From an uncultured Clostridia bacterium (GTDB lineage Bacteria; Bacillota; Clostridia; Oscillospirales; Ruminococcaceae), in the NCBI GenBank assembly GCA_947624555.1, contig CANQKW010000009.1, positions 1 to 53,909 on the forward strand: a stretch of 53,909 nucleotides of DNA, given 5' to 3'. A program made the position numbers and the translations under genes. The first letter of the stretch is position 1. Each line of letters starts with the position of its first letter. Below, one piece after another: positions 1-53,909 of the stretch. The notes under the pieces are model-generated. The model was given only the letters and a program-made list of their open reading frames with translations. It was not told the DNA's origin and searched no databases.

Positions 1-129
1 AATATCCGTATGCTCATCGCTAGCGGAGAGGTACAGCAAGCCGAGCAGCTCCTCGGCGAATATGAAAAAATTATGCCGAACGACAGCGAGACGGCAGAGC
101 TTGAAAAAGAAATTGATATAAGGCGGTAA
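1..129 (+). CDS. C-terminal fragment of a TPR-like protein (partial, 5' end outside window)
   Basis: An open frame enters from the left edge and stops at TAA 127-129, giving 42 residues. The visible part has the helical pattern of a tetratricopeptide-type repeat (alternating A/L/E positions around GEVQQAEQLLGEYEKI) and a charged tail. The next gene starts 4 nt later, so it is probably cotranscribed with the glycan cassette. Many glycosyltransferases of surface or flagellin glycan loci end in TPR repeats, so a glycosyltransferase is possible, but the catalytic part is not in the window. Confidence 0.6.
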   Translation, partial: NIRMLIASGEVQQAEQLLGEYEKIMPNDSETAELEKEIDIRR

Positions 130-133
130 ATTT

Positions 134-1654
134 ATGAATAATGTTATTGAAATAAACACAGATAAAATGGAGCGTCCCGATGAAACCGACAATCTCCTCA
201 AGGTCCGTGAGCAGCTTGCCGCAGGCTTTGACAGATGCGAACATATTTCGGACGCCACAATCATTGTTGTTGCATTAAACAGGCTGAATAAAACCAAAGA
301 ATGCGTCGAGAGCATACTCAAATACACTAAAAATGTGGATTATGATTTGGTTTTGATTGATAACGGTTCGACAGACGGAACGTTTGAGTATATGAAATCC
401 GTCGATTACGAAAAGTTAAGAGTAATTCGCCTGACAAAAACAGTAAGCCTTCCTGTTTCTTTATATTATCTGGATTTGAAATCCGTATCCAAAAACGTTG
501 TTTTATTGGCAAACGATATGATCGTCAGTCAGAACTGGCTAAGCAATATGCTTTACGCTGTCAAAACCGACAGGAAAATCGGAATGATGGTGACTATGAG
601 CAATAATACAAGCAATCTCCAGGACCCCGGAATACCGTATACCGATATAGACGACTTTCAGAGAAAAGCGGCAGAATTTAATAAGTCCGACCCCTCAAAG
701 TGGCAGGAACGTTTAAGACTTATGACAGTCGCAGCGCTTGTCACAAAGGAATGTCTTATGTCGATTGGCTGGCCTTTTCTGGACATCGGATATGCCCACG
801 ATTTTTCCGACGACGATATAACTTTCAGGGTAAGACGTGCAGGATATAAGGCTGTTCTTGCAGGAGATGTTTTTATATGTCATAATCACGACCACAGCGT
901 TGCCGTAAACAGAAGTTCAGAACAAATCAATAATTCGCTTATTTTCGGAAAGACAGGCTTCAGAAACAAGTTTTTCGGTGTAGACGCATGGGACGATGCG
1001 AACGGATATGTTTTCCCGTTTATCGGCAGTAAAATCTCGCCTCCGCCGGACGGCAAAAATGTCCGCATACTCGGAATTGACTGCAAAGCAGGAACGCCCA
1101 TTCTTGACATTAAAAACGCAGTCAGAAAATTCGGCATTTTTGAGCCGAATGTCAGCGCTTTCACGCAGGACGGAAAATACTACACGGATTTAAAAACATT
1201 CTGCGGTGATGTTGACTGCGACCGAATTGACTATTTTAAAAATCATTACAATGAAAGCAGCTTTGATTACATAATAATCGGCGAAGATATAAATAAATAT
1301 GCAGAACCGATTTCGCTTATAAAATCAGCTTATTCTCTGCTTAAGAAAAAAGGTCAGCTTTTTGTATCTTTGAAGAATGTTTTCAATGCAGGCGCAATTA
1401 TGAATATGCTCGGATTTCAGGCTGACGTGGCGACAGAGGTAAAGGCATATACTGAAAAACAGTTTATAAATCTTCTTGGCAAGGCAGGAATAGCGCATAT
1501 AGAAGAGGCAGTGCATCAGGCAAGACAGCTTGACCGTGATACAAATGAATTTCTAAAGCTGCTGGTGGAGTCGGCAGGTTCGCAGGATATTCCTGCGGAG
1601 CAGTTACTGACTCAGTTGATTATAGAAAAATTTTGGTTTAAAATAACAAAATAA
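134..1654 (+). CDS. GT2-family glycosyltransferase with C-terminal methyltransferase-like domain
   Basis: 506 residues. Residues about 40-260 form a GT-A glycosyltransferase domain: an IIVVALNR strand, the nucleotide-sugar motif VLIDNGSTDGT, an acidic LLANDMIV segment at the usual DXD position, and a late HDFSDDDITFRVRRAGY stretch typical of GT2 enzymes. Residues about 310-420 look like a degenerate Rossmann methyltransferase (VRILGIDCKAG, then FDYIIIGEDI and LLKKKGQLFVSLKN). It probably transfers a sugar to a surface glycan or protein in the cytoplasm; donor and acceptor cannot be read from sequence. The start is the first ATG, 4 nt after the upstream stop, with AAGGCGG ahead of it. Confidence 0.75.
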   Translation: MNNVIEINTDKMERPDETDNLLKVREQLAAGFDRCEHISDATIIVVALNRLNKTKECVESILKYTKNVDYDLVLIDNGSTDGTFEYMKSVDYEKLRVIRLTKTVSLPVSLYYLDLKSVSKNVVLLANDMIVSQNWLSNMLYAVKTDRKIGMMVTMSNNTSNLQDPGIPYTDIDDFQRKAAEFNKSDPSKWQERLRLMTVAALVTKECLMSIGWPFLDIGYAHDFSDDDITFRVRRAGYKAVLAGDVFICHNHDHSVAVNRSSEQINNSLIFGKTGFRNKFFGVDAWDDANGYVFPFIGSKISPPPDGKNVRILGIDCKAGTPILDIKNAVRKFGIFEPNVSAFTQDGKYYTDLKTFCGDVDCDRIDYFKNHYNESSFDYIIIGEDINKYAEPISLIKSAYSLLKKKGQLFVSLKNVFNAGAIMNMLGFQADVATEVKAYTEKQFINLLGKAGIAHIEEAVHQARQLDRDTNEFLKLLVESAGSQDIPAEQLLTQLIIEKFWFKITK

Positions 1655-1672
1655 ATTTACGGAGGATTTGTT

Positions 1673-2584
1673 ATGAATAATTATATTTTTTATCCATGCG
1701 CAATCGAAGAAATGGTGAGATATGTGTGTACGTGCATAATCGAAAGTAATTCCCCCCCCGCAGATTTGCGAAAATTTTCAACAGAAGAACTTTTAAATAT
1801 GTGCGGAAATGTAGTTTTTGCTGATACAACGGTAAAATTACAGGAAAACGGATATTTCGGTCATAAGGTTATCCCGCAGGAAAAAATCGCCGAGGCGGAA
1901 TTTGATAAGGTTTACTGCTTGTCTTTTATGCATCACGAGATTTTGTATGATAATCTTATAAACAAATACAATGTCCCCAAAAGTAAAATTGATAAAAGTT
2001 ATCTTGATGGTATTTTTAGGGCAAGAGAAATGTTCGTTCAAAATATAGCACAAATGCAGCGCCAAAGAGGAATATTCGGAGATGTTGCAGAGGGCGGTGT
2101 ATTCAGAGGAGATTTTTCAAAGGTCATAAACGCTGCTTACCCGGACAGCAAACTTTATCTTTTCGATACTTTTGAGGGCTTTGATGAACGAGATTTTGAG
2201 AGCGATGATAATTACAATAAACTGATTTGCAAAACAGGCAAGGAGAGATATTCGCATCTTGCAAACACATCGGTCGAATTAGTGCTTAATAAGCTGCCTC
2301 ACCCCGAAAACGCCGTAATAAAGAAAGGATACTTTCCTCAATCAGCGCAGGATGTTGACGGTGAGTTTGTCCTGGTAAATCTGGATTTTGATTTATACGC
2401 TCCGATAAAAGCAGGACTTGAGTTCTTTTATCCCAAAATGAAAAAGGGCGGAGTTATTATGGTTCATGATTATTATACTCACTATTTTAATGCAAATAAA
2501 GCCGTTGACGAATTTTGCAATGAACATGGGCTGTTCCCGATTTCAATAGGCGATTTGTTCAGCATTGCTGTTATAGTTCAATAA
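1673..2584 (+). CDS. TylF/MycF-family sugar O-methyltransferase
   Basis: 303 residues. The C-terminal two thirds match the macrocin O-methyltransferase (TylF) family: the SAM-binding GDVAEGGVFRGDFS loop (about 139-152), LYLFDTFEGFDERDF, and the metal/substrate segment VNLDFDLYAPIKAGLEFFYP followed by GGVIMVHDYYT. Known members methylate hydroxyls of sugars attached to macrolides, glycans or flagellin. The N-terminal 120 residues are an extra domain I do not recognise. A GGAGG site lies 7 nt before the ATG. Position between a glycosyltransferase and rfbC suggests it decorates the sugar made or transferred here; its substrate is inference. Confidence 0.8.
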   Translation: MNNYIFYPCAIEEMVRYVCTCIIESNSPPADLRKFSTEELLNMCGNVVFADTTVKLQENGYFGHKVIPQEKIAEAEFDKVYCLSFMHHEILYDNLINKYNVPKSKIDKSYLDGIFRAREMFVQNIAQMQRQRGIFGDVAEGGVFRGDFSKVINAAYPDSKLYLFDTFEGFDERDFESDDNYNKLICKTGKERYSHLANTSVELVLNKLPHPENAVIKKGYFPQSAQDVDGEFVLVNLDFDLYAPIKAGLEFFYPKMKKGGVIMVHDYYTHYFNANKAVDEFCNEHGLFPISIGDLFSIAVIVQ

Positions 2585-2598
2585 AAGGTGGTTTTGAT

Positions 2599-3153
2599 AT
2601 GGGGAAACTGAAAATAACCGAATTGGAAATATGCGGACTCAAAGTCATTGAGCCGAAATACTATGAGGACTCCAGAGGCTCTTCCGCCGAAACATACTCC
2701 GTTAAAGACCTGAAAGAGTGCGGCATTGAGCAGGAGTTTGTGCTTGAATATCAGTCATATTCCGCCCATAAAAATACTCTTCGAGGCATTCATTTTCAGA
2801 ACAACCCCCACTCTCAGGCAAAACTTGTAAGAGTAATATCGGGAGGTATTCTTGACGTTATTGTTGACCTGAGAAAAAGCTCTCCGACATATAAAAAATG
2901 GGTTAGTCTGACCATTTCAGCGGAAAACCGCAAGCAAATACTCATTCCGAAAGGTTTTGGGCACGCTTTTGTTGCTCTTGAGGACAATACAACGGTATTG
3001 TATAAACTGGACGATTATTATTATCCCGAAACTGCTCGTACAATTTTGTGGAACGACCCCGAACTTGCGATAAAATGGGGCGTTGAAAATCCTCTTATAT
3101 CCGAAAAAGACGCCTCTGCCCCAAAATTGTGCGAAAGCGATATCAATTATTAA
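2599..3153 (+). CDS. rfbC: dTDP-4-dehydrorhamnose 3,5-epimerase family protein
   Basis: 184 residues, the normal size for the RmlC cupin family. Diagnostic segments are LRGIHFQ with the catalytic histidine, KLVRVISGGILDVIVDLRK, the IPKGFGHAFVALED loop, and the YK...YYYPETAR...WNDPELAIKW end. It converts the 4-keto-6-deoxy sugar nucleotide made by RfbB. Because the cassette also carries a C-methyltransferase and lacks a recognisable rfbD, the final product may be a branched deoxysugar rather than rhamnose, and this enzyme may act as a 3- or 5-epimerase in that route. An AAAGGTGG site precedes the ATG. Confidence 0.88.
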   Translation: MGKLKITELEICGLKVIEPKYYEDSRGSSAETYSVKDLKECGIEQEFVLEYQSYSAHKNTLRGIHFQNNPHSQAKLVRVISGGILDVIVDLRKSSPTYKKWVSLTISAENRKQILIPKGFGHAFVALEDNTTVLYKLDDYYYPETARTILWNDPELAIKWGVENPLISEKDASAPKLCESDINY

Positions 3154-3166
3154 AGGAGAAAAAATA

Positions 3167-4396
3167 ATGAAAAATTTATGCAGATTTTGCGGCAAAGAAC
3201 TGACAACGGATTTTGCCGATCTGGGTTTATCGCCTATTTCAAACGAGTACCTTTCCGCTGAAAACAGCCGCAAAGGACAGATGTTCTATCCGCTCCACGC
3301 AAGAGTCTGCTCGGAATGTTTTTTGGTTCAGGCAGATGCTTATTCTTCTCCTGAGAAGATTTTTGATGACTATAAATATCTTAGCTCAAACTCTCAGATG
3401 TGGCTCAGACACGCTGAAAATTACGTTAATATGATTATCGGCAGATTATCTCTTGACGAAAACAGCCTTATAACTGAAATTGCCAGCAACGACGGTTATC
3501 TTTTGCAGTATTTCAATAAAAAAGGATTGAAGAATTACGGCGTAGAACCTGCCGCAAACGCTGCTGAAATCGCAAGGCAAAAGGGAATAGATGTCGTATG
3601 TGATTTCTTTGGCACGGAAACTGCAAAAAAGCTCGCAGAGGAAAGAGGAAAATCAGACCTTATTCTCGGCAACAATGTGCTTGCTCATGTCCCCGACATA
3701 AACGGATTTGTTGAAGGAATGAAAGTCCTCCTAAAAGATTCGGGCACTATTACAATGGAATTTCCGCATTTGCTCAATCTTATAAAAGAAATGCAGTTTG
3801 ATACGATTTACCACGAGCATTTCTCGTATTTTTCGCTGTTTACAGTAAAGAAAATCTTCGAGAAACACGGCCTTAAAATTTATGATGTTGAGGAAATAAA
3901 TACTCACGGCGGTTCATTGAGAATTTATGCCGCTCACGCTGAAAATAACGAACTGCAAATCAATGAACGTGTTGATAAACTGCTCCAAAGAGAATTGGAT
4001 TTCAAAATTAACGATACGGCGACTTACATCAGCTTTCAGGAAAAAATCAAAAATATCAAGTTTAACACCGTAAAAACCTTGTCGGAGCTTGTTTTAAGCG
4101 GAAAAAAGCTGATCGCATACGGTGCTGCGGCTAAAGGAAATACTTTCCTCAATTACTGCGGTATCGGAAGAGAATACTTTGAGTGCATTGTTGATGTTAC
4201 TCCCGAAAAACAAGGATTAAAGCTTCCCGGAACTCTTATTGATATCGTAGGCGAAGAGGTCATTGAAAAAATCAAGCCCGATTACATCGCAATTCTTCCG
4301 TGGAACTGGAAAACAGAGATTACAGGAAGGCTTGAATTTACAAGAAAATGGGGCTGTAAGCTTATAACCTTTATTCCCGAAATAAACATTTTCTAA
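3167..4396 (+). CDS. Class I SAM-dependent sugar C-methyltransferase
   Basis: 409 residues. The N-terminus has a zinc-binding CRFCG...CSEC pattern (Methyltransf_13), then a SAM-binding Rossmann core (ITEIASNDGYLLQYF, LILGNNVLAHVPDI, FPHLLNLI...YHEHFSYFS), then a C-terminal domain with LIAYGAAAKGNTFLNYCGI and DYIAILPWNWKTEI (Methyltransf_14). This three-part layout is that of TylC3/NovU-type enzymes, which add a C-methyl group to dTDP-4-keto-deoxysugars. A longer in-frame reading begins inside rfbC at 3083, but the ATG at 3167 has AAAGGAG at the right distance and gives the family N-terminus. It follows rfbC by 13 nt. Confidence 0.87.
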   Translation: MKNLCRFCGKELTTDFADLGLSPISNEYLSAENSRKGQMFYPLHARVCSECFLVQADAYSSPEKIFDDYKYLSSNSQMWLRHAENYVNMIIGRLSLDENSLITEIASNDGYLLQYFNKKGLKNYGVEPAANAAEIARQKGIDVVCDFFGTETAKKLAEERGKSDLILGNNVLAHVPDINGFVEGMKVLLKDSGTITMEFPHLLNLIKEMQFDTIYHEHFSYFSLFTVKKIFEKHGLKIYDVEEINTHGGSLRIYAAHAENNELQINERVDKLLQRELDFKINDTATYISFQEKIKNIKFNTVKTLSELVLSGKKLIAYGAAAKGNTFLNYCGIGREYFECIVDVTPEKQGLKLPGTLIDIVGEEVIEKIKPDYIAILPWNWKTEITGRLEFTRKWGCKLITFIPEINIF

Positions 4397-4415
4397 AAGA
4401 AAGGGTCTGCTTATA

Positions 4416-5321
4416 TTGAATACCGTAATAATAACAGGCGCAGGCGGATTTATAGGCGGAGCGCTCGCACGCAGGCTGCTTTCGGAAGGAAACAGCGTAT
4501 GGGGCGTCGATATAAACTCCGCTTACCTCAAAGACCTTTCGGGATACGGCGACTTTCACCCCGTGACCGCTGATTTCAGTAATTATGATAAGCTCTATGA
4601 AGAGCTTCCGAACGGCGCTGATGTCTTTTATCATCTTGCCTGGGACGGAAACGCTACACGGAATTACAATGACATTGAAATCCAGCGAAAAAACTTCAAT
4701 ATGTCATCAGCAGCAGTAGAAACTGCAATCAAATCAAACTGTAAAAAGTTCGTTTTTGTAGGGACAAGCCACGAAAATCTGGTCGGTATAAACAGTATCG
4801 ACGGCAAAGAAACAAACGGCAATATTTACGGGGTGTCAAAAAAATGCTCACGTATTTTCTGCGAGTTTATGTGCAAGGATAAAATGCGGTTTAATTCTAC
4901 GGCTTTTACAAATGTTTTCGGCGTAGGCGACCGCTCAAAACGAACAACAAATACATTTATCAGGAAAATGCTTGCAAACGAGCCGCTTAATCTGGTAGTC
5001 GGCGACAATCCTTATGATTGGATATACGTTGATGACGCAGTCGAAGGGCTGATTGCCGTTGGATTTAAAGGCAAAAATGCAAAGCAGTACTATATAGGCA
5101 ACCGACAGACACGCACCTTCAGAGATATTATCACACAGGTAAGAGATATTGTAAATCCTAAAGCCGAACTGCTCTTCGGTACATATACCGACAATACCTA
5201 CATAGATTACAGCAAGTTTGACCTGAATGCGCTTTATGAAGACACAGGCTTTGAATGTAAGGCTGATTTCAGGGAAAGTATCCTAAAAACAGCAGAATGG
5301 GTAAAAACTCTTGAATTATAA
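4416..5321 (+). CDS. NAD-dependent epimerase/dehydratase (extended SDR), probable sugar ketoreductase
   Basis: 301 residues starting at TTG 4416; no in-frame ATG gives the complete N-terminal Rossmann motif ITGAGGFIGGALARRL, and AGAAAGGGT lies upstream. The catalytic YGVSK (YxxxK) motif follows a VFVGTSHE segment. The C-terminal half has the WIYVDDAVEGL motif of UDP/dTDP-sugar epimerases. In this cassette the likely job is reducing or epimerising the 4-keto sugar after C-methylation; it is not a typical RmlD. Substrate assignment is inference. Confidence 0.78.
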   Translation: MNTVIITGAGGFIGGALARRLLSEGNSVWGVDINSAYLKDLSGYGDFHPVTADFSNYDKLYEELPNGADVFYHLAWDGNATRNYNDIEIQRKNFNMSSAAVETAIKSNCKKFVFVGTSHENLVGINSIDGKETNGNIYGVSKKCSRIFCEFMCKDKMRFNSTAFTNVFGVGDRSKRTTNTFIRKMLANEPLNLVVGDNPYDWIYVDDAVEGLIAVGFKGKNAKQYYIGNRQTRTFRDIITQVRDIVNPKAELLFGTYTDNTYIDYSKFDLNALYEDTGFECKADFRESILKTAEWVKTLEL

Positions 5322-5337
5322 TAAGCGAGGTGAAAAA

Positions 5338-6216
5338 ATGAAAGGTATTATTCTTGCGGGAGGACGAGGAACACGTCTTTATCCGAACACAATTGCCGTG
5401 TCAAAACAGCTCCTGCCCATTTATGACAAACCGCTGATATATTATCCTCTGTCGGTGCTTATGCTGGCAAATATACGGGAAATTCTCATTATTTCCACTC
5501 CTGAGGATACGCCAAACTATGAAAGACTTTTCAAGGACGGCTCAAGACTCGGTCTGAAAATAGATTATAAAGTACAGGAAAAACCCAGAGGTCTTGCGGA
5601 CGCTTTTATTCTTGGAGCTGATTTTATCGGAAATGACAGCGTTTGTTTGGTACTCGGAGATAATGTTTTCTACGGACAGTCGTTTTCGTTCTTTTTATCG
5701 GACGCAAGAAAAAAAGCAGAAGAAGGCGGTGCCGTGATTTTCGGATATCCCGTTGCTAATCCGAAGGAGTTCGGTGTTGTCGAATTTGATGAGAATAACA
5801 AGGTGATCTCGCTTGAAGAAAAGCCTGAAAATCCAAAATCAAACTACGCTGTTCCGGGATTGTATTTCTACGACAATGAAGTAGTAAAAATAGCCGAAGA
5901 AATAAAGCCCTCTCCGAGAGGAGAAATTGAAATAACCGACATAAACCGCACCTATCTCGAAAGGGATATGCTGAATGTGACCTTAATGGGACGAGGTATG
6001 GCGTGGCTCGATACAGGCTCTCCGAGAGGAATGCTGAAAGCGTCCGAATTTGTCCAGACGGTGCAGGATATGCAGGGGTATTATATCTCCTGTATAGAAG
6101 AAATAGCCTGGCGAATGAAATATATTTCGACAGAGTCTCTTCGTGCAATAGGAGAAGAGCTTAAAATGACGGATTACGGAAAATATCTTATTTCACTTTC
6201 GGAGGAAAACAAATGA
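5338..6216 (+). CDS. rfbA: Glucose-1-phosphate thymidylyltransferase
   Basis: 292 residues. MKGIILAGGRGTRLYPNT is the nucleotidyltransferase signature; KQLLPIYDKPLIYYPLS, VLGDNVFYGQSF, VEFDENNKVISLEEKP and RGMAWLDTGS are typical RmlA segments. It makes dTDP-glucose from dTTP and glucose-1-phosphate, feeding RfbB. The ATG at 5338 is preceded by GCGAGGTG at good spacing; an upstream in-frame codon at 5311 lies inside the previous gene and adds nothing of the family. The stop overlaps the rfbB start (ATGA), indicating translational coupling. Confidence 0.95.
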   Translation: MKGIILAGGRGTRLYPNTIAVSKQLLPIYDKPLIYYPLSVLMLANIREILIISTPEDTPNYERLFKDGSRLGLKIDYKVQEKPRGLADAFILGADFIGNDSVCLVLGDNVFYGQSFSFFLSDARKKAEEGGAVIFGYPVANPKEFGVVEFDENNKVISLEEKPENPKSNYAVPGLYFYDNEVVKIAEEIKPSPRGEIEITDINRTYLERDMLNVTLMGRGMAWLDTGSPRGMLKASEFVQTVQDMQGYYISCIEEIAWRMKYISTESLRAIGEELKMTDYGKYLISLSEENK

Positions 6217-7199
6217 CTGTTCTTATAACAGGCGGAGCAGGCTTTATCGGCACGAATTTTGTCTACTATATGCTGGAAAAGCACAAAGATTACAGGCTGA
6301 TTTGCCTTGACAGCCTTACTTATGCGGGAAATTTTTCTTCTCTGAAAAATGCGTTGGAAAACCCGAATTTTACATTCTACAAAACGGATATAACGGATAA
6401 AAACGCTGTCTGCGATGTATTTGAAAAGGAAAAGCCCGATATAGTTATCAATTTTGCGGCTGAAAGTCACGTTGACCGCTCCATTGAAAATCCGGAGATA
6501 TTTCTCCGAACAAATATAATCGGCACGCAGGTAATGATGGACGCTTGCCTGAAATACGGAGCAAAGCGTTTTCATCAGGTATCCACCGATGAGGTTTACG
6601 GAGATTTGCCGCTTGACAGACCCGATTTGCTCTTTACGGAAGACACGCCTATTCATACGTCAAGTCCTTATTCTGCGTCAAAAGCAAGTGCGGACCTGCT
6701 CGTAGGGGCGTACATACGAACATTCGGACTTCCTGCGACAATATCACGCTGCTCGAATAACTACGGTCCGTATCAGTTCCCTGAAAAGCTTATACCGCTG
6801 ATGATAGCAAATGCGCTGGCAAATAAGCCTCTCCCCGTTTACGGGCAGGGACTGAATGTGAGGGACTGGCTGTATGTCGAGGACCACTGCCGTGCGATTG
6901 ACCTTATTGTTCATAACGGCACGGTAGGCGAGATTTATAATATCGGCGGACACAATGAAATGAGAAATATTGACATTGTACGGCTGATATGCGAAAAGCT
7001 GGGAAAACCCGAAAGTCTTATCACCTACGTTACCGACCGCAAGGGACACGATATGCGTTATGCAATCGACCCTTCAAAAATTCACAGGGAGCTTGGCTGG
7101 CTTCCCGAAACACGCTTTGCTGACGGAATACAGAAAACCATTAAGTGGTATCTGGAAAACAGCGAGTGGCTGAAACAGCTTAATATGAAAGGAGTTTAA
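6213..7199 (+). CDS. rfbB: dTDP-glucose 4,6-dehydratase
   Basis: 328 residues. N-terminal LITGGAGFIGTNFVYYML binds NAD. NFAAESHVDRSIENP, STDEVYGDLP and the active-site segment SSPYSASKASADLLVGAY with YxxxK are diagnostic for RmlB. CSNNYGPYQFPEKLIPLMI and NVRDWLYVEDHCRAI complete the family pattern. It converts dTDP-glucose to dTDP-4-keto-6-deoxyglucose, the branch point for the epimerase, C-methyltransferase and reductase encoded upstream. It overlaps rfbA by 4 nt. Confidence 0.96.
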   Translation: MTVLITGGAGFIGTNFVYYMLEKHKDYRLICLDSLTYAGNFSSLKNALENPNFTFYKTDITDKNAVCDVFEKEKPDIVINFAAESHVDRSIENPEIFLRTNIIGTQVMMDACLKYGAKRFHQVSTDEVYGDLPLDRPDLLFTEDTPIHTSSPYSASKASADLLVGAYIRTFGLPATISRCSNNYGPYQFPEKLIPLMIANALANKPLPVYGQGLNVRDWLYVEDHCRAIDLIVHNGTVGEIYNIGGHNEMRNIDIVRLICEKLGKPESLITYVTDRKGHDMRYAIDPSKIHRELGWLPETRFADGIQKTIKWYLENSEWLKQLNMKGV

Positions 7200-7201
7200 A
7201 A

Positions 7202-8245
7202 ATGGAAGAACTGGAAAAGGCATTAGAAGGGAACAGCAAGCACGATAAACTGCTTGATTTCTGTTCCGACTACAACGAAATTTATTTGTATGGCGCAAAC
7301 AAGACCGGAGGCGCAATTGCAAAATTCCTGACCTGCAAAGGATTATGCGTAAAAGGATTTCTTGAAAACGAGGAATATAAAGAAAAAGAGTACCTTGATA
7401 TTCCTGTTTACAATTACTCCGATGCTGAAATTAACGCAAAATCAAGCGGAATTGTTGTCTGTATTATCCGTGAGGACGGAGAGGAAAATGAAATTAAAAG
7501 CATCTGCGAAAAACTTAGCCGGGTAGGCTACAAATCAAATGTTTATGTACAGGATATTTATAAAAAAATATCAATTCTACAGAATACAATTCAGCCTGAC
7601 GCACCCGACGGCTACAAGGGATATTTCAAAGACTGCACAGAGCTTAACGAAATAGGAATGGAAACGGGAACGGACAAGGCAAATTTTCACCACAACTATC
7701 TTCGTAAATACGAACACTTTTTGTCGAAGTTTAAAAATACTGAGTTTACATTGCTTGAACTTGGAGTTTTTAAAGGCGCAAGTCTTGAAATGTGGAGCCG
7801 TTATTTCCCCAAAGCAAGAATAGTCGGAGCAGATTACGATAAAAACTGCCTGCAATATAGCGATGACAGAAAAGAGGTCATACTTGCCGACTTGTCTGAT
7901 ACCGAAGAAATCAAAAAATTATGTGATTTGCAGCCGACGGTAATTATCGACGATGCGTCGCATATATGGAGTCATCAGATAAAAGCTTTGTTTACATTAT
8001 ACGAGGCTTTGCCTCATGGGGGAGTATATATCATAGAAGATATTGAAACCTCGTTCTGGAAAGGCAGCGGCTATGAAGATTCTGCAATACGTCCGTATGA
8101 TATTTGCGAACAGATTGCGGCGTATGTTACAAGCGGAGGTGCGCAAAAGCCAACAGGAGCTGTTTCCGATAAAGTGGAAAAAATTGCATCACAGACCGAA
8201 ATGGTTGTGTCCTTGTGCGGAAGCTGCATACTTATCAAAAACTAA
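7202..8245 (+). CDS. Class I SAM methyltransferase with N-terminal Rossmann-like domain
   Basis: 347 residues. Residues about 20-120 form a small Rossmann-like domain (IYLYGANKTGGAIAKFL...VKGFLENEEYK). The C-terminal half resembles the sugar O-methyltransferase/CmcI-like group: TLLELGVFKGASLEMWSRYFP (SAM loop), RIVGADYDKN, VIIDDASHIWSHQIKAL, and GGVYIIEDIETSFW. It probably methylates a sugar hydroxyl on the glycan made by this operon. The start has AAAGGAG just upstream and lies 2 nt after rfbB. It is the last gene before a strong terminator. Confidence 0.78.
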   Translation: MEELEKALEGNSKHDKLLDFCSDYNEIYLYGANKTGGAIAKFLTCKGLCVKGFLENEEYKEKEYLDIPVYNYSDAEINAKSSGIVVCIIREDGEENEIKSICEKLSRVGYKSNVYVQDIYKKISILQNTIQPDAPDGYKGYFKDCTELNEIGMETGTDKANFHHNYLRKYEHFLSKFKNTEFTLLELGVFKGASLEMWSRYFPKARIVGADYDKNCLQYSDDRKEVILADLSDTEEIKKLCDLQPTVIIDDASHIWSHQIKALFTLYEALPHGGVYIIEDIETSFWKGSGYEDSAIRPYDICEQIAAYVTSGGAQKPTGAVSDKVEKIASQTEMVVSLCGSCILIKN

Positions 8246-8261
8246 TTGCGAGTTACAAAAA

Positions 8262-8292
8262 TCCCCTCCCGGTTGGGAGGGGATAAATTTTT
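8262..8292. terminator. Intrinsic terminator, works in both directions
   Basis: A 9-bp GC-rich stem (8262-8270 with 8275-8283, loop GGTT) is followed by an A/T run ending TTTTT. The opposite strand also has a T-run after the stem, so it can end both the glycan operon and the converging minus-strand genes. Confidence 0.9.
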
Positions 8293-8348
8293 CAGTTAAG
8301 CTTTGTCCTGCGGCGTTTCGACTGATTTTCCTGAGCAAGCCGCATATC

Positions 8349-8975
8349 TTATACCGCCCTCTCAAACCTGTCGAGCAGCTCTGAAAGCGGCATTTCAAGG
8401 ACAGAGGTTTCTTCTGCGCCCTTTCCCGATGCACCAACTATAAATTCTCCGCAGTCGATTGCGGCTGTGTCGGGGGATTTTTCGGGCGAGATTGTGCGAA
8501 GATCACGGGTTATCCCAATGCCCAAACGTTTCAGAAAAGCCTCCTTTTGAACCCACATTTTCAGAAAATCCTCAGAATTTTTAACGGATTTTTGCTCTTC
8601 CTCGGAAAGAACACGGGAATAAATTCCCTTACTTACACGGCGGCTTTTTCTCTCAACGTCTATGCCGACCTCTTCACCCTCTGAAAATGCGGCGGCAACA
8701 GCTCCCTCGGTATGCGAAATTGAAAAGAACAAATCAGAATTTTTAAGATACGGCTTTCCGTGAGCGCCTGTCACAAACGAGATTTTTTTGTACGGCACGG
8801 CAGTCCTTTTCTCAATTTCCGACAGCAAAAGCAGCTTTGACAAAAGAGAATTGACTTTATCGCTGTCGTTCGACTTTTTCAGAACGCTTTTTCTCCTTGC
8901 AGAGTCAAGATTTCTGAGAAAACCCTCGACATCGTTCCACGAAACCAAATCCGTTTTCAGCAGCAGAATTTCCAT
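8349..8975 (-). CDS. Sfp-type 4'-phosphopantetheinyl transferase
   Basis: 208 residues. The family motifs are present: GIDVERKSR (Mg2+/CoA binding) and the WVQKEAFLKRLG helix with the K-E-A catalytic segment, plus an FSISHTEGAV stretch upstream. It transfers phosphopantetheine from CoA to carrier proteins. No NRPS, PKS or acyl carrier protein gene is in the window, so the partner is elsewhere. GGTGA lies 8 nt before the start. It sits 59 nt downstream of the cellobiose phosphorylase gene on the same strand and may share its transcript. Confidence 0.88.
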   Translation of the reverse strand: MEILLLKTDLVSWNDVEGFLRNLDSARRKSVLKKSNDSDKVNSLLSKLLLLSEIEKRTAVPYKKISFVTGAHGKPYLKNSDLFFSISHTEGAVAAAFSEGEEVGIDVERKSRRVSKGIYSRVLSEEEQKSVKNSEDFLKMWVQKEAFLKRLGIGITRDLRTISPEKSPDTAAIDCGEFIVGASGKGAEETSVLEMPLSELLDRFERAV

Positions 8976-9034
8976 TTTATCACCTCAAAATCTTTTACAC
9001 ATATCACCGCTCTGAAATGCAATTTTTTTCAAAC

Positions 9035-11413
9035 TCACATTTCAACAACTATCCCGTTTTCGCCTTTAAGGATTTCAGCAGGGATATGATTATCAGCCAA
9101 CTTCTCGCCGTTTACCGTGACAGACTTTACTCCGTGCTGTGAACCGTTCGGATTTTTAACGGAAATATTAAGCTTTTTGCCTCTGAAGGTCTTGCTTATG
9201 GAAAATTCTTTCCACTCAGACGGAACAGACGGGTCAATCGTAAGACCGCTCACGTCGGGGATCAATCCCAAAATACCCTCAACTGTTCCTACCATAACCG
9301 TAGACGCAGTACCCGTAAGCCAATGAACGTGTGCTCTTCCTGCAAACGGGCTGTCCTTGCCCTCAACAAACTGACCGTAAGCGTAAGGCTCAAGGCAGCG
9401 TTTTTCGGCGATGTCGTTGTAAGAGGCAGGATCTGCCTCTCTCCAATATTTATAGGCATTATTTCCCCGTCCGAGCTTTGCCTCCGCCAGAATAAGCCAG
9501 CCCTGCGGCTGTGAGAAAATACCTGCGTTCTCCTTGACGCACTTATTATAACAATGCATAAGAGCGCCGTCAAAAGCGTGCTCCACATAAGGCGGATACA
9601 TAACCATTGCGCCGTAAGGAGTATTAAGCTCACGATCGACAGAATCAAGAGCCTTTTCGCCCCGTTCTTTTCCCGCAAATCCCGAAATAACCGCCCAGCT
9701 CTGCGGATTTAGCCACATAGACGCCTCGGGGTCGGTATGTTTTCCGATAATTTCTCCTGTTTCACGATAGCCTCTGATAAAGCGGTCGCCGTCCCAGCAA
9801 TCCTCAAGAACAGCTCTCATTTTACTGTCTGTTTCGTCAAGATACTTTACATAATCGCTGTCATTTTTAAGAACAGCATATTCTCTGAGAATTTTTATCG
9901 CATAAACAAGCTGGAACGCAACAAAAGTACTCTCGCCCTTTTTTCCCAGACGCAGGCAGTCGTTCCAGTCGGCATGAAGTCCTGCCGGCATTCCGTGAGA
10001 ACCGAGATTATTCATCGAGAAATCTATCGCACGCTTTAAATGCTCATAAACCGTGCCCTTTTCGCCGTTATTTGCAAAGAAAATCTCTTCGTCAAGAAAT
10101 GCTGCGTCGCCGCTTTCTCCGATGTACTTATAAACCGTCGGGAACAGCCAGAGTGCGTCGTCTGCACGATAGGACGGGTGACCCGTTTCCTTTACATAGC
10201 TTTCTTCATCGGGAGTGTCCTCGTGTCCTGCATTGTGCGTGTATTTTACAAGCGGCAGACCTGCGCCGTTGGTCACCTGTGCCGAAAGCATAAATTTTAT
10301 CTGCTCTTTAGCCATTTCGGGCGCAAGATGGATAATTCCCTGAATATCCTGAACGGTATCGCGGTAGCCGAAACCGTTTCTCAAACCGCAGTAAACCAGC
10401 GACGCTGCTCTTGACCAGATAAACGTGATAAAGCAGTTATATGCGTTCCAGACGTTCACCATACTGTTGAATGCAGGATCGGGCGTTTTCACCTGAAGAT
10501 TGTCCAGTTTTGTGTGCCAGAAATTTTTAAGCTCTGCAATATCCTTTTCGACAGCGTCTTTCTGCTCGTATTTTGCGATAATTTTTTCCGCCTGCTCGCT
10601 GTCCTTCTGACCCAGAACGTAAATCAGCCTTTTTGTGTCGTTCGGCTGAATGACGAAATCGCTCTGCAAAGCTCCGCAGGAATTTCCGCAGTAATTAAGG
10701 CTGTTCTTCAAGCCTTCCTCAATTCCGACAGGATTTGCATATCCCCTGTAAGAACCGACAAAAACGTCACGGTCGCCGCAGTATGCCGAAATCTCCGATC
10801 CTGCAAGTCCGAAAAAACGTTCGATATGGGGAGTTTCAAGCTCGTTCTGCTTTTGGAGCAGATATTTCCCTTTGAAATAGGTGTGGGTGATAAAAAGAGT
10901 ATATTGCAGATTTACCTGATCCTGTTCGTAGTAATTTTCGTTTACAAACTCGCAAAAACCCGTTACCGAAAGATTTCTGGGCTTTGTGTCCTTATTGGTT
11001 ATCTCGCAAGCCCAAACCTCGTAATCGCAGTTCTGCGGAACATAGTAGGTCGTTTTTGAAGAGATTTTTTTATACTCCGAAGAGATGATCGTATAAGCCG
11101 TACCGTGGCGGCACTCGCTTTTATATTCGGAAAGCGGCTTGCATACGGGCGCCCACGAGCCGCTCCAATAATCCGCCGTATCGTTGTCTTTGATGTAAAT
11201 ATATCGTCCGGGCTGGTCGCAGCTCACGCTGTTAAAACGGTAGCGGAGTATCCTGCCCTTTGCGCCGCTTTTAACAAAGGAATATCCGCCGGCATTTCCC
11301 GAAATTATTGCCCCGTATTCGGGCGAGCCGAGATAGTTTGCCCACGGAGCAGGCGTATCGGGGCGGGTTATCACATACTCTCGATTTGTGTCGTCAAAAA
11401 AGCCGTAATTCAT
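9035..11413 (-). CDS. Cellobiose phosphorylase (GH94)
   Basis: 792 residues, standard for GH94 cellobiose phosphorylases. The N-terminus MNYGFFDDTNREYVITRPDTP, GGYSFVKSGAKGRILRYRFN and RYIYIKDNDTADYWSGSW match this subgroup closely. The (alpha/alpha)6 catalytic domain has RNGFGYRDTVQDIQG and HADWNDCLRLGKKG; Asp485 of WND aligns with the family's general acid. It splits cytoplasmic cellobiose with phosphate into glucose-1-phosphate and glucose, saving ATP. The ATG at 11413 has a GGAGGG site; an upstream in-frame extension to 11467 is hydrophobic and unlike the family. A promoter lies upstream. Confidence 0.94.
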   Translation of the reverse strand: MNYGFFDDTNREYVITRPDTPAPWANYLGSPEYGAIISGNAGGYSFVKSGAKGRILRYRFNSVSCDQPGRYIYIKDNDTADYWSGSWAPVCKPLSEYKSECRHGTAYTIISSEYKKISSKTTYYVPQNCDYEVWACEITNKDTKPRNLSVTGFCEFVNENYYEQDQVNLQYTLFITHTYFKGKYLLQKQNELETPHIERFFGLAGSEISAYCGDRDVFVGSYRGYANPVGIEEGLKNSLNYCGNSCGALQSDFVIQPNDTKRLIYVLGQKDSEQAEKIIAKYEQKDAVEKDIAELKNFWHTKLDNLQVKTPDPAFNSMVNVWNAYNCFITFIWSRAASLVYCGLRNGFGYRDTVQDIQGIIHLAPEMAKEQIKFMLSAQVTNGAGLPLVKYTHNAGHEDTPDEESYVKETGHPSYRADDALWLFPTVYKYIGESGDAAFLDEEIFFANNGEKGTVYEHLKRAIDFSMNNLGSHGMPAGLHADWNDCLRLGKKGESTFVAFQLVYAIKILREYAVLKNDSDYVKYLDETDSKMRAVLEDCWDGDRFIRGYRETGEIIGKHTDPEASMWLNPQSWAVISGFAGKERGEKALDSVDRELNTPYGAMVMYPPYVEHAFDGALMHCYNKCVKENAGIFSQPQGWLILAEAKLGRGNNAYKYWREADPASYNDIAEKRCLEPYAYGQFVEGKDSPFAGRAHVHWLTGTASTVMVGTVEGILGLIPDVSGLTIDPSVPSEWKEFSISKTFRGKKLNISVKNPNGSQHGVKSVTVNGEKLADNHIPAEILKGENGIVVEM

Positions 11414-11455
11414 AGCATTACCCTCCAAAAAGATAAAAAATATTACACTAATATT

Positions 11456-11483
11456 ATTATACAACATTCACAGGAATAAACAA
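11456..11483 (-). promoter_or_regulatory. Promoter of the cellobiose phosphorylase gene
   Basis: On the minus strand, TTGTTT (11478-11483) and a perfect TATAAT (11456-11461) are 16 bp apart, about 45 nt from the start codon. Confidence 0.7.
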
Positions 11484-11547
11484 GGGCGGTATTTTGTACA
11501 AAATTTTCCACGAAATATTGTTTATTTTGACAGAGAGTAAAAATCCC

Positions 11548-11576
11548 TTGTAATTCTGTTCGATTTGTAGTATAAT
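11548..11576 (+). promoter_or_regulatory. Promoter of purD
   Basis: TTGTAA (11548-11553), a 17-bp spacer and TATAAT (11571-11576) lie 36 nt before the purD start. A further TTGACA at 11527-11532 is too far from this -10 to pair with it. Confidence 0.72.
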
Positions 11577-11611
11577 GACTGTATAGACATTTTTTGAAAG
11601 GAAGTACAATT

Positions 11612-12895
11612 ATGAACATACTTATAGTAGGCGGCGGCGGCCGTGAGCACGCAATCGCCCGTGCGCTGAAAAAATCTCCTAAGGTAGAAAAGCTCTACTG
11701 CGCCCCTGGAAACGGCGGTATCTCAAAGATTGCAGAATGTTTCCCTGTCAAGGCGACCGATATTGACGGGATTGTCGCTCTTTCCGAAAAGCTGCGCCCC
11801 GACTGCGTTTTTGTTGCTCCCGATGACCCTTTGGTAATGGGACTGGTAGATAAACTTAACGAAAAAGGCTTTATGACCTTCGGACCTCGTGCAAACGCAG
11901 CAATTCTTGAGGGAAGCAAAGCGTTCTCCAAAGCGCTTATGAAAAAATACAATATTCCCACCGCCGCTTATGAAACCTTTACAGACGCTGAAAAAGCTAT
12001 TGCATACATAAAAGAAAAAAATCAGTATCCCACAGTAATAAAATGCGACGGTCTTGCACTCGGCAAAGGCGTTATAATTGCACAAAATCTTGCCGAGGCA
12101 GAAAACGCCGTTAAATCTATGATGATTGACCTCAAATTCGGCAAAAGCGGTTCGGAAATCGTTATCGAGGAATTTATGGACGGCGTCGAAGTAACAGTTC
12201 TTGCGTTTACCGACGGAAAAACCGTAAAGCCTATGGTTTCTTCAATGGACCACAAGCGTGCTTACGACAACGACGAGGGTCTGAACACGGGCGGTATGGG
12301 TACAGTCGCACCAAATCCCCTGTATACAAAGGAAATTGCCGAAGAATGTATGAAAACCGTTTTTCTCCCGACTGTAAAGGCTATGCAGTCCGAAGGAAGA
12401 CCTTTTAAAGGCTGTTTGTATTTCGGACTGATGCTTACAAAAGAGGGCGCAAAGGTCGTGGAATACAACTGCCGTTTCGGCGACCCCGAAACACAGGTAG
12501 TTCTTCCGCTGCTGGAAACCGACCTGGTTGATATTATCGAGGCGATTTGGAATGAAAATCTCGAAAATCTCGACATCAGGTGGAGCGATAAATCATGCGC
12601 CTGCGTTGTTATTGCAAGCGGCGGTTATCCCGAAAAATACGAAACGGGCAAGGAAATCTTCGGTCTTGACGAAAACGGTCAGACAGGCGGCGCTTATGTC
12701 TATCACGCAGGAACAAAACTCGAAAACGGCAGATTTTTCACGGCAGGCGGACGGGTACTGGGCGTAACCGCAGCAGGCGACAGCCTGAAGTCGGCTCTTG
12801 ACGAGGCTTACAGCGCCGCTGAAAAAATCTCGTTCGAGAAGGCGCATTACAGAAAAGATATAGGCAGAAAAGCACTGAACGGCAATAAGATATGA
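11612..12895 (+). CDS. purD: Phosphoribosylamine-glycine ligase
   Basis: 427 residues. MNILIVGGGGREHAIARAL and the CAPGNGG segment are the PurD N-terminal domain; the ATP-grasp domain is seen in TVIKCDGLALGKGV, VIEEFMDGVEVTVLAFTDG, and YNCRFGDPETQVVLPLL. It makes GAR in purine synthesis. An in-frame codon at 11594 precedes the ribosome site, so the ATG at 11612, after GAAAGGAAG, is preferred. No other pur gene is adjacent; the next gene, an RNA methyltransferase, overlaps it by 4 nt. Confidence 0.96.
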   Translation: MNILIVGGGGREHAIARALKKSPKVEKLYCAPGNGGISKIAECFPVKATDIDGIVALSEKLRPDCVFVAPDDPLVMGLVDKLNEKGFMTFGPRANAAILEGSKAFSKALMKKYNIPTAAYETFTDAEKAIAYIKEKNQYPTVIKCDGLALGKGVIIAQNLAEAENAVKSMMIDLKFGKSGSEIVIEEFMDGVEVTVLAFTDGKTVKPMVSSMDHKRAYDNDEGLNTGGMGTVAPNPLYTKEIAEECMKTVFLPTVKAMQSEGRPFKGCLYFGLMLTKEGAKVVEYNCRFGDPETQVVLPLLETDLVDIIEAIWNENLENLDIRWSDKSCACVVIASGGYPEKYETGKEIFGLDENGQTGGAYVYHAGTKLENGRFFTAGGRVLGVTAAGDSLKSALDEAYSAAEKISFEKAHYRKDIGRKALNGNKI

Positions 12896-14004
12896 GCAAA
12901 TTAAGATTTTGCGCTCCCTGCCACTTCGGCACGGAGAAAACGCTTTCGTTTGAAATAAAAAAATCGGGCGGAGAGGATATTTCCGTCACAGACGGACGGG
13001 TGTGCTTTTCGGGAGACGCCGAAGTCTGCGCTAAAGCCAACATTCTTTCGAGGACGGCTGAAAGGGTCTATATCATTCTGGGAGAATTTCACGCAGAAAC
13101 CTTTGACGAGCTTTTCGAGGGAATAAAAAAATTGCCGCTGTCGGACTTTATCGGCAAAAACGACGCTTTCCCGAACAACGGACACTCGCTCGGTTCAAAA
13201 CTGACAAGCGTTCCAGCCTGTCAGAAAATCATCAAAAAAGCAATGTCAGTCAATCTCGGAAAGGCTTACGGTCTTAACGTTATGCCCGAAAGCGGCGCAG
13301 AGAGAAAAATCCGCTTTTCGCTTATGAAAAATGAGTTTACGCTGATGCTCGATACAAGCGGAAACGGACTTCACAAGCGAGGTTATCGACGTGAGAGCAA
13401 CGCTGCGCCTATCCGAGAGACTTTAGCCGCAGGAATTGTCGATATAGCGAGAGTGCGTTCGGGCGACACCGTTTGCGACCCGTTCTGCGGTTCGGGCACT
13501 ATTTTAATAGAGAGCGCAATGAAAGCTCTTAATATTGCGCCGGGACTGAACCGCCGCTTTTCGGGAGAGTATTTTCCGTTCTTTCCGAAAAGCGTCTGGA
13601 AAAATGCACGGGAAGAGGCTCGTTCTCTTATAAAAACAAATGCGGATTTTTATGCGGAAGGTTCGGATATTGACGAGGAATGTGTGAAATTGACGCTTGA
13701 AAACGCTAAGCTTGCAGGCGTCGAAAAATATGTCACGGCAAGAAAAGCAGATATAAGAGAATTCAAACTCCCCGAAAATCCCGTGAAAATCATCACAAAT
13801 CCTCCCTACGGAGAAAGAATGTTGGAATTATCCGAAGCAAGAGAGCTGTACAGGATTATGGGAGAGCGTTTTTCTCCTATCGGGGAAAACAAGCTTTATG
13901 TGATAACCCCCGACGAGGAGTTTGAAAGCTGTTTCGGTCTGAAATCCGTCAAAAACCGCAAGCTGTACAACGGAATGATCAAAGCACGGCTTTATATGTA
14001 TTAA
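12892..14004 (+). CDS. THUMP-domain RNA guanine N2-methyltransferase (RlmL/YpsC-like)
   Basis: 370 residues. An N-terminal THUMP-like RNA-binding region (about 1-155) is followed by a methyltransferase core with VCDPFCGSGTILIESAM and the catalytic NPPYGERM motif (about 303-310), typical of the UPF0020 family that methylates guanine N2 in RNA. LHKRGYRRESNAAPIRETLAAG is the conserved linker. It probably methylates 23S rRNA, like the N-terminal half of RlmL; the exact position is not decidable here. It is coupled to purD by an ATGA overlap. Confidence 0.88.
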   Translation: MSKLRFCAPCHFGTEKTLSFEIKKSGGEDISVTDGRVCFSGDAEVCAKANILSRTAERVYIILGEFHAETFDELFEGIKKLPLSDFIGKNDAFPNNGHSLGSKLTSVPACQKIIKKAMSVNLGKAYGLNVMPESGAERKIRFSLMKNEFTLMLDTSGNGLHKRGYRRESNAAPIRETLAAGIVDIARVRSGDTVCDPFCGSGTILIESAMKALNIAPGLNRRFSGEYFPFFPKSVWKNAREEARSLIKTNADFYAEGSDIDEECVKLTLENAKLAGVEKYVTARKADIREFKLPENPVKIITNPPYGERMLELSEARELYRIMGERFSPIGENKLYVITPDEEFESCFGLKSVKNRKLYNGMIKARLYMY

Positions 14005-14020
14005 CTCAGGAGCATTAGAA

Positions 14021-16180
14021 ATGAACAAAAGAGTTCGTCCTAAATATCACGGCGCAGAGATCATAACTGCGTTGATATATCTGTGCGCTATGAGCGCCTC
14101 GCTGATGTATGTGGTATGCAGGACAAGATTTATTCCCTGCACGATTATTATGACTGCGGTTTCATTCGGGATATACTGCCTTTTTTACAAAATGAGAAAC
14201 AAGCGGATATACGCTGTACTTTCATTTCTTGCGGTAGTTCTGGTGACGTCCGCCGTGGTGGGTATTACTTTAAGTCAGGGCTCGCTGAAAAGCTTTGTCG
14301 AATTTATCTTCAACAACTCCGAGAGCTTTGACGCCGGTTTTGCAGGAACGGTCATTCTGCTGTTTTCAAGCATAATCGGCTTTGCAACGTGCTATTTCAG
14401 CGTTTATCTGCCCAGACCCAGCTTTCTGATGTTTCCTGCGCTGATACCTATGATACTCTCCGCAAGAACGGCAGGAGGACTTCCCGCAGAATTTGTGGTC
14501 TTTCTTGCGGCAGGATTTGCGCTTGCCGCTTTGGGTACAGCACAGCCTGTTTTTCCCGACGACGTAACCTATTTTGAAGATAAAAACTCCCGAAAAGAGC
14601 GCCTTGCCGTTGTCGGTATCTTCGGGGTGATACTGGCTCTGCTGCTTGCGGTCATTCCCAGGAACAGTGAAACGCCTATGGGGGATTATCTCGACACGGT
14701 AATAAACAGGAGAGCGTCATTTTACGGAACAAACGCTTTGACGAATTTTACTCAAAGCAGCGGAGTAAATCACGGGGCAAACGAGCTTTCAGACGACCTG
14801 CTTTTCTATGCGTCGACAAATTTCCCCGTAAACGTGAGCCGCTGGGCGTTCGACAAGTATAACGGCGAGAGCGGCTGGACGTCGCTTTCGGACTACGGAA
14901 CGGGCTGGAGCAGCTGGAAAACTCAAAAACAAAGCCTCAGCGCAAACGCTCTTGCGTCAAAATTGCGTCAGGGGGCGTCAGAGGGTCTTCTTGAAGAGTA
15001 TTCGTCAATGCTTTTGGGGCTGTCTGCCGTTCCCGAACAAAGATATTATACCTCTGCACGAATGACCATAAGAGTAGCCGACAACAGCAGTACAAAGGTC
15101 ATTATTCACCCCAACCGGACAATAAACGTTACCATAAACGACTATGATAAATCAATATACCGCACATTAAAAGACGAGATGTTTGCGGATACGAATTTAG
15201 GTAAAAATGCCGTTTATACGCTGGAATATTATATTTCAAATCCGAATGAAAGCCTTATCAATCTGTTTGAGGAGGTCGATATGGGAGAACTCCTCACCGC
15301 CGCCGAGGAACAGGGCGTCATCACAAACACGGAAAAAACCGCTTTTCTTAGCGAACGTGAACAGGCAGAAGAGTATTACAGCAAAACTCTCGCTGATCCG
15401 ATAGATCCCGAAATAGTAAAACTCGCCAAAGAAATAACATCGGGACTTACTTCAAATTACGAAAAAGCGCTCGCTATTGAAAGGTGGTTCGGAGAGGCAG
15501 GATTTATCTACGATTTGGGATATGTGCCCGAAGAAACGACCGCTGAATATTTCCTCTTTGAAAGCAAAAGAGGAATTTGCTCCGATTATGCAACGGCTGC
15601 CACTCTCCTTTTAAGAGCGGCAGGCATTCCCACGAGATATGTTGAGGGATTTGTACTGGACGAGGACTCAAGGGACGAATACGGAAGATATGCGGTAAAA
15701 GCGGCAAATGCACACGCCTATGCTATGAGCTATATTGAGGGATTAGGCTGGCTTGAAATAGACGGAACAAAATATGTCGAAGTATATGATGGAGGCGACG
15801 CTCTTTCTGTACCTGCGCTCATCATACTTATTATAATAGCGGCTGCGGCAATTGCGGCGCTGCTGTTCAGAAATCAGATTTCAGAGGCGATATTCGCTAT
15901 CTCTCTTGTTTTCAGGAGCAAAAACGGCAAAATACGCTCAATTTACCTGAGGACACGAAAGCTTGTCTGCTCAATAAACGGCACAGAGCCGAAATCCGCC
16001 TCTTCGGGAGAAATAAAAGATATAGCAAGCCGCTCTCTCGGAATGGGAAAAGAAACCGAAGAAATCACAGACAGCGCAGATATACTGCTCTACGGGGATA
16101 AAAATACAAATATTTCGCCAAAAAAGCTGTATAAAAACTACCGCTTAATCAGGAAAACCAAGAGGAAAATGAAGAAATGA
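14021..16180 (+). CDS. Membrane-anchored transglutaminase-like protein
   Basis: 719 residues. About six hydrophobic helices fill residues 15-215, then a large extracytoplasmic part carries a transglutaminase core with Cys520 (GICSDYA), His565 (NAHAYAMS) and Asp581 (LEIDGT) at normal spacing. One more membrane helix (about 592-615) leads to a cytoplasmic basic tail. The layout is that of DUF3488/TgpA-like proteins usually encoded with a DUF58 protein, as here; the two overlap by ATGA. Family members may process or crosslink cell-surface peptides; the substrate is unknown. The ATG has AGGAG upstream. Confidence 0.85.
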   Translation: MNKRVRPKYHGAEIITALIYLCAMSASLMYVVCRTRFIPCTIIMTAVSFGIYCLFYKMRNKRIYAVLSFLAVVLVTSAVVGITLSQGSLKSFVEFIFNNSESFDAGFAGTVILLFSSIIGFATCYFSVYLPRPSFLMFPALIPMILSARTAGGLPAEFVVFLAAGFALAALGTAQPVFPDDVTYFEDKNSRKERLAVVGIFGVILALLLAVIPRNSETPMGDYLDTVINRRASFYGTNALTNFTQSSGVNHGANELSDDLLFYASTNFPVNVSRWAFDKYNGESGWTSLSDYGTGWSSWKTQKQSLSANALASKLRQGASEGLLEEYSSMLLGLSAVPEQRYYTSARMTIRVADNSSTKVIIHPNRTINVTINDYDKSIYRTLKDEMFADTNLGKNAVYTLEYYISNPNESLINLFEEVDMGELLTAAEEQGVITNTEKTAFLSEREQAEEYYSKTLADPIDPEIVKLAKEITSGLTSNYEKALAIERWFGEAGFIYDLGYVPEETTAEYFLFESKRGICSDYATAATLLLRAAGIPTRYVEGFVLDEDSRDEYGRYAVKAANAHAYAMSYIEGLGWLEIDGTKYVEVYDGGDALSVPALIILIIIAAAAIAALLFRNQISEAIFAISLVFRSKNGKIRSIYLRTRKLVCSINGTEPKSASSGEIKDIASRSLGMGKETEEITDSADILLYGDKNTNISPKKLYKNYRLIRKTKRKMKK

Positions 16181-17124
16181 CGCATATTTCAAGCTATATT
16201 CAGGCTCTGTTCTTTGCAGGACTGTTTCTCACATATATAAGTGCGGATATCGGTTGGGCAATGGTATACTCTATAGGCGGAATTATCCTGTTTTCCGTAT
16301 TGACGCTGTTCCCGTCAAAAAAGCATTTTAAAGCGGAACTTTGCAAGCTTTCGGGTACTGCTTCGGTTGGAGAAAAAATTGATTTTGAAGTAAAGCTGGT
16401 AAGAACAGGATTTTGCTTTATCCCTTATATCGAGCTTTGTTTTTCGGCTGACCGAAAGATTTCGCTGAAAACTTCCCTGCTTTTCAGCGGAACAAAAACG
16501 CTCAGGGGCAGCTTTTCGGCGTCTCACTGCGGTATAAACCGCCTTGAGCTTAATATGATAGTGATACGGGACTTTGCCGGACTGTTCAACCTGAAAATTC
16601 CCGTAAATCAGGAGGCAAATAAGGCTGTCCTGCCCCAAATAGTCGAGTATATCGGTCCCGAAATAATACCGAGCGTTCTTCCTGCGGACGACGAAAATGC
16701 CGAAGAGGGCGTTTCGGTCGAAAAAGGCGGTCTTCCGGGCTGCGAACACAGAGAGTACACCGCAGGAGATTCCCCTAAGCGGATAAATTATAAGCTTTCC
16801 GCAAAGCGAGGCAAACTGCTTGTGCGTATGGACGAAAGCACGGGATATGCCCCGACAAACATTTTTATTGCTGAAAACGGAATGCCCGAATGCGGAGAAC
16901 AGGCTTTTGCGTTGGCAAATCTGCTTATCATAAGAGGCGGCACGGTCAAAATTACCCATAAGGGCGAAACATACACCGCCTCTTCCCCAGAAACGCTCAA
17001 TAAAATGCGCGAGTGGCTGGCATTTAGAAAATTCGCCGAAACCGACGAACAGACAATCGTTGCTCCGATGAAAGATACAGATGTGGTGTTTTTCGGTCAC
17101 GGAAATGTTTCAAGAGAAGTGTAA
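16177..17124 (+). CDS. DUF58 domain-containing protein
   Basis: 315 residues. Two N-terminal hydrophobic segments (about 5-45) are followed by a beta-rich region and the DUF58 signature GCEHREYTAGDSPKRINYKL, then SAKRGKLLVRMDES. DUF58 proteins normally work with a MoxR AAA+ ATPase and a transglutaminase membrane protein. The transglutaminase partner is directly upstream with a 4-nt overlap, but no moxR gene is in the window. The role is unknown; envelope stress or maturation is often suggested. Confidence 0.85.
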   Translation: MTHISSYIQALFFAGLFLTYISADIGWAMVYSIGGIILFSVLTLFPSKKHFKAELCKLSGTASVGEKIDFEVKLVRTGFCFIPYIELCFSADRKISLKTSLLFSGTKTLRGSFSASHCGINRLELNMIVIRDFAGLFNLKIPVNQEANKAVLPQIVEYIGPEIIPSVLPADDENAEEGVSVEKGGLPGCEHREYTAGDSPKRINYKLSAKRGKLLVRMDESTGYAPTNIFIAENGMPECGEQAFALANLLIIRGGTVKITHKGETYTASSPETLNKMREWLAFRKFAETDEQTIVAPMKDTDVVFFGHGNVSREV

Positions 17125-17210
17125 AACCGATTTGCCTTGTGCAAAATTCACAAAAATCCACTGTTGAATAGTAAAACATCGCCAAATCAGTTTATATGAC
17201 ATAAAAAATC

Positions 17211-17239
17211 TTGAAAAAATTTTGATTTTAATATATAAT
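17211..17239 (+). promoter_or_regulatory. Promoter of pgi
   Basis: TTGAAA (17211-17216), a 17-bp spacer and TATAAT (17234-17239), 48 nt before the pgi start. Confidence 0.8.
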
Positions 17240-17286
17240 AGGATTATACTCGTATTGTAATTTCGATACGGTGAAAGGAGATTATT

Positions 17287-18627
17287 ATGGGATTAAAACT
17301 TGACGACAAGTACCTGAAGGGATTTGTAAAAGAACACGAGCTGCAGGAATGCGTTCCTGCAATAAAGGCTGCGCACGATACGCTCGACAGCAAAAACGGA
17401 CCCGGAAACGATTTTCTGGGCTGGGTCGACCTGCCCGTAAATTACGACAAGGAAGAATTTGCAAGAATTAAAAAAGCTGCCGAAAAAATCCAAAACGACA
17501 GCCGTGTCCTTATCGTAATCGGTATAGGCGGCTCTTACCTGGGAGCAAGGGCGGCAATTGAGGCGCTTAAATCCTCGCTGTACAATTCTCTTAAAAAGAG
17601 AACGCCCGAAATTTACTTCGTAGGATGCAGTCTTTCGCCGACCTATCTCAACGAGGTAATTTCTCTCGTAGAGGGAAAGGATTTCTCCGTAAATATCATT
17701 TCAAAGAGCGGCACTACCACAGAGCCTGCTCTTGCTTTCAGAGTTTTCCGCGATCTGCTGGTTGAGCGTTACGGAGAAGAAGGTGCTCGTTCGAGAATTT
17801 ACGCTACTACCGATAAGGCAAGAGGCACTCTTAAAGAGCTTTCAGACAAAATGGGATATGAAACGTTCGTTATCCCCGACGACGTCGGCGGAAGATATTC
17901 CGTGCTTACCGCTGTGGGACTTCTCCCTATCGCCTGCGCAGGCTGCGATATTGACGCTCTTATGGAGGGCGCTGCTGCCGCAAGAGAGGCATATAAGGAT
18001 TTCGACATCGAAAAGAACGACTGCTGCAAATATGCTGCTCTGAGAAATATCCTTTACAGAAAAGGCAAGAGCATTGAAATGCTCATAAGCTATGAAAACT
18101 CGTTTGCTATGATGGCAGAGTGGTGGAAACAGCTCTACGGCGAAAGCGAAGGCAAGGACGGCAAGGGAATTTACCCCTCAAGCGCTGTTTTCTCGACCGA
18201 TTTACATTCTATGGGACAGTTTGTTCAGGACGGCTCAAGAATTATGTTTGAAACTGTTATCCAGTTCTCCAAACCGCAGAAGGAGCTTTTCCTGAAGGAC
18301 GAGCCGACCAACGTTGACGGACTTAACTTCCTGTCCAACCAGAATATGTCCATTGTAAACAGAAAGGCATTCGAGGGTACCGTTCTCGCACACACCGAAG
18401 GCGGCGTTCCGAATATAGTTTTGGAGATCCCCGAACTTAACGAGTACGAGTTGGGCTGGCTCATCTACTTCTTCGAGAAGGCTTGTGCGCTCAGCGGCTA
18501 TATGCTCGGAGTAAACCCGTTCAATCAGCCCGGAGTTGAAAGCTATAAGAAGAATATGTTCGCTCTTCTCGGAAAACCGGGCTACGAGGACCAGAAAGCG
18601 ATCCTTGAGAGAAAACTCGGAATTTAA
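17287..18627 (+). CDS. pgi: Glucose-6-phosphate isomerase
   Basis: 446 residues, the compact Firmicute length. [34 protein letters not shown] and [14 protein letters not shown] are phosphate-binding and active-site segments; [15 protein letters not shown] and [16 protein letters not shown] complete the family pattern. It interconverts glucose-6-P and fructose-6-P, and with pfkA nearby and the cellobiose phosphorylase supplies upper glycolysis. It has its own promoter, and GAAAGGAG lies 7 nt before the ATG. Confidence 0.97.
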
Positions 18628-18668
18628 AAGCAAAAATCAACATAAAACAGAAAACGGAGGAGTTTATT

Positions 18669-19073
18669 ATGGTTAAGATCATCACAGGAAAAAGAGGTTC
18701 GGGCAAGACTAAAATTCTCATCGACGCTATCCACGCAGCAGAAAAAATGTCTAAGGGCAACGTTGTTGCGATACAGAAAGGCTCTTCGCTCAACACCGAT
18801 ATCACCTATAAGGTAAGACTTATAAATATCGAAGATTACGCTGTCAGCGGAGTAGACGCTTTTTACGGCTTTATCGCAGGCATACTTTCGTCCGATCACG
18901 ACTGCACCGATATTTTCGTTGACGCAACTCTTAAAATAACGGGCAGAGATTACGCAAAGCTCGGCGAAATGTTTGACGCTCTTACAAAAATTTCTCCCGA
19001 CACCACAATAACATTGACCGTTTCCGCCGATAACTCCGAACTTCCCGAGGGCGTTCTTAAATTTATCTCGTAA
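18669..19073 (+). CDS. Small P-loop protein of unknown function
   Basis: 134 residues. A Walker A motif near the N-terminus (ITGKRGSGKTKILIDAI) is followed by beta/alpha alternation; DCTDIFVDATL may be the Walker B-like strand. There is no membrane segment. I do not recognise a named family; it is shorter than PilT or kinase proteins. An ACGGAGG site lies 9 nt before the ATG. It follows pgi by 41 nt and is probably cotranscribed. It stands just before rpmF, where many bacteria carry the YceD/DUF177 gene. Confidence 0.7.
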   Translation: MVKIITGKRGSGKTKILIDAIHAAEKMSKGNVVAIQKGSSLNTDITYKVRLINIEDYAVSGVDAFYGFIAGILSSDHDCTDIFVDATLKITGRDYAKLGEMFDALTKISPDTTITLTVSADNSELPEGVLKFIS

Positions 19074-19129
19074 GAAAGCGGCTGTTTTGCCGTACACTAA
19101 AATTTATTTAACAAAATTTAAAAAAAACC

Positions 19130-19158
19130 TTGACAAAGTGGGAAAATTGTGTTATAAT
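19130..19158 (+). promoter_or_regulatory. Consensus promoter of rpmF
   Basis: Perfect TTGACA (19130-19135) and TATAAT (19153-19158) with a 17-bp spacer; about 85 nt of leader before the start. Confidence 0.9.
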
Positions 19159-19242
19159 AGTTTTTGCTTGATTAACACGCAGCGGTTTCTCCTGTCATAG
19201 AGCCGTTTGCTTATCATTCACGATGTTGAGGGGGTGTACAGT

Positions 19243-19428
19243 ATGGCAGTACCTAAGAGAAAAGTTTCTCGTGCAAGAAGAGATAAAAGACGTTCAAGCG
19301 TATGGAAATTGGAAACTCCGAATTTCTCACGCTGCAAAAACTGCGGCGAGTTAAAGCTCGCTCACAGAGTTTGTCCGAACTGCGGCTATTACAAGAATGT
19401 AGTTGTTGTGGCAAAGGAAGCTGAATAA
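19243..19428 (+). CDS. rpmF: Ribosomal protein L32
   Basis: 61 residues. MAVPKRKVSRARRDKRRS is the L32 N-terminus, and two CxxC pairs (CKNC, CPNC) form the zinc site, so this is the zinc-binding form. The ATG at 19243 is chosen over an in-frame codon at 19207 because GAGGGGG lies 8 nt before it and the family starts with MAVPK. It is monocistronic between a consensus promoter and a terminator. Confidence 0.97.
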   Translation: MAVPKRKVSRARRDKRRSSVWKLETPNFSRCKNCGELKLAHRVCPNCGYYKNVVVVAKEAE

Positions 19429-19436
19429 GCAAAATC

Positions 19437-19474
19437 AACAGCCTCGGAAATATCCGAGGTTGTTTCTTTTTATA
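19437..19474 (+). terminator. rpmF terminator
   Basis: An 11-bp stem (19437-19447 with 19454-19464, one G-T pair) is followed by a T-rich run. Confidence 0.88.
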
Positions 19475-19591
19475 ATACTGCGTTGTCTGAAATTACAAAA
19501 GTAAAAATAACTATTTTTTTTATAAAATTCGCATAAAATTTGTTAAAAAAAAGATTTTTTGTGATTTTATTTATTAAGTTTGAAAAAACCC

Positions 19592-19621
19592 TTGACGAAA
19601 CAGTTGAATTTGTAGTAAAAT
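19592..19621 (+). promoter_or_regulatory. Promoter of pfkA
   Basis: TTGACG (19592-19597) and TAAAAT (19616-19621) with an 18-bp spacer, inside a very A/T-rich stretch (19475-19620) that holds nothing else I can name. Confidence 0.75.
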
Positions 19622-19659
19622 AATAACAGAAAAAATTACGCAGAAGAGGAGAGATAATT

Positions 19660-20622
19660 ATGGAGAAAAAAATCGGCGTACTTACCAGCGGCGGCGACAG
19701 CCCCGGAATGAATGCAGCAATAAGAGCCGTTACCAGGTCCGCTATCTTTAAGGGATTTAAGGTTGTCGGTATACTGAGAGGCTATAACGGCTTGCTCAAC
19801 AAAGAGTTTGTCGACCTTGATGTGAGGACCGTTTCCGACATCATTCAGCGGGGAGGTACTGCAATCTATACCGCTCGCTGCCCCGAATTTAAGGAGTGGG
19901 AAAATGTCGAAAAGGCTAAGAAAATCTGCGAAGAACAGCAAATGTGCGGCGTTGTAACTATCGGCGGCGACGGTACATTCAGAGGAGCTGCCGATTTGTC
20001 AAGAGCAGGTATCCCCTGTATAGGTATTCCCGGTACTATTGATAACGATATTCAGTGCTCTGAATATACAATAGGCTACGATACCGCAATGAATACCGTG
20101 GTTGAAATGATAGATAAGCTCCGCGACACCAGCCACTCTCACGAGCGCTGCGCTGTTGTAGAGGTTATGGGACGCCATGCAGGTCATATTGCGCTCGCAA
20201 CAGGTCTTGCGTGCGGCGCTACCGCAGTTCTCGTGCCCGAAATGCCCCACGATATAGACTCGATTATAAGCAGAATAAAAGAAGTCCGTTCAATGGGCAA
20301 AAAGCAGTTCATTATTGTCGTTGCAGAGGGCGTCGGCGGAACGCAGGAAATCGCAGAGCAGATCGAAAAAGCAACAGGAATTGAGTCAAGAGCGACTATT
20401 CTGGGTCATGTACAAAGAGGCGGAAGTCCTACGGTTCGTGACAGGGTTATGGCGTCGGAAATGGGTTATTATGCGGTAGAGCTGCTCGAAAAGGGCATAG
20501 GAAACCGTGTTGTCGGCTATAAGGACGGCAAAATCTACGACGTTGACATACAAGAAGCGCTCTCTATGAAGAAGCCTTTCAATGAGCGCCGCTATAAGAT
20601 ATGCGACGAAATAAATTTCTGA
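19660..20622 (+). CDS. pfkA: ATP-dependent 6-phosphofructokinase
   Basis: 320 residues, normal for bacterial PfkA. IGVLTSGGDSPGMNAAIRAV binds ATP. The two residues that separate ATP- from PPi-dependent enzymes are of the ATP type: Gly in GGDGT and Gly in PGTIDND. VEVMGRHAGHIAL and GHVQRGGSPTVRDR are substrate-binding segments. It commits fructose-6-P to glycolysis. GAGGAGA lies 8 nt before the ATG. No clear terminator separates it from the downstream riboswitch and folT. Confidence 0.97.
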   Translation: MEKKIGVLTSGGDSPGMNAAIRAVTRSAIFKGFKVVGILRGYNGLLNKEFVDLDVRTVSDIIQRGGTAIYTARCPEFKEWENVEKAKKICEEQQMCGVVTIGGDGTFRGAADLSRAGIPCIGIPGTIDNDIQCSEYTIGYDTAMNTVVEMIDKLRDTSHSHERCAVVEVMGRHAGHIALATGLACGATAVLVPEMPHDIDSIISRIKEVRSMGKKQFIIVVAEGVGGTQEIAEQIEKATGIESRATILGHVQRGGSPTVRDRVMASEMGYYAVELLEKGIGNRVVGYKDGKIYDVDIQEALSMKKPFNERRYKICDEINF

Positions 20623-20642
20623 GTCAGAGGAAAATTTTTAAA

Positions 20643-20793
20643 ACAGAGTAGGAAACTTTGCGTTAAGTGCCGCCCGAACGGAGAGTTGTCGGGCGGACGA
20701 AAAGCAGAAGATTTGATAAAGCCTCTTGCGGCGATAACGCAGTCGAGGCTTTATCGTCGGTCTGCTTGCGGTGGAGTTTTCGCATCTCGCTGT
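20643..20793 (+). promoter_or_regulatory. Tetrahydrofolate (THF) riboswitch
   Basis: Matches the folE/folT-type THF aptamer as I know it. The conserved GCGTTAAGTG core (20660-20669) follows P1 strands ACAG and GGAAACT, which pair with AGTTTTC (20775-20781) and CTGT (20790-20793). An 8-bp hairpin (20670-20677 with 20689-20696) and the conserved TGCGGTG...GCATCTCGCT closing side (from 20767) are present. The arm that is normally a short hairpin is greatly lengthened (20703-20766). It lies 66 nt upstream of a folate-type ECF S-component, the expected target. Confidence 0.88.
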
Positions 20794-20826
20794 ACATAAC
20801 CGAATAAAAGCCGTTGCGTTTATTAT

Positions 20827-20849
20827 TCCTTTGTGTATAACGAAAAGGA
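20827..20849 (+). promoter_or_regulatory. Hairpin covering the folT ribosome binding site
   Basis: TCCTTT (20827-20832) pairs with AAAGGA (20844-20849), part of the AAAGGAGG site of folT. No T-run follows, which points to translational rather than transcriptional control by the riboswitch. Confidence 0.55.
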
Positions 20850-20859
20850 GGATAAGACA

Positions 20860-21519
20860 ATGGCTTTTTTTCGCAAATTCGCAAAATCTGCGCTTGAATT
20901 GAAAAACATACGCTGCATTGTGGTTACAGCTTTACTTATTGCGCTTGAACTGGCATTAAAAGGACTTACTATCAATGTAGCGGAAAACCTTAAAGTATCT
21001 GTCGCATTTATCACGAAAGCGGCAATGGGAATGTTGTACGGTCCGACCGTAGCCTTTTTCGGTGGAGTAGTTTCAGATGTTATCAGCTTTATGATAAAGC
21101 CCACAGGCGCTTTTTCAATTTTGTTTACCTTGCAGGAAGGCTTTGCGGCAATGCTTTACGGATTGTTTTTATACGGGATGAAGATTACCAGGAAAGAGCT
21201 TCACGACAAGACTCTTCAAAAACAAAATGCTCTAAAAATTTTGAGAATAGTTCTTGCAAAACTGTCGGTCGTCGTTCTTATAAATCTGCTTTATACGCCT
21301 TTTGCGCTGATAGTGTCAAACTCCCTGGCTGCGGGAGAAATCGTATTCGGCTCGGTGCTTGCAGGCTATCCTGCCCGACTTATCAAAAATGCCATTCAGT
21401 TCCCGGCAGACTGTATACTGCTTATCGCATTTTTGCCGATTGTTTCTACGGCTTATAATCTGGTGTTTAAAAGAAATAATAACAATAAAAAAGGCATATC
21501 CATCGGTGTTGACTTGTAA
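20860..21519 (+). CDS. folT: Folate-family ECF transporter S component
   Basis: 219 residues with about six membrane helices. IRCIVVTALLIALELALKGL, VAFITKAAMGMLYGPTVAFF and GGVVSDVISFMIKPTGAFSI match folate-type (FolT) S components, which bind the vitamin and dock on a shared EcfAAT energising module. That module is not in the window. The ATG at 20860 has AAAGGAGG 8 nt upstream; an in-frame codon at 20833 lies before this site. The THF riboswitch upstream independently supports a folate role. Confidence 0.88.
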   Translation: MAFFRKFAKSALELKNIRCIVVTALLIALELALKGLTINVAENLKVSVAFITKAAMGMLYGPTVAFFGGVVSDVISFMIKPTGAFSILFTLQEGFAAMLYGLFLYGMKITRKELHDKTLQKQNALKILRIVLAKLSVVVLINLLYTPFALIVSNSLAAGEIVFGSVLAGYPARLIKNAIQFPADCILLIAFLPIVSTAYNLVFKRNNNNKKGISIGVDL

Positions 21520-21550
21520 ATTTTTTGGAAAATAACGGAAAGGAACCATT

Positions 21551-22351
21551 ATGATCAAACTCGGATTTATCGGCGTCGGAAATATGGGCGGCGCAATTAT
21601 CAAGGGAATTAACGGAAAGCTGGGAAATACGGCGGTTTTCGCCTATGACAGCAACCCCGAAAAGCTCGAAAATATCCGTATCTTAGGCGCAACCGCAGCA
21701 GGCTCTGTCGATGAGATCGCAAAAAGGTGCGATTATGTACTTCTTGCGGTCAAGCCGCAGCAGCTTGATGAGGTCCTTGCCGAAATAAAAGCCGCCGGCA
21801 ACGAAAGACTTGTGATAATTTCAATTTGTGCGGGAATTTCCGCAGAATATATACGGGAAAGGACTTTTGCCGACTCCAAGGTCATTACCGTAATGCCGAA
21901 TACTCCGATGATGCTGGGCGAGGGCGCTTCCGCAATGAGCTGTGACGATAAGGTCTCGGAGCAGGAATTTGCGTTTGCAAGGAAAGTAATAGGCTCTTGC
22001 GGAATAACAGAGATCGTTCCTCCCGATAAAATGAAAGAGGTCATCGCAATAAACGGCAGCTCTCCTGCGTTTATTTACATTTATGCAAAGGGATTTATCA
22101 GCTATGCGGAAAAGGTCGGCATAGATAAGGACGCTGCGCTGAGACTTTTCGCTCAGTCGCTGATAGGCTCAGCAAAGATGATGACAGACAGCGGTATGAC
22201 CCTCGATGAGCTTATAAAGCAGGTTTCCAGTCCCGGCGGCACAACTATCGCAGGACTTGAGGAACTTTATTCGGGAAAGGTCATAGAGAGCGCAGTGCGT
22301 GCGTGCGAGGCTTGCACCAAACGTGCGTATGAGCTTGGCGGAAAGAAATAA
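21551..22351 (+). CDS. proC: Pyrroline-5-carboxylate reductase
   Basis: 266 residues. LGFIGVGNMGGAIIKGI is the NAD(P) loop; YVLLAVKPQQLDEVL, VITVMPNTPMMLGEGASAM and the C-terminal QVSSPGGTTIAGLEEL signature define ProC. It carries out the last step of proline synthesis. AAAGGAAC precedes the ATG. It lies 31 nt after folT and 16 nt before a cyclophilin gene, so the three are probably one transcript. Confidence 0.96.
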   Translation: MIKLGFIGVGNMGGAIIKGINGKLGNTAVFAYDSNPEKLENIRILGATAAGSVDEIAKRCDYVLLAVKPQQLDEVLAEIKAAGNERLVIISICAGISAEYIRERTFADSKVITVMPNTPMMLGEGASAMSCDDKVSEQEFAFARKVIGSCGITEIVPPDKMKEVIAINGSSPAFIYIYAKGFISYAEKVGIDKDAALRLFAQSLIGSAKMMTDSGMTLDELIKQVSSPGGTTIAGLEELYSGKVIESAVRACEACTKRAYELGGKK

Positions 22352-22367
22352 TTTTAAGGAGAAAAAA

Positions 22368-22841
22368 ATGGTAGTTATTGAACTCGAAAACGGCAAGAAA
22401 ATCAAACTGGAGCTTTACCCCGAAAAAGCGCCTATTACCTGCGCAAACTTTGAAAAGCTGGTAAAAGAGGGTTTTTACGACGGACTGATTTTCCACAGAG
22501 TGATAAAAGGCTTTATGATACAGGGCGGCGACCCCGAAGGTACGGGAATGGGCGGCTCTAAGGAAAAAATCAAGGGCGAGTTCAGGTCAAATGGCGTAGA
22601 AAACGACCTGAAACACGCCAGAGGCGTTATTTCAATGGCAAGAACCAAAATGCCCAACTCCGCATCGAGCCAGTTTTTCATTATGCACGAGGACGCACCG
22701 CATCTTGACGGAGAGTATGCGGCTTTCGGAAAGGTAGTAGAAGGAATTGAGGCAGTCGACGAGATCGCAGAGTCCAAAACCGACTACAATGACCGACCGC
22801 TCAACGATATTAAAATGAAAAAGGTCTATATCGAGGAGTAA
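22368..22841 (+). CDS. Cyclophilin-type peptidyl-prolyl cis-trans isomerase
   Basis: 157 residues, no signal peptide, so cytoplasmic. GLIFHRVIKGFMIQGGDPEG carries the catalytic Arg and the QGGD segment; GVISMARTKMPNSASSQFFI and FGKVVEGIEAVDEIA complete the cyclophilin fold. The ATG at 22368 follows AAGGAG; an in-frame codon at 22299 is inside proC. It ends the folT-proC unit at a strong terminator. Confidence 0.94.
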   Translation: MVVIELENGKKIKLELYPEKAPITCANFEKLVKEGFYDGLIFHRVIKGFMIQGGDPEGTGMGGSKEKIKGEFRSNGVENDLKHARGVISMARTKMPNSASSQFFIMHEDAPHLDGEYAAFGKVVEGIEAVDEIAESKTDYNDRPLNDIKMKKVYIEE

Positions 22842-22879
22842 AATCGCAGACAGTCTGAAAATCGACTTAAGACAAACTA

Positions 22880-22906
22880 AAGGGGGAAATTTCCCCCTTG
22901 TTTTTT
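22880..22906 (+). terminator. Terminator after the cyclophilin gene
   Basis: A perfect 10-bp stem (22880-22889 with 22890-22899) is followed by GTTTTTT. The 22907-23089 stretch after it is A/T-rich and shows no gene. Confidence 0.9.
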
Positions 22907-23089
22907 AGTGATAATTTGTCGGATTTTGCGTTTCCCTACCGCACGGCAGGAAAAAAATATGAAAAATTTTCCCTTGATTTTCTGCCCGACCTTGCTGTTT
23001 TTGTGCATAATTTACAAAAATATCTGTCTTTTTTTGTGGGGCAGACCGCTGTTTTTGTAATTTTATTGAGGATTTGTATATTGTTACTA

Positions 23090-23118
23090 TTGACAAAATG
23101 CTTTTTTTATTGTAAAAT
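23090..23118 (+). promoter_or_regulatory. Promoter of the polysaccharide deacetylase gene
   Basis: TTGACA (23090-23095) and TAAAAT (23113-23118) with a 17-bp spacer, 60 nt before the start. No other clear promoter or terminator is visible before the atp genes, so transcription may read into them. Confidence 0.82.
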
Positions 23119-23178
23119 TTAATAATAGGGGAATTATGTGCTTTTTTCAAATTATTAATTCCGGATTTGAGGTTAAAA

Positions 23179-24450
23179 ATGCGTTTTGGCAGCGTTGAGT
23201 TTTTTAAGGTACTGATTAAAACGGTACTTGCTATACTTTTCTTTGTGCCGCTTGCTCTTTCGATAGTATTCGGAATACTCTGGTCAAGGCAGGGCGAAGA
23301 GCTCTCTGAAACAAAAAAGCAAAAAGAAGAGCTTTCCCGCATAGTCGACGTTGTTTCGGGAGAAAAAACGGGCACTATCGAGGATTTCTGCACTGTCTTT
23401 GAAAAAAGCGGTCTGTCTTACAGCGAATTCATTAAAGCGATGAATACAAATAAAAAGGTAAGCGCGGAAAATTTCTATTCCTTGCTTTCCACTGCGGGCG
23501 TTTCTGACAGAGAAATAGTAAGCATTATCATTAAGAAAAACGGTGTCAGTGCGGAGGAATTTTACAGCATTCTTTCAATAAACGGCATTTCCGACAAGGA
23601 CCTTCTTGAGGCTATTGCAAAGAAAAACGGCGGTAAAGAGGCGTGGTACGGGATTTTATCCGAAACGGGGCTTTCCGATAAGGAAATTTTGGATTATATC
23701 TGCGAAAAAAACGGCTGGACATACTCTGACGGGACAAGCTCTTCCGATGAAAATTCTTATGCGCAAATCCACCCGGATATGTATGTAACGCCTCCCGAAA
23801 ATTATGTCAGGGAAACAAATACGGTTTATCTCACCTTTGACGACGGTCCTTCCGATAATACTTACTCAATTCTTCAATATCTGAGGAATTACAACATAAA
23901 AGCGACATTTTTCGTAGTGCCTAACCGCAGCGAGTATTGCTACACCTTACTTAAAGCGATAGCGGCGGACGGTCATTCGATAGGCATTCACTCTGCGTCG
24001 CATAAATACGAGCAGATTTACGCCTCCGTGGAGGATTATCTTGACGATTTTTATGATGCGTGGGATATGGTTTACGAGGCAACGGGTATAAAATGCGAGA
24101 TTTTCCGTTTTCCCGGCGGCAGCGTTAATGATTATAATGTCGATGTCCGTGACGATATAATAAAGGAAATGACACGCAGGGGTTTCAGACACTTCGACTG
24201 GAGCGTTGACAGCGGAGATGCCGCAGGCGCTACCTGGACGCAGATGTGGAATTCCGTTCCCGAGGATATAAGGGAAAACTACGACAAAAATTTCCGTTCG
24301 GTGGTGCTTATGCACGATTCCAACGGCACGCCGAACACTGTGCTTGTGCTTGAAGACCTTCTGCAAAAGCTGAAAAGCGCAGGAATTTATAAATTCGACA
24401 AGATAAACAACGACACACAGCCCGTACAGTTTGCAGGTCCGTTTGCTTGA
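23179..24450 (+). CDS. Membrane-anchored polysaccharide deacetylase with N-terminal helical repeats
   Basis: 423 residues. One membrane helix (about 13-35) anchors it with the enzyme outside; a short coiled coil (38-60) follows. Residues 67-179 are four units of 28-29 residues (pattern FYSxLSxxGxSDxEI...KKNG). The NodB-type deacetylase domain starts near 215: TFDDGPS (219-225) with two metal Asp, metal His271 and His275 (GIHSASH), RFPGGS, and LMHDS. It probably removes acetyl groups from peptidoglycan or another wall polymer. ATG 23179 follows GAGG; the TTG at 23167 overlaps that site. Confidence 0.88.
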   Translation: MRFGSVEFFKVLIKTVLAILFFVPLALSIVFGILWSRQGEELSETKKQKEELSRIVDVVSGEKTGTIEDFCTVFEKSGLSYSEFIKAMNTNKKVSAENFYSLLSTAGVSDREIVSIIIKKNGVSAEEFYSILSINGISDKDLLEAIAKKNGGKEAWYGILSETGLSDKEILDYICEKNGWTYSDGTSSSDENSYAQIHPDMYVTPPENYVRETNTVYLTFDDGPSDNTYSILQYLRNYNIKATFFVVPNRSEYCYTLLKAIAADGHSIGIHSASHKYEQIYASVEDYLDDFYDAWDMVYEATGIKCEIFRFPGGSVNDYNVDVRDDIIKEMTRRGFRHFDWSVDSGDAAGATWTQMWNSVPEDIRENYDKNFRSVVLMHDSNGTPNTVLVLEDLLQKLKSAGIYKFDKINNDTQPVQFAGPFA

Positions 24451-24513
24451 TGCAGCGCCGTGCAATAACGGCTTTACGAAATCAGGGGGAAATATTTTCG
24501 GAAAGGATAGATT

Positions 24514-25512
24514 ATGAGTATTAAGGATAATTTTTCTCAGGCGGTTAAAGAGCTTTGGAAAAAAGACGGTCAGGAAGAAAAAAAGCCTGACGCCAACCTT
24601 GAAGGTCAGCCCACCGAGCTTGACAAATATCTGAGAGAACCGGAGCAGCAGACAGTTTCGGCTGATATTCCTACTGTCAATAATCCCGGAGAAGTGCCGC
24701 TTGAAACTCCGTATTACCGTGCGCCTTCTGCGGAACAGAATGCAGCTCCTGCGGCGGAGAATATCCCTGCACAGCAGCAGCAAAATACGGCTGCCGCTCA
24801 GCCTGCTGCGCCCTCGCCTGCGGCAAGTGCGGCTATGCCTCAGCAGAATGCTCCTCAGAACGAGCAGGTATCATATAATCAGAATGTCAGGAATATAAAA
24901 AGCAGTATAGGACAGAATAATCAAAATGAATATAACGGCGGCGGTTACGCTCCCTCTCAGGGCGGCTATAATCAGGGCGGATATATTCCTCCCTCACAGA
25001 GCGGTCCTATGCAGGTCCAGAACGAAACAGAGGAAGTTACCGTTATATCCAAAAACACCGTGATCGACGGAAATATACGTTCTTTGGCAAATATGCAGAT
25101 TGACGGCAATATAAAGGGAAATGTCGAAACTACAAGAAATCTCGATATGAGCGGAAAAATCATAGGCGATATTGTCTGCAACAACGCAGGACTTAACTCT
25201 GCGGCATTGCAGGGAAATATGTCGCTCAAAGGTCGCCTGAGAATGGACAGAGATACCATACTTATCGGAGATTTGTCATCACAGTACGCCGATATAAACG
25301 GCAGAGTAAGAGGAAAACTCGATATTGTGGGAAAAGCCGAGCTTAAGCGCGACGCAATAGTTTTCGGCGATATAAACGCATCTACAATAGCTGTTACGGA
25401 CGGAGCAATCATTCAGGGATATGTAAACACGACTTTCCTCTCTAAGGAAGACAGCAGAAACGTATTCCCCGAGGCGATTTCTCTTGACAGCAAAGAAACA
25501 AAAAGTGAATAA
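24514..25512 (+). CDS. Bactofilin-family polymer-forming protein
   Basis: 332 residues. The N-terminal half is a disordered region rich in Q, P, A, N and G (about 50-170). The C-terminal half is a right-handed beta-helix of the bactofilin family, seen as regular short repeats such as VISKNTVIDGNIRS, MQIDGNIKGNVET, LDMSGKIIGDIVC and RDAIVFGDINAS. Bactofilins polymerise without nucleotide and organise wall enzymes or cell shape. Lying 63 nt downstream of the deacetylase suggests a shared envelope role. GGAAAGGAT precedes the ATG. Confidence 0.85.
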   Translation: MSIKDNFSQAVKELWKKDGQEEKKPDANLEGQPTELDKYLREPEQQTVSADIPTVNNPGEVPLETPYYRAPSAEQNAAPAAENIPAQQQQNTAAAQPAAPSPAASAAMPQQNAPQNEQVSYNQNVRNIKSSIGQNNQNEYNGGGYAPSQGGYNQGGYIPPSQSGPMQVQNETEEVTVISKNTVIDGNIRSLANMQIDGNIKGNVETTRNLDMSGKIIGDIVCNNAGLNSAALQGNMSLKGRLRMDRDTILIGDLSSQYADINGRVRGKLDIVGKAELKRDAIVFGDINASTIAVTDGAIIQGYVNTTFLSKEDSRNVFPEAISLDSKETKSE

Positions 25513-25532
25513 TTTGGGGTAAAAGTAAGTTA

Positions 25533-26264
25533 ATGAGAAAAAACAGTAACAATAAAGCACAAAATACGCCTATTATAGCAACTATCGTTGTGGCAGCACT
25601 TGCGCTGGCAGCGGTAATTGTTCTTATCGTAATTTTGAGCGGCAGCGGCAAAGAAAATACTCCCTCACAGCAGGAAGAACAGTCGGAGGTTTTTCTCCCG
25701 ACAGCAGAGTTTGAGCAGGAATGCGAATATGCTGCCCACGACCTTGTAAAGGGAAATTACGAAATAGTGCGCCTGTTTGTAACACAGGGGCTCCCTCACC
25801 TTGACGAGCCTTACGGAAACGCTCCCGAAGACGGCGTCTACACCGTAAATACTGAAAAAAGCCGCGGCTACAGCTCGCTTGAAGATATTGAAAACAAGGT
25901 AAAGTCGTTTTATACGGACGAGGCTGCGGATAAGATACTCCACAACGTTGACGGAAACGGTCTGGAAGTCTACAAAAACCGCACGATCCTCGTTGACGAC
26001 CCTTCTTCCGCAGAGAACGCTCCTCAATATAAGGAAGAGGTCGTTCTGGGCATAAGCGCAGACTTCAAGGCGGATACGGAATACGAAAGCCTCTGGGAAA
26101 GCTGCTCTTTGTCGGTTCTTCCGACAAGCGAAACCGAATGCAGCATCACAATTTATCTCGGTGACGCAAAACCTGATACTTCCGTGACAGGAACGGGAAA
26201 GATACTCAACACAAAAATGGTAAAAAACGGCGCAGAATGGCGCTTGACAGAATTTGTTTACTGA
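25533..26264 (+). CDS. Single-pass membrane protein of unknown function
   Basis: 243 residues. An Asn-rich cytoplasmic start is followed by one membrane helix (about 14-37), an acidic Q/E linker, and an extracytoplasmic alpha/beta domain (about 55-243) with AAHDLVKGNYEIVRLFVTQG and VKSFYTDEAADKIL. The latter resembles IseA-like domains that inhibit wall peptidases, but the match is weak. There is no lipobox cysteine. It sits between bactofilin and atpZ (ATG one base after its TGA), so it may belong to the wall genes or to the atp operon. Confidence 0.6.
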   Translation: MRKNSNNKAQNTPIIATIVVAALALAAVIVLIVILSGSGKENTPSQQEEQSEVFLPTAEFEQECEYAAHDLVKGNYEIVRLFVTQGLPHLDEPYGNAPEDGVYTVNTEKSRGYSSLEDIENKVKSFYTDEAADKILHNVDGNGLEVYKNRTILVDDPSSAENAPQYKEEVVLGISADFKADTEYESLWESCSLSVLPTSETECSITIYLGDAKPDTSVTGTGKILNTKMVKNGAEWRLTEFVY

Positions 26265-26265
26265 T

Positions 26266-26565
26266 ATGAGCAAGAAAGAAAATCCGCTTTCAGCTTACGC
26301 AAAAGCAAGTCAGTTTGCCTTTGTGATATTATCGCCGCTTTTGCTGTTTATCGGCGGTGGCTGGTTTTTATCCGAAAAGCTGGACTGGCCCGACTGGGCA
26401 ATGGTAATATGCGTTATCCTCGGTATCGTGTTTATGATAGGCGGCGCTGTGTCTTACCTGTTTACGATGATCAAAAACTGCGAAAAGGACACAAAACCTG
26501 CCCCAAAGGCATTTACAAGCTCCCGAAGAGAAAACGATTACTATGACGATTATTCAAAAAAGTAG
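26266..26565 (+). CDS. atpZ: AtpZ/AtpI-family membrane protein
   Basis: 99 residues with two membrane helices (about 17-34 and 43-68) and a charged, Tyr/Asp-rich tail. FVILSPLLLFIGGGWFLSEKL and WAMVICVILGIVFMIGGAVS are the pattern of AtpZ-type proteins at the start of Firmicute atp operons, thought to help assemble or supply ions to the c-ring. The ATG at 26266 lies one base after the preceding stop; there is little ribosome site, so it is probably translated by coupling. Confidence 0.72.
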   Translation: MSKKENPLSAYAKASQFAFVILSPLLLFIGGGWFLSEKLDWPDWAMVICVILGIVFMIGGAVSYLFTMIKNCEKDTKPAPKAFTSSRRENDYYDDYSKK

Positions 26566-26570
26566 ATAAT

Positions 26571-26981
26571 ATGATAAATAATGCAGTTATGAGAAAAAAA
26601 GAGCCTATTTACGAAGAAATGAGGTCGCTTGCGCCGTATTTTCTGATAATTTCGGGCGTATATTTATGTGTGGTAATTGCGTTGTTTTTCTCGATGGGCT
26701 TCGATTACACGCTTATAATCGGGGCAGTATATGGGATTTTTGTTAGTGTGCTTAACTTTTTCCTTCTGGGAAAAACCGCACAGGCTGCCGTCAGAAAAGC
26801 GACCCCGAAATCCGCACAGACTTATATGAGCGGAATGTACTGCGTGCGTTATCTCGGACTTTTTCTTCTGTTGACGCTCGGTGCGCTGGCACCGTTTATA
26901 AACCTTGTCACTTCGGTAATCCCGCTGTTTTTTGTGAGGATTTCCATTGTGATAAGAACAATTAAATCAAAGGAGGAATGA
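26571..26981 (+). CDS. atpI: ATP synthase subunit I-like membrane protein
   Basis: 136 residues with four hydrophobic helices. FLIISGVYLCVVIALFFSMG, LIIGAVYGIFVSVLNFFLLG and the basic link before the third helix match ATP synthase I (AtpI) proteins, which assist c-ring assembly. It lies 5 nt after the AtpZ-like gene and 3 nt before atpB. The start has no strong ribosome site; ATG 26589 is an alternative. Confidence 0.75.
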   Translation: MINNAVMRKKEPIYEEMRSLAPYFLIISGVYLCVVIALFFSMGFDYTLIIGAVYGIFVSVLNFFLLGKTAQAAVRKATPKSAQTYMSGMYCVRYLGLFLLLTLGALAPFINLVTSVIPLFFVRISIVIRTIKSKEE

Positions 26982-26984
26982 TAT

Positions 26985-27704
26985 ATGCCGACTGCGCTTT
27001 TGCTTGCTTCGGAGAGCGGTATCTCTATCAACGGACCTCTCGTTGTGGCAAGCTTTGATTTATTCGGTGTAACATTCAATCTGACGGAAAGCATTATAGT
27101 CCAATGGTTCGTCATACTTATCCTGCTTGCCGTCATACTTATTCTCACGCATAATATGAAGGTCATTCCCGAAACACGCAGACAATGCGCTGCGGAGTGG
27201 CTGGTGTCGTTCTTCTCAAATACGGTTGACGACTCAATGGGCAAGAAATATGCGAAATACAAACCGTATATCGGCGCACTTTTCTGCTTTTCGATGATTT
27301 CAAGCCTTATGAGCCTTCTGGGACTGCGCAGCCCGACAGCTGACGTTTCCGTCACGGGTACGTGGGCAATCATCACGTTCTTCCTTGTACAGTATACGAA
27401 GGCAAAAACCGGCAAATTCAAGGGCTATTTCAAGAGCTTTGTAGAGCCTATGCCTTTTATGCTCCCGTTCAATATAATCGGTGAGTTTGCAAATCCGCTT
27501 TCTCTGGCGCTCCGTCACTTCGGAAACCTTGTTGCGGGTATGGTAATCGGTTCGCTTATCTACTTTGCTCTGGGCAATTTCGCAATAGGTATTCCTGCTG
27601 TGACATCGCTCTACTTCGACATTTTCTCGGCATTTATGCAGGCATATATCTTCATAATGCTTACAATGTCGTATATCTCCTCGGCAGACTGCGAGGAAGG
27701 CTGA
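26985..27704 (+). CDS. atpB: ATP synthase F0 subunit a
   Basis: 239 residues with five to six membrane helices. NPLSLALRHFGNLVAGMVIG carries the essential Arg of the a/c interface, and PFNIIGEFANPLSLA precedes it as usual. FLVQYTKAKTGKFKGYFKSF is the cytoplasmic loop. It forms the ion half-channels beside the c-ring. AAAGGAGG lies 9 nt before the ATG. A 89-nt gap with two hairpins separates it from atpE. Confidence 0.95.
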   Translation: MPTALLLASESGISINGPLVVASFDLFGVTFNLTESIIVQWFVILILLAVILILTHNMKVIPETRRQCAAEWLVSFFSNTVDDSMGKKYAKYKPYIGALFCFSMISSLMSLLGLRSPTADVSVTGTWAIITFFLVQYTKAKTGKFKGYFKSFVEPMPFMLPFNIIGEFANPLSLALRHFGNLVAGMVIGSLIYFALGNFAIGIPAVTSLYFDIFSAFMQAYIFIMLTMSYISSADCEEG

Positions 27705-27712
27705 TCGGTAAA

Positions 27713-28096
<384 letters not shown>

Positions 28097-28137
28097 TCTG
28101 CAAGAGGAAATGTATTTGAGAGGAGTTGAGCAATAAT

Positions 28138-28686
28138 ATGCTGAATTTAATCAGCGCAGCGGCGTCCGAACAGCAGCACTTGGCGCTTGTGTCAATTGAT
28201 ACCGGAACCATTGTTTTTACGCTGATAAACACGCTTATTATTTTCCTCATTTTCAGAATATTCCTGTTCAAGCCTGTTTGCAAAATACTCGACCGCCGCA
28301 AGGAAATGGCTGCTGCTGAGATAGACGAGGCAAGAAAGGCAAAAGAGGCTGCTAAAAAGGCTGAAGAGGAGTATACCGCTCGTCTTGCCGACGCAAAAGC
28401 CGAGGCTTCCGAAATAATGAAGCAGGCTACGCTCAGGGCACAGAAACGCGAGGAGGAAATCGTCGGAGAGGCAAACAGAAAAGCTGCGGAAATACGTACT
28501 AAGGCGGAAGAAAGCATTGAACGGGACAAGCAGCGCACTCTTAACGAAATCAAGGACGAAATCTCCGAAATGGTCGTTTTGGCAGCGGGCAAGGTCATTG
28601 AGAAGGAAATTTCCGCCTCCGACAATGAGGAAATTATCTCAAAATTCTTAGAAGAAGTAGGCACGGCAACGGGTTCGGGGTCATAA
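28138..28686 (+). CDS. atpF: ATP synthase F0 subunit b
   Basis: 182 residues. One membrane helix (about 20-42, ending FRIFLFKPVCKIL) leads to a long charged coiled coil rich in A, E and K, the peripheral stalk. The ATG at 28138 is preceded by GAGGAG with a spacing of about 12; a TTG at 28126 lies one base after the site and is less likely. Confidence 0.93.
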   Translation: MLNLISAAASEQQHLALVSIDTGTIVFTLINTLIIFLIFRIFLFKPVCKILDRRKEMAAAEIDEARKAKEAAKKAEEEYTARLADAKAEASEIMKQATLRAQKREEEIVGEANRKAAEIRTKAEESIERDKQRTLNEIKDEISEMVVLAAGKVIEKEISASDNEEIISKFLEEVGTATGSGS

Positions 28687-28704
28687 CTTCGGAAAGGAAT
28701 TTTT

Positions 28705-29253
28705 ATGAACGATAAGGCAGAAAAGATCTACGGCGAGGCTTTCTTCTCGCTTTGCAGGGAAGAGGCTCCCGATAAGCTGAAAGATATTCTCGGAGAACTG
28801 ACGGAGCTTTCAAAGATATTTTCGGAAAATCCCGGATTTATAAAGCTTATGAATACGCCGACGGTTGCTCTTGATGAAAAACTTTCGCTGCTTGATGAAA
28901 TGATAAAGGCAGGAAATTTGTCCGAGCTGTGCGGAAATCTGCTCTGCGTGCTCTGCGAAAAGCACAGAATGGGCTGTTTTGCACAGATAGTAAAGCATTT
29001 CAAGGAGCTGTACTACGACGAATATAAGCTTGCCGAGATCACCGTCATCACAAGCGCTCCGCTGTCCGACACACTGAAGGAGAAAATTACCGCAAAAATG
29101 TCAAAGGTAATCGGAAAAACCGTTTCTTTGAATGAAAAGGTCGATGAAAAGCTCATCGGCGGTATCGTAATTGACTACGGAAGTAAGCGTTATGACGGCA
29201 GCGTTAAGTCAAGACTTGACGCATTAAAGGGAGAACTGGGCTCGGTTATTTAA
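28705..29253 (+). CDS. atpH: ATP synthase F1 subunit delta
   Basis: 182 residues. It has the helical N-terminal domain and the C-terminal VITSAPLSDTLKEKITAKM...GGIVIDYGSKRYDGSVKSRLD signature of the OSCP/delta family, which ties subunit b to the alpha3beta3 head. GGAAAGGAA precedes the ATG. Confidence 0.94.
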   Translation: MNDKAEKIYGEAFFSLCREEAPDKLKDILGELTELSKIFSENPGFIKLMNTPTVALDEKLSLLDEMIKAGNLSELCGNLLCVLCEKHRMGCFAQIVKHFKELYYDEYKLAEITVITSAPLSDTLKEKITAKMSKVIGKTVSLNEKVDEKLIGGIVIDYGSKRYDGSVKSRLDALKGELGSVI

Positions 29254-29298
29254 TTCTCCCGCTTTCTGACAAATTTTAGAAGGAAAGGACTGTATAGA

Positions 29299-30807
29299 AT
29301 GGATTTACGCCCCGATGAAATAACGGGTCTGATAAAAGACCGCATTAAGAACTACAATGCGAAAATCCAGCTCGGCGACGTCGGCACGGTCGTTACTGTC
29401 GGCGACGGTATCGTCCGTATCCACGGACTTGAAAACTGTATGCTTAACGAGCTGCTGGTGTTCGAGAACGGCGTTCAGTGTATGGCATTGAACCTTGAGC
29501 AGGAGTTCGTTGGTGCGGTAATGTTAGGCTCCGATTCGGGTATCAAAGAGGGCGACAGCGTAAAAAGAACGGGCAGCATTGTGTCCGTACCCGTCGGCGA
29601 AGAACTGCTCGGACGTGTCGTAAACTCTCTTGGACAGCCGCTTGACGGCAAGGGCGATATTCTCGCTAAGGAAACACGCCCGATAGAAAAAATCGCCTCG
29701 GGTATCATTACAAGAGAACCTGTAACCGTTCCTCTTCAGACAGGAATTAAGGCTATCGACAGTATGATACCGATAGGAAGAGGTCAGCGTGAGCTGATAA
29801 TCGGCGACAGACAGACAGGTAAGACCGCTATTGCGATTGATACTATCATCAACCAGAAGGGCAAGGACGTTATCTGCATTTACGTTGCAATCGGTCAGAA
29901 AAACTCAACCGTTGCAGGCGTTGTGGATACTCTTGCAAGGAACGGCGCACTCGAATATACTATCGTAGTATCTTCGACAGCATCAGAGCTTGCACCTCTC
30001 CAGTACATCGCTCCTTATGCAGGCTGCTCTATGGGCGAATACTTTATGGAGCAGGGCAAGGACGTACTCATAGTTTATGATGACCTGTCCAAGCACGCAG
30101 TAGCTTACCGTGCACTCTCGCTGCTCCTCAAACGCCCGCCGGGACGCGAGGCTTATCCCGGTGACGTATTCTATCTGCATTCAAGACTGCTCGAAAGAGC
30201 TGCAAGACTTAACAAGGATTACGGCGGCGGTTCTCTTACCGCACTTCCTATTATCGAAACACAGGCAGGCGATGTTTCGGCATACATTCCGACTAACGTA
30301 ATTTCCATTACCGACGGTCAGATATTCCTTGAAACAGAGCTGTTCAATTCGGGCGTTCGTCCTGCGGTAAACCCCGGTATCTCAGTATCCCGTGTCGGCG
30401 GTAACGCACAGATAAAGGCGATGAAAAAGGTCGCAGGTACGCTGAAACTCGACTACTCACAGTACCGTGAGCTGCAGTCGTTCTCACAGTTCGGTTCGGA
30501 CCTTGATAAGGACACAAAGGACAGACTTGCAAAGGGCGAAAGAATAGTTGAGGTTTTAAAACAAGACCAAAATTCTCCGCTTGAGGTAGAAGAACAGGTC
30601 GTTATTATCTATGCGGTAATCAACAACTACCTCGCAGCGATACCGATTGATAAAATCAAGCAGTATCAGAAAGATTTGCTTGAAAATATCAAGTCAACAA
30701 AGCCCGAAATTCTTGACGGAATACGTACCGAAAAGGTACTCTCCCCCGAAAATGAAACGGCATTGAAAGAGCTTTTAGCAGGATTTGCCGCTTCTTACGC
30801 AGGCTAA
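29299..30807 (+). CDS. atpA: ATP synthase F1 subunit alpha
   Basis: 502 residues, full length. The P-loop GDRQTGKT is at 169-176. [15 protein letters not shown] at the N-terminus and the [14 protein letters not shown] signature are typical. It forms the non-catalytic nucleotide sites of F1. GAAAGGAC precedes the ATG. It is followed after 11 nt by an unannotated 42-codon gene rather than directly by atpG. Confidence 0.98.
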
Positions 30808-30818
30808 AGGAGTTTTTT

Positions 30819-30947
30819 ATGAAACAGGCTGCTTTTGTATTGGGTATAGTCGGCACCACGATCGCATTGTTTTCGGCAATAGCGGTTGCGTGGCTCTATA
30901 TCGAAAAAAAGGTCAAGTATATTACCACAGAAGAAAATATTGATTAA
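30819..30947 (+). CDS. 42-residue single-helix membrane peptide in the atp operon
   Basis: ATG to TAA, 42 residues. AAAGGAG lies 6 nt before the ATG, as good as any site in the operon. One hydrophobic helix (about 5-28, AFVLGIVGTTIALFSAIAVAW) is followed by a charged tail (YIEKKVKYITTEENID), so N-out/C-in is likely. I do not recognise a family. Between atpA and atpG it could be a small accessory subunit or assembly factor for the membrane sector, but that is inference from position. Confidence 0.72.
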   Translation: MKQAAFVLGIVGTTIALFSAIAVAWLYIEKKVKYITTEENID

Positions 30948-30958
30948 AGGCTTGAAGA

Positions 30959-30995
30959 AATGCGGAGCAGATCGCTCTGCGGTAAGCTCCGCATT
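30959..30995 (+). other. Stable hairpin before atpG
   Basis: A perfect 10-bp outer stem (30959-30968 with 30986-30995). An alternative inner stem, GCAGA/TCTGC, is also possible. There is no T-run. It lies 17 nt before the atpG ribosome site and could affect its translation or mRNA processing. Confidence 0.6.
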
Positions 30996-31039
30996 CCGAT
31001 TTCTGCCTCAGGGAGGTGATTGAAATAGCAAGCGGAAAT

Positions 31040-31876
31040 ATGAAGGCGATTAAGCGGCGAATAAAGTCGGTCGGCTCTACAAAGCAGATCACAAAGGCTA
31101 TGCAGCTGGTCGCCTCAAGCAAGCTCCGTAAGGCAAAGGCAAGAGCGGAGCAGGCTCGTCCTTATTTCAACGAATTGTACAAAACAATGTGCGAAATAGC
31201 CTCTGCAAACACCGATTTTTCCACGGTGTATACCTTGAAAAGAGAGGTAAAAAACAGACTGTTTATCGTGATAGCAGGTGACAGAGGTCTTGCAGGCGGA
31301 TACAACTCAAACGTTCTTAAAATGGCAGTTGCCGCTCACGCAAATGACGAGAAAAAGCCGAAAATTATAGCTATCGGCAAAAAAGCAGGAGAGTTTTTCT
31401 CTAAGCGGGATTATGAAATAGTCGCCTCTTATACGAATATTGCCGAGGATATAAAGCCAAATACAGCGCAGGATATTGCAAATCTTGCTATTGATATGTT
31501 TGCTGCGGGCGAGGTCGATGAGGTCGTTGTATTTTACACGATGTTCGTTTCGTCAATGTCACAGCAGCCGCAGAATATGACTGTTCTGCCTATGGAAACC
31601 GTTCAGCTTGAGGATTACGGCGTAATGAATTACGACCCCTCTCCTGAGGCTGTTTTCAACAGGATTGTGCCGAGATTTACTGCCTCGCTGATACAGTGTG
31701 CAGTTGTCGAAAGCTATGCGTCCGAACAGGGCGCACGCCGCACAGCTATGGAAAACGCAACGGATAACGCAGACGCTATGACGGAAACACTGTCGCTGCT
31801 GTATAACCGTGCTCGTCAGTCAAGCATTACAACAGAAATTATCGACATCGTGTCGGGTGCATCGGCACAGGGATAA
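31040..31876 (+). CDS. atpG: ATP synthase F1 subunit gamma
   Basis: 278 residues from ATG 31040. KRRIKSVGSTKQITKAMQLV, VIAGDRGLAGGYNSNV and the C-terminal MTETLSLLYNRARQSSITTE are the gamma signatures; it is the rotor shaft. The start is unsettled. A near-perfect GGAGGTGAT site sits at 31012-31020, too far from ATG 31040 and overlapping the in-frame GTG at 31016. The codon at ideal spacing is ATA 31025, which would give the family-like N-terminus M-A-S-G-N-M. I list the first ATG as the conservative choice. Confidence 0.92.
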   Translation: MKAIKRRIKSVGSTKQITKAMQLVASSKLRKAKARAEQARPYFNELYKTMCEIASANTDFSTVYTLKREVKNRLFIVIAGDRGLAGGYNSNVLKMAVAAHANDEKKPKIIAIGKKAGEFFSKRDYEIVASYTNIAEDIKPNTAQDIANLAIDMFAAGEVDEVVVFYTMFVSSMSQQPQNMTVLPMETVQLEDYGVMNYDPSPEAVFNRIVPRFTASLIQCAVVESYASEQGARRTAMENATDNADAMTETLSLLYNRARQSSITTEIIDIVSGASAQG

Positions 31877-31920
31877 TTCCAAGCGAAGCAGAAGCTCAGG
31901 CTTTGTGCTTTAATCTCTAA

Positions 31921-33336
<1,416 letters not shown>

Positions 33337-33352
33337 TTGAAGGAGTGATTTT

Positions 33353-33757
33353 ATGACCCCATTTAAGCTGCAAATCATCACGCCTGAAAAAACAGTCTTT
33401 GACGGCGAAACTGAGCAGATAATCGTCAGAACAACGGTCGGCGATGTCGGCATACTTAACGGACACGAACCGTATTGTGCTGCGCTCGGTGTAGGTCAGA
33501 TGCGGATAATGATGAACGGCGAGTTCCGCAGAGCGGCAACTTCGGGCGGTATCATAAAGGTATCAAAGGAAAAAACAACGATACTCGTTCAAACCTGCGA
33601 GTGGGCGGACGAGATCGATGTGACTCGTGCGGAGGCTGCAAAAATTGCTGCCGAAGAACGCAAAAAAGCCGCAAAGAGCGACGCAGAGCTTATGCTTGCA
33701 GAGGCAAAGCTTTCCAGAGCGCTCAACCGTATAGATACGGCAAATTTCCTGAAATAA
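33353..33757 (+). CDS. atpC: ATP synthase F1 subunit epsilon
   Basis: 134 residues. The beta-sandwich has FKLQIITPEKTVFDGETEQI and TTVGDVGILNGHEPYCAAL, and the C-terminal helical pair is A/K/E rich. It is the inhibitory and coupling subunit. GAAGGAG precedes the ATG. It is the last gene of the operon. Confidence 0.95.
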   Translation: MTPFKLQIITPEKTVFDGETEQIIVRTTVGDVGILNGHEPYCAALGVGQMRIMMNGEFRRAATSGGIIKVSKEKTTILVQTCEWADEIDVTRAEAAKIAAEERKKAAKSDAELMLAEAKLSRALNRIDTANFLK

Positions 33758-33770
33758 AATCTGCAAATAA

Positions 33771-33800
33771 AAAGGGCGGATATCCGCCCTTTATTTTTTT
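33771..33800. terminator. Terminator of the atp operon, works in both directions
   Basis: A perfect palindromic stem (33771-33792) is followed by ATTTTTTT; the other strand also gives a T-run. It lies between converging genes. Confidence 0.93.
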
Positions 33801-33826
33801 AAATTTCTAAGAATACAAAGCAGCTA

Positions 33827-34768
33827 TTAAAACTCCTCTTTGACAATATAGATCGGTCGGTTTTTTACCTCAAGATAAACCTTGCTGAGGTAAAGACCCA
33901 TAACGCCGATACATACGAGAATTATTCCGCCGACAAAGGCTATCGAGCTTACGATAGTTCCTCCGTCGAACACATACGTTCCGCTTACGGCGGCGCTTAT
34001 TATAAAATACAGCATAAAACCAAACCCGAACAAGCAGAAAATAATGCCCAGCACCAGCGCTATCGAAAGCGGCACGGTCGAAAAAGCCATAATACCCTCG
34101 ATAGAGTATTTAAAAAGTTTCCAGAACGACCATTTTGTTTCTCCTGCGGCACGCTGAATATTTTCATATTCAAGCCACTTGTTGTTGAAACCTACCCAAC
34201 CGAAAATTCCTTTTGAAAAGCGATTGTATTCTTTCATAGAGAGAATGGCGTCACGAACCTGCTTTGTCATCATACGGTAGTCGCGGGCTCCGTCGACGAT
34301 TTCTGTTGAGGAGATTTTCCTCATAAGTCCGTAAAATCTTCTTGCAAAAAACGAGCGTATAGGCGGCTCTCCCTTTCGGGTAACACGCCGTGTTGAAACC
34401 ATATCAAAGCCTTTTTCAATATTCTCAAACATTTCGGGAAGAAGAGCCGGCGGATCCTGCAAATCTGCGTCCATTAGCACGACAAAATCGCCGTTTGCCT
34501 TTTCAAAGCCTGCATATATCGCAGATTCCTTGCCGAAATTTCTTGAAAAAGAAACCAAATGCACACGCTCGTCTTTTTCACGGAGAGCTTTTACCGCCTC
34601 AACAGTTTTGTCACGAGAACCGTCGTTTACAAAAATGAACTCAAAATCAACGTTTTTTTCGTGAAACAGGCTTTCCTGCTTTATAGTTTCTGCATAGAAC
34701 AGCGGAATGCTTTCTTCTTCGTTATAACAAGGAACGATTATACTGAGAATTTTTTCAAACGTTTTCAA
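33827..34768 (-). CDS. GtrB/DPM1-like polyprenyl-phosphate glycosyltransferase
   Basis: 313 residues. The GT2 domain has LSIIVPCYNEEESIPLFYAE, FVNDGSRDKTVEAVKAL, the DADLQDPPALLPEM metal motif and DYRMMTKQVRDAIL. Two C-terminal membrane helices (about 235-260 and 270-295) are typical of bactoprenol-phosphate glucosyltransferases. It probably loads a sugar onto undecaprenyl phosphate for envelope glycosylation. The start is TTG 34768, with AAAGGA about 12 nt upstream; no ATG precedes the conserved first strand. It follows the SseB-domain gene by 71 nt. Confidence 0.87.
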   Translation of the reverse strand: MKTFEKILSIIVPCYNEEESIPLFYAETIKQESLFHEKNVDFEFIFVNDGSRDKTVEAVKALREKDERVHLVSFSRNFGKESAIYAGFEKANGDFVVLMDADLQDPPALLPEMFENIEKGFDMVSTRRVTRKGEPPIRSFFARRFYGLMRKISSTEIVDGARDYRMMTKQVRDAILSMKEYNRFSKGIFGWVGFNNKWLEYENIQRAAGETKWSFWKLFKYSIEGIMAFSTVPLSIALVLGIIFCLFGFGFMLYFIISAAVSGTYVFDGGTIVSSIAFVGGIILVCIGVMGLYLSKVYLEVKNRPIYIVKEEF

Positions 34769-34839
34769 GATTTATACCAATCCTTTATTTAATGAATACC
34801 CATATTCGGCTGTATATCGATACAACACAAAATCGGGAT

Positions 34840-35313
34840 TTACGAATTTTCTTCTGAAACAGCCGGCTGTACATTTTCAAGAGGCGGTACTTTGTCGATA
34901 TATTCAGCGCAAAGAATTTTGGTTTCAAACGGCGTAAACACTCTTGTATAAGGCGATAAAGGATTAAGAACAGCAGGTTTTCCCTTGATAGACTTAAAGA
35001 ACCGTGCCGTATTTACTCTGAGAATATCAAATTTATTATGCTCAGGCGTAACCATGGCTTTAATTCTTTCGGGACTTGTGAAAAAGGGAATTATCGACTT
35101 TCCGTCCTTCTGTATCAGCAAAACATTTACTATATCCTCGCCGACGGAGTTTTTCGCTCCCGAATCCTGTGCGACCATAAGAATATCCGTCATCATAAGT
35201 TCGGGGATAAGCTTGCTCCATTTGATAAGCGTGGTGTCTTCATTAGCCTCAAGAATACGCTCGTCAAGCTCTTTATTGAGGTCTGTCAAATCTTCAAGCC
35301 AACTATATTTCAT
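34840..35313 (-). CDS. SseB-domain protein
   Basis: 157 residues, no signal or membrane segment. The middle (about 58-105: IVNVLLIQKDGKSIIPFFTS and ERIKAM) fits the SseB N-terminal domain, found in secretion-related and uncharacterised proteins. Its function is unknown. AGGAGGC precedes the ATG. It starts 11 nt after the thrS stop on the same strand, so it is probably cotranscribed with thrS. Confidence 0.68.
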   Translation of the reverse strand: MKYSWLEDLTDLNKELDERILEANEDTTLIKWSKLIPELMMTDILMVAQDSGAKNSVGEDIVNVLLIQKDGKSIIPFFTSPERIKAMVTPEHNKFDILRVNTARFFKSIKGKPAVLNPLSPYTRVFTPFETKILCAEYIDKVPPLENVQPAVSEENS

Positions 35314-35324
35314 AATGCCTCCTG

Positions 35325-37265
35325 TTATCTTGTCTTATCTGCAATTTCCTTGATGATTTTCTCCACAACAGCGTCAAGCGGAGAGGCGCCCAAATCGCCG
35401 TCCTTCCTTGAACGAAGTGAAACGGTCTTGTCCTCGACTTCTTTGTCGCCTATAATGAAGAAATACGGGATTTTATCAAGCTGTGCCTGACGTATTTTAT
35501 AGCCTATTTTCTCGTTTCTGCCGTCAATATAAACACGGACTCCCAAATTTTCAAGACGCTCAGAGATTTCATCTGCATATTCCTTTGCACGGTCTGTAAT
35601 GGGAAGTATTCTGACCTGCTCAGGACTCATCCAGAGCGGCAGCGCTCCCGCATACTTCTCAATAAGATACGCAAGCGTTCTCTCGTAGCAGCCCAGCGAG
35701 GTGCGGTGAATGATATACGGACGCTTTTTCGTACCGTCCACGTCAACATACTCCATACCGAACCTCTCCGCAAGGAGCATATCTATCTGAATAGTAACAA
35801 GGGTATCTTCCTTGCCGAACACGTTGTTGTACTGAATATCAAGCTTAGGACCGTAAAAAGCCGCCTCGTCAATGCCTATGGTGTAATCTACTCCCAAATC
35901 GTCCAGAATTTTCTTCATAGTAGCCTGTGCGGTTTCCCATTGTTCTGCAGTACCCTCGTATTTGTTCTTGGGATTTGCAGGGTCCCACTGCGAGAAACGG
36001 AAGGTGCAGTCCTCAAGCAGTCCTACGGTGTCAAGCATATACTTTGCAAGGTCTAGGCACTCCTTAAACTCCTCTTCAAGTTGTTCGGGGCGAAGAATAT
36101 AATGTCCTTCCGAGATAGTAAACTGACGCACGCGTATAAGTCCGTGCATTTCGCCGCTGTCCTCGTTGCGGAAAAGCGTAGAAGTTTCGGTAAGACGCAT
36201 AGGCAAATCACGGTAAGAACGCTGTCTGTTGAGGAAAACCTGATACTGGAACGGACAGGTCATAGGACGCAGAGCAAAGCACTCCTTTGTTTCATCGTCG
36301 GGGTCGCCCAAAACGAACATTCCGTCAAGATAGTGGTCCCAATGTCCCGAAATTTTATACAGCTCACGCTTTGCAAAATACGGCGTTTTTGTGAGCTGAC
36401 AGCCTCGCTTTGCCTCAACGTCCTCTACCCAGCGCTGGAGTATCTGAATGACCTTTGCGCCCTTTGGAAGAAGTATTGGCAGACCCTGACCGATATAATC
36501 CACGGTGGTAAAATATTCAAGCTCACGTCCCAACTTGTTGTGGTCACGTTTCTTTGCCTCTTCAACACGCTCAAGATATGCGTTAAGCTCGTCCTTTGAG
36601 GGAAAAGCCGTGCCGTAGACACGGGTAAGCATTTTATTCTTCTCGCTGCCTCTCCAGTAAGCTCCCGTAACGGAAGTGAGCTTATATGCTTTAACGGAGG
36701 AAGTCGACATCAGGTGCGGACCTGCGCACAAATCGGTAAAATCGCCCTGCTTATAGAACGAAATATCCTCGCCCTTGTCGGCGTGCTCGTGACAAAGCTC
36801 TACCTTGTAAGGCTCGCCCTGCTCTTCGAGGAACTTTATCGCCTCGTCGGGGGCGAGATAAAACTGCTCTATCCTGATACTCTCCTTGATGATTTTCTTC
36901 ATCTCGCTTTCAATCTTAGCGAGAGTTTCTGTCGTAAAATGCTCTTCGGTATCAAAATCATAGTAAAAGCCGTTGCTGATAGCAGGACCGATAGCCAGCT
37001 TTACATTCGGGAACAAGCGCTTTACTGCCTGTGCCAGAATATGCGAGGCTGTATGGTTGAACGCCTTCTGTCCCTCTTCGTCCTCAAAGGTCAGCAGTTT
37101 CAGCGTGCAGTCTTTTTCAAGCTTTGTCCTCAAATCGCAGACTTTTCCGTCAATTTCCGCAGCGCAGGCGGTTTTCGCAAGACCCAGCTCTCTGGCAGCG
37201 TCAAATGCGGAAATTCCCGACTCAAATTCTTTGTTTTCTCCGTTTTCAAGTTGTACTCTAATCAT
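35325..37265 (-). CDS. thrS: Threonyl-tRNA synthetase
   Basis: 646 residues, full four-domain length. An N-terminal TGS domain is followed by an editing domain with HTASHILAQAVKRLFP (HxxxH), then the class II core (LRPMTCPFQYQVF, LFRNEDSGEMHGLIRVRQFT, IIHRTSLGCYERTLAYLIEK), and the anticodon-binding domain (EQVRILPITDRA). It charges tRNA-Thr. GGAAAGGAT lies before the ATG. A promoter lies about 70 nt upstream. I see no T-box motif in the leader, although T-box control of thrS is common in Firmicutes. Confidence 0.98.
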   Translation of the reverse strand: MIRVQLENGENKEFESGISAFDAARELGLAKTACAAEIDGKVCDLRTKLEKDCTLKLLTFEDEEGQKAFNHTASHILAQAVKRLFPNVKLAIGPAISNGFYYDFDTEEHFTTETLAKIESEMKKIIKESIRIEQFYLAPDEAIKFLEEQGEPYKVELCHEHADKGEDISFYKQGDFTDLCAGPHLMSTSSVKAYKLTSVTGAYWRGSEKNKMLTRVYGTAFPSKDELNAYLERVEEAKKRDHNKLGRELEYFTTVDYIGQGLPILLPKGAKVIQILQRWVEDVEAKRGCQLTKTPYFAKRELYKISGHWDHYLDGMFVLGDPDDETKECFALRPMTCPFQYQVFLNRQRSYRDLPMRLTETSTLFRNEDSGEMHGLIRVRQFTISEGHYILRPEQLEEEFKECLDLAKYMLDTVGLLEDCTFRFSQWDPANPKNKYEGTAEQWETAQATMKKILDDLGVDYTIGIDEAAFYGPKLDIQYNNVFGKEDTLVTIQIDMLLAERFGMEYVDVDGTKKRPYIIHRTSLGCYERTLAYLIEKYAGALPLWMSPEQVRILPITDRAKEYADEISERLENLGVRVYIDGRNEKIGYKIRQAQLDKIPYFFIIGDKEVEDKTVSLRSRKDGDLGASPLDAVVEKIIKEIADKTR

Positions 37266-37337
37266 AGTAAATCCTTTCCGATAAGCTATACAAACGCCTA
37301 TCCGATTATTTTGCGTAAAAACGCTTATGCACTATAT

Positions 37338-37366
37338 ATTTTACACCTTTTTATACGAAATGTCAA
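37338..37366 (-). promoter_or_regulatory. Promoter of thrS
   Basis: On the minus strand, TTGACA (37361-37366) and TAAAAT (37338-37343) with a 17-bp spacer, about 72 nt before the start; the transcribed leader is too short for a T-box. Confidence 0.82.
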
Positions 37367-37416
37367 GACAAAGGCGGTCTTTTTAATAAAAATAACCAAA
37401 GTTTTCCTAAACCCTC

Positions 37417-37445
37417 TTGACAATCGGAAAAAAATGGTTTAAAAT
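37417..37445 (+). promoter_or_regulatory. Consensus promoter of an orphan plus-strand unit
   Basis: TTGACA (37417-37422) and TAAAAT (37440-37445) with a 17-bp spacer. It points into the 37266-37881 gap, away from thrS and toward no recognised gene. Its TTGACAATCGGA start matches the rny promoter. Confidence 0.78.
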
Positions 37446-37451
37446 AAAGTT

Positions 37452-37856
37452 GGATAGTTGTAGGCGGACGAATTTTTTCTCATTATCGGGAATGTTGAAA
37501 AAAATCAAAAGCCGGCTTTTATCCAAAACCGTTTTTCGGAAACGGAACGACAAGCTGTAGCTTAAAGCGCCGAAAACAATTATTGTTTTCAGCTGTCACA
37601 AGCCTTTATGCAAAGTCCCGTATAAGGGTCAAAAGGCGCAGGGCAAGGCGCAGGCAAATCAAAACGTTCCCGAAGGACAAAGACAGACGTGTAAATTGGT
37701 TTCTAGCGCAGTACGGGGCGGTAAGCCGAGCGGAGAAGATGTTCAGGCTCACTGCTTTGATTGAGTAAAGCTGCTGATTTTAATGCGTTGTTCCAAGGCA
37801 AAAATCGGTTGTATCACGAAAGGTTTCTTCACAATCGTGATACAACCGATTTTTTT
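37452..37856 (+). ncRNA. Candidate non-coding transcript between thrS and coaX
   Basis: The stretch is bounded by a consensus promoter and a 19-bp terminator and has no convincing protein. It contains several local hairpins: a self-complementary AAAAGCCGGCTTTT (37507-37520), CCGTTT/AAACGG (37529-37545), GAAAACAAT/ATTGTTTTC (37572-37590), and a near-tandem GGCGCAGG(G)CAA (37636-37658). It does not look like tmRNA, SRP RNA or RNase P RNA. Two weak ORFs exist: ATG 37492 (22 residues, very basic) and TTG 37583 (61 residues, basic). A small peptide gene is the main alternative. Confidence 0.4.
37801..37856. terminator. Strong terminator between the orphan unit and coaX
   Basis: A perfect 19-bp stem (37801-37819 with 37835-37853) has A-run and T-run flanks on both sides, so it serves both the orphan plus-strand unit and coaX on the minus strand. 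Confidence 0.93.
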
Positions 37857-37881
37857 GCTTAAAGAAGTCACATTTTTGCAA

Positions 37882-38661
37882 TTATCCCTGCTTGTTTTTC
37901 TTGTAAACAGCAAGAAGGCCCTTTAAAATAAGATTTTCGTCAAGAATGAAATCAGTCCTGCAAAGCGGCTTAATAACAGACGAAAAACCGCCCGTTGCAA
38001 CGACCGTGCATTTTTCGCCGATTTCACGCTCAAAGCTTTCTACCATTCCGTCTATCATAAAAGCGTTTCCGCAGAGCAATCCCGACCGCATACAATCGAC
38101 GGTATTTTTTCCGATAACGCTGCGGATAGGCTCTCCCGAAACCCCTATAAGCGGAAGAGCAGCCGTTCTCGTCGAAAGAGCCTCGGCGGAAATCTTAACG
38201 CCGGGAGCGATAATTCCCCCGATAAATGCGCCCGTTTTATCAACAGCAAGAATTTTCGTTGCAGTGCCCAAATCAATGATTATCACAGGCAGCGGATAAT
38301 TTTCCTTTGCTCCCACGGCGACAGCAGCCAAATCCGCTCCCAGAGAAGCAGGTTCGTCAATTTTGATGTTAAGTCCTGTTTTAAGCCCCGGTCCTACGGT
38401 AATTACCCGACAACCGCATATTTTCTCCACAGCGGGCTTTACCTGAACGGTAACAGGCGGCACGACCGAAGAAAGAACAGCGCCCTTTACGCTTTCGGGA
38501 GCGATATGATAAAGCCGCATAATATCGGCAAAAGCCACCGCATACTCATCTTCCATACGGTAATTGTTCGTGGAAATGCGAGACTCAAATACAAGCTTGT
38601 CGTTTTCGTCAAAACAGCCTATTGTAATGTTGGTATTGCCCACATCAACAGTTAAAATCAT
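37882..38661 (-). CDS. coaX: Type III pantothenate kinase
   Basis: 259 residues. MILTVDVGNTNITIGCFDEN is the ASKHA phosphate loop; VIIDLGTATKILAVDKTGAF, GGIIAPGVKIS and VVATGGFSSVI complete the CoaX family. It phosphorylates pantothenate, the first step to CoA, which also feeds the phosphopantetheinyl transferase in this window. The start at 38661 is set by AAAGGTGA and the conserved MILTVDVGN; the longer frame up to 38946 adds a hydrophobic stretch that is transcribed only beyond the promoter. Confidence 0.94.
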   Translation of the reverse strand: MILTVDVGNTNITIGCFDENDKLVFESRISTNNYRMEDEYAVAFADIMRLYHIAPESVKGAVLSSVVPPVTVQVKPAVEKICGCRVITVGPGLKTGLNIKIDEPASLGADLAAVAVGAKENYPLPVIIIDLGTATKILAVDKTGAFIGGIIAPGVKISAEALSTRTAALPLIGVSGEPIRSVIGKNTVDCMRSGLLCGNAFMIDGMVESFEREIGEKCTVVATGGFSSVIKPLCRTDFILDENLILKGLLAVYKKNKQG

Positions 38662-38695
38662 AATATTCACCTTTACATATTCATTCATCAAAGAC

Positions 38696-38724
38696 ATTGT
38701 ATCATAAATCGGTTCATATTTCAA
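38696..38724 (-). promoter_or_regulatory. Promoter of coaX
   Basis: On the minus strand, TTGAAA (38719-38724) and TACAAT (38696-38701) with a 17-bp spacer, 34 nt before the coaX start. Confidence 0.75.
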
Positions 38725-38820
38725 GTGCTGCTTTGTATAAATTTCAGGATAAATTTCAGGAAAGATTACTAAAAGTAGAAATAAAGCCGCAAAAAAAGAA
38801 GGAAATTTGCAAAAACCCAC

Positions 38821-38849
38821 TTGACAACAGCTTGTAAATAAGGTATAAT
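38821..38849 (+). promoter_or_regulatory. Consensus promoter of rpmH
   Basis: Perfect TTGACA (38821-38826) and TATAAT (38844-38849), 17-bp spacer. The leader has a small ATACT/AGTAT hairpin. Confidence 0.9.
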
Positions 38850-38924
38850 AATTTAATGTTGATAGCTTTGTAAGGGATAACTGTACCCATACTAAAGTAT
38901 AAATAAAAACGAGGAGGAAAAACC

Positions 38925-39059
38925 ATGAAAAGAACCTATCAGCCAAAAAAACTTCAGAGAAAGCATGAGCACGGCTTTATGAAGAGAATGGCAACCAAAA
39001 ATGGCAGAAAAGTGCTCGCTCGTCGCCGTGCAAAAGGCAGAAAAAGACTTAGCTACTGA
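38925..39059 (+). CDS. rpmH: Ribosomal protein L34
   Basis: 44 residues: [20 protein letters not shown] start and the [16 protein letters not shown] end are unmistakable L34. GAGGAGG lies 9 nt before the ATG. It heads the classic rpmH-rnpA-yidD-yidC-jag cluster. dnaA is not upstream, so this does not mark the replication origin as it does in Bacillus; I saw no DnaA-box cluster. Confidence 0.98.
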
Positions 39060-39064
39060 TTGAG

Positions 39065-39427
39065 ATGTCCGAATACAAAAAACGGTACGTCGTAATCAAA
39101 AGCAACCGTGATTTCAGCTATTTGTTCAAAAAGGGCGAATCTGTTGTGACATACGGCTTTATATGTTATGTAAAGCCTCGCCGGGCGGGGAAAAACCGCC
39201 TTGGCATAGTCACGGGGAAAAAAGTAGGAAATGCGGTAAAACGCAACAGGGCAAGACGCATAATCAGAGAGGCGTTTCGGCTGACCGACCCGATAATTAA
39301 AGAAAAACTGACAGGACGATACGATTTTGTGTTCGTGGCAAGGTCAAAAACACCTTCGCTTAAAACGGGTCAGATAATGAGTTTGATTGAGAAGAGCGTT
39401 TTGCCGAAGATAATGAATTTGGGTTAA
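39065..39427 (+). CDS. rnpA: Ribonuclease P protein component
   Basis: 120 residues. NRDFSYLFKKGESVVTYGF, GIVTGKKVGNAVKRNRARRI and the RNR motif are the RNA-binding core of RnpA. It helps the RNase P RNA mature tRNA 5' ends. The ATG comes 5 nt after the rpmH stop, indicating coupling. Confidence 0.96.
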   Translation: MSEYKKRYVVIKSNRDFSYLFKKGESVVTYGFICYVKPRRAGKNRLGIVTGKKVGNAVKRNRARRIIREAFRLTDPIIKEKLTGRYDFVFVARSKTPSLKTGQIMSLIEKSVLPKIMNLG

Positions 39428-39745
39428 ATGAAGTATATTTTTTTGGGACTGATAAAGCTGTACCAACTTACACTTTCAAAAATTTTGCCGCCTTGCTGCC
39501 GCTTTTATCCAACCTGCTCCGAGTATGGAATGACTGCCGTTCGGAGGTTTGGTGCGGTCAAGGGCGGTTATTTGACGTTATGGAGAATTTTACGGTGTAA
39601 CCCTTATTGCAGCTGCGGCTACGACCCTGTGCCCGAAAAATTCTGTTTTCGTCCCGAAAAAAACACGGTTTTAAACCCGCAGTGGAACAGTTGGGAAGAG
39701 CTTTTGGCTGCGGAAAATGCCCGAAAAAGCAAAACAGGCGGCTGA
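39428..39745 (+). CDS. yidD: YidD-family membrane insertion factor
   Basis: 105 residues. [27 protein letters not shown] is the YidD signature, with the Cys-rich FYPTCSEYG core, and [20 protein letters not shown] completes it. It aids YidC-dependent insertion. The ATG directly abuts the rnpA stop. Confidence 0.95.
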
Positions 39746-39793
39746 CGCTGTTTTCATTCTTTCCAAATCGGCAAAGAAAGGATATGAACAACC

Positions 39794-41320
39794 ATAGAAT
39801 TTATATACAGTATAATCGGCACACCACTGGGATATGTGCTTTATGCGATTTATAACCTGATATGCAAGAACATAGGAGTTGCAATAATACTCTTTACTCT
39901 TATCATAAAAGCGGCAATGCTGCCCATATATATCAAACAGCAGAAAACCACGGCAAAATCTGCCGTGTTTATGCCGAAGATAAGAGAAATACAGGAAAAA
40001 TACAAGAATAATCCCCAAAAACAGCAGGACGAGCTTGCTAAACTCCAGCAGCAGGGCTATAAGCCAACCGCAGGCTGTCTGCCTATGCTGCTTTCTTTCC
40101 TGATACTCTTCGGCGTCATTGACGTCGTTTATAAGCCGCTTACACACATCGTTCATACGGGCGGGGAGCAGGTTTCCGCTATTGTCGAGGAGTCTTACAA
40201 CATCTCGCTCACATCGGCTTTTGTGGACGAAATAAAGCTTAGTGCAGACGATGTTTCAAAGCTGGACGAGGCAGGTCAGAAGAAACATAACGAGATAGTG
40301 CGTGATGCCGGAAAAATTATCAATTACTATAACGAGCATTGCCTGACAGACGGAAAAACCGCCGCTGACATCTCCTCGTTCAATACGATGAACCGTGAAA
40401 ATGTCGATGTGATAAACACCGCAGTCAAGGCTATTATCAAGGACGAGTACGCAAAGGACGTAAATAATTCGGTCATCACAAACGCCGATATTTACAAATT
40501 GACCGACGACGAAAAGAAACAAATAGACGCTATGCAGGTCGTTGAGGACAAGAACAACTACCGTGCAGAACACGCTTTCGGCGACGCAACGGTTTCGATA
40601 TTCAATACGCTCCAGCTCCATTACGGCTATTATAAAGCCTCGGGCGTGGATACAGTTCCTTTTGTTGCCTCCGCCTCACTTCAGCGTGAGCTTTACTCCC
40701 TTGAATGTTACGGAACAGAGGCAAACGGCATAGCTTACAGCGAGCTGTACAGCGAAAGAGTTATAAACGACAACCTCCGCACACAGGTAACAGAGCTTTA
40801 CGATAATCTGAATTTCCTCGGAATTCCTCTCGGACAGGTCCCTATGGAACATATGGGATTTCCGATGATTCTTATTCCGATACTGTCCTTTGTTCTTTCG
40901 CTTGCCCAGACATTTATTTCCAACAGAAATATGTATATGAACAATCCCGACGCAGCAAAAAATATGGGCTGTATGAAGGTTATGATGTACATTATGCCTT
41001 TCTTCTCGCTGTGGATTGCTTTTACAGTACCCGCAGGAGCAGGTTTCTACTGGGCAGTAAACTATGTGTTCGGTATAGTGCAGACAATCGTTCTCAACAA
41101 GCTTTACAATCCGAATAAGCTTAAAGAACAGGCTCAGGCAGAATTTGACCTAAAAAACAAGGTCGTTACAGTAGAGGCTGTTAAGGAAAAGGTAATTGAT
41201 GAAAAAACAGGCGAGGTTCTCAGTCAGAAGGAGATAAACCGCCGTAAACTCGCTGAGGCAAGAAAAGCCGATGCTCTGAAATACGGCGAAGAGTATAAGG
41301 AAGATGACGACGACGAATAA
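39794..41320 (+). CDS. yidC: YidC/OxaA-type membrane protein insertase with long extracytoplasmic insert
   Basis: About 508 residues. IGVAIILFTLIIKAAMLPIYIK (first core helix, with a Lys where an Arg is common), CLPMLLSFLILFGVIDVVY, and the last helices PIFSFVLSLAQTF-like and MPFFSLWIAFTVPAGAGFYW define YidC. About 220 residues (40148-40810) lie between core helices 2 and 3, far more than usual. The first ATG/GTG/TTG in frame is GTG 39836, inside the conserved IGTPLGYVLYAIYNL; conserved coding continues upstream to ATA 39794, so the listed start is an inference. SD-like AAAGGAT is at 39777-39783. Confidence 0.9.
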   Translation: MEFIYSIIGTPLGYVLYAIYNLICKNIGVAIILFTLIIKAAMLPIYIKQQKTTAKSAVFMPKIREIQEKYKNNPQKQQDELAKLQQQGYKPTAGCLPMLLSFLILFGVIDVVYKPLTHIVHTGGEQVSAIVEESYNISLTSAFVDEIKLSADDVSKLDEAGQKKHNEIVRDAGKIINYYNEHCLTDGKTAADISSFNTMNRENVDVINTAVKAIIKDEYAKDVNNSVITNADIYKLTDDEKKQIDAMQVVEDKNNYRAEHAFGDATVSIFNTLQLHYGYYKASGVDTVPFVASASLQRELYSLECYGTEANGIAYSELYSERVINDNLRTQVTELYDNLNFLGIPLGQVPMEHMGFPMILIPILSFVLSLAQTFISNRNMYMNNPDAAKNMGCMKVMMYIMPFFSLWIAFTVPAGAGFYWAVNYVFGIVQTIVLNKLYNPNKLKEQAQAEFDLKNKVVTVEAVKEKVIDEKTGEVLSQKEINRRKLAEARKADALKYGEEYKEDDDDE

Positions 41321-41344
41321 TCTCGCCGTGAAAGGGGTTATAAA

Positions 41345-42322
41345 ATGGAAAAAGAATTCACTGCGAAAACCGTGGAAGAGGCGGAAGAGCTTGCCGCAAA
41401 AGAGTTTGGCGTCAGTGTAGATGAAATTGAGTTTGACATTCTGGAGCAGCCCAGAAAAACACTTTTCGGCGGTCTTAAAGGCGAGGCAAGGGTAAGAGCA
41501 AGCTATGAGCCTGCCGTTGAAGAGCCTAAAGTGCGTATTTATGAAGAAGAGGACGAGGACGAAGAGGAAACTGTCCGTGAAGACGAAACCGAAACAAAGG
41601 CAGAAACAGTTTCGGAAGATGATAAATCCCAGCTCCCCGAAGATTTTGACATAAACAAAAGCCTGAAGGTAAAGACAGCAATCGAATATCTGACCGCAGT
41701 TCTTAATGCGCTCGGTATCGAAAGCTTTACGATTACCCCCGAAAGACGCAGCGGAAACGTTGTGCTCAATATCACGGGCAAAAAGCTCGGCGTGGCTATC
41801 GGAAAAAGAGGAGAAACGCTTGACAGTCTGCAATACCTGACAATTCTCGCAAGCAACCGCACCGAAGAAAGCTATTGCAGAATCTCTCTTGACTGCAACG
41901 GATACCGTGACAAGCGCCGTGAAACGCTTGACGCTCTTGCAAGAAAGACCTCTGCAAAGGTCATCAAACAGGGCAGAAAAATCGCTCTTGAGCCGATGAA
42001 TCCTTATGAGCGCAGAATTATTCATAGCTGTGTCGCTGAAATCGAGGGCGTTTCCAGCCGTTCGACAGGCTCTGAACCTTTCAGAAAGGTCGTAATTTAC
42101 GCCGATAAGCCTAAGTTCGACAATAACCGCAGACGCAGCGGAAAAGGCGACGGTTCGGGCGCAAGAGGCTACCGCCGTTCCGAAGGATTTTCCACAAGCT
42201 TTGAGCGTGAATACAAGCGCAGCAATTACAGTCCCGACGAAAATGCAAATGCAGGCGAGTTCTCAAAGGAAGCGGTCGATACCGAAAAAAATGCCACGCT
42301 TTACGGAAAGATTGAACTTTAA
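41345..42322 (+). CDS. jag: Jag/KhpB RNA-binding protein
   Basis: 325 residues. The Jag N-terminal domain (MEKEFTAKTVEEAEELAAKE...GVSVDEIEFDILE) is followed by a very acidic linker (about 60-95), a KH domain (GKKLGVAIGKRGETLDSLQY) and an R3H domain (LEPMNPYERRIIHSCVAEI). The C-terminal 75 residues are a basic, Ser/Arg/Gly-rich tail. KhpB binds RNA with KhpA and affects cell elongation. AAAGGGG precedes the ATG. Confidence 0.94.
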   Translation: MEKEFTAKTVEEAEELAAKEFGVSVDEIEFDILEQPRKTLFGGLKGEARVRASYEPAVEEPKVRIYEEEDEDEEETVREDETETKAETVSEDDKSQLPEDFDINKSLKVKTAIEYLTAVLNALGIESFTITPERRSGNVVLNITGKKLGVAIGKRGETLDSLQYLTILASNRTEESYCRISLDCNGYRDKRRETLDALARKTSAKVIKQGRKIALEPMNPYERRIIHSCVAEIEGVSSRSTGSEPFRKVVIYADKPKFDNNRRRSGKGDGSGARGYRRSEGFSTSFEREYKRSNYSPDENANAGEFSKEAVDTEKNATLYGKIEL

Positions 42323-42328
42323 TCACAG

Positions 42329-42356
42329 AAAGCCGCTCGTTTCAGGGCGGCTTTTT
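42329..42356 (+). terminator. Terminator after jag
   Basis: An 8-bp stem (42329-42336 with 42347-42354) ends in a T-run. Confidence 0.88.
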
Positions 42357-42389
42357 CAGACAGGGAGCATAAGTAAAGGGTCAAAATAC

Positions 42390-42418
42390 TTGAAAAATGC
42401 GGTTTTATATGGTATAAT
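42390..42418 (+). promoter_or_regulatory. Promoter upstream of der
   Basis: TTGAAA (42390-42395) and TATAAT (42413-42418), 17-bp spacer. The -10 is the left arm of a hairpin repeat, so the 5' end of the transcript falls in that structure. Confidence 0.7.
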
Positions 42419-42573
42419 AAACGCAAAGCATTTATTATACATTTATGTCCACGCACATACGCAAATCGAAGATTTGCTCCGTGCGGTAATGGACAATTAT
42501 ACCATAAATTCTCCGAATTTATGGTATAATAAACGCAGAGCGTTTATTATACGTTTATTATAAATTTATGTCC
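42409..42573. repeat. Pair of hairpin-forming direct repeats in the der leader
   Basis: Copy 1 (42409-42450) and copy 2 (42521-42573) share GGTATAATAAACGCA and the TTTATTATAC...TTTATGTCC end. Each forms a hairpin (42413-42439 with one mismatch; 42525-42551 with a perfect 12-bp stem). Between them are a nested stem (42447-42494: GTCC/GGAC, CGCAC/GTGCG, GCAAATC/GATTTGC) and a perfect 11-bp hairpin (42501-42525). The whole gap from jag to der is taken up by such structures, and no gene is seen. Confidence 0.75.
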
Positions 42574-42626
42574 ATAATACTGCAAATACAGTTTAAGATT
42601 ATCTATTTTTTGGCTGAGGTGAAGGA

Positions 42627-43943
42627 ATGAGTTTGGTTGCGATAGTAGGACGTCCGAATGTCGGTAAGTCCACGCTTTTCAATAAACTTGTGGGAAAAAG
42701 ACTTTCCATAGTTGACGATACCCCCGGAGTTACCCGTGACAGAATTTACGGAAAATGCGAGTGGCTTGATCGGGAATTTACGCTTATTGATACAGGCGGA
42801 ATTGAGCCTAAGGCAGATGATGTCATTCTTGCACAGATGAGAGAGCAGGCGATGCTTGCAATTGACTCTGCGGACTGCATCATATTTGTAACAGATATGA
42901 CAACGGGAGTTACCGCAAACGATACCGACGTAGCTAATATGCTTATAAAAAGCGGAAAGCCTGTTGTTCTTGCGGTAAACAAAGACGATAATATCGGTGC
43001 GCCGCCGCCCGAATTTTACGAGTTTTATAATTTAGGTCTGGGCGACCCAATATCGGTTTCGGCTGTGCACGGTCACGGCACAGGTGATTTGCTGGAGGCT
43101 GTCTTTAAAAACCTTCCTCCCGATGAACCCGAAGATAATGACGAAAACACGATAAAAGTTGCCGTTATAGGAAAGCCGAATGTCGGAAAATCATCTCTTG
43201 TAAATTATCTCACGGGAGAAGAGCGCTCTATCGTTTCCGATATTGCAGGAACAACACGAGACGCAATAGACAGCGAAGTGATCCGAGGTGAGGATAAATA
43301 TATCTTTATCGACACCGCAGGAATGCGCAGAAAAGCAAAAGTCACCGAAAATATCGAGCATTTCAGCGTACTTCGCGCATTGATGGCAGTCGACAGGGCA
43401 GACGTCTGCGTGGTAATGATAGACGCTACCGTAGGCTTTACCGAACAGGACAGCAAAGTCGCAGGCTACGCTCACGATAAGGGAAAAGCCTGCGTTATTG
43501 CGATAAATAAATGGGACGCTGTTACCGAAAAAACCGACAAAACAATGTCGGAATTTACAAAAAAGCTGGAGAACGATTTCTCGTTTATGAGCTATGCGCC
43601 GTTTGTTTTCATTTCCGCAAAAACAGGGAGCCGTATAGACAAGATGTTCGAGCTTATAAAAATCGTTCACGAGCAGCACAACCGCCGTATTTCGACAGGC
43701 GTACTCAACGATATGCTGGGCTATGCCACTTCAAGGGTACAGCCGCCGTCCGACAAGGGCAAGCGTCTGAAAATCTACTATATGACGCAGCCGTCAAGCG
43801 CACCGCCCACATTCGTTATCTTCTGCAACTCAAAAGAGCTTTTCCATTACAGCTATCAGCGCTATCTTGAAAACCAGATACGGGAAACCTTCGGACTTGA
43901 TAAAACGCCGATAAAAATTCAAATTCGTGAGCGAGGAGAATAG
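42627..43943 (+). CDS. der: Ribosome assembly GTPase Der (EngA)
   Basis: 438 residues with two tandem G domains, unique to Der: GRPNVGKSTLFNKLVGK with DTPGVTRDR, and GKPNVGKSSLVNYLTGEERS with DIAGTTRDAID and NKWD. The C-terminal KH-like domain ends in KTPIKIQIRERGE. It acts in 50S assembly. GAGGTGAAGGA precedes the ATG. Its long structured leader is unusual. Confidence 0.97.
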   Translation: MSLVAIVGRPNVGKSTLFNKLVGKRLSIVDDTPGVTRDRIYGKCEWLDREFTLIDTGGIEPKADDVILAQMREQAMLAIDSADCIIFVTDMTTGVTANDTDVANMLIKSGKPVVLAVNKDDNIGAPPPEFYEFYNLGLGDPISVSAVHGHGTGDLLEAVFKNLPPDEPEDNDENTIKVAVIGKPNVGKSSLVNYLTGEERSIVSDIAGTTRDAIDSEVIRGEDKYIFIDTAGMRRKAKVTENIEHFSVLRALMAVDRADVCVVMIDATVGFTEQDSKVAGYAHDKGKACVIAINKWDAVTEKTDKTMSEFTKKLENDFSFMSYAPFVFISAKTGSRIDKMFELIKIVHEQHNRRISTGVLNDMLGYATSRVQPPSDKGKRLKIYYMTQPSSAPPTFVIFCNSKELFHYSYQRYLENQIRETFGLDKTPIKIQIRERGE

Positions 43944-43944
43944 T

Positions 43945-44490
43945 TTGAAAAAAATAATAAGCGATTTTCGCATTTTTGCTCTTAAAAAGAACGCAGTAAA
44001 ACTTATCGTTCTGCTGCTGACAGCCGCAGCGGACGCAGGACTTTGGTTTTTTCTGTCAGTGAATGCCTCGGAGGAAACAGTAAATACCCTCCTCAGTATA
44101 CAATGGCTTTTTGTAAGCGTGTTGACTGTTTGCGGAGTGTTGTTCGTGTATACGGCAGTTACACAGATTATAATTGACCCGAACCGTCTTAAAGGACACC
44201 TTGAAAATCTCTCGTCAGATGACAGAGAACAACTTGTTTCGGACTATAATTCAGCAGGAAATCCCGAAAACGGACGCTTTTTCCTGTCGAAGTTTATGCT
44301 GTATTTTACTTACGGCGGCGGAATAATGCGTTACTCAATAATCGACAGAATCTCAGTTTTCCCGAAAGGCTTGTGGGTCGAGTCGGTAAGCCGTTCGGTT
44401 TTGCTGAAAACAAGTCCGAAAGAGGATAAATCCGAACTTATGAATAAACTTATCGAACGGACAAATAAAGAAAGAGCTCAAGATGAATAA
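43945..44490 (+). CDS. Two-helix membrane protein, paralogue 1
   Basis: 181 residues from TTG 43945, one base after the der stop, with GAGGAG 6 nt upstream. Two membrane helices (about 16-37 and 50-72), then a cytoplasmic domain with FFLSKFMLYFTYGGGIMRYS and ISVFPKGLWVE. The layout and the LYF...YSxIDRISVFPKG stretch resemble the next protein, so the pair probably arose by duplication. I do not recognise a family; the soluble part resembles small PH-like/YcxB-type domains. Function unknown. Confidence 0.7.
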   Translation: MKKIISDFRIFALKKNAVKLIVLLLTAAADAGLWFFLSVNASEETVNTLLSIQWLFVSVLTVCGVLFVYTAVTQIIIDPNRLKGHLENLSSDDREQLVSDYNSAGNPENGRFFLSKFMLYFTYGGGIMRYSIIDRISVFPKGLWVESVSRSVLLKTSPKEDKSELMNKLIERTNKERAQDE

Positions 44491-45028
44491 TATTTCACAG
44501 GAATATTACAAACAGTATAGAATTTCAACGGTTTTTCTGCTGATATGGGCGGCTTTGATTTCATTTGTGCTGTTTTTTGTCACGGGAAAAAATGACGATT
44601 TACTTGTTTTTAAATCGGTCGCAAGCGGAATTTTCGTTTTATATGCGGTAGTGATTACGGTAATCACGCTAATTCAGCCTTTTATTTTCAAGAAAAGAGT
44701 GCAAAAGCTCCCCGGAAATGAAATGAATGAGATACAAGGCGAAAAATTCACGAAAATCGGCAAACGTCGGTTCTATGAGAATTTCGTTTTGTATTTTTAC
44801 GGCAGAAAAATACATTTGGTAAAGTTTTCAGAGATAAAAAGCCTTGAACCGAAAGGAAACAAAATAAGGCTTGTTCTCCAAAACGGCAAAAAAGCCGCAC
44901 TTACCGTCGAGCCTGAAGAAAATTCAGCAATGCTTGCGGCGGCTCTTAAAAGCAAAAATCCCGAAATTTCCGTCATTATCAACGGAAAAGTCATTGAAAA
45001 AAACGATACAAAGGGAGAAACAAAATGA
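44483..45028 (+). CDS. Two-helix membrane protein, paralogue 2
   Basis: 181 residues, overlapping the previous gene by 8 nt. Two membrane helices (about 13-33 and 44-68), then RFYENFVLYFYGRKIHLVKFSEIKSL-like and KIRLVLQNGKKAAL, a beta-rich YcxB/PH-like pattern. It has the same length as the preceding protein and the same order of parts. It overlaps plsY by ATGA, so it is translationally linked to phospholipid synthesis genes. Function unknown. Confidence 0.7.
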   Translation: MNNISQEYYKQYRISTVFLLIWAALISFVLFFVTGKNDDLLVFKSVASGIFVLYAVVITVITLIQPFIFKKRVQKLPGNEMNEIQGEKFTKIGKRRFYENFVLYFYGRKIHLVKFSEIKSLEPKGNKIRLVLQNGKKAALTVEPEENSAMLAAALKSKNPEISVIINGKVIEKNDTKGETK

Positions 45029-45687
45029 TTTGGATTTGTTATGCTGTTATGATACTGGTGCCGTATCTTTTGGGCGGCATAAATACCTCGATAATAGTTA
45101 CAAAAATCGTTACGGGCAAGGATATACGGACAATGGGAAGTCACAATGCGGGACTTACAAACACTCTTCGCTCCGTAGGAAAAAAAGCGGCGCTTATCGT
45201 GCTTATCGGCGATGCGTCAAAAGCGTCGGTTGCCGTACTTCTGGTAAGAATAACGTTTTTGTACATAGGCGGTATCGACACGATAAATCCTGCTCTCGGT
45301 ATGAGCTGGGTAGAGTTTTTTGCAATATTTATGGCGATAGTGGGACATTGTTTTCCCGTGTATTACGGCTTTAAGGGCGGCAAGGGCGTGCTTGCGGCTA
45401 TCTCGGCGATTTTCGTCTGCGACTGGCGTTTCGGTCTGATTTTAATAGGTGTTTTTGCAGCCGTTGTCGGCGTGACACGTTATGTTTCTCTGGGCAGCTG
45501 TATTTGCTCGGCAATATTTTTCATAATAGTTTTCTGCTTTGATTTCTTTGTAGACCAAGATGCTGCGTTCATCATAAATACAATTCTCGGTGCATTCAGC
45601 GGCGGACTTATCATTTTCAGGCACAGAGAAAATATCAAGCGACTTGTTAATCACTGCGAGAAAAAACTGGGAGAAAAAGCAAAATAA
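45025..45687 (+). CDS. plsY: Acyl-phosphate:glycerol-3-phosphate acyltransferase
   Basis: 220 residues, multi-helix membrane protein. LGGINTSIIVTKIVTGKDIR, MGSHNAGLTNTLRSVGKKAA and VGHCFPVYYGFKGGKGVL are the three PlsY motifs. It makes lysophosphatidate from glycerol-3-P, the product of the downstream gpsA. It has a 4-nt overlap with the preceding gene. Confidence 0.95.
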   Translation: MIWICYAVMILVPYLLGGINTSIIVTKIVTGKDIRTMGSHNAGLTNTLRSVGKKAALIVLIGDASKASVAVLLVRITFLYIGGIDTINPALGMSWVEFFAIFMAIVGHCFPVYYGFKGGKGVLAAISAIFVCDWRFGLILIGVFAAVVGVTRYVSLGSCICSAIFFIIVFCFDFFVDQDAAFIINTILGAFSGGLIIFRHRENIKRLVNHCEKKLGEKAK

Positions 45688-45750
45688 ATCCCCAAAAACA
45701 AAGGTCAATGCCGCAAATGCGTGCTGACCTGAAAATTTACGGAGGGTGTT

Positions 45751-46752
45751 ATGTCAAAAATTACAATTTTAGGCTGCGGATACGGTACGGCTCTGGGTGT
45801 TCTTTATACGACTTACGGTCACGACGTAACGACTTGGACAAAATTCGAGCAGGAGGCACAGCAGCTTCGCATTGACCGTGAACATAAGCGTCTGCTCCCC
45901 GGAGTAAAACTCCCCGACGGTCTTAAAGTCACTTCTGACCCGAAATGCGTTTCCGATGCGGAGATAGTGGTCGTATGTATCCCGTCTGCGTTCTACCGTG
46001 ACGCAATCTGCGCCGTAAAGCCTTACATCAGCCAAAAAACGGTAATCATAAATGCAAGCAAGGGTCTTGAAGAGGCAACGGGCAAAAGACTTACCGAAGT
46101 TATCCGACAGGAACTTCCTCATAACAAAATCGGCGTAATAACGGGTCCCTGCCACGCAGAAGAGGTCGCACGGCTTGTCCCGACAACAGAAGTCTGTGCG
46201 GCTTACGACCCGGATATAGCGGTTTATATCCAGCAAACTCTCTCAAACGAGCGTTACAGGATATATATAAACGACGACGTAGCAGGCTGTGAACTTGGCG
46301 GAGTACTTAAAAATCCTATCGCTCTCGGCTGCGGAATTGCACGGGGAATGGGTCTTGGCGACAACACTATTGCCGCTCTTATCACAAGAGGAATGACCGA
46401 AATAACCCGTCTTGCCGTTGCAATCGGCGCTAACTGGAAAACCTTTACGGGAATGGCAGGCTTTGGCGACCTGATAGTGACCTGTACATCTCAGCACTCA
46501 AGGAATTTCCGTGCGGGATTTCTTATCGGACAGGGAATGCCTGCGTCAGAGGCAGTCGCAAAGGTCGGTACTGTCGAGGGTTATGTCAACAGCAGAACGG
46601 CTCTTCGGCTTGCAAACGAGCATAAAGTGGAAGTGCCCATTATCGAGCAGATAGTAAAGATTTGTTTCGAGAACAACGACCCCCGAAACTCTATCTCCGC
46701 TCTTATGGGTAGAGCTGTCAAGAGCGAGCACGAAACCTACTGGACAGACTAA
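45751..46752 (+). CDS. gpsA: NAD(P)H-dependent glycerol-3-phosphate dehydrogenase
   Basis: 333 residues. ITILGCGYGTALGVLYTTYG is the NAD(P) loop (Tyr-Gly in place of the more usual Trp-Gly); HKRLLPGVKLP, GVITGPCHAEEVARL and ELGGVLKNPIALGCGIARGM with the catalytic Lys are diagnostic. It makes glycerol-3-P for PlsY. CGGAGGG lies 6 nt before the ATG. Confidence 0.96.
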   Translation: MSKITILGCGYGTALGVLYTTYGHDVTTWTKFEQEAQQLRIDREHKRLLPGVKLPDGLKVTSDPKCVSDAEIVVVCIPSAFYRDAICAVKPYISQKTVIINASKGLEEATGKRLTEVIRQELPHNKIGVITGPCHAEEVARLVPTTEVCAAYDPDIAVYIQQTLSNERYRIYINDDVAGCELGGVLKNPIALGCGIARGMGLGDNTIAALITRGMTEITRLAVAIGANWKTFTGMAGFGDLIVTCTSQHSRNFRAGFLIGQGMPASEAVAKVGTVEGYVNSRTALRLANEHKVEVPIIEQIVKICFENNDPRNSISALMGRAVKSEHETYWTD

Positions 46753-46777
46753 AATAACCGTATGGAGTTGATTTTTA

Positions 46778-47647
46778 ATGCGTGAAAAAGCGCCTGCTAC
46801 GATAAACGAGCAAATAAGGATTTTAAAGCTCAGAGGCTGTGTTATCGAAGACGAGAAAAAAGCACGGGATACTCTTAAATATATCAATTATTATCGGCTT
46901 GCAAACTATTTTGAGCCGTTTTCCGTCAGCAAGCACAAATATGAAGAGGGCACGACTTTCGAGAAAATCATAAGCGTGTACGAAATGGACAGAAAGCTCC
47001 GCAGTATTCTGCTGGCGGCTCTTGAAGAGATTGAAATTGCGCTCAGAGCGGCTATTTCAAACTATCACGCATTAAAATACGGTGCGTTGGGCTACCTCAA
47101 TCCGTCCTCGTTCAATCTTTCGCATAATCATCAGAGCTTTTTGTCACGCATAAATCACCTTATCGAGTCAAACGAAGAAAGAGAGTTCGTGCGTCACTAC
47201 AACGCAAAATACGGCGGAAAATTTCCGCTTTGGGTTATGATGGAGCTTTTTTCGTTCGGCACGCTTGCGTTTTTCTACAAGGATATGCAGAACAACGACA
47301 AGAAAATAATCGCAGACGAATATTACTCCTGCTCGCCGAACGAGCTGGACAACTGGATTTTCTGCCTGAACGAGCTGCGAAACTACTGTGCACACTACAA
47401 CAGGCTCTACGCAACACATTTCCCCGTAGAACCGAAAACTCCTAAGGATTATCCCGTAACTCTTCAGCCTGACGTTTTCGGATATATTATCGTGATGAAA
47501 CAGCTTTTCCGCGGTCACGAAAACTGGAACGAGCGAGTTGTAAAACCTATCTCCCGTATGCTGAAAAAGAATTCCGATATAATACGGCTTTCAGACCTCG
47601 GTTTCCCCGAAGGCTGGGAAACAATGATTGCTTTTACGGATTGTTGA
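46778..47647 (+). CDS. Abi_2/AbiD-AbiF-family protein with HEPN-type motifs
   Basis: 289 residues, soluble. ATINEQIRILKLRGCVIEDE and ARDTLKYINYYRLANYF are the Abi_2 start. ALEEIEIALRAAISNYHALK (Arg90, His97) and LNELRNYCAHYNRLY (Arg201, His206, Rx4H) fit HEPN ribonuclease motifs. The family includes abortive-infection proteins, whose HEPN domains are expected to cut RNA. It starts 25 nt after gpsA with GGAG upstream, leaving no room for the structured RNA found with some AbiF loci. A TerB-type gene follows after 13 nt. Phage defence is likely but not shown here. Confidence 0.82.
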   Translation: MREKAPATINEQIRILKLRGCVIEDEKKARDTLKYINYYRLANYFEPFSVSKHKYEEGTTFEKIISVYEMDRKLRSILLAALEEIEIALRAAISNYHALKYGALGYLNPSSFNLSHNHQSFLSRINHLIESNEEREFVRHYNAKYGGKFPLWVMMELFSFGTLAFFYKDMQNNDKKIIADEYYSCSPNELDNWIFCLNELRNYCAHYNRLYATHFPVEPKTPKDYPVTLQPDVFGYIIVMKQLFRGHENWNERVVKPISRMLKKNSDIIRLSDLGFPEGWETMIAFTDC

Positions 47648-47660
47648 GTTTGGTGATTTT

Positions 47661-49538
47661 ATGTCAAATAGTTTCAAAAAATTTATAAATACAAACGGCA
47701 AGACTCTCTCCGAAATAAGAGAAATTGTCAAAGAAATGACCCAAAAAACCGTAAAATCCATTATCAGAGATACAGAGAAAGAACTTCAAAGTGAAATTCG
47801 TAAAAAAATCAGAGAAGAAGTCGAGGACGCAGAAAAAACGTCAAAAAGAGCCGAAAAAATCCCCGAACCGCACTTTTTTGAAACTGACAAACCGCAAAAA
47901 GACCGTGAGGAGCTGCTCGCTCCCGATGAAATCGCTTATCCGCACGAAAGCATTCCCGATAACCTTACTCCCCGTGAGCAGGCTTTGATTGAGAAAATTT
48001 TTGAAATGCGAAAACTTCGGCAGATAACCTATAACGGATATATTGTACAGCGGTGTGCCGAAGTGACTTTTGTTATGCAGGGGGAATTTATGTCAGATGT
48101 GACGGACGATTATCCCCGAACTGCATTTTTCGGAATGTCAATGCCGATGTATGCGGCAATGTCAAACTCTCAGCTAAGGACATATTTCACCTGGAGAACC
48201 GACGCCCGACGGGGAAAATACCGTCAGACGGATAAACCGTATGTTCTCTTGTATGCGTATGAGCTGCTTAATAAAATCGGTACGGTATCTTCGACCGATG
48301 CGTTCGGGAAACTTCTTGACCTGTGGGAAAACGCCGATTTTGCAAAAAAATATCTCGATGAGCTTATGCCTCGCTGGATAAAGGACTTTTATGCATTTAA
48401 CAACGTTTCTGAGATTTACCCCGACATAAATAAATTCCTGAAATCCGACAACATATCCGAAACGGACAAAGCCATTTCGGAAATTCTTGAAAAGAACTAC
48501 AAAAACAAGCTGTCGTTTCTTGCGGAAAATTCAGCATATGACATTAAAAAAAGCATTTTTTTCACCGAAGAAAACAAGCCGCTTTTCGAGGAAGCAGCCG
48601 AAAATGTCCTTAATGCACTGGATAAATTTCTTACCGAAAAGGATATTGATATAGGAACGCTGCTTTGCGGACTTCCCAAAAAGGATCATTCCTGGAAACC
48701 GTTTGACAAAGCCTATGTAAATCTCGACAGAGCAGACGGATTTCACGCCGTGAAAATAAGCTCTTCGGAATATTACTGCATAAGACGTGGAGAGCCTACT
48801 CTGGAAAGTTTTGCTTTTTTCCCGCAAAGAGGATTTATCGGCTACATTTTGAAGTCGATCGAGGCTCAACTTCGCATTAACACGGGATTTAAGAGAAAAA
48901 TAGTCCCAAATGCGAATATGCTGCTAAATGACCTGAAAAACCGTGAAAAGCTGCTGAAAGCGGTAAGCGGCGAGGATTTCTCCGATACAATAAAAAAAGC
49001 GGTAGACGATTTCTGCACAAAAAAAGGGATTTCTCCGAAAAAAAGCTCTTCGGGAAAATCCGAAAACTACGGCTTTGATTATGTGCAGTATACGAGAAAA
49101 AATATCGAGATAGATGTTTCAAAGCTCGCTGAAATTCGTGCAAAATCGGATGAAACGGCAAGAAAGCTCATTATCGAAGAATCTCCCGATGAAGAATTTA
49201 TAAGAGAAATCTCCGAAAAAATCTCCGACGAGGAATTTGCGGAAAAAATCACGGAATACTCGAATTTTTCCGAAGAGCTTAATTTACCGCAGAATATTCC
49301 CGAAAATATCCCTGAAGAATGGCAAAATTTTGCAAGGAAAATAAATCCTGTTCAAAGGGAGATACTTTCTATCCTTGCAGAGGGAAAAAACGCAGACGAA
49401 TTTTGCAGGGAAAATAATCTTCTCCCCGAAACGATTTTCGAGGAGATAAACTGCAAAGCAATGGAAACTGTTCTTGATATTGTAATAGAACACGGAGAAA
49501 TTATCCCCGATTATCTTGGGATAGTAAAACTGCTCTAA
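47661..49538 (+). CDS. TerB_N/TerB_C-domain protein
   Basis: 625 residues. A charged N-terminal helix (about 10-60) is followed by the TerB_N pattern (about 150-220: MPMYAAMSNSQLRTYFTWRT and KPYVLLYAYELLNKIG). The C-terminal 75 residues fit TerB_C (INPVQREILSILAEGKNADE, LLPETIFEEINCKAMETVLD and VIEHGEIIPDYL). The middle is mostly helical with FFPQRGFIGYILKSIEAQLR. Such proteins occur in tellurite-type and defence loci, often with helicases, but no helicase is present. ATG 47661 follows GGTGA; the longer frame begins inside the Abi gene. Lys/Glu content is high. Confidence 0.78.
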   Translation: MSNSFKKFINTNGKTLSEIREIVKEMTQKTVKSIIRDTEKELQSEIRKKIREEVEDAEKTSKRAEKIPEPHFFETDKPQKDREELLAPDEIAYPHESIPDNLTPREQALIEKIFEMRKLRQITYNGYIVQRCAEVTFVMQGEFMSDVTDDYPRTAFFGMSMPMYAAMSNSQLRTYFTWRTDARRGKYRQTDKPYVLLYAYELLNKIGTVSSTDAFGKLLDLWENADFAKKYLDELMPRWIKDFYAFNNVSEIYPDINKFLKSDNISETDKAISEILEKNYKNKLSFLAENSAYDIKKSIFFTEENKPLFEEAAENVLNALDKFLTEKDIDIGTLLCGLPKKDHSWKPFDKAYVNLDRADGFHAVKISSSEYYCIRRGEPTLESFAFFPQRGFIGYILKSIEAQLRINTGFKRKIVPNANMLLNDLKNREKLLKAVSGEDFSDTIKKAVDDFCTKKGISPKKSSSGKSENYGFDYVQYTRKNIEIDVSKLAEIRAKSDETARKLIIEESPDEEFIREISEKISDEEFAEKITEYSNFSEELNLPQNIPENIPEEWQNFARKINPVQREILSILAEGKNADEFCRENNLLPETIFEEINCKAMETVLDIVIEHGEIIPDYLGIVKLL

Positions 49539-49561
49539 ACGGTTTAAAACGCTAAAAAGTA

Positions 49562-49592
49562 CGGGGGAAAACAATAGTTTTCCCCCGATTTT
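49562..49592. terminator. Terminator between the TerB gene and the hydrogenase-like gene
   Basis: A perfect 11-bp stem (49562-49572 with 49577-49587, loop AATA) separates converging genes; T-rich flanks occur on both strands. Confidence 0.88.
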
Positions 49593-49611
49593 GTATGTAA
49601 TTTTTTCCGGT

Positions 49612-51537
49612 TTATTTTCTCAGAACGCTTTCCGCTTTAGATACAAGTCCCTCGACCTGATTATTTATTTCGGAAACCTCGCCCATTGCGGCGTTAATAT
49701 CCGTGCCCTTGCCTAAAGTCGTGCTGATATTGTCGCTTACCTTATTCATCATTCCCTTGATTTCGTCCATTTTTTCGGTAACTGTCTTTAGGATATTATT
49801 TACCGTTTCAATATCCCCGAAAACAAGCTGATTGCTCTTTTCAGCCTCGGCAACTGCGCTCTGCGAGTGATTTGCGAGCTTTCCTACTTCGTGTGCAACT
49901 ACCGCAAATCCCTTTCCTGCCTGACCTGCCCTTGCAGCCTCAATGCTTGCGTTTATCGACAGAATATTGATTCTTCTTGCGATTTCGCTGATATTCTGCG
50001 TAGTTTCACTAAATCCCGCAACCGAATTATTTATTGACTGCATTGCGTTATTGATATTATCGTTGAGCGTAAGAAGTTCGTTTAAAATGTCCGACAAGCC
50101 TGTTATCTGGTCGAAATTCGTGGAATTAAGCTCAGAAATATCTCCGACAGCGTTTTTGACGTTGCCGATATTATATGTGAGCTTTGAAACGACCTGATTA
50201 AGCTCTGAGGTAACTTCTGCAATCGAGCGGTTGGTATCCTCGATAAGCAGGCGGTGTTCATCTTCCTGGTGCTGCATATACTCGTGGCAGCTTGTCATAT
50301 CCGAAACACCCTTGATAATAGCTCTTGCCATCTCCCGACAGGTTCCAAATCCGCAGGAGTGACAGTTATAATTACGCTGTGTGGCTGTGATTTTGCCCAT
50401 TTTTGTGAGCATTTCATCTATCTGATTTTCGGTAACTTCAATATCATTGATGTCAATAGGAGTATATGTTCTGATAAAATCATCAAGATTAAGCGCCTTG
50501 TCAAACTTCAAAAACTGCTTGTCCCTGTGTTTTCTGTCGAATTTTACACGCTTTGTGCGGTTGTATTTTTCGATACCGTTCATAATGCCGCTCATACGGT
50601 AAATCGACATCTGCTTGCCGATAGCAGGACCGCTTCCGCAGCCTTTATCGCAGGAAAGAACGTCGAAAACGTCGGGCAGATCCCTTTCCGCAATGGTAGA
50701 ATACATCGAAAGATTTTTGTAAACCGACTCTGTTCCCTCTGACGTAATGACGTTGAGCAGGGGATTTTCCAGCTCCAGACAAGCCTTTAGTCCGCCGGGA
50801 CGGGGATAAACTGCGCCCATCTGACCGCCTGCTCCCGAAAACTCGAAATCAGAGCGTACATTTTTCATATTTTCAAACTTTATTCCGTTATCGTTAAGCA
50901 GTTTTCCCAAACGGTCAAACGTAACGTTATAATCGACCAGACCCGTTTCGATAAATTCATCTCTTTTTGCGATGCAGGGAGAGAAAGCGACTATTTTTGC
51001 GTCCTCGTTGAGATACCTTTTAAGGTAGACCGCAAGGCACAGCATAGGCGAATGTACGGGCGAAAGGTGGCTCAGCGAGTCGTGACAGTATCTTCTCATA
51101 TAATTTACGATAGCCGGGCAGGGCTGTGAAATGACCTTAGCCCCCTTATGCTTTTCCAGATAACGGATATGCGCCCACGTACAAATATCAGCGCCGAACG
51201 AAACGTCATAAATCTTGCTTACACCGTTTTTTACGAGATAACCAAGCACATTTCTCCAACAACCGTCAAAGGAAACCTTTACCGCAGGCGCACAAATTCC
51301 GATAATTTTAACGCCTTTTTTGAGGTCTGCCCAGAAACGCTCGGTGTCGTCCTCATAACTTCTTGCGCCGTGACTGCAAGCCTTTACGCACGCACCGCAG
51401 CGAATACATCTTTCGGGATTGATATTGAATATCTTTCTGCCGTTTTCATCGTACTCAACGGTATTTGCCTCGACCGCAGGACAAACTCTTATGCAGTTGT
51501 TACAGGCAACACATTTTGATGCATCAAATGAAATCAT
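49612..51537 (-). CDS. [FeFe]-hydrogenase-like sensor fused to a methyl-accepting chemotaxis signalling domain
   Basis: 641 residues, no membrane helix. Two 4Fe-4S clusters: Cys9/12/15/19 and Cys44/47/50/54. A hydrogenase large-subunit domain (about 75-330) has all four likely H-cluster cysteines in variant motifs: Cys140 (QPCPA), Cys188 (SPCIAK), Cys296 and Cys300 ([11 protein letters not shown]). A further 4Fe-4S domain has Cys392/395/400/417. From about 430 to the end is a coiled-coil MCP signalling domain with the [20 protein letters not shown] tip (529-548). Probably senses H2 or redox state rather than making H2. GAAAGGGG precedes the ATG. Confidence 0.9.
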
Positions 51538-51597
51538 AATAATTCCCCTTTCCGTTCAAGGATAAAATTATCAAATTTTGTCGGATACATTGTTTTT

Positions 51598-51631
51598 AAA
51601 AAAACAGGAAAAGAGGGTTATTCTCTTTTCC
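51598..51631 (-). terminator. Terminator of rny
   Basis: A 9-bp stem (51607-51615 with 51623-51631) is followed on the minus strand by TGTTTTTTT, suggesting that the hydrogenase-like gene downstream has its own promoter. I could not identify that promoter confidently. Confidence 0.8.
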
Positions 51632-51646
51632 CGGTTAAAAACGAAA

Positions 51647-53251
51647 TTATTTCGCATAGTCAACGGTTCTGCTTTCACGGATAAGATTAACCTTAATCTG
51701 TCCGGGATAATCCATTTCCGCCTCAATTCTTTTGGCAATATCCCTTGCCAGAACCTTCATATCGTCATCGTTTATCTGCTCAGGCTTGACCATAATGCGA
51801 ACCTCTCGTCCTGCCTGAATAGCAAACGACTTTTCTACTCCGTTATAGGAATTGCAAATCTCCTCAAGCTTTTCAAGACGCTTGATATAGTTCTCGTAAT
51901 TCTCCGAACGAGCCGCCGGTCTTGCCGCACTTATTGCGTCTGCCGCCTGAACGAGGCAGGCAATGACCGTTCTGCACTCAACGTCGCCGTGGTGAGCCTC
52001 GATTGCGTGAATGACCTCAGGGTTTTCCTTGTACTTCTTGCAGACATCAACGCCTATCTGTACGTGAGAGCCTTCAATTTCGTGGTCGAGCGATTTTCCT
52101 ATATCGTGCAGAAGTCCTGCTCTTCTTGCAAGAGCTGCGTCAACGCCCAACTCTGACGCCATAATTCCTGCCAAATGCGCAACCTCAATCGAGTGATTGA
52201 GAACATTCTGTCTGAACGAAGTCCTGTATTTAAGACGACCGATAAGTCTTACAAGCTCGTGGTTAAGACCGTTTACATTTGTTTCAAGAACGGCTCTCTG
52301 ACCCTCCTGCTTAATGCGAAGTTCAACCTCCTTGCGAGCCTTGTCGACTGTTTCCTCAATTCTTGCGGGGTGTATTCTTCCGTCCTGGATAAGACGTTCA
52401 AGAGCTATCCTTGCAATTTCTCTTCTTACGTGGTCAAAACAGGACAGCGTGATAGCCTCCGGAGTATCGTCGATAATAAGGTCAACGCCCGTAAGCGTTT
52501 CAAGCGCCCTGATATTGCGTCCCTCACGTCCGATAATGCGTCCTTTCATCTCGTCGTTAGGGATAGCTACTACCGACACTGCCGATTCGGACACGGTATC
52601 GGCGGCGAGTCTTGAAATAGCGAGAGATATGTACTCTCTTGCCTTTTCATCGCACTCGTCCTTGAGTTTTTGCTCATAATACGAGATTTTCAGAGCCTTT
52701 TCGTGATTAAGCTCGGTATCGAGCATTTGCAGCAGATGTTCCTTAGCCTGTTCCGCAGTAAAGCCCGAAATCTTCTCGAGAATATCCATCTGGCTGGATT
52801 TTAACTGTTCAGCCTCAGCGATTTTCTCGTCAGCCTTCTTGTGTTTCTGGTGGAGCTGTTCCTCCAGCTTTTCCATTTTGTCGGTTTTCTTGTCGAGATT
52901 TTCTTCCTTTTGAGCAATTCTGCGCTCCGAACGAGAAACCTCTCCTCTTCGCTCTTTCAACTCTTTTTCGGCGTCTGCTTTTAATCTGTTGATTTCCTTT
53001 TCGGCGTCGGTGCGAAGTGCATAAATCTCGTCCTTAGCCTCAACGAGAGCGGATTTTTTCATTGATTCCGCTTTTTCGGACGCCTCTTCGAGTATTCTCG
53101 CTGATTCTTTTTCAGCGGACTCGAACTGTGCCTCAGCGGTCTTAATGCGGTGTTTTATGCCGGACTTAAAGCAAATAAAACCGCTTACCACTGCGCCGAC
53201 AACCAATGCCGCCAGACCTATCAGCAAAGCGACATAAAGTTCGACTTGCAT
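51647..53251 (-). CDS. rny: Ribonuclease Y
   Basis: 534 residues, family length. One N-terminal membrane helix (about 5-27), a long charged coiled coil (about 35-210), a KH domain ([20 protein letters not shown]), an HD domain with [18 protein letters not shown] and EAHHGDVE, and the [16 protein letters not shown] end. It is the membrane-bound endonuclease that starts mRNA decay. ATG 53251 is set by GAGGAGG and the family's hydrophobic N-terminus; the longer frame to 53389 is unrelated. The leader from the promoter is about 430 nt. Confidence 0.96.
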
Positions 53252-53688
53252 TGTCGTTTTCCCCTCCTCAATATCATTGTCGCGTGCTGTCTGCCAACCG
53301 CACGCAAAAGAATTTCGGCGGAAAAATATACAATTTATGAAAAATTTGCGGCTATTTTCAGAAATGCGAGCAAACCAACCTACAGGCACGGCAAAATCCG
53401 CCCTGCCCGTGCAAACTCTTCAGCCGCTGTGATACCCCCTGTTGAACAAACTTATCTTTCTTCATTATTTTTAGAAAACGGATAAAAATAATATATCGGG
53501 AAAGTACGCCGACTAAATGCGTGCATTTTCCCTAAAGCGGTCTGTGCCGCAAAAAAGAATAGAAATGTAAATTAAAGGATTTCTCCGTAAATCGTACATT
53601 CGCCGCCTTAACGTTATAATAAACAAAGCGTCATAAACGTCGGGGGCAGTTTTTCGGAATTTATCTCTCCAAAAAACAGCCTATACAT

Positions 53689-53717
53689 ATTTTACTACAA
53701 TTTGCTCCGATTGTCAA
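53689..53717 (-). promoter_or_regulatory. Consensus promoter of rny
   Basis: On the minus strand, TTGACA (53712-53717) and TAAAAT (53689-53694), 17-bp spacer. The gap 53252-53688 holds no gene and would be transcribed as leader. Confidence 0.8.
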
Positions 53718-53833
53718 GGGCGATAAGGCTCAAAACACACATATTTGTTAATATTTTTTTAATTAAATTAAAAATTTTTATCTAATCCTGCAAAAATTAC
53801 TTTGTTTATATATCTTTTTTTGAAAAAATTACC

Positions 53834-53846
53834 GCACCGCAGGTGC
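53834..53846. repeat. Small GCACC/GGTGC hairpin
   Basis: A perfect 5-bp stem with a GCA loop just before the heptamer repeat. With the A/T-rich stretch 53720-53833 it fills the right edge of the window; no gene is seen there. Confidence 0.4.
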
Positions 53847-53860
53847 AGCACATTTTACTG

Positions 53861-53895
53861 TTCACTATTCACTGTACACTGTGCACTGTGCACTG
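53861..53895. repeat. Five tandem heptamers
   Basis: Exactly five 7-bp units with consensus TNCACTG (TTCACTA, TTCACTG, TACACTG, TGCACTG, TGCACTG). The last two are identical. It is non-coding and lies upstream of the rny promoter. Confidence 0.85.
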
Positions 53896-53909
53896 CCAAA
53901 ATCGGCTGG

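Follow-up and report, generated by a model that had tools for sequence, protein, structure and literature searches.

What does a protein perceive, and to what does it report, when an [FeFe]-hydrogenase-like H-domain and the hairpin of a methyl-accepting chemotaxis protein (MCP) are carried on the same polypeptide? The question is raised by a gene of an uncultured Clostridia bacterium of the family Ruminococcaceae (assembly GCA_947624555.1; genome 98.85% complete). The DNA analysed, positions 1 to 53,909 of contig CANQKW010000009.1 (contig C9 below), is referred to as the window; other contigs of the same genome are labelled C, genomes of its family G, and loci L.

Organization of the fusion protein

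A single open reading frame, read from the minus strand, encodes all of the parts discussed below. The gene and its domains are as follows.

49612..51537, minus strand: hydS-mcp fusion gene, 641 amino acids (open reading frame with ATG start; domains)
51361..51534, minus strand: two-cluster ferredoxin domain, residues 2-59 (Pfam Fer4 families)
50626..51309, minus strand: H-domain (Fe_hyd_lg_C), residues 77-304 (Pfam; a genome search gave identical coordinates)
50287..50370, minus strand: C-terminal Fe-S domain, residues 390-417, C392-x2-C395-x4-C400-x16-C417 (Pfam FeS)
49930..50292, minus strand: descending helix of the receptor hairpin, residues 416-536 (AlphaFold2 model, pLDDT about 61-73)
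49894..49953, minus strand: predicted kinase-binding tip, residues 529-548 (sequence)
49618..49926, minus strand: ascending helix, residues 538-640 (AlphaFold2 model, pLDDT in the same range)

Four Pfam matches exceed their cut-offs: Fer4_10 (residues 2-54), Fe_hyd_lg_C (77-304, 5.2e-32), FeS (390-417), and MCPsignal (493-627, 4e-23). Together with the confirmed reading frame, they bear out the original prediction that ferredoxin clusters, an H-domain, a further Fe-S domain, and an MCP hairpin are joined in one protein. The variant motifs attributed to the H-domain are likewise present as described, namely QPCPA (C140), SPCIAK (C188, K191), and the motif that contains C296 and C300. In a PDB sequence search, the front half of the protein matched hydrogenases and the back half matched MCPs. 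The AlphaFold2 model, built from a 41-row alignment, has a mean pLDDT of 81, with the Fe-S and H parts mostly at 80-97 and a hairpin that turns at residue 537. The top PDB matches of the model in Foldseek are [FeFe]-hydrogenases (8zqd_A, E 1.6e-18, TM 0.48 over the whole query).

The protein was expected to lack a membrane helix, and no hydropathy segment in it rises above the threshold, whereas six other MCPs of the same genome have at least two such segments each (two further MCP stretches lie outside the motif used and were left out). No PAS domain was detected in the fusion at 0.001 or in 10 relatives at 0.01.

Relatives and phylogeny

The search found 103 relatives. The best 80 of these and the protein itself make up the 81 proteins compared here, of which 41 were aligned; the alignment excludes L012, the carrier of a deletion. 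Record titles, mostly MAG labels, place the relatives in Bacillota, Fibrobacterota, Cloacimonadota, Pseudomonadota, and Myxococcota. The fusion architecture recurs over the whole length in 22 other genomes (L010-L031, of which L029 is truncated by a contig end) at 39-79% identity. This recurrence rules out a chance or frameshift fusion as well as an assembly artefact.

The tip motif occurs in 68 of the 81 proteins, a share biased upward because three of the six peptides used as queries are taken from regions C-terminal to the H-domain (one from the Fe-S domain there and two from the hairpin). Among the 13 proteins without the motif, L080 is truncated, L085 has a divergent tip, and the other 11 are of a coiled-coil type. 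The latter are the Ruminococcus-type relatives (L041, L053, L054, L060, L062, L065, L071, L077, L078, L086, and L089), which end in a coiled coil without the tip; the two of them that were scanned have no PAS or MCP motif. One of these, L060 of Ruminococcus flavefaciens, has no PAS or MCP match at E 0.01, which speaks against the statement in the original prediction that Ruminococcus-type sensors end in PAS domains.

A tree of 79 front parts, made by a quick method and rooted at the midpoint (L080, L088, and two hydrogenases of the same genome were left out), places the window protein in a clade of 11 with a support of 100. The clade is nested in a set of 33, within which the 11 tipless Ruminococcus-type proteins form one branch, also with a support of 100. 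The label 'short tip' in the tree was assigned by exclusion, the arm lengths being known for part of those proteins. If the root lies outside this set, the simplest reading is that the tip was lost in the Ruminococcus-type branch.

Gene neighbourhood

Three features flank the fusion gene.

51647..53389, minus strand: RNase Y gene, adjacent to the fusion gene on its upstream side (TIGR03319, 697 bits)
51605..51633, minus strand: terminator-like hairpin between the RNase Y gene and the fusion gene (consensus scan only)
49562..49587, minus strand, usable on either strand: terminator-like hairpin behind the fusion gene (consensus scan only)

Because a terminator-like hairpin separates it from the RNase Y gene, the fusion gene is probably transcribed alone. 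An RNase Y-like reading frame, judged by its N-terminus, lies directly upstream of the fusion at all eight close-clade loci inspected, and the RNase Y gene is thus a neighbour conserved across the clade, distinct from the sensor. On the other side of the fusion, at 46778-49538 of the window, are an Abi_2 (PF07751) gene and then a TerB_N/TerB_C gene; reading frames that resemble this pair occupy the corresponding position in L010 and L011, and none was seen there in L013-L016.

The receptor hairpin and its output

The hairpin tip had been described as complete, and this agrees with the MCPsignal match above its cut-off and with the tip motif. Over the 41 aligned rows N529 is invariant, and E533, A534, R536, G538, G541, and F544 are at least 90% conserved. 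Judged by its residues, the tip is of the predicted kind that binds CheA and CheW.

Partners for such a tip are encoded in the genome. MCPsignal exceeds its cut-off in ten genes (a count of places). CheW domains occur at three places, on contigs C2 and C28 only, which agrees with the earlier remark that no che gene is nearby as far as cheA and cheW in the window are concerned: the CheW-domain search found neither on contig C9. Contig C28 holds a run of cheA, cheW, cheR, and cheB, the one cheA-cheW operon found by the CheW search; CheB is above its NCBIfam cut-off, and CheA and CheR are best matches yet below theirs. A CheW-receiver (CheV-like) protein is encoded on contig C2. The proposed check of the same genome for chemotaxis genes thus yielded CheA, CheW, CheR, CheB, and flagellin, so that the tip does not lack a possible reader.

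Six of the 80 loci of relatives, many of which have short flanks, place the fusion 3.7-5.7 kb upstream of che genes on the same strand. In L015, L016, and L030 it lies 3.7-5.7 kb upstream of cheA, and in L021, L023, and L025 it lies 3.9 kb upstream of cheR, cheB, and cheA. Apart from the block of RNase Y and fusion genes, which it lacks, contig C28 is collinear with L015, L016, and L030. This gene pair was therefore probably once linked to the che genes and then relocated in the present genome.

Flagellin exceeds its cut-off in this genome, and in 25 of the 27 genomes with a tipped relative versus one of the six without a tip (Fisher 0.0005, in a test that ignores kinship). Flagellin is absent from five of the six hosts of tipless Ruminococcus-type proteins tested.

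Alternatively, the hairpin could signal to something other than the flagellar CheA array, be it a different partner of coiled-coil type or an array of its own. In accordance with this, the distance from the tip motif to the protein end is 113 residues, compared with 137-143 in the six other MCPs of the genome, and a shared array is thus not assured; fusion-type tips carry R, K, or Q where those six carry F; and cheA and cheW lie outside the window. A further point in its favour comes from the CheR/CheB methylation motif, sought in a strict and a loose pattern: the fusion has no match to either, and the loose motif is present in all six other MCPs. Adaptation is for this reason probably weak or achieved by other means, a CheV-like protein being available. 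Against another partner stand the single cheA-cheW operon of the genome, the che linkage in six relatives, and the association of flagellin with the tip, and we consider such a partner improbable. Chemotaxis as the output of the protein has good support.

The H-domain and its pocket

With respect to the input, the four cluster sites comprise 16 cysteines, none of which varies among the 41 aligned proteins. Eight of these cysteines belong to the ferredoxin domain (C9, C12, C15, C19, C44, C47, C50, and C54), and C140, C188, C296, and C300 are the ligands of the H-cluster in a domain that exceeds the PF02906 cut-off; the claim that every cysteine expected for an H-cluster is present thus stands. 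S163, P164, and P84, which we take to correspond to S323, P324, and P231 of CpI, are invariant as well. K191, presumably the equivalent of CpI K358, is retained in 9 of the 10 rows that represent the maturase-free clade, in 6 of 7 rows from hosts with HydF and HydG, and in all 24 remaining rows.

The residues of the proton relay are different. P139, S186, and L294 stand at the places of CpI C299, M353, and M497, and the positions of CpI E279 and E282 are not Glu in an alignment with the HydA of the same genome, where a four-residue gap makes the partners (H123 and Y126) uncertain. Since the canonical relay (C299, E279, and E282 of CpI) is absent, slow turnover is expected, a property that would be suited to sensing rather than to bulk catalysis.

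These features bear on a different view of the input. It holds that the H-cluster is no longer built in this lineage, that the H-domain carries the [4Fe-4S] part only, and that the protein, a receptor for redox state or oxygen, uses its [4Fe-4S] clusters to read ferredoxin or the cell potential and still signals to CheA. The change of the relay Cys to Pro fits this view, but Pro is a recorded residue at that position, being found in about 10% of sensory enzymes next to Ala in about 43% and Cys in 17% (PMC10055695, excerpt). The pocket is also eroded in two of the 11 clade members: L016 has N, T, A, and Q at positions 123, 139, 191, and 294, and L012 lacks six residues, S159 among them. On the other hand, the residues whose counterparts in CpI face only the [2Fe] subsite are as conserved in the clade as in seven relatives with HydF and HydG. 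As for L016 (7654-9576), the fusion with the four pocket changes, its host is the sole clade genome without a flagellin match above the cut-off, and decay of the sensor alongside loss of motility is possible there.

Maturation proteins

The maturases, too, provide an argument for redox sensing alone. HydE, HydF, and HydG are not found above the curated cut-offs in the present genome, and HydF and HydG are absent above cut-off from all 11 clade genomes (HydE was searched in the present genome only). The loading of the [2Fe] subsite is therefore not to be taken for granted. An overlooked HydG or HydE was ruled out, as the match on contig C29, located in a cluster of thi genes, is ThiH (TIGR02351, 521 bits, cut-off 380). 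An overlooked HydF was ruled out too, the top matches spanning the GTPase part only (all 22 candidates scored). The gap is not general among relatives: among 34 genomes with relatives, 14 have HydF and 15 have HydG above cut-off, and the 12 other genomes with a long-hairpin fusion (L018-L027, L029, and L031) include six with both proteins, three with one of the two, and three with neither. Arguing against redox sensing alone, the present genome keeps two hydrogenases above curated [FeFe] cut-offs, one of group A (442 bits, cut-off 406), which adjoins NuoE- and NuoF-like genes, and one of group B1 (561, cut-off 450). On balance, we regard the loss of the H-cluster as a substantial but lesser possibility.

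The gap extends to the family, in which 143 of 148 genomes have an H-domain. Among these 143, HydF and HydG are both found in 64, HydF only in 15, HydG only in 2, and neither above cut-off in 62, counts in which HydF may be overlooked, as at most 11 HydF candidates per genome were scored (for HydG every candidate was scored in the listed rows). One of the 62, G175, consists of one contig (2.95 Mb), and the three of its hydrogenases that were examined have canonical motifs and exceed the group A cut-off. G068, G036, and G161, of two or three contigs each, have such hydrogenases likewise. In these single- or few-contig genomes, hydrogenases above a curated cut-off (group A6 or group A) thus occur without HydF or HydG above cut-off. 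Canonical motifs are present in all seven hydrogenases examined from these four genomes (L103-L108 and L110; L109, from G049, is outside the count), and the six scanned exceed the group A cut-off. The reverse situation is seen in G096 (0.9 Mb, 97% complete), where HydF and HydG are above cut-off and Fe_hyd_lg_C has no match. A few species with hydrogenases and without maturases are already in print (PMC3226654; PMC4967309), and the excerpts of the literature at hand contain general statements only by way of explanation.

Model of signalling

Two routes are to be considered: either an H-cluster is assembled via a novel pathway, or redox is sensed through the [4Fe-4S] clusters alone. H2 as the input would need a maturation route not seen in the present genome and is uncertain because the maturases are missing. 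Conservation of the pocket, and the presence of canonical hydrogenases in this genome, nevertheless make it slightly more probable than sensing of redox alone. The reading that we favour, with a little better than even confidence, is that the protein is a soluble group C2-type chemoreceptor in which H2 or the low-potential electron pool modulates CheA. According to this model, H2 at the H-cluster, or the low-potential electron pool of the cell, would reduce the chain of clusters. The redox state of the C-terminal [4Fe-4S] cluster, located at the foot of the hairpin, would then alter helix packing, and the shift in packing is predicted to change the activity of CheA. The cell would in this way swim according to H2 or to its redox state.

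A broader proposal is that the clade, and with it a large part of the family, makes H-clusters by a novel route that dispenses with HydE, HydF, and HydG, and that a soluble H2 receptor with one such cluster directs swimming; this proposal is tentative and on the unlikely side. The architecture already belongs to a known class, and it is the maturase gap, rather than the fusion, that merits the attention of specialists. Either many of the hydrogenases in databases do not act as such in vivo, or there is a second route of H-cluster assembly. The relatives offer a comparable pair in this respect, near-identical sensors from maturase-bearing hosts on the one side and from maturase-free hosts on the other. 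H2 serves as the central currency in anaerobic guts. A tested H2 chemoreceptor was not found in the excerpts of the literature available.

Comparison with known systems

H-domain sensors of termite-gut treponemes were reportedly described by Ballor, Paulsen and Leadbetter in 2012 and are said to be possibly tied to methylation and chemotaxis; no treponeme is among the listed loci of relatives. HydDB defines three sensory groups of [FeFe]-hydrogenases, all putative: C1, linked to histidine kinases, C2, 'Chemotactic (putative)' and MCP-linked, and C3, linked to phosphatases (PMC5037454). As C2 was defined in 2016, the fusion is not the new departure from PAS-type sensors that it had seemed. A later paper repeats the description of C2 and discards its own C2 hits (PMC9431212). 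In the excerpts of the literature available, only these two sources mention fusions of this kind.

By architecture, the fusion fits group C2. Like the members of that group, it is an H-domain protein tied to a methyl-accepting chemotaxis output, a role that is putative in HydDB, and its MCPsignal domain (residues 493-627) is in the same chain. Maturase-free hosts, such as the present genome, are not mentioned in the excerpt of HydDB (PMC5037454). The Cx2Cx4Cx16C spacing of the C-terminal cluster matches the motif reported for groups C and D of HydS (PMC8163306), and the fusion combines it with non-canonical relay residues, as these groups do.

Thermotoga maritima HydS (group C, M2f) shares with the fusion the two N-terminal clusters, an H-domain in which the relay Cys and the Met residues are altered, and the C-terminal Cx2Cx4Cx16C motif, but it ends in PAS and the fusion in an MCP hairpin (PMC10055695; PMC8163306; PMC13104023). 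The fusion has no PAS domain behind its C-terminal cluster, the arrangement of the C1 type and of T. maritima. In control searches, T. maritima, identified as the sole control genome with Fe_hyd_lg_C, exceeded the HydF, HydG, and HydE cut-offs, in contrast to the present genome. Thermoanaerobacter mathranii HydS (group D, M2e), unlike the fusion, is without a fused output domain. It has the same three cluster-binding parts as the fusion, and a hydroxyl residue replaces Met353 in it, as Ser186 does here.
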